Positions 1 to 33,432 of a stretch of 33,432 nt of DNA are shown piece by piece (within the stretch, counting starts at the first letter, position 1; each line of letters opens with the position of its first letter). Source of the stretch: Planctomycetota bacterium. Lineage in GTDB: Bacteria; Planctomycetota; Phycisphaerae; SM23-33. The notes below the pieces were generated by a model. That model worked only from the letters and a program-made list of their open reading frames with translations, was not told the DNA's origin and searched no databases. The DNA lies in the NCBI GenBank assembly GCA_024275995.1, contig JAJRYB010000111.1:1-33432 (forward strand), given 5' to 3'. The position numbers were made by a program, and so were the translations under genes.

Positions 1-1634
1 CGATGCGACAAGGACGGGGTGAGCGATAATGAGTGATCCGACGATGTGTCCATTGATCAGAGTCGCGTCGGCCGATGCGACGTACGCCCAGCGCGCCGCC
101 GAGAGTCGAGATTATGTGTCCATTGATCAGAGTCGCGTCGGCCGATGCGACATAATGAATTACATGAACAACAGACTCGCCAACCCGTGTCCATTGATCA
201 GAGTCGCGTCGGCCGATGCGACTTTCCGGGCGAGCCGCGGGTTGCCGCAGACGGCCACGTGTCCATTGATCAGAGTCGCGTCGGCCGATGCGACACGACA
301 AGGGTTAGACCCATACTGTGTCAAGAGGGTGTCCATTGATCAGAGTCGCGTCGGCCGATGCGACGTCCGGGTCGGTCAGGCCCTCGGCAACGTCGCCGGG
401 TGTCCATTGATCAGAGTCGCGTCGGCCGATGCGACATCACCGCCGATCTCCGCCAGCCGGTCGTGAACCCCGTGTCCATTGATCAGAGTCGCGTCGGCCG
501 ATGCGACAACGAGCATCTTCAGCTTCACATTCGACGGAATAGTGTCCATTGATCAGAGTCGCGTCGGCCGATGCGACGTCAGGTAGCGTGCGGCGTTACC
601 GTCAGCGCAGCGTGTCCATTGATCAGAGTCGCGTCGGCCGATGCGACGTACGCAACGCCGCCAAGCTCCTCCAACGCCCGGAGTGTCCATTGATCAGAGT
701 CGCGTCGGCCGATGCGACACCGACACCCAGCAACAGAGGGAGATGAAACATGTGTCCATTGATCAGAGTCGCGTCGGCCGATGCGACTTGAATCGCAGGC
801 GGTTTCTGCCTACGAGACGGGTGTCCATTGATCAGAGTCGCGTCGGCCGATGCGACCGGTCGTACTTCTCACCCCACACCCAACCCATCGTGTGTCCATT
901 GATCAGAGTCGCGTCGGCCGATGCGACTTATTGCGGGCCGTGGAACTCGCCGGAAGCACAGGGTGTCCATTGATCAGAGTCGCGTCGGCCGATGCGACGA
1001 ACGGACTGTCCGACGCCTGGTCCACCGACACGGGTGTCCATTGATCAGAGTCGCGTCGGCCGATGCGACATCGTGATTGTCGCCCTCGGCAATCAGCCTC
1101 GCGTGTCCATTGATCAGAGTCGCGTCGGCCGATGCGACATTAAAGGAAAGCCAGTCGCCCTTGAACTTACTGTGTCCATTGATCAGAGTCGCGTCGGCCG
1201 ATGCGACGCTATTAAAGGAAAGCCAGTCGCCTTCGAACTTGCCGTGTCCATTGATCAGAGTCGCGTCGGCCGATGCGACCTGATATTCCGTTGTGGAACT
1301 ATTTGCACACATACGTGTCCATTGATCAGAGTCGCGTCGGCCGATGCGACATGGTAACTCACCCTCTCGGCCCAATTGCCCCGGTGTCCATTGATCAGAG
1401 TCGCGTCGGCCGATGCGACCCCCCATAAACAAAGCCTCGTGCTGAGACGCAGTAGTGTCCATTGATCAGAGTCGCGTCGGCCGATGCGACGTGTCGGCCG
1501 TGATAATGACCTTGGTGTCGTCCTCGGGTGTCCATTGATCAGAGTCGCGTCGGCCGATGCGACTATGCAGGGGCGGCAGATACGGCCAAGGCGAAAAAGT
1601 GTCCATTGATCAGAGTCGCGTCGGCCGATGCGAC
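1..1634 (-). CRISPR. Type V-B CRISPR array, 23 full repeats, open at left edge
   Basis: Twenty-three identical 36-bp repeats start at 46, 116, 187, 259, 329, 400, 472, 542, 612, 683, 752, 821, 892, 963, 1034, 1103, 1172, 1244, 1315, 1384, 1455, 1528 and 1599. Bases 1-9 are the end of another repeat, so the array continues off the window. There are 23 spacers of 33-37 bp. On the plus strand the repeat begins GTGTCCATTGATCAG and ends GGCCGATGCGAC. Read on the minus strand it begins GTCG and ends CTGATCAATGGACAC, which resembles the Alicyclobacillus Cas12b repeat (starts GTCG, ends CTGAGAAGTGGCAC). Minus-strand transcription, the same as cas12b, is therefore preferred, with the newest spacers near 1598. 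The first 20 bases of the minus-strand repeat form a near-perfect palindrome (GTCGCATCGG/CCGACGCGAC, 9 of 10 pairs). Many spacers read as open protein-coding fragments on the minus strand, as expected for phage or plasmid sources. Confidence 0.98.
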
Positions 1635-1884
1635 GGACGCCCTCGCAAGTTCCTTAATCTCCAGCACCTGCAAACGGTGCAGCGAGCGTGAACGATTTGG
1701 AAGTGTTCAGAAGGCAACATTAATCCTCAAAGGTAGCCATAAGTCTTGTCATTTCCTTGGCTGCGAGCGTGCCCTGAGCCCCCACGCACCACCGTCGCAC
1801 TCGCGGGGCCATGGACCAAGGGGGCCGCGTCGTCCGACTTGTCAACGAGATCCCATCGCCCGTCTTTATCAGAGGGCCGGCGCA
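1635..1884 (-). promoter_or_regulatory. CRISPR leader region
   Basis: This gene-free stretch lies between the predicted tracrRNA and the first (leader-proximal) repeat, so by position it is the leader for minus-strand array transcription. It contains a small hairpin, GCACC at 1664-1668 and GGTGC at 1676-1680 with a 7-base loop, about 30 bp from the first repeat. I see no convincing -35/-10 pair. The short reading frames crossing it (for example 1720-2040 minus) have no recognisable protein character. The array could instead be read through from cas12b or the tracrRNA. Confidence 0.6.
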
Positions 1885-1940
1885 AAACTGATCAATGCCG
1901 AGTGCCAAGCCCATTGAAGGGGAAGACACGTTCTCGGAAG
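1885..1940 (-). ncRNA. Predicted Cas12b tracrRNA (core)
   Basis: On the minus strand, 1897 to 1888 reads CATTGATCAG and can pair perfectly with CTGATCAATG near the 3' end of the repeat (anti-repeat 2). Upstream, 1930 to 1925 contains CGTGTC, able to pair with the terminal GACAC of the repeat (anti-repeat 1). Between and around them are a stem CCGAG (1937-1933) with CTCGG (1902-1898), directly abutting anti-repeat 2, and an internal hairpin CCC (1921-1919), loop TTCAAT, GGG (1912-1910). The order (stem 5' arm, anti-repeat 1, hairpin, stem 3' arm, anti-repeat 2) is the order known for the Alicyclobacillus Cas12b tracrRNA. A run TTTT follows anti-repeat 2. The 5' and 3' ends are not determined; the RNA may start within or be processed from the cas12b transcript. 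Type V-B effectors require a tracrRNA, and the gap between cas12b and the array is a usual place for it. Confidence 0.8.
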
Positions 1941-1969
1941 TGCGTCCCGCTCTACGAGACATAGGAATA

Positions 1970-4900
1970 CTACCACGGTGTTTCCGTGGAATCAATCTTT
2001 TTTGCGGACGTTTTCGGATAATAGGTGGTTTGTAATACATCGATGACGCGAGAGCGGATGCCGTTCCAATATTCAGGGGTAGTCTTCCAGGAATCGCCTG
2101 CCATATCTGCCGACGACGGGTCGCGCCAGATATTTACGATTTCCTTTTTCTTCGTTTTGGTTTTTTTTGTCCCGGAATCACTCGGCGGATCGCAAAGGGA
2201 TGTGCCACTGTCGATGCACACGGCTCCTTTGACCTTGTCGGGAAGCGGTTTTCCGTTTTCGGTATTGCAGGGTACATACCACCACCTGCCTGGCCAGTCC
2301 GGGTCCAGCAACGCCTTGAGACCGATGTTGGCGGCCGCGTTGAGGTCGGCCTGAAGCCCCTTGGCGGCGGGAGAATTCGGGGCGGCTGAGACAAATAGTT
2401 CTCCGCCGCGCACCGGGATACGTAACGGCGGGGCGGTTTCTTGTTCGATTTCGCTTGCAGCGGACCATTTAGTATCGAGATCGACAAGGTACCGCTCGCG
2501 GGCGTCCCCTTTGCCGTGCTTGACTTTCTCTTTAGCGGTGTTGATTTGTTTTCGCCACCACGGAGCGGCTAGGAAATCGGCCAGGGGTACATCGCAGCAG
2601 CGGATGCCCGGCGCGCCGGTGCGGGAATCCTGGCGTGAGGTGTAGCCAGCCTGGACCTCGCGGAGATGCAGGCCATGGAGTTGACATGCCTCGGAAAGGT
2701 ACTTCTTGACCTTGCTGGAGGACCACGTCATGAGCTGACGGTTCTCGCGACGGGTGCGAGTTTCCTCGGGGCGATAATTGGTTAAGTTCTCGATAATGAC
2801 GGCATGGCAGGGCTCGTCCACTCGTTCGCGCGGGCGGCGGCGACCCCGCTTGCCTTTGTCAAGCTTCATGCGTCCGACGCCCAAGGCAGCCTCGGCGATT
2901 CGACTGGCGAGTTGTTTGACCCGTTGCTCGCGCAATCGTTCCATCATGTCGAGGACGCTTCGTCCAAAATCGCGAAGGGCATCATCACCCTTGGCCGGGA
3001 CGTTTTTGCGTGGGTCATCCGGCTCAGGCCGCATGTAGAAGGCTTTTTGGACTTGGTACAGAGATTTTATAGTAGCGATGCGTGTGAGCGACAGCCCGCC
3101 GACGTGACGGATAGCACGGTCGGCCTTGGCCTTTTTGCTACGAGGGAGAATCCAATCCCGGAGCCAGCGTAGATGCTTTCGTAATGCGGAATCATCTTTG
3201 CGCCACCGCGTTGCCCACAGACAGTGGAGTTTCCGGCAGAGGGAGTCGTTCTTGGCAAGGCTTTCGGCAACTGGTTTGAGTTTCTCGGTCAGGTCGGCCC
3301 GATGTTTCTTGCGGGATTTCGGCGTAGCGGCAGCATCTGCCGGGGCTTGAGGCAAGGCCGCGCCTTGCAATAAAGGTGCAATGTGCGCCTCCCACTGCTG
3401 CTTGGCCCATGCATCGGTCCACCCTTTGCCTGCGAAAAGGGCATGCCCGTCGGCCAGCGTATCGGCTAGGAGTTCGATACGCCCCTCATCTGTCAGGTTT
3501 TCTTCTCGTCCACCGGGCAAGAGCTTCCTGGTAGTTGTCAGGTTGAAGGCAATGCGGGCGCGGCGTCCGTGGCGCTTGAGCCCAAGCTGAATGGTGCGGA
3601 CGGCGGAGGACATCATCTCGTCCACGGAAAGCAAAGGCTTACGGGCTTCGCCATCGGATGCCTCACCACCGCCTGCCGGTGTCCATCCCAGACGGCGTAG
3701 TGCCTCCAATCGTGCCTTCTGCTTGCCAGCCTTGCCCCAGCCAGCCTTGACCAGCCGGTCGATAAGCGGCACGGCGCGCCCGACTTCGGCCTCCATTTGA
3801 TGCACCGCCCAGAGCTCTTCGTTTGACACCTCACGAGTTTCCTCGTCCTCTCCCTGGAGTTTGATGAGGAACTGGCGGTCGAGACGTGCCCAAGGAGCGA
3901 GGTGTTGAGCCTGCCTGACTTCACCCGTAGTCTGGTCTATGTCCTCTATCTGATCAGCACCGACGCGGCGGTAAATGGTGGTTCGTGTCTTTCCATTTGT
4001 TCCGGTTGTGACTAAATGCAGATATATGTCCGTTTCCGATGGGGAGGCGTGCTTCGCAGACTTGCACGCATCATTCATTTGCTCGATTGTCATAGTTTCC
4101 CACACGGCGCATGCGGCCGCGTAGCGATGGCCGAGGTCCACCGAAAGCACGCGCAGGCCGGGAAAGCGGGAAAGGATGAGCCGGGCATGACCTTTACGAT
4201 TCTTGTTCTCATCAGCATGAGGCCAGTACTTTGGATCTGTCTTTAGCCCAGATTTTGCTGCAAATTCACACCACGGCCCCTGAGGTTGAAGCTTGGCCGA
4301 GAAGGTCACCAGCCAGCGGAGATGGTCTCGCATCTGCTTGGCTTTGGAATCCCATCCATGTTTTTCGACCCATGCAGCAATAGCGTCCAACTGCGCCCGA
4401 GGCGCTTGGAGACGACCGCTCCAATGTGCCTGTGTGAAGATACCCGCGATGCTGATCGCACCATGTGCAGACACACCCGCTGCAGCCCGCCCCAGACGGT
4501 CTGCACGGGTGACATCCACCGGCTCCTGGCTGCGCGATTCCTGTCGCATCGCCAAGTCGTGCGTCAAGCGTTTGCATGACCATCGCAAGGTCAGTCTGTC
4601 GTTCAATTCCTGGCCATCCCACAGGCCCATTCGAAGGGCGTGTCGATCCTTCAGCCAGTCATTCTTGCCAGAAGTGTTCTTCTTGGGCTTTTTGGTTTTC
4701 GCTTTGGCGCTCTGGTGAATAGCAAAGCGAATATCCCAGCGAGAGTTTCCGAAGTCGCAGAAGACAGGATGCGATAACGGGTCGGGATGTCGATATGCAG
4801 GCACTTTGAATCGTTGTTGCTTGGCTTGGGCGTCCTTGGCGGCGACATAGTCGATGAGCGGCTGGGTGACCGCTTCACCGTTTATCTGCCAAACGCACAC

Positions 4901-6400
4901 GGCATCATCGTCGGCGAGGGCTTCAAAAAGCTGGATGTCTCCGAACTTGTCGATATCCGGGTCGGCCTGGACTTCGCGCGCAGCAATGATGCGGTCCTCG
5001 ACTGTCGTGCAATTCGTGCGACCCCACTTGGAGACAACTTGTTCCCATCCTTGTATGGCACGCCTGCGTATCCGGTAGGCGTCGAGCGCGCCACTGATCC
5101 CGGATCGCTCCTGGCAAAAGCCATCCAGCCATACTTTAGCGTTGTCTGGCACATCAGTGATCTTCTTCGTATCGACCTGGAATCTTTGGCGTTCCGCTTC
5201 GGCCCGCTTGATCCAGGAATGGCCGATAGACACACGTCTTGCGGCGTGGTCGAGCATGACAGCGAACTCGGAATGCCTTGCCGGCCCACCATTCTGAAGA
5301 TAAGTGAACTTACATACAACCTCAACTTCCTCAAGGAGCGCATCGGACCATGGACGAGGTCCTTTGCCGCCCACGTTCTTGCGGCATTTTAGGGAGTCAT
5401 CTCTAGCAGTAAGGTGAAGCTTGTCTATATCTTTCGCGGTGACTTCTAAGCTCCTCGTCTCCCACGCTTTGAGGATGTTCCGGGTAGCACTCTTGTAACC
5501 CGGCCCGCTGATAAGCTTAAGAATGCCTTTAGCATCATTTGATGTCGGTTGGAATGCCGCCAGCGACGTTGCAAGCGACGCGAGAGCTTCTGTACCCGTT
5601 GAAAAAGTCTGCGTTGTAGGTTTCCATGCCGCGATCTCATCGTAGATCCTCTGCATCTTGGCAAAATCCGCGCCCGGGCCGGTACCGAAACGGCTGATGA
5701 GCCATTGCCCTGCCTTCTGCACCAGATCCTTAGCTTTGTCCTGAACAGGGGCATCCGAATCCTCTGCAGTCTTAAGCGGCGTCAGGTAAGCCTCGGGACT
5801 GCCGAAGAAGGGGCCGAGCAGATCCCATACTTCGTCGTGCGTCAGGGAATTACCTATTCGCTGACGTGCGGCGTCGAACGCAGCGCTTCGGTTTACCCAC
5901 ACGGCGTCGTCCCTGATGGCCGCCGTCAGAGAGGATGAGCAATCTTCGACCCATGTTTGAATCTCACTCTCGCCAAGCCCGCGCCCCTTTAGAATTTTCT
6001 TGAGGGCACTAACCGTCTTCCAGTTGCTGCGTGTACCGGATTGTTTGTCCAAGTCATGCGAAACGACATATCTGTCCGGTGCCCCTTTCTCGGATTCGAC
6101 CGACAGCCAGGACAGGGCCAGCAAGATGCGGCGGTCGCGGCGTTCTTCTGCTGTCGGATCGCGGTCGGGCTGTTTCTTCCCGCCCTTCTTGGCCTGTGGG
6201 ACTTTCGCATCCGCCAGCGTGTGGCACAGTCCGCCACGCAACGTGAGCAGCCAGTCGCCGAACGCCTCGGTCCCCTTGTTTACGGCCTCGTGCGTGGCCC
6301 AGAGCGCGTCGCGCCAAGAGTGATCATTTTCGATCGGGCCGCGCAGGCGAAGCGTGTAAGCACGTTGTGTCTCCGGAAGCTTAGCAGTGGATTTGGCCAC
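1970..6400 (-). CDS. cas12b: Cas12b (C2c1) type V-B CRISPR effector, unusually long
   Basis: RNA-guided nuclease expected to cut double-stranded DNA with a single RuvC site using crRNA plus tracrRNA. RuvC-I is RVLSVDLGHRYAAACAVWE (Asp755 from the GTG start), RuvC-II is VIIENLTNYRPEET (Glu1204), and RuvC-III is LQADLNAAANIGLKALL (Asp1352). The segment after RuvC-II, with NRQLMTWSSSKVKKYL and SRQDSRTGAPGIRC, and the C-terminal IVNIWRDPSSADM closely match Alicyclobacillus Cas12b. The N-terminus (YTLRLRGPIEN then LWATHEAVNKGTEAFGDWLLTLR) also aligns with that family. An open frame extends to an ATG at 6583, but its first 61 residues have no Cas12b character. The GTG at 6400 is preceded by a GGGGGTG ribosome site and gives 1476 aa. 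Well-studied Cas12b proteins are about 1100-1130 aa; extra length lies before RuvC-I and between RuvC-I and RuvC-II. No adaptation gene is adjacent. Confidence 0.95.
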   Translation of the reverse strand: MAKSTAKLPETQRAYTLRLRGPIENDHSWRDALWATHEAVNKGTEAFGDWLLTLRGGLCHTLADAKVPQAKKGGKKQPDRDPTAEERRDRRILLALSWLSVESEKGAPDRYVVSHDLDKQSGTRSNWKTVSALKKILKGRGLGESEIQTWVEDCSSSLTAAIRDDAVWVNRSAAFDAARQRIGNSLTHDEVWDLLGPFFGSPEAYLTPLKTAEDSDAPVQDKAKDLVQKAGQWLISRFGTGPGADFAKMQRIYDEIAAWKPTTQTFSTGTEALASLATSLAAFQPTSNDAKGILKLISGPGYKSATRNILKAWETRSLEVTAKDIDKLHLTARDDSLKCRKNVGGKGPRPWSDALLEEVEVVCKFTYLQNGGPARHSEFAVMLDHAARRVSIGHSWIKRAEAERQRFQVDTKKITDVPDNAKVWLDGFCQERSGISGALDAYRIRRRAIQGWEQVVSKWGRTNCTTVEDRIIAAREVQADPDIDKFGDIQLFEALADDDAVCVWQINGEAVTQPLIDYVAAKDAQAKQQRFKVPAYRHPDPLSHPVFCDFGNSRWDIRFAIHQSAKAKTKKPKKNTSGKNDWLKDRHALRMGLWDGQELNDRLTLRWSCKRLTHDLAMRQESRSQEPVDVTRADRLGRAAAGVSAHGAISIAGIFTQAHWSGRLQAPRAQLDAIAAWVEKHGWDSKAKQMRDHLRWLVTFSAKLQPQGPWCEFAAKSGLKTDPKYWPHADENKNRKGHARLILSRFPGLRVLSVDLGHRYAAACAVWETMTIEQMNDACKSAKHASPSETDIYLHLVTTGTNGKTRTTIYRRVGADQIEDIDQTTGEVRQAQHLAPWARLDRQFLIKLQGEDEETREVSNEELWAVHQMEAEVGRAVPLIDRLVKAGWGKAGKQKARLEALRRLGWTPAGGGEASDGEARKPLLSVDEMMSSAVRTIQLGLKRHGRRARIAFNLTTTRKLLPGGREENLTDEGRIELLADTLADGHALFAGKGWTDAWAKQQWEAHIAPLLQGAALPQAPADAAATPKSRKKHRADLTEKLKPVAESLAKNDSLCRKLHCLWATRWRKDDSALRKHLRWLRDWILPRSKKAKADRAIRHVGGLSLTRIATIKSLYQVQKAFYMRPEPDDPRKNVPAKGDDALRDFGRSVLDMMERLREQRVKQLASRIAEAALGVGRMKLDKGKRGRRRPRERVDEPCHAVIIENLTNYRPEETRTRRENRQLMTWSSSKVKKYLSEACQLHGLHLREVQAGYTSRQDSRTGAPGIRCCDVPLADFLAAPWWRKQINTAKEKVKHGKGDARERYLVDLDTKWSAASEIEQETAPPLRIPVRGGELFVSAAPNSPAAKGLQADLNAAANIGLKALLDPDWPGRWWYVPCNTENGKPLPDKVKGAVCIDSGTSLCDPPSDSGTKKTKTKKKEIVNIWRDPSSADMAGDSWKTTPEYWNGIRSRVIDVLQTTYYPKTSAKKIDSTETPW
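1973..1989 (-). terminator. Hairpin at the cas12b stop codon
   Basis: CCACGG (1973-1978) and CCGTGG (1984-1989) form a perfect 6-bp stem with a 5-base loop inside the last codons of cas12b, next to its TAG stop (1972-1970). There is no U-run on the minus-strand exit side, so it is a weak candidate for a terminator. It could equally be a processing or 3'-protecting hairpin separating the mRNA from the tracrRNA just downstream. Confidence 0.35.
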
Positions 6401-6439
6401 AATACACCCCCATTCGAGGTAAAGCTGACATCCCACCAG

Positions 6440-6467
6440 ATGGTATTGAACTTGACATGGTGTTGAA
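6440..6467. repeat. Two 11-bp direct repeats upstream of cas12b
   Basis: ATGGTATTGAA (6440-6450) and ATGGTGTTGAA (6457-6467) differ at one base and are spaced 17 bp start to start. They lie 40-67 bp upstream of the preferred cas12b GTG start. Tandem sites in a promoter region are often operator half-sites. No regulator can be named. Confidence 0.4.
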
Positions 6468-6605
6468 TTATCACCGGAATGCCTTGTTGCCGCCAGAGCT
6501 TTCTTGGGCCAACAAGCCACGTACCTCCCGCATATTGCGACACGTCCCGATAATAGAAAGGCCTGTGCTTGCCTTGGCCACATCCGTTGGATAGCTTAGC
6601 TGTAC

Positions 6606-6728
6606 ATGAAACCCGAAATATTCCATCTTCGCATCACCCTCAACGGCACGAAGCCGCCGATCTGGTGGCGGGTGGCCGTGCCGTCGGATATCACACTTGG
6701 CGAACTGCACGAGGTGACATTGGCATGA
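6606..6728 (+). pseudogene. Truncated PRiA4_ORF3-family gene, N-terminal 40 codons
   Basis: The reading frame from ATG 6606 gives a 40-residue peptide containing LNGTKPPIWWRVAVPSDITL and GELHEV, then stops at TGA 6726-6728. It matches the first 40 or so residues of the intact PRiA4_ORF3-family gene at 7909 (LNGSKPPIWRKLAVPSDITL). The DNA is similar but visibly diverged, so this is an old paralogue fragment and not a fresh duplication. The rest of the domain is missing. Its stop overlaps the start of the next fragment by an ATGA junction. Confidence 0.8.
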
Positions 6729-6877
6729 CAGATATCGTGCATCCGAACCCGAGTGGCGAGATTGTGCTGTACTCCGCGCCGGGGGGCGACGTACGGGTAG
6801 AATGCCTGCTACGGGATGAGACAATCTGGCTGACGCAGCAGCAGATCGCGGACCTGTTCGATGGGAAGGATACATAG
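6725..6877 (+). pseudogene. Truncated RhuM-family gene, N-terminal 50 codons
   Basis: ATG 6725 to TAG 6877 encodes 50 residues ending ETIWLTQQQIADLFDGKDT. The pattern of a short strand segment followed by WLTQxQIAxLF is the N-terminal part of RhuM-family proteins (normally over 300 aa), cut off inside the helix-turn-helix. A GAGGTGA motif upstream could serve as ribosome site, and the frame is intact, so a small expressed DNA-binding peptide is possible but less likely than a relic. It ends directly at the start codon of the full-length RhuM gene. Confidence 0.7.
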
Positions 6878-7912
6878 ATGGCGAAAGAGCAAAGCGATGA
6901 ACAGCGTCACATGATCCGCAGCACGGCGGCGGAATACCTTACCTTCATCACCGCCAGCGGCCGGGGCGGCGTGGAAGCGATCTACGCCGACGAAGACGTC
7001 TGGCTGAGCCAGAAGATGATGGCGGGCCTGTACGATATCGATGTGCGCACGGTCAACTACCACCTCAAGAAATGCTTTTCCGACAGCGAGTTGCAGGAGG
7101 ATTCAGTTATCCAGGATTTTCGGATAACTGCCGACGACGGGAAATCCTATAGCACCAAGCACTACAACCTCTCGGCTATCATTGCCGTCGGGTACAAGGT
7201 CAATTCCGAGCGTGCCGTGCAGTTCCGCAAGTGGGCGACCGCGATCATTCGCGAGTTCACCATCAAGGGCTACACGATGGATGATGAGCGTCTCAAGAAT
7301 GATGGATCGATCTTGGGCAAACGGTATTTCGAGGAGCAACTGCAGCGAATTCGGGAGATTCGCCTTTCCGAGAGGAAGTTTTACCAGAAGATCACCGACA
7401 TCTACGCCACGGCCATCGACTATGACATGACCGCACAGGCGACCCAACGTTTCTTCGCAACGGTGCAGAACAAGCTGCACTGGGCAATCCATCGGCAAAC
7501 GGCGGCCGAGGTCATTGTTGATCGTGCCGATGCCGAGAAGGATCACATGGGGTTGACGACCTGGAAAGACGCGCCGAAGGGGAAGATTCAGAAGTTCGAC
7601 GTTGTCGTGGGGAAGAACTACCTGACCGGAAAAGAAATGGCCCAGTTGCAGCGGCTGGTATCGGCGTACCTGGACATCGCCGAGGACATGGCGACGCGGC
7701 AGATCCCGATGACGATGGCAGATTGGGAAACCCGTTTGAACCGGTTCATCGAGGCGACCGACCGGGAGGTGCTGCAGGATGCGGGAAAGGTCACTGCGGA
7801 AATCGCCAGAGCGCACGCAGAGAGCGAGTTCGAGAAGTTCCGGATTGTGCAGGATCGGCTGTTCGAGAGTGATTTCGACCGAGAGGTAAAGCGGCTGGAA
7901 GGTGAGCAATGA
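6878..7912 (+). CDS. RhuM-family protein (virulence RhuM), full length
   Basis: A 344-aa protein of the Virulence_RhuM family, common on mobile elements and genomic islands; the name comes from a Salmonella pathogenicity-island gene whose biochemical function is not established. Visible are an N-terminal segment EDVWLSQKMMAGLYDIDVRT (about 40-60) of winged-helix type, and the family core KHYNLSAIIAVGYKVNSERA followed by QFRKWATAIIREF (about 90-130). The middle and C-terminal region is helical and charged (EEQLQRIREIRLSERKFYQK). A GGGAAGG ribosome site lies about 9 bases before ATG 6878. Its TGA overlaps the next ATG (ATGA at 7909-7912), so the genes are translationally coupled. DNA binding is likely from the fold; any toxin, regulator or defence role is inference. 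Confidence 0.88.
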   Translation: MAKEQSDEQRHMIRSTAAEYLTFITASGRGGVEAIYADEDVWLSQKMMAGLYDIDVRTVNYHLKKCFSDSELQEDSVIQDFRITADDGKSYSTKHYNLSAIIAVGYKVNSERAVQFRKWATAIIREFTIKGYTMDDERLKNDGSILGKRYFEEQLQRIREIRLSERKFYQKITDIYATAIDYDMTAQATQRFFATVQNKLHWAIHRQTAAEVIVDRADAEKDHMGLTTWKDAPKGKIQKFDVVVGKNYLTGKEMAQLQRLVSAYLDIAEDMATRQIPMTMADWETRLNRFIEATDREVLQDAGKVTAEIARAHAESEFEKFRIVQDRLFESDFDREVKRLEGEQ

Positions 7913-8511
7913 TGGCCAAGAACAGGCAAGCATATGTGATCCGCGTGACGCTCAATGGCTCCAAGCCGCCGATCTGGCGGAAGCTGGCAGTGCCGTCGGA
8001 TATCACGCTTGGCGAGTTGCACGAAGTGATCCAGATCGTCATGGGCTGGACGAACGGCCATCTGCATCATTTCATTCTGCCGGGCAAGGCCGCTGGCCGG
8101 ATGCGCGGCGAGCGCTACTTCGTGACAAAGGTTACGCCGTGGGGCGATCCGACCGAGATGGAAGGCGAAGACGAGGAGGCCATCACGCTCGGGGAGCTGT
8201 GCCCGAAGGTCAAGAGCAAGCTGATCTACGAGTACGACTTCGGCGACGGCTGGGAGCACACCATCGAGGTGCAGAAGATATTCGAGCCCGAGTCGGGCGT
8301 GGAGTATCCCGTCTGCCTGTGCGGCAAGAAGGCGTGCCCGCCGGAAGATTGCGGCGGCGTCTGGGGCTACTACGAACTGCTGGACACCATCGCCGACCCA
8401 GATTCGGACGATCATGAGGACATGGTCGAGTGGCTCGGCGAAAAGTTCGACCCCGACGCCTTCGATCTGGAAGAGGTCAACGCCGTGCTTGCCGAGTGGC
8501 GGAAAGGCTGA
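7909..8511 (+). CDS. PRiA4_ORF3-family protein
   Basis: A 200-aa protein of the plasmid pRiA4b ORF-3-like family, whose members occur on plasmids and integrated elements and have no settled function. Diagnostic stretches are LNGSKPPIWRKLAVPSDITL (about 14-33), LGELHEVIQIVMGW, and YDFGDGWEHTIEV (about 107-119), followed by a cysteine cluster CLCGKKACPPEDCGG (about 138-152) that may bind metal. The C-terminus is acidic. The start overlaps the rhuM stop by 4 bases; a second ATG follows immediately, so the protein may be one residue shorter. A truncated relative sits at 6606-6728. Confidence 0.88.
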   Translation: MMAKNRQAYVIRVTLNGSKPPIWRKLAVPSDITLGELHEVIQIVMGWTNGHLHHFILPGKAAGRMRGERYFVTKVTPWGDPTEMEGEDEEAITLGELCPKVKSKLIYEYDFGDGWEHTIEVQKIFEPESGVEYPVCLCGKKACPPEDCGGVWGYYELLDTIADPDSDDHEDMVEWLGEKFDPDAFDLEEVNAVLAEWRKG

Positions 8512-8516
8512 CGAGC

Positions 8517-8912
8517 ATGGCGGTTGATATATCCAAATGGCCGCTGCTGGTGCTGATGGAGCACTTCAATACGTGGATTGCATCTGCGCGCTCGCCCGTA
8601 CTCTGGAATCCGGAAGCCGATCATCAGTCCTGGGCGGATAGCCTGCGTGGAGAGGCGAAGGAAGTTATCATCTGGCTGGAACTGAAGGGCCTCGACGAGG
8701 CCGCATCTCAATTGGAAGAGCGAATGGCGGCCTTCCGCGCGGCGGTCTGGGAGTTTCAGCATGCATGCGAGGGCACGTATGCACCTGACGACGGGCATTG
8801 CCATGAGCTAGCGGAAGTCATGGTTCACAAGGCAGAGCTGGTCGCCGGTATCTGCGAAGACCTCGATCAGGAAGTGCCCCGGGAGGCATGGGAGGGCTTC
8901 CTGGATGGATGA
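8517..8912 (+). CDS. Hypothetical protein, 131 aa
   Basis: I do not recognise the family. The frame is open further upstream, but ATG 8517 follows the preceding stop by a few bases and gives a protein starting MAVDISKWPLLVLMEHF. It is acidic and apparently all-helical, with a possible short coiled coil around EEAASQLEERM-like residues in the middle, and no signal peptide or membrane segment. Its stop overlaps the start of the next gene by 8 bases, so it belongs to the rhuM-PRiA4 operon. A role with the neighbouring 209-aa protein is likely but unknown. Confidence 0.72.
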   Translation: MAVDISKWPLLVLMEHFNTWIASARSPVLWNPEADHQSWADSLRGEAKEVIIWLELKGLDEAASQLEERMAAFRAAVWEFQHACEGTYAPDDGHCHELAEVMVHKAELVAGICEDLDQEVPREAWEGFLDG

Positions 8913-9534
8913 TCTGGCGGACATGGTTGAGGCCGCCATGTCGCGGTATGAATCCGGCCACGCGCGGGGACTTCTGGAATCGCCGGATTGGCTGGAGGTC
9001 CGGAGCAAGGCGAAGGAACTATCGGCCGAGCTTGAGATCAAGGGCAAGCCGGTGGCGGCAACGCGCGTGGATCGTGAATATGTTCGTCTGGCCGAGGCGC
9101 TGCGTGGCGCGGCCGCAAAGAACCAGCCGCCGAAGATCAAAGACGACTTCGCCCTATGGGATATGTCCCAGGAGTTCCTGCTGACCCTGCGTTCCCTGAG
9201 TCGGTTCCAAGGCGAGATCGACCGCCAGTATCGGCGAAGCCAGGTCGAGGAGCAGCAGACATCCGAGACCAAGGGCCTATCCCGCCGGGCCGAGATTGCC
9301 TGGAAGGATTACCAGGACGCCATCGGCAAGGGCAAGTTCGACAACTCGCCTCCGACGGACCGCGAGGTGTGGCACTGGCTGCTCATCCATCGTCGCAAAG
9401 GGGAGAACCTGCCGAACTTCGACACCTGGCAGCGGTACATTCGTGAGGCCCGCAACTTCTACGGCTGCCAGAAGAACACGCCCCGTGCCGGCCGTGAGTT
9501 CGGCGGCAGCATCTCAGTCCAAGGCGACCTGTAA
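8905..9534 (+). CDS. Hypothetical protein, 209 aa, C-terminal conserved module
   Basis: Starts within the end of the previous gene (ATG 8905). The N-terminal half is helical and charged. The C-terminal third (from about 135: RRAEIAWKDYQDAIGKG, then TDREVWHWLLIHRRKGENLP, then FDTWQRYIREARNFYG) looks like a compact helical module of a type I associate with planctomycete proteins of unknown role, possibly DNA binding. No catalytic motif is visible. It is the last gene of the operon that begins with rhuM; a 225-bp gap follows. Confidence 0.72.
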   Translation: MDDLADMVEAAMSRYESGHARGLLESPDWLEVRSKAKELSAELEIKGKPVAATRVDREYVRLAEALRGAAAKNQPPKIKDDFALWDMSQEFLLTLRSLSRFQGEIDRQYRRSQVEEQQTSETKGLSRRAEIAWKDYQDAIGKGKFDNSPPTDREVWHWLLIHRRKGENLPNFDTWQRYIREARNFYGCQKNTPRAGREFGGSISVQGDL

Positions 9535-9759
9535 CCGGACGCAACCGGAATTCCGCCCCCTCTCGCTCCATTTTCCTGAAGAAAATCTCGCCTTTGCATG
9601 ACGGGGCCGGTCTGCGCTCGCCATGCGTTCATTGCCTGCGACAGCTCCAAAATCCGCCCCCATCCGCCCATCCGCTTTCTGGCTTGCGAATGGCACGCCC
9701 ACTCGGCCGCGAGGTGTGGCCGGCGCTGCCATGTATGCCAAGCACAGGAGAACGGATTG
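9535..9759. other. Intergenic gap with a short hairpin
   Basis: No gene is seen here. ATTTTC (9570-9575) and GAAAAT (9581-9586) form a perfect 6-bp stem with a 5-base loop, about 35 bases after the stop of the preceding operon. It lacks a long U-run. It may mark the operon end or an operator for the HTH-primase operon that follows. Confidence 0.3.
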
Positions 9760-10017
9760 ATGAACTTGGCACGCAATGCTGCCGTCGAGCGGATCGACGG
9801 ACCGGATTCGGGGACGGGCGAAGCCCCCGTAATGCTCACCGTGCACGATGTCGCCCGGATGCTGAATTGCTCCGCGCGGACCATCTACAGGTTGACCGAC
9901 AGCGGGCGGATGCCCCGGCCGGTCAAGCTGGGGGCGCTGGTCCGCTGGCCGCGCGAGGTCGTCGAGCAGTGGATCGCGGACGGCTGCCCCGACCAGCGGA
10001 AGGGAGGGCTGCGGTAA
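9760..10017 (+). CDS. Small helix-turn-helix protein (AlpA/excisionase type)
   Basis: An 85-aa protein with a MerR-like helix-turn-helix: MLTVHDVARMLNCSARTIYR then LTDSGRMPRPVKLGALVRWP and REVVEQWI. This is the layout of AlpA/excisionase-family proteins, which regulate or assist excision of integrated elements. The frame is open from 9598, but ATG 9760 has AGGAG 9 bases upstream and is preferred. Its TAA overlaps the ATG of the primase gene by one base, so the two are coupled. As a directionality factor it would work with the integrase at 12455; that is inference from context. Confidence 0.85.
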   Translation: MNLARNAAVERIDGPDSGTGEAPVMLTVHDVARMLNCSARTIYRLTDSGRMPRPVKLGALVRWPREVVEQWIADGCPDQRKGGLR

Positions 10018-12263
10018 TGGCTGACGTGCATACGATTCTGTCGAGGCTCAAGAAGGTCAAGGGGGCTGGCCACGGTAAGTGGTCGGCCCTGTGCCCGGCG
10101 CACGCCGATAAGAAACCGTCGCTGTCGGTAGGTCTTGGCGAAAACGGCAAGGTGCTGCTGCACTGCCACGCCGGGTGTGATGTGAAGGACATCGTCGCCG
10201 CCATCGGCATGACCGAGGCCGACCTGTTCGCCGACGCGTCCGCCCAGACCGGCAAGCCGGAGATCGTCGCCACCTACGACTACACCGACATCGACGGCAA
10301 GTTACTGTATCAGGTGGTTCGTCGTAGCGACAAGAGTTTTCTTCAGCGTCGGCCCGACGGGCGCGGCGGCTGGGTCTGGAATATGAAGGGCACCCCCCGC
10401 GTGCTGTATAACCTGCCATACGTTGCCTCGACACCGATCCAGGACTGGGTGTTCATCGTCGAGGGCGAGAAGGATGTAGACGCACTGCGGGCGCTGAACA
10501 TCGCAGCTACCACCAACTCGGGTGGTGCCGGCAAGTGGCATCAGGTGGCCGACGATTCTGTGCTACATGGCCAGCGTGTCGCCATCATTCCGGACAACGA
10601 TGATCCCGGGCGCGAACACGCCCAGCAGGTAGCCCAGGCCCTGCACGGTCGAGCATTGGAAGTGAAGGTTCTCGACCTGCTGGCGGTCTGGCCCGAGGCA
10701 CCGAGCAAGGCCGATGTTTCCGACTACATCGAGCATCGCGATTGCCTCTCACCGGAAGACCTGGCCGATGGCCTGATCGAACTGGCGGACAGTGCCCCGG
10801 TGTGGACACCTGAATCGGCGGAGGTTTTGTCAACGTCAGCGCCGATCGTGGCGTATCAGCCGTTCCCCGTGGAGATATTACCGGAGCCGCTCCGGTCGTT
10901 CGTGGCTCAGGCGGGCGAGGCTGTTGGCTGCGATACCGCCTTTGTCGCCCTGCCCCTGCTGGCGGGGTTGGCATCGGCCATCGGCAACACACGGCGCATC
11001 GGACTCAAACGCATCTGGAGCGAACCGGCGATTATCTGGGCGGCCATCGTGGGCGATTCGGGCACGATGAAAAGCCCGGCGATGGAACTGGCCCTGAAAC
11101 CCCTCCGTCAACGTCAGAGCAAGGCTATTAAGCAGCACGTCGAGGCGATGGAAGGATACAAGACAGAGGCCATGCGGTACGAGCTGGACCTGGCTTCCTG
11201 GAAGAAATCCGGAGGTGAAGGCCTGCCGCCCGCCGAGCCACAGTCGCCGGTACTCTCCCGCTGCTGGTGCGATGATACGACGATAGAGGCCCTGGCGGTG
11301 TTGCTGCTGCAGAACTGGCGGGGTTTGCTGATGGTCCGCGATGAACTGGCCGGTTGGTTGGGCGGGTTCGACCGCTACACCCAGGGCAAAGGCTCCGATG
11401 TGGCCAAGTGGATCGAGATGCACGGCGGGCGGTCGATGATGGTAGACCGCAAGACCGGTCAATCCCGGACGATCTATGTTCCCCGCGCGGCAGTGAGTGT
11501 GACCGGCGGTATTCAGCCGGTCACGCTGCAACGGTCGTTGGGCCGGGCCTACTTCGAAAACGGCCTGGCCGCCCGGTTGCTGCTGGCCCATCCGCCCCGG
11601 CGTGCCAAGCGATGGACCGAAGCCGAAGTAGACCCGGCGACGGAACAAGCTATTGCGACGGTATTTGACCGGCTGTTCGATCTGGAACCCGTCGAAGGTC
11701 CGGACGGCGACCCCGAGCCGGGCATCATTCACCTGTCGTCGCCAGCAAAGTCCGCCTGGGTTCAGTTCTACAACGAGCATGCGGATGAGCAGGTCGAGTT
11801 GTCGGGTGATTTGTCAGCCGCGTGGTCAAAGCTGGAAGGTTACGCGGCCCGGCTGGCGTTGATTGTCCACCTGGTGCGGTGGGCCTGGGATGAGTCGGTC
11901 GATCATGATGAGGTCGACGCACAGAGCATTGCTGCCGGTATAGCCTTGTCTCGATGGTTCGGCCAGGAAACCCAGCGGGTGTACGACATCTTCAACGAGA
12001 GCGAAGAAGACCGCGACCGGCGGGAGTTGATCGAGCGAATCCGGCGCAAGGGTGGCAAGCTGACCGCACGGGACTTGCAGCGATGCTCCAGGGCTTATCC
12101 CACCAGCGACGCCGCCGAGGCCGCCCTCGATAGTCTGGTTGAAGCGGGATTCGGACGTTGGGAGCAAGTTCCTGCCCATGGCAAGGGTGGCCGGCCGACA
12201 AGACGTTTTCGCCTTGCCGACAGCGCCGACGTTGACAAAACCCCTCAAATGCTAAGGAATTGA
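10017..12263 (+). CDS. DNA primase/helicase: CHC2 zinc finger, Toprim, DUF3987
   Basis: A 748-aa replication protein of a mobile element. An N-terminal zinc finger of CHC2 type is seen in CPAHADKKPSLSV (Cys26, His29) and LHCHAGC (Cys50, Cys54). A Toprim domain at about 140-210 carries VFIVEGEKDVDALRAL and VAIIPDNDDPGREHA, with the catalytic Glu and DxD-like acidic residues. From about residue 282 a DUF3987 domain follows with Walker-A-like GDSGTMKSP (about 344-352). It probably primes and unwinds the excised element. The open frame starts at 9594, but that extension overlaps the HTH gene; ATG 10017 overlaps the HTH stop and has GGGAGGG upstream. Confidence 0.9.
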   Translation: MADVHTILSRLKKVKGAGHGKWSALCPAHADKKPSLSVGLGENGKVLLHCHAGCDVKDIVAAIGMTEADLFADASAQTGKPEIVATYDYTDIDGKLLYQVVRRSDKSFLQRRPDGRGGWVWNMKGTPRVLYNLPYVASTPIQDWVFIVEGEKDVDALRALNIAATTNSGGAGKWHQVADDSVLHGQRVAIIPDNDDPGREHAQQVAQALHGRALEVKVLDLLAVWPEAPSKADVSDYIEHRDCLSPEDLADGLIELADSAPVWTPESAEVLSTSAPIVAYQPFPVEILPEPLRSFVAQAGEAVGCDTAFVALPLLAGLASAIGNTRRIGLKRIWSEPAIIWAAIVGDSGTMKSPAMELALKPLRQRQSKAIKQHVEAMEGYKTEAMRYELDLASWKKSGGEGLPPAEPQSPVLSRCWCDDTTIEALAVLLLQNWRGLLMVRDELAGWLGGFDRYTQGKGSDVAKWIEMHGGRSMMVDRKTGQSRTIYVPRAAVSVTGGIQPVTLQRSLGRAYFENGLAARLLLAHPPRRAKRWTEAEVDPATEQAIATVFDRLFDLEPVEGPDGDPEPGIIHLSSPAKSAWVQFYNEHADEQVELSGDLSAAWSKLEGYAARLALIVHLVRWAWDESVDHDEVDAQSIAAGIALSRWFGQETQRVYDIFNESEEDRDRRELIERIRRKGGKLTARDLQRCSRAYPTSDAAEAALDSLVEAGFGRWEQVPAHGKGGRPTRRFRLADSADVDKTPQMLRN

Positions 12264-12454
12264 AGGTTGTGTCAACGTCAACACCGTCAACACACCCCGG
12301 AACCAGCGGCACCGGGCCTTTTGAGCCTCCCGGACCTTCGACGCAGATTACTGCCGGAAAGCTCTTGAGGTGTGCGGCGACATGCTGCTGAGTGTCATGG
12401 ACGAATTGACCGGGTCGGGCGTTTGGTCCCGGCCCGGAGAAAGGAATCGAAAGA

Positions 12455-14212
12455 ATGGCGACAGTTTTCAGGAAGACGTACACGCAGCCACTGCCCAAGC
12501 ATGCGGAGATTGTCGAGCGGCGTGGGCGGCAGATGGTCATGTGGTTCGACCGACGCGGACGAAAGCAGTATGCCGACATGACGGTTGGGCGAAACGGCGA
12601 GAAGAAGATGCTTCGTCGCAGCCCGACATACACGGCGAAATATCGCAACGCCAGCGGCCATGTGGTGGAGGTCTCCACCGGCTGCAAGGACGAGACGGCC
12701 GCCCGCATGGTGCTGGCGAAGCTGGAGCAACGGAACGAGCACGTCAAGGCCGGTCTGTTGACGGCTGACCAGGCGGCGACACTGGACCACCAGCAGACGC
12801 CCATCGGCGACCATCTCGACGCATATCTGCAACATCTGAAGATGAAGAAACACAAGGGGCGTCGGATATGTAAGAGTCATCGCGACAACGTAGAGCGATA
12901 CCTTCGGCGGATTATCAGCGAGTGCGGGCTGGCCCGGTTGAGCGATATGACAGCCACGGCTATCGAAGCGTGGATGATGCAGCAGGAGTCGGCCGGGATG
13001 GGGGCGCGAACACTGAACGTCGCGCGGTCGGCGGCGGTGGCCTTTGCGGCCTGGTGTCGCAAGACGCGGCGGCTGGCGAGCAACCCGATGCGCGACCTGC
13101 CCCGCGCGGATGAATCATCCGATCGGCGACGAAAGCGTCGGGCGCTGACGCAGCGAGAGTTCCGCCTGCTGCTGGCGGCGACACGTCGCCGTCCCGTGTT
13201 GGAGGCGATGACTGTTCGACGTGGAAAGAACGCCGGGCAGCCCAAAGCCAATGTCCGCGAGAGCGTCAAGGTTGAACTCGGGCGGCTGGGCTGGGAGCGG
13301 GCGCTCATCTACAAGACGTTCGTGATGACCGGCCTGCGAAAGAAAGAGTTGGCGTCGATCACCATCGGCCAGGCGGTGCTGGATGGGCCGAAACCGCACT
13401 TGATGCTGCACGGGAAAGACGCGAAGAACGGCAAGGCGGCCAGTATTCCCCTGACGGCTGAATTGGCAGCCGACCTGCGGGCGTGGGTGGCGGATTGGCT
13501 GGGACGGGCCCGGCAGGCGGCCAGCGAGGCGGGGAAGTCGATTCCGTTGACACTGCCGCCCGAGGAGAAGCTCCTGAACGTGCCGACGGCACTGGTGAAG
13601 ATTCTCAACCGCGACCTGAAACTGGCTGGTATTCCCAAGGCGGATGCGCGGGGACGAACGGTTGACGTTCATTCGTTGCGGCATACGTTCTGCACGTGGA
13701 TGCAGATGGCTGGTATCGTGGGGCGCAAGACCCAGGCGGCAATGCGACATTCCAGCAGGGCGCTGACCGATGATGTGTACACGGACGAGGAATCGCTGGA
13801 AGTGGCCCAGGCGGTGGAGATGGCTATGCCGTCGCTGCCGCTGGAGAAGGCAGATGCAGACCAGACGAAGGCGGTGGCTACGGGCACGGCGGGCGTGGAA
13901 CTCGCCCCCGGCTTTGCCGTGACCAACCCGGCGCTCGCACCAGCGCTCGCACCAACCAGCGACCGGGGGAGGCATTTGGAGGCAGATTCTGGCACACGGG
14001 GCGGAGGTCGTCATCATGACGGCCGGGACGGCAATGGGAACAGGGCCAGAGACAAAGCGACGCAAGTCGCGCCTGCGCAAAGAAAAACGGACGTTCCTTC
14101 GCAAAAAGGGCGTCCGCATTCCCTTGTCCCATTGACGGGGGCACTGGGCCGTACTGGACTTGAACCAGTGACCTCCTGCGTGTCGAGCAGGCGCTCTAGC
14201 CAGCTGAGCTAA
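12455..14212 (+). CDS. Tyrosine recombinase / site-specific integrase
   Basis: Integrase of the phage type, 585 aa as read. A SAM-like N-terminal core-binding domain lies at about 115-215. The catalytic domain at about 230-450 has all expected residues: Arg295 (TGLRKKELASI), Lys near 321-327 (HGKDAKNGKA), His406 and Arg409 (VHSLRHTFCTW), His432 (AAMRHSS) and Tyr442 (DDVYTDEE). ATG 12455 has AGAAAGGA about 10 bases upstream. The tail beyond about residue 460 is low-complexity, and its last residues are simply the antisense of the tRNA-Val gene, which the frame enters. Integrase abutting the 3' side of a tRNA is the usual layout when that tRNA is the attachment site. Confidence 0.95.
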   Translation: MATVFRKTYTQPLPKHAEIVERRGRQMVMWFDRRGRKQYADMTVGRNGEKKMLRRSPTYTAKYRNASGHVVEVSTGCKDETAARMVLAKLEQRNEHVKAGLLTADQAATLDHQQTPIGDHLDAYLQHLKMKKHKGRRICKSHRDNVERYLRRIISECGLARLSDMTATAIEAWMMQQESAGMGARTLNVARSAAVAFAAWCRKTRRLASNPMRDLPRADESSDRRRKRRALTQREFRLLLAATRRRPVLEAMTVRRGKNAGQPKANVRESVKVELGRLGWERALIYKTFVMTGLRKKELASITIGQAVLDGPKPHLMLHGKDAKNGKAASIPLTAELAADLRAWVADWLGRARQAASEAGKSIPLTLPPEEKLLNVPTALVKILNRDLKLAGIPKADARGRTVDVHSLRHTFCTWMQMAGIVGRKTQAAMRHSSRALTDDVYTDEESLEVAQAVEMAMPSLPLEKADADQTKAVATGTAGVELAPGFAVTNPALAPALAPTSDRGRHLEADSGTRGGGRHHDGRDGNGNRARDKATQVAPAQRKTDVPSQKGRPHSLVPLTGALGRTGLEPVTSCVSSRRSSQLS

Positions 14213-14218
14213 CGGCCC
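14145..14218 (-). tRNA. tRNA-Val (anticodon GAC)
   Basis: A complete cloverleaf of 74 bases on the minus strand: acceptor GGGCCGT paired with ACGGCCC, D-stem GCTC/GAGC, anticodon stem CCTGC/GCAGG with loop TCGACAC, T-stem ACTGG/CCAGT with loop TTCAAGT, discriminator A. CCA is not encoded. The loop places GAC at 34-36, giving valine. Position 33 reads C and not the usual U. The gene is intact, so the element has restored its 3' end. Confidence 0.93.
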
Positions 14219-14409
14219 AAAGAACACATAACTATAGCGTCCACGAGGAGGAACGTCAACCTTCAAATCGTCGGCGAAACCGCGGCGAGAGAGCTTGCCC
14301 TGTCGGCGTTTCGGAGGATTTTCCTACCGCCGGTTGAACAGTTGAGCCGATCTCCATAGCATTGATATTCGTAACAGGTTTGCGCGACCAATATATCAGG
14401 AAGGTTACC

Positions 14410-16803
14410 ATGCCCCGAACCGGCCACGATGGAAACGGAACCAAGATTGCTTTCGTAAGCGACTACCTCCCCCGCAAGTGCGGAATCGCCACGTTCACAC
14501 ACGACCTGTGCAACGCGGTGGCCCTCGCCGGTGGGAAGAAGTACGGAATATTCAATATCGCAATGAACGACGTTCCGGAAGGATACCCCTACCCGCCGCG
14601 CGTTCGTTTCGAAGTTCGCCAGAACGTTCAGGCGGATTATCGCCTGGCGGCGGAGTTCCTCAACATTCAGCAGGTCTCGGCAGTCTGCCTTCAGCACGAG
14701 TACGGTATTTTCGGCGGCCTGTGCGGCTCGCATATCCTGGCGATGCTGCGGCGCCTTCGTCGCCCGCTGGTCACCACGCTGCACACGGTCCTGAATGAAC
14801 CGAACGACCAGCAGCACCTCGTGCTCCAGGAGATCGGCAGGCTATCGGACCGTATGGTGGTCATGAGCGAGATGGCGAATTCCATCCTGCACGAAGTGTA
14901 TGACATTCCGCTGGAGCGGATCGTAATGATTCCGCACGGTATTCCGGACGTTCCGTTCGTTGATCCGAACTTTTTCAAGGACCAGTTCGGCGTCGAGGGC
15001 AGGAAGGTTCTACTGACGTTCGGGCTGCTCTCGCCGGGTAAAGGCCTGGAATATGTCGTCGAAGCGATGCCGCAGATCGTCGAGAAGCACCCGGAGGTCG
15101 CTTACATCATCCTCGGCGCCACGCACCCGCACGTAAAACGCGAAAACGGAGAGGAGTACCGCAACGGGCTTACACGCCGGGCGAGCGAACTTGGCGTGGC
15201 GGACAACATTATCTTCGTCAACCGTTTCGTCGAGCTGGAGGAGTTGTGCGAGTACCTCGGCGCCGCGGACCTGTACGTGACGCCCTACCTCCACGAAGCG
15301 CAGATCACTTCCGGAACGCTCGCCTACGCGATGGGAACCGGAAAAGCGACGGTCTCCACCCCCTATTGGTACGCCAAGGAAATGCTCGCCGACGAGCGGG
15401 GTCGGCTGGTTCCGTTCCGCGATTCCGACGCCATCGCCAGGGAGGTTCTGGACCTGCTGGACAACGAAACCGAGCTGAACGCGATGCGCAAGCGATCGTA
15501 CAATTTCTGTCGCAAGATGACGTGGCCAAAGGTGGGACAGGCGTACCTGGACGTCTTCGCCGAGGCTACGAAAACGTGGGTCGACAGGCAGCGCGTCACC
15601 GTTGCTGTCGCCGAATCCGCGCCGACGCCCGGCAAGCAGGATGAACTGCCCGAGACGGACCTGAGGCACTTTCGCGTGATGACGGACGATACGGGCATTC
15701 TTCAACATGCGAGATATTCGACGCCCGATAGGAATCACGGATATTGCACCGACGACGTCGCGCGCGGCCTGATCGTCGCGGCAATGCACTGGGACCAGTC
15801 GGAAGACAATTCGGTCCTGCCGATCATGCAGACTTACCTGTCGTTCCTCGCACACGCATATGACGAAAAAAACGGGCGATTCCTGAACTTCATGAACTAT
15901 GATCGCACGTGGGCGGAGATGGTCGGCAGCGAAGACAGTCACGGCAGAGCGCTGTGGGGGCTAGGCATGGGGGTGGCGCTGTGCCCGTACGAATCCATGA
16001 TCGCCCTGGCGACGCAGCTGTTCCAGCATGGTCTGCACGCCGTCGAAAATTTCTCCTCGCCGCGTGCGTGGGCGTTTACGATCGTGGGAATCCACGCGTA
16101 CCTGCGCCGCTTCGGAGGCGATTCCGACGCCCGTCGGATTCGCGCGTTGCTGAGCGAGAAATTGTTCCAGCACTTCGTCGATAACATGACGGACGACTGG
16201 GCATGGTGCGAAAACACCGTCACCTACGCCAACGCCAAACTACCTCACGCCCTGTTGATGAGCGGAAAGTGGATGGGGCGCGACGACATGATCGACGTCG
16301 GGAAGCGGGCTTTGCAATGGCTGCTGGACGTGCAGACCAATGATGGGATACTGTCGATAATCGGAACGGACGGCTGGTACACCCGCGGTGGAACCAAGGC
16401 GCAGTTCGACCAGCAGCCCATCGAGGCGCACGCCCTGGTGGACGCGTGCATCGAAGCCTACCACGTAACGCGGGAAGAACACTGGATCGACCAGGCGCGC
16501 AAGGCGTTCCTGTGGTTCCTTGGCGATAACGACCTGCGCAGGCCCTTGTACGACTTCACCACCGGAGGATGCCGCGATGGACTTCACGTTGATCGCGTTA
16601 ACGAAAACCAGGGCGCCGAAAGCGTTCTCGCCTGGCTGATGAGCCTGCTTTTGATGCACGATTTGCAAATGGAACAAACGCTCGGGCAGTTAGCTGCCGA
16701 TGAGAAAGTACAAGAGAGGCCGGTCCGCAAGGCCATAAAACCAGTTGGAACAGTGATAAGTGCAAGGAAAGAGGATGAAGTCACCCATAGTAATGATCAG
16801 TAG
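14410..16803 (+). CDS. GT4-family glycosyltransferase fused to a helical C-terminal domain
   Basis: 797 aa. The N-terminal half (about 10-400) is a GT-B glycosyltransferase of family GT4: KIAFVSDYLPRKCGIATFTH at the start, HEYGIFGG, MIPHGIPDVPF in the middle, FGLLSPGKGLEYVVEAMPQI beginning the nucleotide-sugar domain, and a C-terminal QITSGTLAYAMGTGKATVST. The second half (about 430-770) looks like an alpha/alpha barrel: HGYCTDDVARGLIVA, SHGRALWGLGMGVAL, TDGWYTRGG, DQQPIEAHALVDACIEAY and NQGAESVLAWL. Such fusions may build and trim or bind a glycan; the substrate is unknown. ATG 14410 has AGGAAGG just upstream. The 190-bp gap from the tRNA holds no other gene. The end overlaps the next gene by 29 bases. 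Confidence 0.88.
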   Translation: MPRTGHDGNGTKIAFVSDYLPRKCGIATFTHDLCNAVALAGGKKYGIFNIAMNDVPEGYPYPPRVRFEVRQNVQADYRLAAEFLNIQQVSAVCLQHEYGIFGGLCGSHILAMLRRLRRPLVTTLHTVLNEPNDQQHLVLQEIGRLSDRMVVMSEMANSILHEVYDIPLERIVMIPHGIPDVPFVDPNFFKDQFGVEGRKVLLTFGLLSPGKGLEYVVEAMPQIVEKHPEVAYIILGATHPHVKRENGEEYRNGLTRRASELGVADNIIFVNRFVELEELCEYLGAADLYVTPYLHEAQITSGTLAYAMGTGKATVSTPYWYAKEMLADERGRLVPFRDSDAIAREVLDLLDNETELNAMRKRSYNFCRKMTWPKVGQAYLDVFAEATKTWVDRQRVTVAVAESAPTPGKQDELPETDLRHFRVMTDDTGILQHARYSTPDRNHGYCTDDVARGLIVAAMHWDQSEDNSVLPIMQTYLSFLAHAYDEKNGRFLNFMNYDRTWAEMVGSEDSHGRALWGLGMGVALCPYESMIALATQLFQHGLHAVENFSSPRAWAFTIVGIHAYLRRFGGDSDARRIRALLSEKLFQHFVDNMTDDWAWCENTVTYANAKLPHALLMSGKWMGRDDMIDVGKRALQWLLDVQTNDGILSIIGTDGWYTRGGTKAQFDQQPIEAHALVDACIEAYHVTREEHWIDQARKAFLWFLGDNDLRRPLYDFTTGGCRDGLHVDRVNENQGAESVLAWLMSLLLMHDLQMEQTLGQLAADEKVQERPVRKAIKPVGTVISARKEDEVTHSNDQ

Positions 16804-18001
16804 TTACCCGCCCCGCCTCTGCGGGATCGGGACTTTTTGCGAAGAAGCCCGCGAGTTCATCCAGAAACACAACCCCGATCGGGAAGTGCTCGTTATCAGC
16901 CACACCGACGGCGAAGGCGATGGCGTCTTCCCGCTGATCGACATGTCGAAAAGGGACTGGTGGCGCGCCGTAGCCGAGAAGGTGCATGATCTGGACCCTC
17001 ACGCAGTGCACATCGAGCATGAGTACGGGCTGTACGAGTACTGCGACGAGCGCGGTCACGGCGACGGGAACCAGGGCTTTCTGGACCTACTGGACGCCAT
17101 CAGCGACGTGCCTACCGTCGTCGAACCACACACTGTGCACGGACGCCTTACGGATTTCGAGGCGGATTTCATCTTCAAAATGACACGCCGCGCAAACGTG
17201 GTGCTCTTCAAGTGCCACTACCAGAAGTGGCGTCTGGACTGGAACTTCGCCGGAAAAGGCTGGCCGACCCCACGGAATATTATGGTCGTGCCGCACGGTG
17301 CGCGTTCCGATCGGCGATATTCACTCGCCGAGGTCGTCGAACTGCGGAAGGAACTCGATATAGACAAGGTCGGGCAACTGTCTACGCATCTGGTCGGGCT
17401 TATCGGATGGATACAAAGCAACAAGCGGTGGGACATCCTCACCAGCATGTGGGAGGAAATCGCCAGGGAAATCCACGAGCGCACCGGGGAAGATTGGGAC
17501 CTCCTTGCCGCCGGAACCTGGCGCGATCCGAACCACAAGAACGATTATGACAAATATCGCAACGAAGTGGACGTACTCGAGCAGAAAGGTCTGGCCCACT
17601 ACTACGAGTTCGTTCCGCGCGGCGATATTTACTACAAGATGATGGCAGTGTGCGACTTTATCGTGCTTCCGAGCACGGACGAAACCCAGTCGGGAACGCT
17701 GGCACGAATCATCGCGTTGAACAAGCCTTACATCACCACCGCACCGATGGAAGGACTTACCGCCCAGACGCTCGAAAGCGACGGCGGACTCCTGTTCACC
17801 ACGAAGGACATGCTGAAGCGCCACGTGATCGATCTGGCCTGTAACGAAGGGATGCGTATGCGCCTCGGCGAGAACCTCAAGCACTACCTCGATACGGTCG
17901 TGAGCTGGGAAGTCGTCGCCGAGCAGTACATCGACGCATACGAACTCGCCCGCGAGGCGACGCGGACCGGAAAGCCCGTCCTCCAGCCGATGGAATTTTA
18001 A
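16775..18001 (+). CDS. GT4-type glycosyltransferase
   Basis: 408 aa GT-B glycosyltransferase. It opens with PIVMISSYPPRLCGIGTFCE, like its neighbour, then VHIEHEYGLYE, VVEPHTVHGR, MVVPHGARSDRR, LIGWIQSNKRWDIL and a C-terminal STDETQSGTLARIIALNKPY. ATG 16775 has AGGAAAGAGG directly upstream and lies inside the end of the previous gene, so the two are cotranscribed and probably act on one glycan. Compared with typical GT4 enzymes the EX7E-type motif region is altered (DETQSGTLARI), as in the first gene (EAQITSGTLAY). Donor and acceptor cannot be named. Confidence 0.85.
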   Translation: MKSPIVMISSYPPRLCGIGTFCEEAREFIQKHNPDREVLVISHTDGEGDGVFPLIDMSKRDWWRAVAEKVHDLDPHAVHIEHEYGLYEYCDERGHGDGNQGFLDLLDAISDVPTVVEPHTVHGRLTDFEADFIFKMTRRANVVLFKCHYQKWRLDWNFAGKGWPTPRNIMVVPHGARSDRRYSLAEVVELRKELDIDKVGQLSTHLVGLIGWIQSNKRWDILTSMWEEIAREIHERTGEDWDLLAAGTWRDPNHKNDYDKYRNEVDVLEQKGLAHYYEFVPRGDIYYKMMAVCDFIVLPSTDETQSGTLARIIALNKPYITTAPMEGLTAQTLESDGGLLFTTKDMLKRHVIDLACNEGMRMRLGENLKHYLDTVVSWEVVAEQYIDAYELAREATRTGKPVLQPMEF

Positions 18002-18027
18002 GGCACCCTAAGATCGCCCATTACGGA

Positions 18028-18070
18028 TTGACGCGCCGGGACTCGTGATGTATAATTCTTACCGGTAAGA
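18028..18070 (+). promoter_or_regulatory. vapBC promoter with palindromic operator
   Basis: TTGACG (18028-18033) and TATAAT (18051-18056) are separated by exactly 17 bp, a near-consensus housekeeping promoter. Directly downstream is a perfect 14-bp palindrome, TCTTACCGGTAAGA (18057-18070), where the start point would fall. Antitoxin-toxin complexes of this family usually repress their own promoter through such a site. Confidence 0.85.
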
Positions 18071-18089
18071 GTAATACAGGAAAAGAGCC

Positions 18090-18317
18090 ATGAAAATAAC
18101 CTCCAAAGGACAGGTTACGATCCCCCAGCATCTCCGCGAGAAAACGGGAATCGTTCCCGGAAGCGACGTGGAGTTTTCCGAGAAAAACGGCAAGCTGTTC
18201 CTCAAAAAGACGAAAAGGCATGGCCGGGGGAAAAAGTTGGTTGAAAGGATGCGCGGGCATGGAAACGTGCGGATGAGCACCGATGAGATACTCGCGCTGA
18301 CCCGGGGCGCCAAGTAA
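18090..18317 (+). CDS. vapB: AbrB/MazE-fold antitoxin (VapB type)
   Basis: 75 aa. The N-terminus MKITSKGQVTIPQHLREKTG is the classic swapped-hairpin AbrB DNA-binding domain, followed by GSDVEFSEKNGKLFLKK. The C-terminal tail (about 45-75) would wrap the toxin. AGGAAAAG precedes ATG 18090. It overlaps the toxin gene by one base. Expected to bind the 14-bp palindrome in its own promoter. Confidence 0.92.
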   Translation: MKITSKGQVTIPQHLREKTGIVPGSDVEFSEKNGKLFLKKTKRHGRGKKLVERMRGHGNVRMSTDEILALTRGAK

Positions 18318-18718
18318 TGCCGACGATGGTCGATTCGTGCATTCTGCTCGACGTATTCACGGAGGACCTGAAGTGGTTTGAGTGGTCTTCTCACGCCCTG
18401 AGCGAACAGGCCGATTCGGGCATGCTGGTGGTAAACCCGGCCATTTACGCGGAAGTGTCCATCCGCTTCAGCCGGATCGAGGAACTGGAGTCGCTCTTGC
18501 CGCCCGATGTGTTCGAGCACCGTCCAATCCCGCGCGAGGCAGCTTTTCTGGCGGGAAAATGTTTCCTGAAATATCGGCGACGGGGAGGCAAAAAGGCGCT
18601 TCCGCTACCGGACTTTCTTATCGGTGCGCACGCCGCGGTCGAAAATCTTCCGCTGATTACGCGCGATGCGAAGCGGTTCCAAACCTACTTTCCAACGGTC
18701 AAGCTGATCTGCCCGTAG
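18317..18718 (+). CDS. vapC: PIN-domain ribonuclease toxin (VapC type)
   Basis: 133-aa PIN-domain protein. The acidic metal-binding residues are Asp6 (MVDSCILLDVF), Glu46 (AEVSIRF), Asp99 (LPDFLIGAHA) and Asp117 (ITRDAKRF), the full set for an active ribonuclease. VapC toxins cut tRNA or rRNA when the antitoxin is degraded; the target here is unknown. It follows the antitoxin with a 1-base overlap and ends before a strong terminator. Confidence 0.92.
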   Translation: MPTMVDSCILLDVFTEDLKWFEWSSHALSEQADSGMLVVNPAIYAEVSIRFSRIEELESLLPPDVFEHRPIPREAAFLAGKCFLKYRRRGGKKALPLPDFLIGAHAAVENLPLITRDAKRFQTYFPTVKLICP

Positions 18719-18789
18719 GGTCTGCGCAGCAGATTCCACCTCGGCCCATTCGATATGTTCGCATACATGAGTGATGCAGCGAACGAGAC

Positions 18790-18831
18790 AAACGCGGCGG
18801 CCTTTTATGTATAAGAAAGGCCGCCGCGTTT
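18790..18831. terminator. Bidirectional terminator between vapC and hcp
   Basis: AAACGCGGCGGCCTTT (18790-18805) and its exact complement (18816-18831) form a 16-bp perfect stem with a 10-base loop, flanked by A and T runs on both strands. The two genes converge on it. Confidence 0.95.
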
Positions 18832-18870
18832 TGTTTGCGTTTTCGTTTTCGCACAGCAGTCGACGGCGAT

Positions 18871-20514
18871 TTACGCCAGCGCCGCGGCGATATCTTCCTG
18901 CGGAGTCGAGATCGGAGCGAGGGCGAAGTTTTCCACCAGCACGTTAAGCACCGCCGGGGAAACGAACGCCGGAAGCGACGGGCCTATCTTTATGTTCGTA
19001 ACGCCCAGGTGCAGCAGCGTCAGCAGGATAGCGCAGGCCTTCTGCTCGTACCAGCTGAGGATTATCGTCAACGGCAGATCGTTGACGCTGCAATCGAACG
19101 CGCCTGCCAAGGCGACGGCGATCTGGATCGCCGAATACGCGTCGTTGCATTGTCCGCAGTCCAGCAGGCGCGGGATCCCGTCGATATCGCCGAACGGCAG
19201 CTTATTGAAGCGGAACTTCCCGCAGGCCAGAGTAAGTATCACGCAATCGTCGGGGACCTGCTCAGCCAGCTCGGTGTAATAGTTGCGTCCGGGTTTTGCG
19301 CCGTCACACCCTCCAATCAGGAAAAAGTGGCGCACTTTGCCTGCCTTGACGGCCTCGATGACCTTATCGGCGACGTTCATGACGGCGTTGTGCGCGAAAC
19401 CGATGGTGATGAACTGCTCCGGCACATCTTCGGTAAACCCATCGGCCGCCAGCGCCGCGTCGATTGCTGGTGAAAAATCGCCGTCGGCGATATGCGTAAC
19501 GTCCGGAAAGGCTACCAGTCCGGACGTGAAAATCCGGCCCTTGTAACTCTCGCGAGGTTTCTGGATGCAATTGGTGGTCATCACGATCGCGCCGGGGAAC
19601 TCGTCGAATTCCTTCGCCTGGTCCTGCCACGCGCCACCATAGTTGCCAACCAGATGGGCGTACTTTTTCAGGCCCGGATAGGCCAGGCACGGAAGCATCT
19701 CCCCGTGCGTGTAAACGTTGACGCCCTTCCCTTCGGTCTGCTGGAGGATCGCATCGAGGTCCTTCAGGTCGTGGCCGGATACCAGCAGGCACTTGCCCCT
19801 GATGGGCGTAACGCGGACCTGCGTCGGCTCGGGGTGTCCGTAGGCACCGGTGTTGGCCTTATCGAGCAGCTCCATAACCTTCAGGTTCAACTCGCCGACG
19901 GCAAGGGCTTTCGCCGTCAGTTCGGCCAGGTCCGTGGGGTTCTCAGCCAGGAACGAGAGCATCCCCTCAAAACCGGCATAGATATCGTCGTCCTCGACGC
20001 CAAGAACATGAGCGTGATCGGCGTAGGCGGCCGAACCCTTCAGCCCGTACAGGATCAACTCCCGGAGGCTGACGACGTCCGGCCCGTCCACGGCGATGCG
20101 CTTGTCGATTCGCAGCGCCTCGGCCATCGCGAGAATGCCCTCGCGCGCGTCGGGAAGATCGCAGGGATCGCAGAGGAACTCCGGCTCCTTGCCCGCCTTG
20201 GCGCACGCCTCGGCGTATTGGTCTTTAAGGCGCAGGCCCAACTGCTTCGCCCTGGCGATGGTCTGCTCCAGGCGATCCGGGTCGAAATCGACGTTCGTCA
20301 CCGTTGCGAACAGCGCTTCGATAATGAACACGTCAACTTCGCGATCGGTAATTCCAAGCTCCCGCAGGCGATGGGCATAGCGCGACAGGCCCTTTGCCGC
20401 CTGGACAAGCACGTCCTGAAGCGCCGCGACCTGAGCGTCTTTGCCGCAAACGCCCTTCACGGTGCAACCTTCGCCCTTGGCGGTCTGCTCGCATTGATAG
20501 CAAAACATTGTCAT
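18871..20514 (-). CDS. hcp: Hybrid cluster protein (hydroxylamine / NO reductase)
   Basis: 547 aa, the family's usual length. Hcp holds a cubane and a hybrid Fe-S-O cluster and acts on NO or hydroxylamine in anaerobes. The N-terminal cysteines Cys5, Cys8, Cys17 and Cys23 (CYQCEQTAKGEGCTVKGVC) have the spacing CX2CX8CX5C, as in strict anaerobes such as Desulfovibrio and unlike the longer enterobacterial spacing. Hybrid-cluster ligand regions appear as GHDLKDLDAIL, VYTHGEMLPC, TTNCIQKP, LIGGCDGAKPGR and LLDCGQCNDAYS. The ATG overlaps the upstream HD gene stop, with GGAAAGGAAA upstream; a second ATG two codons in is possible. Last gene of the Fd-HD-hcp operon. Confidence 0.97.
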   Translation of the reverse strand: MTMFCYQCEQTAKGEGCTVKGVCGKDAQVAALQDVLVQAAKGLSRYAHRLRELGITDREVDVFIIEALFATVTNVDFDPDRLEQTIARAKQLGLRLKDQYAEACAKAGKEPEFLCDPCDLPDAREGILAMAEALRIDKRIAVDGPDVVSLRELILYGLKGSAAYADHAHVLGVEDDDIYAGFEGMLSFLAENPTDLAELTAKALAVGELNLKVMELLDKANTGAYGHPEPTQVRVTPIRGKCLLVSGHDLKDLDAILQQTEGKGVNVYTHGEMLPCLAYPGLKKYAHLVGNYGGAWQDQAKEFDEFPGAIVMTTNCIQKPRESYKGRIFTSGLVAFPDVTHIADGDFSPAIDAALAADGFTEDVPEQFITIGFAHNAVMNVADKVIEAVKAGKVRHFFLIGGCDGAKPGRNYYTELAEQVPDDCVILTLACGKFRFNKLPFGDIDGIPRLLDCGQCNDAYSAIQIAVALAGAFDCSVNDLPLTIILSWYEQKACAILLTLLHLGVTNIKIGPSLPAFVSPAVLNVLVENFALAPISTPQEDIAAALA

Positions 20515-21059
20515 GTCATTTTCCTTTCCAGGTAGATTCTTTCAGCGATGCGTTTTCCCGTGCTGGTTTTGAAAACTTTTTCGATACGTTTTCGCAGCGA
20601 TTCGCTATCCGCGATACTGGCCTCGGCTGCAATGTTCACGAGCCAGTCGGCGTCCCAGATTATCCGGAACTCCGGCGTGTCGATATCTCTGTCGCTGTGA
20701 TGGTTGGCTATTATCCGGCAGACGTGCTCAATCGTCCGCTCGTCGAATCCGCGGGTGGCGAGAATCTCTCGCGCAATCGGAGGGCCTTCGATTTCCTGGT
20801 ATTTCCCCGCCGCGGAACCGTACTTCAACTCCGCCTGCGGTATTCCGATATCGTGCAGAATCGCCGCCGTGACAACAACCTTCGGCGAGGTGTTTTCGTT
20901 TTCGCCGGCGAGTATCTCCCCGGCGTAAGCGAGCACCTTCATCGCATGGTCGATGCGCCGCTGGTCTCCGCTGAAGACGCCTCGCATGGCGTCGAGCAAC
21001 CTTGCCCGCAGTTCGTCGGGCATTTCGTCGTCGGGGAGGTTTGTAATTTCGGGTTTCAT
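20511..21059 (-). CDS. HD-domain hydrolase
   Basis: 182 aa with the metal-binding residues of an HD phosphohydrolase: His38 (RRIDHAMKVL), His69-Asp70 (AAILHDIGIP), His120 (IIANHHSD) and Asp136 (IIWDADWLVN). Substrate unknown; HD proteins of this size act on nucleotides or phosphate esters. Overlaps the ferredoxin gene upstream and hcp downstream by ATGA junctions, so it is fixed in this redox operon. A role in repair or in nucleotide signalling during nitrosative stress is inference. Confidence 0.88.
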   Translation of the reverse strand: MKPEITNLPDDEMPDELRARLLDAMRGVFSGDQRRIDHAMKVLAYAGEILAGENENTSPKVVVTAAILHDIGIPQAELKYGSAAGKYQEIEGPPIAREILATRGFDERTIEHVCRIIANHHSDRDIDTPEFRIIWDADWLVNIAAEASIADSESLRKRIEKVFKTSTGKRIAERIYLERKMT

Positions 21060-21793
21060 GATTCCTGATCGTCCCGAAGCGTGCCGTCGATTCCGACCGT
21101 CACGCCGCTCAGGACGATATCATCCCTGCCGGACAGTTCCAGCGCCGCCCGGACGACATGGAGCAGCCCGGAGCAGCACGGAACGTCCATGTGGGCGACG
21201 GTTATCGATTTTACGTCGTTGTTTGCAAAGATGGCGGCAAGTTTTTCGACATAGGGCTGAACATCGTCGAGCTTCGGACAGGCGATGGCGAGCGTTTTTC
21301 CCGCGAGCAGCCGTTCGTGGAAGTCGCCCATCGCACACGCAACGCAATCCGCCGCGACGAGCATGTCAGCGTCCCGCCACATCTCGGCTCTTTCCGGAAG
21401 CAGCGCAATCTGCACGGGCCAGTGTCCGAGTCGCGACGGTTGGGCGCCGCCACTGCCGGCCGGACCGTCCGCCGTAACCTCGAGCTTCCGCATCGCCATA
21501 CCAGGACAGGTGAACCCAGCCGGCTCATCGACGATAACAGACTGCGCCTCGGACAGGTGAACTTTCACCGCCTGTTCGTCGAATTTGTCCGCCTCTCGCT
21601 GCTCGATTGTGATTGCTCCGCGCGGACACTCGCCAAGGCAGTTGCCGATCCCGTCGCAGAGATTCTCAGCCACAAGCCTCGCCTTTCCGTCGACGATGCG
21701 AATTGCGCCCTCGGCGCAGCTCGGAATGCACGCGCCGCATCCGTCGCACTTGTCCTCGTCGATTTTCACTATTTTCCGCGCTACCATGGCCAT
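21056..21793 (-). CDS. 2x[4Fe-4S] ferredoxin-type protein, partner of Hcp
   Basis: 245 aa. Two ferredoxin cluster motifs are at the N-terminus: CDGCGACIPSCAEGAI and CDGIGNCLGECPRGAI (about 17-62). The C-terminal part has further cysteines (FTCPGM, DCVACAMGDF, LAIACPKL, VPCCSGLLH) that may hold another cluster. Likely the electron donor for Hcp, in place of the Hcr reductase of enterobacteria. ATG 21793 has AGGATGG upstream; a second ATG two codons later is also usable. Confidence 0.88.
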   Translation of the reverse strand: MAMVARKIVKIDEDKCDGCGACIPSCAEGAIRIVDGKARLVAENLCDGIGNCLGECPRGAITIEQREADKFDEQAVKVHLSEAQSVIVDEPAGFTCPGMAMRKLEVTADGPAGSGGAQPSRLGHWPVQIALLPERAEMWRDADMLVAADCVACAMGDFHERLLAGKTLAIACPKLDDVQPYVEKLAAIFANNDVKSITVAHMDVPCCSGLLHVVRAALELSGRDDIVLSGVTVGIDGTLRDDQES

Positions 21794-21839
21794 GATCCAT
21801 CCTGAACGAGATTCGGGACAATTCGAACTTCCAACATTT

Positions 21840-21881
21840 GTTATAGCACCCCACCTTCCCGTAAACCTTGACTTGGGTCAA
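21840..21881 (-). promoter_or_regulatory. FNR/DNR-type operator and promoter of the Fd-HD-hcp operon
   Basis: TTGACTTGGGTCAA (21868-21881) is a perfect TTGAC-N4-GTCAA palindrome of the Crp/Fnr superfamily type. On the minus strand a TATAAC -10 box sits at 21845-21840. With a start about 7 bases further (near 21833) the palindrome centre falls at about -41.5, the classical class II activator position. The Crp/Fnr gene is immediately upstream (ends at 21916). Confidence 0.75.
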
Positions 21882-21915
21882 TTCATCGCTTTTTTTCTCG
21901 CGCCCCGCGAGCGCC

Positions 21916-22605
21916 TCAGTCATCCCGGCACATTCTGCCAAGCGCGTCGAAGTCGCGGATAGTCACCTCCGTACCGCGAACGTCGATTATTCCGGCGTCT
22001 TTCAGCTTTTTAAACGCCCGACTGAGGGTTTCGGCGACGGTCCCGATCGACGCGGCCAGCTGCCTGCGGTTCTGAGCCAGGCGAAAACTGCGAAGCTTCC
22101 CGTCCTGCGATTCGCCCAGCAGCACTCCGGCAAGACGGGCCGGGACCTCCTTGAGCGAAAGGTCTTCGATGAGTCCAGCGAACTGCCTCAGCTTGGCGGA
22201 CAGGCCCGCCATCATCCCCAGAGCGATTTCAGAATTTCCGTCGATAAGTTTCAACACGACGTCGCGCCGCACGACGAGCAGCATCGTGTCCTCCACCGCC
22301 TGGGCGCCCGCGGGAAAGTACGCAGCGGAAAACATAGCCGCCTCGCCGAAAGTCTCGCCCGAACCGTAGAAGTGCAGGATCTGCTCGTCACCCTTCGCCG
22401 ACAGCTTGAAGACTTTCACGCGACCGGCGAGGATCACGAAGAACCTGTCGGCGACCTGTCCGGCACGAAGGATTGTCTCGGCGGCACGGAGCTTGCACCG
22501 CGGACAGTCAGCCAGTAGACGACGCAGGTCCGTTTCGTCGAGAGACGAAAAGACCGCCGTCCGTTGCAAAGCCGATATCGCGTCGTTTTCCGTTTCGCGC
22601 GCCAT
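21916..22605 (-). CDS. Crp/Fnr-family transcription regulator
   Basis: 229 aa. An N-terminal cyclic-nucleotide-binding-like beta-roll (about 20-130) includes ILRAGQVADRFFVILAGRVK and GSGETFGEAAMF. A long dimer helix follows, then a C-terminal helix-turn-helix with RRQLAASIGTVAETLSRAFK and KLKDAGII (about 185-212). FNR-type N-terminal iron-sulfur cysteines are not seen, so it more resembles DNR/HcpR regulators that sense NO, perhaps through haem. By position it probably activates the hcp operon through the TTGAC-N4-GTCAA site. It lies 33 bp after the cysteine desulfurase gene. Confidence 0.9.
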   Translation of the reverse strand: MARETENDAISALQRTAVFSSLDETDLRRLLADCPRCKLRAAETILRAGQVADRFFVILAGRVKVFKLSAKGDEQILHFYGSGETFGEAAMFSAAYFPAGAQAVEDTMLLVVRRDVVLKLIDGNSEIALGMMAGLSAKLRQFAGLIEDLSLKEVPARLAGVLLGESQDGKLRSFRLAQNRRQLAASIGTVAETLSRAFKKLKDAGIIDVRGTEVTIRDFDALGRMCRDD

Positions 22606-22638
22606 TGCGTCGAAGGTCTCGCCTGTTCCCGAAAAGTT

Positions 22639-23820
22639 CTACCGCCCCACAACCGTTTTCTCGGCGATTTTCGCCAGTGCGTCGGCGGCATACTGAACGT
22701 CGTCGTCGGTGGTGAACGGTCCGAAGCTCAGCCGGCACGTTCCTTTCGGGTGCGTGCCGATAGTCTTGTGTGCAAGCGGCGCACAATGCACGCCGGGCCG
22801 CGTACAGATACCGAAGTCCTTCTCGAGCGCCTCCGCCAGTTCGCCCGGGTTCATGCCGTCCACGTTCACGCTGAAGACACCCGCCCTTGCGGCGATATCC
22901 CGCGGGCCGTAGACAGTCAGGTGTTCCACCGCCCCGATCCCGCGGAGGAAAATTTCGCACAGCCGCTCGTCGTGGGCGCGGATGTTCGAAACGCCCTTTT
23001 CCAGAACCCATGCGACGCCCTCGGAAAGCCCCGCCAGGCCGATGGCGTTGTGCGATCCGATCTCGTACTTATCGGGCATGGTCCGCGGCTGGACCGCCTG
23101 CTCGCTTATCGTCCCGGTCCCGCCTTCCTTCATCGTCGCCAGGTGATCTTCCATTCCCTCCCGCACATAGAGCACGCCGGTGCCGAGCGGTCCGAGAAGC
23201 CCCTTGTGACCCGGAAAAGCGACGAAGTCCGCACCGAGCGACTGGACGTCGATTTCCGCATGCCCTACAGACTGGGCTGCGTCAACGAGAAACGGTACTT
23301 CCGCCTCTCGCGCGATCCGGGCAATCTCGCCGATCGGCTGCATCGAGCCGATGACGTTGGATACGTGCACGCAGGCGATGAGCTTCGTTTCACGCCGAAT
23401 CGCTTTGCGCACGTCGTCCGGATCGACAAGTCCCCTCTGCGAATCGCAGTGGATGAACTCTGGGATCAGCCCCATCTGCCCAGCCAGCGCGTTGTAAGGG
23501 CGAAGCACCGAGTTGTGCTCCATCGCGGTGGCGATGGCGTGCGTTCCTTCCGGGGCGGTATTCAGCAGCCCGTGAATCGCGATCGTCAGGGCTTCCGAGC
23601 AGTTCATCGCGAAGACGATCCGCTCGGGACTTTCCGCATTGACGAGCCTGGCGACGCGCTGACGGCAGGAGGCGATTATCCGCTCGCATTCGATTGCCTC
23701 GGCGTAGGCGCCGCGACCGGCCGACGCTCCGCAATCGCGAGCGAACGAAACCATCGCCTCTGTCACCGCGTGGGGCTTGGGAAAGCTTGTAGCCGAGTTG
23801 TCCAGGTACACTCGCCGCAT
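22639..23820 (-). CDS. Cysteine desulfurase family protein
   Basis: 393 aa PLP-dependent class V aminotransferase. The start MRRVYLDNSATSFPKP is typical for the group. The PLP lysine is Lys206 (FPGHKGLLGPLG), the aspartate is in FLVDAAQSVGH, and Cys346 in TRPGVHCAPL matches the reactive cysteine of SufS-like enzymes. It would release sulfur from cysteine for iron-sulfur clusters, fitting the cluster-rich operon next door. An open frame extends 12 codons upstream, but ATG 23820 lies 4 bases after the argD-like stop. Confidence 0.92.
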   Translation of the reverse strand: MRRVYLDNSATSFPKPHAVTEAMVSFARDCGASAGRGAYAEAIECERIIASCRQRVARLVNAESPERIVFAMNCSEALTIAIHGLLNTAPEGTHAIATAMEHNSVLRPYNALAGQMGLIPEFIHCDSQRGLVDPDDVRKAIRRETKLIACVHVSNVIGSMQPIGEIARIAREAEVPFLVDAAQSVGHAEIDVQSLGADFVAFPGHKGLLGPLGTGVLYVREGMEDHLATMKEGGTGTISEQAVQPRTMPDKYEIGSHNAIGLAGLSEGVAWVLEKGVSNIRAHDERLCEIFLRGIGAVEHLTVYGPRDIAARAGVFSVNVDGMNPGELAEALEKDFGICTRPGVHCAPLAHKTIGTHPKGTCRLSFGPFTTDDDVQYAADALAKIAEKTVVGR

Positions 23821-23824
23821 GGGT

Positions 23825-25006
23825 CTACGATACCAGTGCCTCAAGCAGCATCTCAACGCCGCGGCGCAGTTCGTCGTCCGGCGTAATCAGAGGCGGGGCA
23901 AGACGCAGAACGTTGTTCTTGGCGACACAGACGAGCAGGCCTCGATTCCGGCAGGTCGTCATTACGTCTTTCGCCACCTTGGCGTTCTCGTCCAGTTGCA
24001 GGCCTATCATCAGCCCGCTTCCGCGGATATCTTCGATGCAGGCAATATTCGCATCGCGCAACGTCGAGACGATCTCGTCGCCTTTTACCGTCGCACGCTC
24101 AACGAGGCCTTCATCTTCTATGAGTTTCATCGTCGCCGCCCCCGCAGCCGCACATAGCGGATTTCCACCCACGGTGCAGCCGTGCGTTCCCGGTTTCAGC
24201 ACGTCGGCATATTCCGGCGATGCGACGCAAGCGCCGACCGGCAAGCCGCCGCCGATCGCCTTGGCGAGAGTCATTACGTCCGGCTCGATACCGTAATGCT
24301 GGTACGCGAACCACTTTCCCGTCCGCGCGGGGGCTGTCCATACCTCGTCGCAGACCAGAAGCACGCCGCGATCCGTGCAAAGTTTCCGCAGGCCACGCAT
24401 GAAATCCACCGTCGGCACATTCATGCCGCCTTCGCCCTGGATGGGTTCGACGAACACGCCGGCCGTCTCGTCATCGATCGCGTTTTCGACGGTGGAAAGG
24501 TCGCCGTAGTCCACCATCACGTTGCCTGGCAGCATCGGCTCGAAACCTTTCTGGAAATTTTCGGGCGTCAGCGACAGGGAGCCCATCGTCCTGCCGTGGA
24601 AACAATTGCGGAAGCTGATGATCTTGTATTTTCCCTCCCCCGCCGCCAGACGCACCAGCTTAAGGGCTGCCTCGTTCGCCTCTGCCCCGCTGTGGCAGAA
24701 GAACACCTTCCCGCCGAATGCGTTTTCGGTAATCCTGCGGGCAAGCTCCACCTGCGGAGCGTTGGTGAACAGGTTCCCGTGCGAAAGGAGTTGCTCGGCC
24801 TGGTTTTTGACTGCCTCGACAATCGCCGGGTGACAGTGCCCGCAGACTCCCCCGCCGCCGAACCCCGCGAAGAAATCCAGGTACTCGTTTCCGTCGGCGT
24901 CCCAGATGTACACGCCGGTCCCGCGAACCATCGCCAGCTCAAGCCGGCCGTAGTTTTCGATCAGGTACTTCTGCGATTCTTCCACGATCTGCGCATTCGT
25001 AGCCAT
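23825..25006 (-). CDS. argD: Acetylornithine aminotransferase-like (class III)
   Basis: 393 aa, usual for ArgD. PLP-binding features: SGAEANEAALKLVRLA (about 106-121), FHGRTMGSLS (about 136-145), CDEV (Asp220), and the Schiff-base Lys249 (TLAKAIGGGLPVGA). The normally conserved DEVQTGxGRTG reads DEVWTAPARTG here, so substrate specificity may differ. AGGAGAG precedes ATG 25006; a weak promoter (TTGACT at 25085-25080, TAAAAA at 25062-25057, 17-bp gap) lies upstream. First gene of the argD / desulfurase / Crp-Fnr operon. Other arginine genes are not in the window, so another omega-amino acid role is possible. Confidence 0.85.
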   Translation of the reverse strand: MATNAQIVEESQKYLIENYGRLELAMVRGTGVYIWDADGNEYLDFFAGFGGGGVCGHCHPAIVEAVKNQAEQLLSHGNLFTNAPQVELARRITENAFGGKVFFCHSGAEANEAALKLVRLAAGEGKYKIISFRNCFHGRTMGSLSLTPENFQKGFEPMLPGNVMVDYGDLSTVENAIDDETAGVFVEPIQGEGGMNVPTVDFMRGLRKLCTDRGVLLVCDEVWTAPARTGKWFAYQHYGIEPDVMTLAKAIGGGLPVGACVASPEYADVLKPGTHGCTVGGNPLCAAAGAATMKLIEDEGLVERATVKGDEIVSTLRDANIACIEDIRGSGLMIGLQLDENAKVAKDVMTTCRNRGLLVCVAKNNVLRLAPPLITPDDELRRGVEMLLEALVS

Positions 25007-25138
25007 TTTTTATCTCTCCTGGGGCGCGTGTTCCAGCGGCGTCATCGGGAGGGACGTTTTTACCGCCTGCGGCGAAGCGAGTCAAGCTCCCCACCTCACC
25101 CCCGTATGGACGAATTGCGGAAAGTAACAATGAAACCG

Positions 25139-28100
25139 TCACACTCCGACCGGTTCGAGCTGCTCGTCGAGCTTTTTCCCGGCGTCTTCGAAGCGGACGG
25201 AGATGCGTTTCGATACACCCGGTTCCTGCATCGTTACGCCGTACAGAACGTTCGCCATGCTCATGGTCCGCTTGGCGTGCGAGATGATAAGGAACTGGCT
25301 GGTGGGGACGAACTCCGCAAGCAGGCGGTTAAACCGCTCGTTGTTGTTCTCGTCGAGTGCGGCGTCGACCTCGTCCAGCAGGCAGAACGGCGAGGGCCTG
25401 CTCTTGAAGATACTGAACAGCATCGCCAGGGCGGTCATGGTCTTCTCGCCGCCGGACAGGAGCGTCAGGCTGCGAAGCTCCTTTCCGGGCGGTCGCGCGT
25501 AAATCTCGATACCGCTCGATAGAACGTCTTGAGGATCGGTCAGGAAGATATCCGCCTTCCCGCCGCCGAAGAGCTTGCGGAACAGTTCCTGGAAGTTCTT
25601 GCGGATCTTCTCGAACGACGCGAGGAACAGTTCGCGGCTCTGATGGTTGATTTTCCGGATCAGGTCGTTAAGCCCCTTCTGCGAATTTTTCACGTCATCG
25701 AGTTGTGACGAAAGAAACTCGCGCCGCTGTTCCAGCTCTTCCTGCTCAGTGATGGCGTCCAGGTTCACGTTCCCCAGGCGTTCGATCTTCCCGCGCAGCT
25801 CTTCGATTTCGTTCTCGACCGCCTGCCAGTCTCGCTGATCGTCGTGCTCGTACGATTTGTACTGTTCGAGCAGGTCCATGCCCATTTCGTCCGAGGACCG
25901 GCTGAGGAGGTTCTCGATGCGAACGTCGATCTGGCTGAGTTCGATCCGGCAGGAGTTCACCTCGTCGGTAGCCTGTTTCTGACGGGTGCGATTTTCGTTG
26001 AGTTGCTCGCCGATTTTTTCGAGCTTTTCCTTGAGACCCGATCGCGATTCTTCCACCTCGGAAATCTCCCGTCCGAGATCCTGCTGGGCGGCGTACAACC
26101 CGTCGATTTCGGTGCGGGAGGCGTCTATCCCCGCCTGCGCCTCCTGGCTGCGCTTCCGGTTCAGACCTATCTCCTCGCGCCCCGTGGCAAGGTCCTTGCG
26201 CATCTGCTCGCACTGTCGCGACAGGCTAGCAAGGGCATCACGCTGGGCAAGCCGCTTTTCTTCCGCCCCCGCCAGGGCAACCTTCGCTTCCGTCATTTTC
26301 TCGCTCAACTCGCCCTGCCTGTTCCTTGCAGCGGCGATCTTCCGCTCCAGGAGTTCGACCTCCCGCTGACGGGTGACGTTGAGTCGCTCCAACTCGGCGG
26401 CCTTTTCCTTCGCGTCGTGCTCGGCGCGAACCACCCGGTCGATTTGGGCGGCCAGGTCTTCCAGGTCGCTTTCCAGGACGGGCTGCTCCCGTCGAAGAGT
26501 GGAGACCTGCTCGTCGAGCTGCGAGAGGCGGCTTTGCGCCTCGACACGCTCGGTGTTGGCTTCGTATATCGCGGTTCGCAACGATTGGAGAAGCTGATCG
26601 AGATGCTCGTGCTCGCTGCGCGCTTCCTTGCCGAGATGCTGGAGTTCGACGATCTTTTCTTCCAGCCCGCGTTTGACCTCTTCCAGACCGGCCAGTTCGC
26701 TGCGCCTGGTGATTACGCCGGCCGCCTTGCGGGCAGCGCCGAAACGCACGGTTCCGTCCGCCTCGAGCACTTCCCCGTTGAGCGTGACGAACCTGGTTCC
26801 CCTCGGAGCAACTTTCGCCGACGACGACGCGTCTCTCAGCGTCCGGACGACGAATGTTCGACCAAGCACGCGCCACGCCGCCGGAGCGATCCATGCGTCG
26901 AAACGAACCCGATCGATCACGCGCCCAAGCACGTGCGGACAGGCGGAAACGTCCATGTCCACGCAAAGCGGTTCGAGACGGTCCAGGCACATAACCTCGA
27001 CGGCGCCCCTCTCGCCGATGATCTCGTCGAGCTTGTCCTTCGCCGCGGCAAGATCGTCGAATCGCGTGGCGAGAAGCCGCTGATCGGCGCCCGCAAGGGC
27101 TGCTTCCACCACTGGCGCGTGCTCCACGTCGGTATCGAGAAAATCGCCCAGGATTCCGCGAACGCACGGAAGCTGCCCGCTTCGAGATGCCTGGATAACG
27201 TTCCTTACGCCCTCGCCGACGCCTTCGAGGCGTTCGAGCATTTCCCGCAGCGCCTCGGTGCGGCTGATGACTGCGCTGCGTTTCTCACGGGCTTCGGACA
27301 GCCTGAACCGGATATCCTGCTCGCTGTCGAGCAGGCGACGATCGCGCAGGCGAGTTTCCTCCAGCTTCGCCTGCGAGTCGGACAGAACCTCCTGCACGTC
27401 GGATAGCCTGGATTCGACCTTGGCCCGCCGGGTCAGGAGTTCCTCGAGCGAACGGCCGATCTCGCCGGCCCGATCGGACAGGCGGGTCTTCCTACCGTTG
27501 AGGTTCTCGCAGCGAATATTGTTCGCCTGGACTTCGTTGTGAAGCTGCGCCGTCCTGCGAAGCAGGTCGATCGTGCCGGCCTTTTCGTCGGCCAGGGAGG
27601 CGTTCATGTGCGCCAGAGACATTTCACTCGATGCGTGCTCTTCGCGCAGAGACCGGAAGTTTTCCGATAGCGCGGCGATCTGCCGGTCGATTTCGTCCTG
27701 CTCTTTCGTGCGATCGGCGAGTTCCTTTTCGGCCTCGTCAAGCTTGGCTTCGAGCTGCTCGCAGCGTTTTGCCGTTACGGCTGCGTGTTCGCCGAGTTCC
27801 TTCACGCGGGAGGCGAGCATGTCCGCACGCTGCTGGGAGATGATAATTTTCCCACCGATGTCTGCATGGCGAGCCTGGAGGTCTCTCGCGGAGCGCTCCA
27901 GGTCGAGCTGCTCGACCTCCGTGCCGCTTCGCGAATTTTCGAGACGGTCGATCATGGCGGTTATCGAGGTCAATTCGTCGTTGCACGCGTCGAGGCGCTG
28001 CTGCTGCTCCATCCGCTGCTTCGAAAGCTTGAAGTATTGCGCCAGGAAATAAAGCGAACGCTGTTCGTTGAGTCGCTGCGTGTACGTCTGGTAGTTGCGC

Positions 28101-28756
28101 GCCTTTCCGGCCTGGTACTTGATGGAACGCAGGCGCTTGAGCACTTCGCCAAGGATGTCTTCCAGACGCAGGAGGTTCTGCTCGACCCGCTCGAGCCTGC
28201 GAAGGGTTTCCTTCTTGCGGGACTTATACTTGCTGATACCGGCGGCTTCGTCGAATATCGCGCGGCGTTCGTCGTCGGAGGCCTGGAGAAACGCCGAGAC
28301 ACGACCCTGCTCGATCATGCTGTAAGCGTCGCGCCCCAGCCCGGTGTCCATGAACATCTCGCGGACGTCCTTCAGGCGGCAGGGCGTCTTGTTGATCAGG
28401 TAGTCGCTCTGTGAGTTGCGATACAACCGTCGGGTGACGGAAATCGTTGTCCCGTCGGGTTTTTCGCCGTCGATTTCCGGCTGGAGAAACCCGCTGGAGT
28501 TATCGAACACGAGCGTAACCTCGGCCATACCGGACGGTTTCCGCGTGGACGACCCGCTGAAGATCACGTCCATCATCTCGCTTCCGCGGAGGCTCTTGGC
28601 GGATTGCTCCCCCATGACCCATTTGACGGCGTCGACGATGTTGCTCTTACCGCACCCGTTGGGTCCGACAACGCAACTTATACCATCGTCGAAATCAAAT
28701 TCCGTCCGGTCCGCGAAACTCTTGAAGCCCGCAAGTATTAGTTTCTTGAGTTTCAT
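25139..28756 (-). CDS. smc: Chromosome segregation protein SMC
   Basis: 1205 aa, normal for bacterial SMC. Walker A GPNGCGKSNIVDAV (31-44) is followed by VMGEQSAKSLRG. Two long coiled-coil arms flank a hinge at about 515-690 (GQLPCVRGILGDF and following). The signature LSGGEKTMTALAM is at about 1100-1112 and Walker B CLLDEVDAALDENN at about 1129-1142. It forms a ring ATPase organising the chromosome, with ScpA/ScpB not in this window. Start chosen at MKLKKLILAGFKSFAD, the family start, with GGAAG upstream. Confidence 0.98.
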   Translation of the reverse strand: MKLKKLILAGFKSFADRTEFDFDDGISCVVGPNGCGKSNIVDAVKWVMGEQSAKSLRGSEMMDVIFSGSSTRKPSGMAEVTLVFDNSSGFLQPEIDGEKPDGTTISVTRRLYRNSQSDYLINKTPCRLKDVREMFMDTGLGRDAYSMIEQGRVSAFLQASDDERRAIFDEAAGISKYKSRKKETLRRLERVEQNLLRLEDILGEVLKRLRSIKYQAGKARNYQTYTQRLNEQRSLYFLAQYFKLSKQRMEQQQRLDACNDELTSITAMIDRLENSRSGTEVEQLDLERSARDLQARHADIGGKIIISQQRADMLASRVKELGEHAAVTAKRCEQLEAKLDEAEKELADRTKEQDEIDRQIAALSENFRSLREEHASSEMSLAHMNASLADEKAGTIDLLRRTAQLHNEVQANNIRCENLNGRKTRLSDRAGEIGRSLEELLTRRAKVESRLSDVQEVLSDSQAKLEETRLRDRRLLDSEQDIRFRLSEAREKRSAVISRTEALREMLERLEGVGEGVRNVIQASRSGQLPCVRGILGDFLDTDVEHAPVVEAALAGADQRLLATRFDDLAAAKDKLDEIIGERGAVEVMCLDRLEPLCVDMDVSACPHVLGRVIDRVRFDAWIAPAAWRVLGRTFVVRTLRDASSSAKVAPRGTRFVTLNGEVLEADGTVRFGAARKAAGVITRRSELAGLEEVKRGLEEKIVELQHLGKEARSEHEHLDQLLQSLRTAIYEANTERVEAQSRLSQLDEQVSTLRREQPVLESDLEDLAAQIDRVVRAEHDAKEKAAELERLNVTRQREVELLERKIAAARNRQGELSEKMTEAKVALAGAEEKRLAQRDALASLSRQCEQMRKDLATGREEIGLNRKRSQEAQAGIDASRTEIDGLYAAQQDLGREISEVEESRSGLKEKLEKIGEQLNENRTRQKQATDEVNSCRIELSQIDVRIENLLSRSSDEMGMDLLEQYKSYEHDDQRDWQAVENEIEELRGKIERLGNVNLDAITEQEELEQRREFLSSQLDDVKNSQKGLNDLIRKINHQSRELFLASFEKIRKNFQELFRKLFGGGKADIFLTDPQDVLSSGIEIYARPPGKELRSLTLLSGGEKTMTALAMLFSIFKSRPSPFCLLDEVDAALDENNNERFNRLLAEFVPTSQFLIISHAKRTMSMANVLYGVTMQEPGVSKRISVRFEDAGKKLDEQLEPVGV

Positions 28757-28809
28757 GCTTCTGCGTCTTCCTTAACGCCACTAATCGCGCCGTCCTGGCT
28801 GCGACCTGA

Positions 28810-30549
28810 TTACCTGTCCGGCATGTCCGGCCTGCCGATGGATGAAGCCTTTCCGAACATTTTCTGGACATCGGGCAGTTGTTGCAAGACGAACTTTGCC
28901 GGAATATCGCCTTCTTTACACATTTGGGACAAAACGGTGATCACCTGTCCGTAGGTAAGTCCCAGGCCCGCGATTTTCCCCTCGATGGTGCGCTCCGGAC
29001 GCGAACCCAGCGTTTCGACCAGGGTTCGAACGTAATGATCCATGCGGAACGGTTCGCTGACCTTTCCGGAGGCAGGGACCTTGCGGTACGCGACGAGGCG
29101 TTTCTGCCCGCGTGTCGAGCTTATCGTCACCAGGTCGTCCGGAGCGTTGTAGAACACCTCTTGTCGTAGCGACATGTCCCGGCCGAACAGAACAATCCGT
29201 TTGACCTTCATCTGCGTCGCGTAGATAACGTATCCTCGTTTCGAGTCGACCAGGTCCAGCGTGAATCCACCGGAGACGCGGATTCGATAGATCTTACCGG
29301 TATCTCCCCGCCTGGCGAGCGCCTCGTACGCCGCAACGCGGATCAGTTCGTTCTCGTCGTCCAGCAGTTCCCGCAGCACCGGTACGCCCCTCAGCCGACT
29401 CGGGTGCCGGCCCAACTCATGGATGGCTTCGAGCTGCAAGGGCGAATTCGCCTGTTTGGCGAACCGGATCAACACGAAGATCGCCCCGCTATCGCCCAGG
29501 CGAAGCCCCGTTCGCGCGGAATAGTACGATGCGTGATTGTTTTTCGATGTGTACAGGCCCCGGACGATCGGAAGGATCCCTCGTCCCATCGCCTCCCACA
29601 CGAGGGCGAGGTTCTCATGATCGACTCCGGGCAGTTCCATGTGCGTTGCGATTTTTCTGGCGTGCGCTTCGGTGGCGGCGCCTCCCGATGCCAGCGGCAG
29701 GTGCATGACAAGCTTCAGGAAATGCTCGTAATCGTTCCGGTAGTCCGCTGGTATGCTCAGCTCGATAGTCGAGGAGTTCTTGGCGTTGGCGACTTTCCTG
29801 CGAGATGGGAAGCGCGCGTTGATGCGTCGCTGGATCAGGTCGCATCGCGCATAGGCGGGTTTGCGAAGCTGGATGCGAATCAGGCGGGACCTCACGACTT
29901 TCCCGCCTCCGATGATGCGCCCGGCGCGCGCCCTGGCGAGATCGCCCGGTTTACTGACGTCCAGAAACGGGTTCACGAACACCTCGCCCGCCGCCTTGGC
30001 CCAGGCGAAGGTGGGACCTCCGGGTCTGGCGGCGCCGCGCCACGCCATTCGCAGATCCGCAGGCATCAGCACTCCTCCGGCAAGGCTGTTCGTCTGAGTG
30101 TTGGGAAGCGCGGTGACGTACAGGTCGATCTTGCTTCCCACCGGCGCGCCTGGGGGAATAGCGCCTCCCACAAGAACGACGGCTGTGTCAAGATCCTGAA
30201 GCAGGCGCGTCGCCGAGACCGCTTCGGTGCCCTTCCGCCAGGAGCCAACGCCCGCCTTGGCGAATTCCTTCTTCAGATACTTCTCGAGGTGAGGCGGCAC
30301 TTCGCGGGAACCGTTTTTTCCAAGCCCGACCACCAAGCCGTATCCCTGGAGCGGCATGTCCCCGCCGCCGAACAGGCCTGCGTACTGGGCGACCGTTCCG
30401 GCGATGTGAGGCGGGATGACGATCTGATCGGGACGCGGGTTGCGCTCCGCCTGCTTGACCTGGCGATCCCGGATTTCGGCACAGCCGGACAGGACGCACG
30501 CCGCACCCATAATCGCGATTAACCCGCGTGCGGTCTTGATAGAGATCAT
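28810..30549 (-). CDS. Lipoprotein with FlgI-like region and HEAT-like segment
   Basis: 579 aa from ATG 30549 (GAGG upstream; the frame is open 25 codons further, but those are not signal-like). Signal peptide with lipobox LSGC (Cys23), so it is likely anchored in a membrane. Residues about 65-250 resemble the flagellar P-ring protein FlgI: QGYGLVVGLGKNGS, then GSKIDLYVTALPNTQTNSLAGGV (FlgI has a similar GD..D..VS..GDA.SL.GG stretch). A short HEAT-like repeat (LEAIHELGRHPS, VLRELLDDENELIRVAAYEA) lies at about 385-430. No other flagellar gene is near. It may be a repurposed ring or secretin-associated lipoprotein; function unknown. Confidence 0.8.
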   Translation of the reverse strand: MISIKTARGLIAIMGAACVLSGCAEIRDRQVKQAERNPRPDQIVIPPHIAGTVAQYAGLFGGGDMPLQGYGLVVGLGKNGSREVPPHLEKYLKKEFAKAGVGSWRKGTEAVSATRLLQDLDTAVVLVGGAIPPGAPVGSKIDLYVTALPNTQTNSLAGGVLMPADLRMAWRGAARPGGPTFAWAKAAGEVFVNPFLDVSKPGDLARARAGRIIGGGKVVRSRLIRIQLRKPAYARCDLIQRRINARFPSRRKVANAKNSSTIELSIPADYRNDYEHFLKLVMHLPLASGGAATEAHARKIATHMELPGVDHENLALVWEAMGRGILPIVRGLYTSKNNHASYYSARTGLRLGDSGAIFVLIRFAKQANSPLQLEAIHELGRHPSRLRGVPVLRELLDDENELIRVAAYEALARRGDTGKIYRIRVSGGFTLDLVDSKRGYVIYATQMKVKRIVLFGRDMSLRQEVFYNAPDDLVTISSTRGQKRLVAYRKVPASGKVSEPFRMDHYVRTLVETLGSRPERTIEGKIAGLGLTYGQVITVLSQMCKEGDIPAKFVLQQLPDVQKMFGKASSIGRPDMPDR

Positions 30550-30684
30550 GGACTTTGCCTCATGCTGATTATCGGACCTTGCTCCGGCGATGCTTGAGGA
30601 TAAGAGGCCTTTGCGATAACCCACGCGCCTCGACGGCGAAAACGGACGCAGCAGTGGTCAACTCGCCTGCTCGCGACGGCGATA

Positions 30685-31887
30685 TCACTGCGGAACGTAC
30701 TCGCCGAAATAGGGCCTCTCGTCGCCGCCTGCCGGGACAGGCGCCACCGGCTCGCGAGGACTTGTGGCGACCGGAGCGCCCGTCCGTCCCGCGGAAGCTC
30801 GCAGGGTCTCGGTAAGGGGTGGCACGTTAAGCTTTTGCCCGGGCTTGAGCCTGAGCGGATCGACGCCCGGGTTCGCCCTGGCGATAACGGGCCAGTATTT
30901 TCCGTTTTTGTACCGCTTGACCGCTATGTCCCAAAAACCGTTATCGCCCCTCTGTACGACGTAGATATTTCTGGCATCCGGGATCGACGGTGGCACGTCC
31001 CGGCCTGGCGCGACGCGTCGCCCATCCGTCGGCTTGGGAGGAATCTTGAGGCGCTGTCCGGGCCTGAGACTTCGCGGATCGACGCCCGGGTTCGCCCTGG
31101 CGATCAGCGTAAAGTACTTGCCGTCGTTGTAGACCTTCTTGGCGATGCCCCAGAAACCGAGATCGCCCTCCCGCACGACGTAGACGCCACCTCCGGACGG
31201 TTCGACGCCCGGCGTGATCGTGGCGAGGGGGGTTCTCGCCGGGCTGGGCAGCGGTGGAATCACCAGACGCTGTCCCTCGCGAAGACTGTTCGTGTCCGCT
31301 TCGGGGTTCGCCCTGGCGATAAGCGTGAAGTACTTTCCGTCGCCGTAGACATTCTCTGCGATCCCCCAGAAACCCTGATCGCCCGCCTTGACCACGTAAA
31401 CACCCGTTGTCGGCTGGACCGGTTCAGGCCGGTAGACCGGCGATGGTTGCGGCTCGCCAGCCGTATCGACCGTACCCGGCGTGGTTTCTATGGGAGTAAC
31501 TTCCCTGGGACCTTCAGTGGTTCCGGCGCCGGCGACAGCCGTGCCGCCCGCGGTACCGGTGGTGTCCGTAGTGCCGGGTGAAGTTCCGCCGGTGGTTTCC
31601 GGACCTTCAAAACCGACCTCGATGGTGTCGCCGCCGGAGCCCGTAACGGGAATCGGTTCGGTTCCACCCGTTCCGGCCGTTGGACCAGCCCCTCCGGTTC
31701 CGCTGGGGATATCCGGTACGCCTTCGACCTGGTTGTGTTCACCCGGCAGTGGCGTATTGTCCCTGGCGATCTGCTCGTCGCGTGAAGGCGAGTCGGAATC
31801 GCCGCCCCCGGCTGCGATGAAATACACCACTGCCACCAAGATCACGAACAGCCCGACGGCAATGCCTATTTTGAAGTCGCTGCGCAT
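30685..31887 (-). CDS. Membrane-anchored protein with three LysM domains
   Basis: 400 aa. One transmembrane segment near the N-terminus (about 7-26), a Gly/Thr/Pro-rich linker (about 40-160), and three LysM-like repeats at about 163-212, 235-284 and 308-357, each with YVV..GD.GFW.IA, IARANP..D and L.PGQ.L..PP. LysM domains bind peptidoglycan or similar glycans, so this probably tethers the membrane to the cell wall. ATG 31887 has GAGGAGCG upstream. The repeats are much more alike to each other than is usual, suggesting recent internal duplication. Confidence 0.9.
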   Translation of the reverse strand: MRSDFKIGIAVGLFVILVAVVYFIAAGGGDSDSPSRDEQIARDNTPLPGEHNQVEGVPDIPSGTGGAGPTAGTGGTEPIPVTGSGGDTIEVGFEGPETTGGTSPGTTDTTGTAGGTAVAGAGTTEGPREVTPIETTPGTVDTAGEPQPSPVYRPEPVQPTTGVYVVKAGDQGFWGIAENVYGDGKYFTLIARANPEADTNSLREGQRLVIPPLPSPARTPLATITPGVEPSGGGVYVVREGDLGFWGIAKKVYNDGKYFTLIARANPGVDPRSLRPGQRLKIPPKPTDGRRVAPGRDVPPSIPDARNIYVVQRGDNGFWDIAVKRYKNGKYWPVIARANPGVDPLRLKPGQKLNVPPLTETLRASAGRTGAPVATSPREPVAPVPAGGDERPYFGEYVPQ

Positions 31888-31938
31888 GATAGTCGCTCCT
31901 CGTGCACCTGCTGCGGTAAAGGCGGTGTGCCTCTCTTT

Positions 31939-31968
31939 TATATACGCGCGCGGGGGCTGAATTCGCAA
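31939..31968 (-). promoter_or_regulatory. Probable promoter of the LysM gene
   Basis: On the minus strand TTGCGA (31968-31963) and TATATA (31944-31939) are 18 bp apart, about 50 bases before the ATG of the LysM gene and after the ackA stop. Confidence 0.45.
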
Positions 31969-31992
31969 CCCAATTTTGCTTTCGTGGAAGAA

Positions 31993-33198
31993 TTACTGCG
32001 ACAATCCCTCTACGATGTCGCGCGTGTCGCGTGCGATCAGCAGTTCCTCGTTCGTCGGGATCACCCATACGGGCAGTTGTGAACCTTCGACGGTAATCGG
32101 GCCGACCTTTGAACCGACGGTTTCGGCGTTGCGATTTTCGTCACACACCGCACCCAGCCTGCCCAGCGCATCGCATATTCTGCGACGCACGCCTGCGGCG
32201 TTTTCCCCTATCCCTCCAGTCAGAACAACGGCGTCCACGCCAGGCAGTATGGCGTAGTACGCCCCGGCATACAGCGCGATCCGGTAGACGAACATGTCAA
32301 TCGCAAGGGCAGCCCGCTCGTCTCCCGCCTCCGCAGCCGAGATGCAATCACGCATGTCGTTGCTTACTTCGCTGACGCCCAGCAGCCCGGACTCGTTGTT
32401 CAGCACCCTGTCCACTTCCTGCGCGGAAAGTCCTCGGGTCTGCATGTAGAGCGTAACGGCGGGGTCTATCCGCCCGCTCCGCGTACCCATGACCAAACCG
32501 TCCAGCGGCGTCATTCCCATGGAGTGGTCCACGGCCTTTCCCCCGCAAATCGCCGTCATGGAACATCCGTTGCCCAGGTGAACGGTGATAAGGTTCAGCT
32601 CGTCGAGTTCTTTACCGAGCAGTTCAGCCGCACGCAGCGTCACGTAGCGATGGCTCGTTCCGTGGAAGCCGTACTTGCGAACGCCCTGCCGCTCGTACCA
32701 CTCGGTCGGCACGGCGTAGCGATACGCCTTCGGTTCGAGGGTCGCCAGAAACGCCGTGTCGAAGACGGCGATGTTGGGCTTTCCGGGAATCGCCTGCATG
32801 GAAGCGCCTATGCCCTCGATGTTCGGAGGATTGTGCAGCGGGGCGAGTTTCGCACAGCGGCGAATGACATCGAGCGTCTCGTCGTCGATCAGCACCGATC
32901 CGCTGATCTCCTCGCCTCCGTGGACCACGCGGTGCCCGATACCGTCGATGAGGTTCACGTCGGACAGGACGCCGATCTGAGGATCGGTCAGCGCGTCGAT
33001 GACGATTCGCATCCCAGCGGCGTGATCGTCGGCACGGACCATGCGGGTGTGCTCTTTACCGCCGCTTCCCTGTCGCAACGAAGCTTCGCCCGTTCCCACG
33101 CGCTGGAGCATTCCCCCGGCAAGGGCGCGTTCATCCGCCATATCGTACAATTGGTATCTTATGGAACTGCTGCCGCAATTGACCACGAAGATTATCAT
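31993..33198 (-). CDS. ackA: Acetate kinase
   Basis: 401 aa, the usual length. It converts acetyl phosphate and ADP to acetate and ATP. Family motifs: VVNCGSSSIRYQLYD at the start (the first is usually NAGSSS), GHRVVHGG, KYGFHGTSHRYV, HLGNGCSMTAI, MGMTPLDGLVMGTRSG and GGIGENA. The start is taken at ATG 33198, where the family N-terminus begins; an ATG 5 codons upstream is in frame. It marks a fermentative or acetate-exchanging metabolism. A phosphotransacetylase partner is not in the window. Confidence 0.95.
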   Translation of the reverse strand: MIIFVVNCGSSSIRYQLYDMADERALAGGMLQRVGTGEASLRQGSGGKEHTRMVRADDHAAGMRIVIDALTDPQIGVLSDVNLIDGIGHRVVHGGEEISGSVLIDDETLDVIRRCAKLAPLHNPPNIEGIGASMQAIPGKPNIAVFDTAFLATLEPKAYRYAVPTEWYERQGVRKYGFHGTSHRYVTLRAAELLGKELDELNLITVHLGNGCSMTAICGGKAVDHSMGMTPLDGLVMGTRSGRIDPAVTLYMQTRGLSAQEVDRVLNNESGLLGVSEVSNDMRDCISAAEAGDERAALAIDMFVYRIALYAGAYYAILPGVDAVVLTGGIGENAAGVRRRICDALGRLGAVCDENRNAETVGSKVGPITVEGSQLPVWVIPTNEELLIARDTRDIVEGLSQ

Positions 33199-33432
33199 TG
33201 CAACATCCTGCAAAAAGGCACGTTACGGACGCACGCTCCGCGACGTCGCAGCCGCACGCCCTTTTCGTACGCCATGGGGTCTCTCCTGTCAAGGCGAAGA
33301 GGCGGGACAATCTGTCACAATCCACTCCGACATGCTTGACGATTGACCCGGCAGCTCTTATTGTCATCTGTATCGTGAGCAATTCGCGAGCGACCTGAAC
33401 GTGCAGGGTGTTCAGAAAGGTTAGCAAAACCG
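33199..33432. other. Upstream region of ackA, no gene seen
   Basis: Open frames here are short shadows without family character. The stretch presumably holds the ackA promoter; no clear -35/-10 pair is evident to me. Confidence 0.4.

Follow-up and report, generated by a model that had tools for sequence, protein, structure and literature searches.

The frdX-HD-hcp operon of this planctomycete-like genome is best explained as the target of HcpR-type class II activation by the regulator encoded directly upstream, likely triggered by nitric oxide (NO), a reading to which we assign a probability of roughly 0.75. The analysis covered a stretch of 33,432 nt (the window) and extended to the remainder of the genome and to related genomes. 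The site, its geometry, its conservation, its pairing with the regulator and the presence of a single regulator and a single hcp gene are read directly from the sequence. All genes concerned lie on the minus strand in the order regulator, 122-bp spacer, frdX, HD-domain gene and hcp. The regulator gene (21916..22605) encodes a 229-aa, HcpR-like protein of the Crp/Fnr type that matched the cNMP_binding and HTH_Crp_2 families above their cut-offs. The first gene of the operon (21056..21793) encodes a 245-aa ferredoxin with matches to 4Fe-4S families and was named frdX by analogy with the genes described in PMC545781. It is followed by the gene for a 182-aa HD-domain protein (20511..21059; PF01966 above cut-off) and by hcp (18871..20514), whose 547-aa product was recognized as a hybrid cluster protein by NF003658 and TIGR01703 above cut-off. 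The frdX-HD-hcp genes are arranged like an operon, with a 4-nt overlap at each of the frdX/HD and HD/hcp junctions. The hcp product is the sole Prismane match in the genome, and the NrfA and COX1/NorB family profiles gave no match when run against the genome, which is consistent with an anaerobic host.

The predicted operator, the perfect palindrome TTGACCCAAGTCAA, is located at 21868..21881 (minus strand, read from 21881 to 21868) and has no other exact match in the window. On the same strand it is followed, after 22 bp, by the -10-like hexamer TATAAC (21845-21840), and both elements lie within the spacer between the regulator gene and frdX. Setting the -10 hexamer at positions -12 to -7 predicts transcription to start at 21833, which leaves a leader of about 40 nt before the frdX ATG and places the palindrome centre (21874.5) at -41.5. 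Inspection by eye of the -35 positions at spacings of 16-18 bp yielded GGTTTA, AGGTTT and AAGGTT, each of which matches the -35 box at only one of six positions. A site centred near -41.5, together with the lack of a convincing -35 box, gives the frdX promoter the geometry of a class II activator promoter relative to the predicted start. The perfect palindrome and its distance from the start predicted by TATAAC had been claimed in an earlier sequence-only reading of this DNA, and both were reproduced exactly. The palindrome was also considered as a plain -35 box and rejected, as its spacing to TATAAC is wrong. A different origin of the transcript would be read-through from the regulator gene or initiation at a sigma-70-like match inside it (22014-21986, 9/12 positions), in which case the palindrome would not act as a class II element. 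This promoter-like match and the lack of any terminator-like site between 21700 and 22750 make read-through or an alternative start possible. Such an origin is nevertheless very improbable, given that the palindrome, the 22-bp gap and the -10 hexamer make up an element that is conserved across genomes.

From base composition, the 2.64-Mb genome is expected to hold 1.35 exact palindromes and the spacer 5.6e-5. Four exact copies were found in the genome, compared with one for a reversed control pattern, so that individual copies can arise randomly. A chance match upstream of frdX is hardly credible, since the site is conserved, regularly spaced and found together with the regulator, as detailed below. 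The relaxed pattern TTGAYN4RTCAA occurs seven times in the genome versus two for the control, while sites with one mismatch (58 versus 46 for the control) are near background. Five of the six other TTGAYN4RTCAA sites are internal to open reading frames no shorter than 284 aa. The sixth (L001) falls at the end of a gene, which it overlaps, 20-33 bp ahead of the next one; judging from their translations, these two genes are presumably rimO-like and pgsA-like. At the 22-bp spacing, the -10 hexamer of the window's site matches at 5/6 positions and that of the next best site in the genome (L002) at 4/6. The search for the motif around other genes, which had been proposed as a check, thus recovered the window's site with a good -10 hexamer and gave no convincing second target. 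A wider regulon was rejected, as the other sites are mostly intragenic and have poorer -10 hexamers, and the switch is probably local with a single target.

In the class, 98 of 298 genomes contain FrdX relatives (E<=1e-10). Conservation was assessed over 108 FrdX loci, namely the window, 27 unnamed and 80 named loci, with the duplicates L018, L022 and L040 dropped. Within 220 bp upstream of frdX, a perfect TTGAYN4RTCAA was present at 35/108 loci and a site with at most one mismatch at 44/108. Random windows of the same 108 loci, coding sequence included, served as a control (5400 windows) and contained such sites in 1.6% and 3.7% of cases, respectively. A perfect site was missing upstream of frdX at the other 73 loci, and in many of these hcp precedes frdX. 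In the window's order (38 genomes), FrdX was detected in 24 genomes (E<=1e-10) and the regulator in 16 (E<=1e-30). A perfect site accompanies frdX in all 14 genomes with both proteins, compared with two of the ten (G082 and G105) that have FrdX and no regulator match. Fragments of a regulator gene, spread over more than one reading frame, are present on the G105 contig, and G082 has the site and no regulator match at E<=1e-30. The FrdX-only group includes G207, with a weak FrdX match (E=5e-13) and a site at -334 that was not counted; omitting this genome changes the fraction to 2/9. Two genomes, G088 and G195, contain the regulator and yielded no FrdX match. Fisher's test for the co-occurrence of site and regulator in the order gave p=6e-5, a value that is optimistic because genomes of the same genus are not independent. 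Lack of conservation of the motif had been named beforehand as grounds for discarding the claim. The motif is conserved and the claim stands, and the proposed regulator-target pair gains support from this conservation together with the co-occurrence in 14/14 versus 2/10 genomes.

The 22-bp spacing from the site to the -10 hexamer is fixed within the order and looser outside of it. In the order, each of the 16 perfect sites has its best -10 hexamer exactly 22 bp downstream, compared with a mean of 0.7 and a maximum of 4 sites when the sequences downstream of the palindrome were shuffled. Outside the order this gap was observed for 6/19 perfect sites (shuffles: mean 0.8, maximum 4). Another 40 upstream stretches, taken from 40 genomes of the class, included 13 with a perfect site no more than 150 bp from frdX; the best -10 hexamer is located at 22 bp in three of these 13 and mostly at 14 bp in the others. 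A combined pattern of site, 22 bp and NATAAT, which excludes the window's own site with its TATAAC, was found at five places in the 298 genomes, all of them directly upstream of frdX, and its reversed control at two. The class II placement claimed for the site is supported by the -41.5 geometry and by the 22-bp gap at 16/16 sites of the order.

Additional arrangements were observed in more distant genomes. In ten of the 40 upstream stretches, which come from other families of the class (L161, L162, L171 and L177-L183), a divergent regulator with 30-36% identity adjoins frdX. A perfect site is present at all ten, with the sequence TTGATCCAGATCAA in six, and the best -10 hexamer mostly follows after 14 bp, not 22. 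Altered half-sites such as TTGATN4ATCAC and ATGATN4ATCAT occur in frdX promoters of Bacillota and Chloroflexota. A -10-like hexamer at 22 bp was noticed, without a control, next to imperfect palindromes of Bacillota (L051, L053, L054, L081 and L087) and Chloroflexota (L065 and L096).

The regulator is the genome's only HTH_Crp_2 match; a second cNMP domain is contained in an 822-aa frame elsewhere. Its only cysteines are Cys34, Cys37 and Cys226, and none is aligned with positions 20, 23, 29 and 122 of E. coli FNR, in agreement with the earlier description of an adjacent Crp/Fnr gene lacking FNR-type cysteines. Cys34 is kept in 15/15 aligned proteins of the order. The sequence GDEQI is shared with residues 85-89 of FNR, which we take to be activating region 3. 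In its extended form, GDEQILH, it contains His78, which is kept in 15/15 proteins of the order and in 16 of the 22 frdX-linked rows that cover the residue, and is absent from the DNR row of the structure-match alignment. His78 is a candidate sensing residue. In CRP numbering, the recognition helix GTVAETLSR has Ala180, Glu181 and Arg185. Identity is 38-42% to Crp/Fnr proteins of Desulfuromonadales-type frdX loci (L059, L070, L079, L097 and L104), which are encoded 0.5 to 6.8 kb from frdX. From this context and the recognition helix we infer that these proteins correspond to published HcpR1 proteins. A plasmid-encoded regulator of Acaryochloris (L195) is 40% identical; it was discarded as an HcpR control, as none of the genes annotated up to about 5 kb away is hcp. 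Identity amounts to 30% for a Crp/Fnr protein of Eleftheria, encoded two genes from a nitrite reductase gene and nirJ and presumably a DNR, to 28% for E. coli FNR and to 22.5% for CRP. Among solved structures (the best 60 of 99 matches), the best match is DNR 3dkw (E=3e-23) and none is labelled HcpR. A protein tree, built from taxa that did not include published HcpR1 references, was poorly resolved, with E. coli FNR and CRP on long branches, and did not place the regulator; its affinities are read here from the pairwise identities, which favour the frdX-linked proteins of Desulfuromonadales type.

These observations suggest the following course of events. A dimer of the regulator would occupy TTGACCCAAGTCAA. 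From this position, centred at -41.5 in a promoter with a -10 hexamer and no -35 box, it would recruit RNA polymerase in class II fashion and turn on frdX-HD-hcp from the predicted start. In FNR, activating region 3 contacts sigma-70 at class II promoters (PMC5934665). The same regulator and operator could in principle work the other way round, with a repressor that is bound without a signal and released upon damage by NO or by a ligand, as modelled for D. desulfuricans HcpR2, an NO-inactivated repressor of hcp (PMC5701242). This arrangement is considered rather unlikely, since the centre at -41.5, the lack of a -35 box and the fixed gap within the order are what class II activation needs, whereas repressors tolerate other placements. 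In addition, activation of Desulfovibrio hcp-frdX by HcpR was predicted from the site position in the 2004 study (PMC545781). For an activator, the trigger would likely be NO or another reactive nitrogen species by analogy with characterized HcpR proteins, and Hcp together with its ferredoxin would then remove NO or hydroxylamine. The cofactor may be heme, as in P. gingivalis HcpR and DNR. Activation in response to redox state, oxygen, hydroxylamine or another ligand is unlikely, though less easily set aside than repression: the strict retention of Cys34 would be compatible with a thiol-based or other sensor, but the target genes and the published physiology of HcpR (PMC12915319, PMC12750200) point to nitrosative stress, and the cysteines of FNR are missing. 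Activation by the adjacent regulator, with NO as the probable signal, thus remains the preferred reading.

The window contains further features of note. A CRISPR array (46-1634), in which a 36-nt repeat occurs 23 times, is found beside a Cas12b gene (1970-6583, minus strand; NF033949, 1110 bits). The match begins at residue 94 of the 1537-aa frame and the start codon is uncertain. A recombinase-like frame (12455-14212, plus strand; read off its translation) runs at its 3' end into a tRNA-Val gene (14144-14219, minus strand), and this overlap suggests that an element has integrated between the CRISPR locus and tRNA-Val.

With these findings, a planctomycete-like lineage joins those in which this regulon for nitrosative stress under anaerobic conditions has been predicted, and no earlier account of HcpR in planctomycetes was found in the open-licence literature searched. 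A -10 hexamer exactly 22 bp downstream was seen with TTGACN4GTCAA and TTGATN4ATCAA in Planctomycetota, with TTGATN4ATCAC in Bacillota and with ATGATN4ATCAT in Chloroflexota. A tentative broader view, to which we give somewhat less than even weight, is that several phyla share an ancient promoter design for the HcpR-type control of frdX-hcp, one that often retains the -41.5 geometry as the operator sequence diverges, and that the present locus is a minimal NO switch of one regulator and one operon in a genome where no other HTH_Crp_2 protein was found. With one regulator, one apparent target, one operator at a fixed spacing and no NrfA or COX1 matches in the genome, the locus provides a clean test case, which makes it easier to ask what proteins of the HcpR1 branch sense and how operator letters follow the recognition helix.

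HcpR was named in 2004, in a study that described sites with the consensus ATTTGACCNNGGTCAAAT preceding the hcp and frdX genes of Desulfotalea and Desulfuromonas (PMC545781). The motif wyTTGACnnnnGTCAArw was extended in 2005 to Geobacter and two cyanobacteria (PMC1274295), and TTGACnnnnGTCAA is the signal published for hcp and frdX of delta-proteobacteria and the two cyanobacteria (PMC1274295; PMC545781). The locus described here resembles this HcpR1 branch, as presented in the two studies, in having a Crp/Fnr protein without FNR cysteines and TTGACnnnnGTCAA before frdX and hcp. The regulator gene is adjacent to its target, as hcpR often is, and the protein has Glu181 but no Arg180, the combination published for TTGA-type sites (PMC1274295). 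That study links position 3 of the site to residue 180 and position 6 to residue 181, and regulators of TTGAC sites have Ser or Pro at 180; the present protein differs in having Ala. Further differences from the published branch are the host, a member of the Planctomycetota instead of the delta-proteobacteria or cyanobacteria, the HD gene inserted between frdX and hcp, and the apparently single target. The P. gingivalis and C. difficile proteins, assigned to the HcpR2 branch in PMC1274295, are likewise adjacent regulators of hcp or frdX-hcp connected to nitrosative stress, but have other recognition residues and motifs. In C. difficile, hcpR protects against NO, and the sole putative site among the affected genes precedes frdX-hcp (PMC12915319). 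The P. gingivalis protein is linked to nitrosative stress and binds heme, with Met68 reported as a heme ligand (PMC12750200). D. desulfuricans HcpR1 and HcpR2 act on nap and hcp, and their names need not match the branches of 2005 (PMC5701242). E. coli FNR shares with the present system class II sites centred at -41.5 (PMC6343905), the TTGA half-site core and the GDEQI sequence. It differs in its Fe-S cysteines, its low identity of 28% and a half-site that ends in T instead of C, and membership in the FNR group was rejected because the four cluster cysteines are missing from the regulator. Pseudomonas DNR (3dkw) has the same fold family and an NO-linked function; unlike the present regulator, it recognizes a motif resembling the FNR box, TTGATnnnnATCAA, and controls nir, nor and nos (PMC1274295). 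DNR membership was rejected as well, as the site preceding frdX-hcp is TTGACnnnnGTCAA and not TTGATnnnnATCAA-like and the genome has no NrfA or COX1/NorB match. The label "FNR/DNR-type" given in the sequence-only reading was therefore corrected, since TTGACnnnnGTCAA is the published HcpR signal and the regulator is closer to frdX-linked proteins (38-42%) than to the protein taken here as DNR (30%) or to E. coli FNR (28%). A DNR-like label is less precise rather than absurd, because the best structure match listed is DNR 3dkw. The assignment of the site as an HcpR-type signal rather than an FNR or DNR site is well supported, and the locus represents a new example of a known system.
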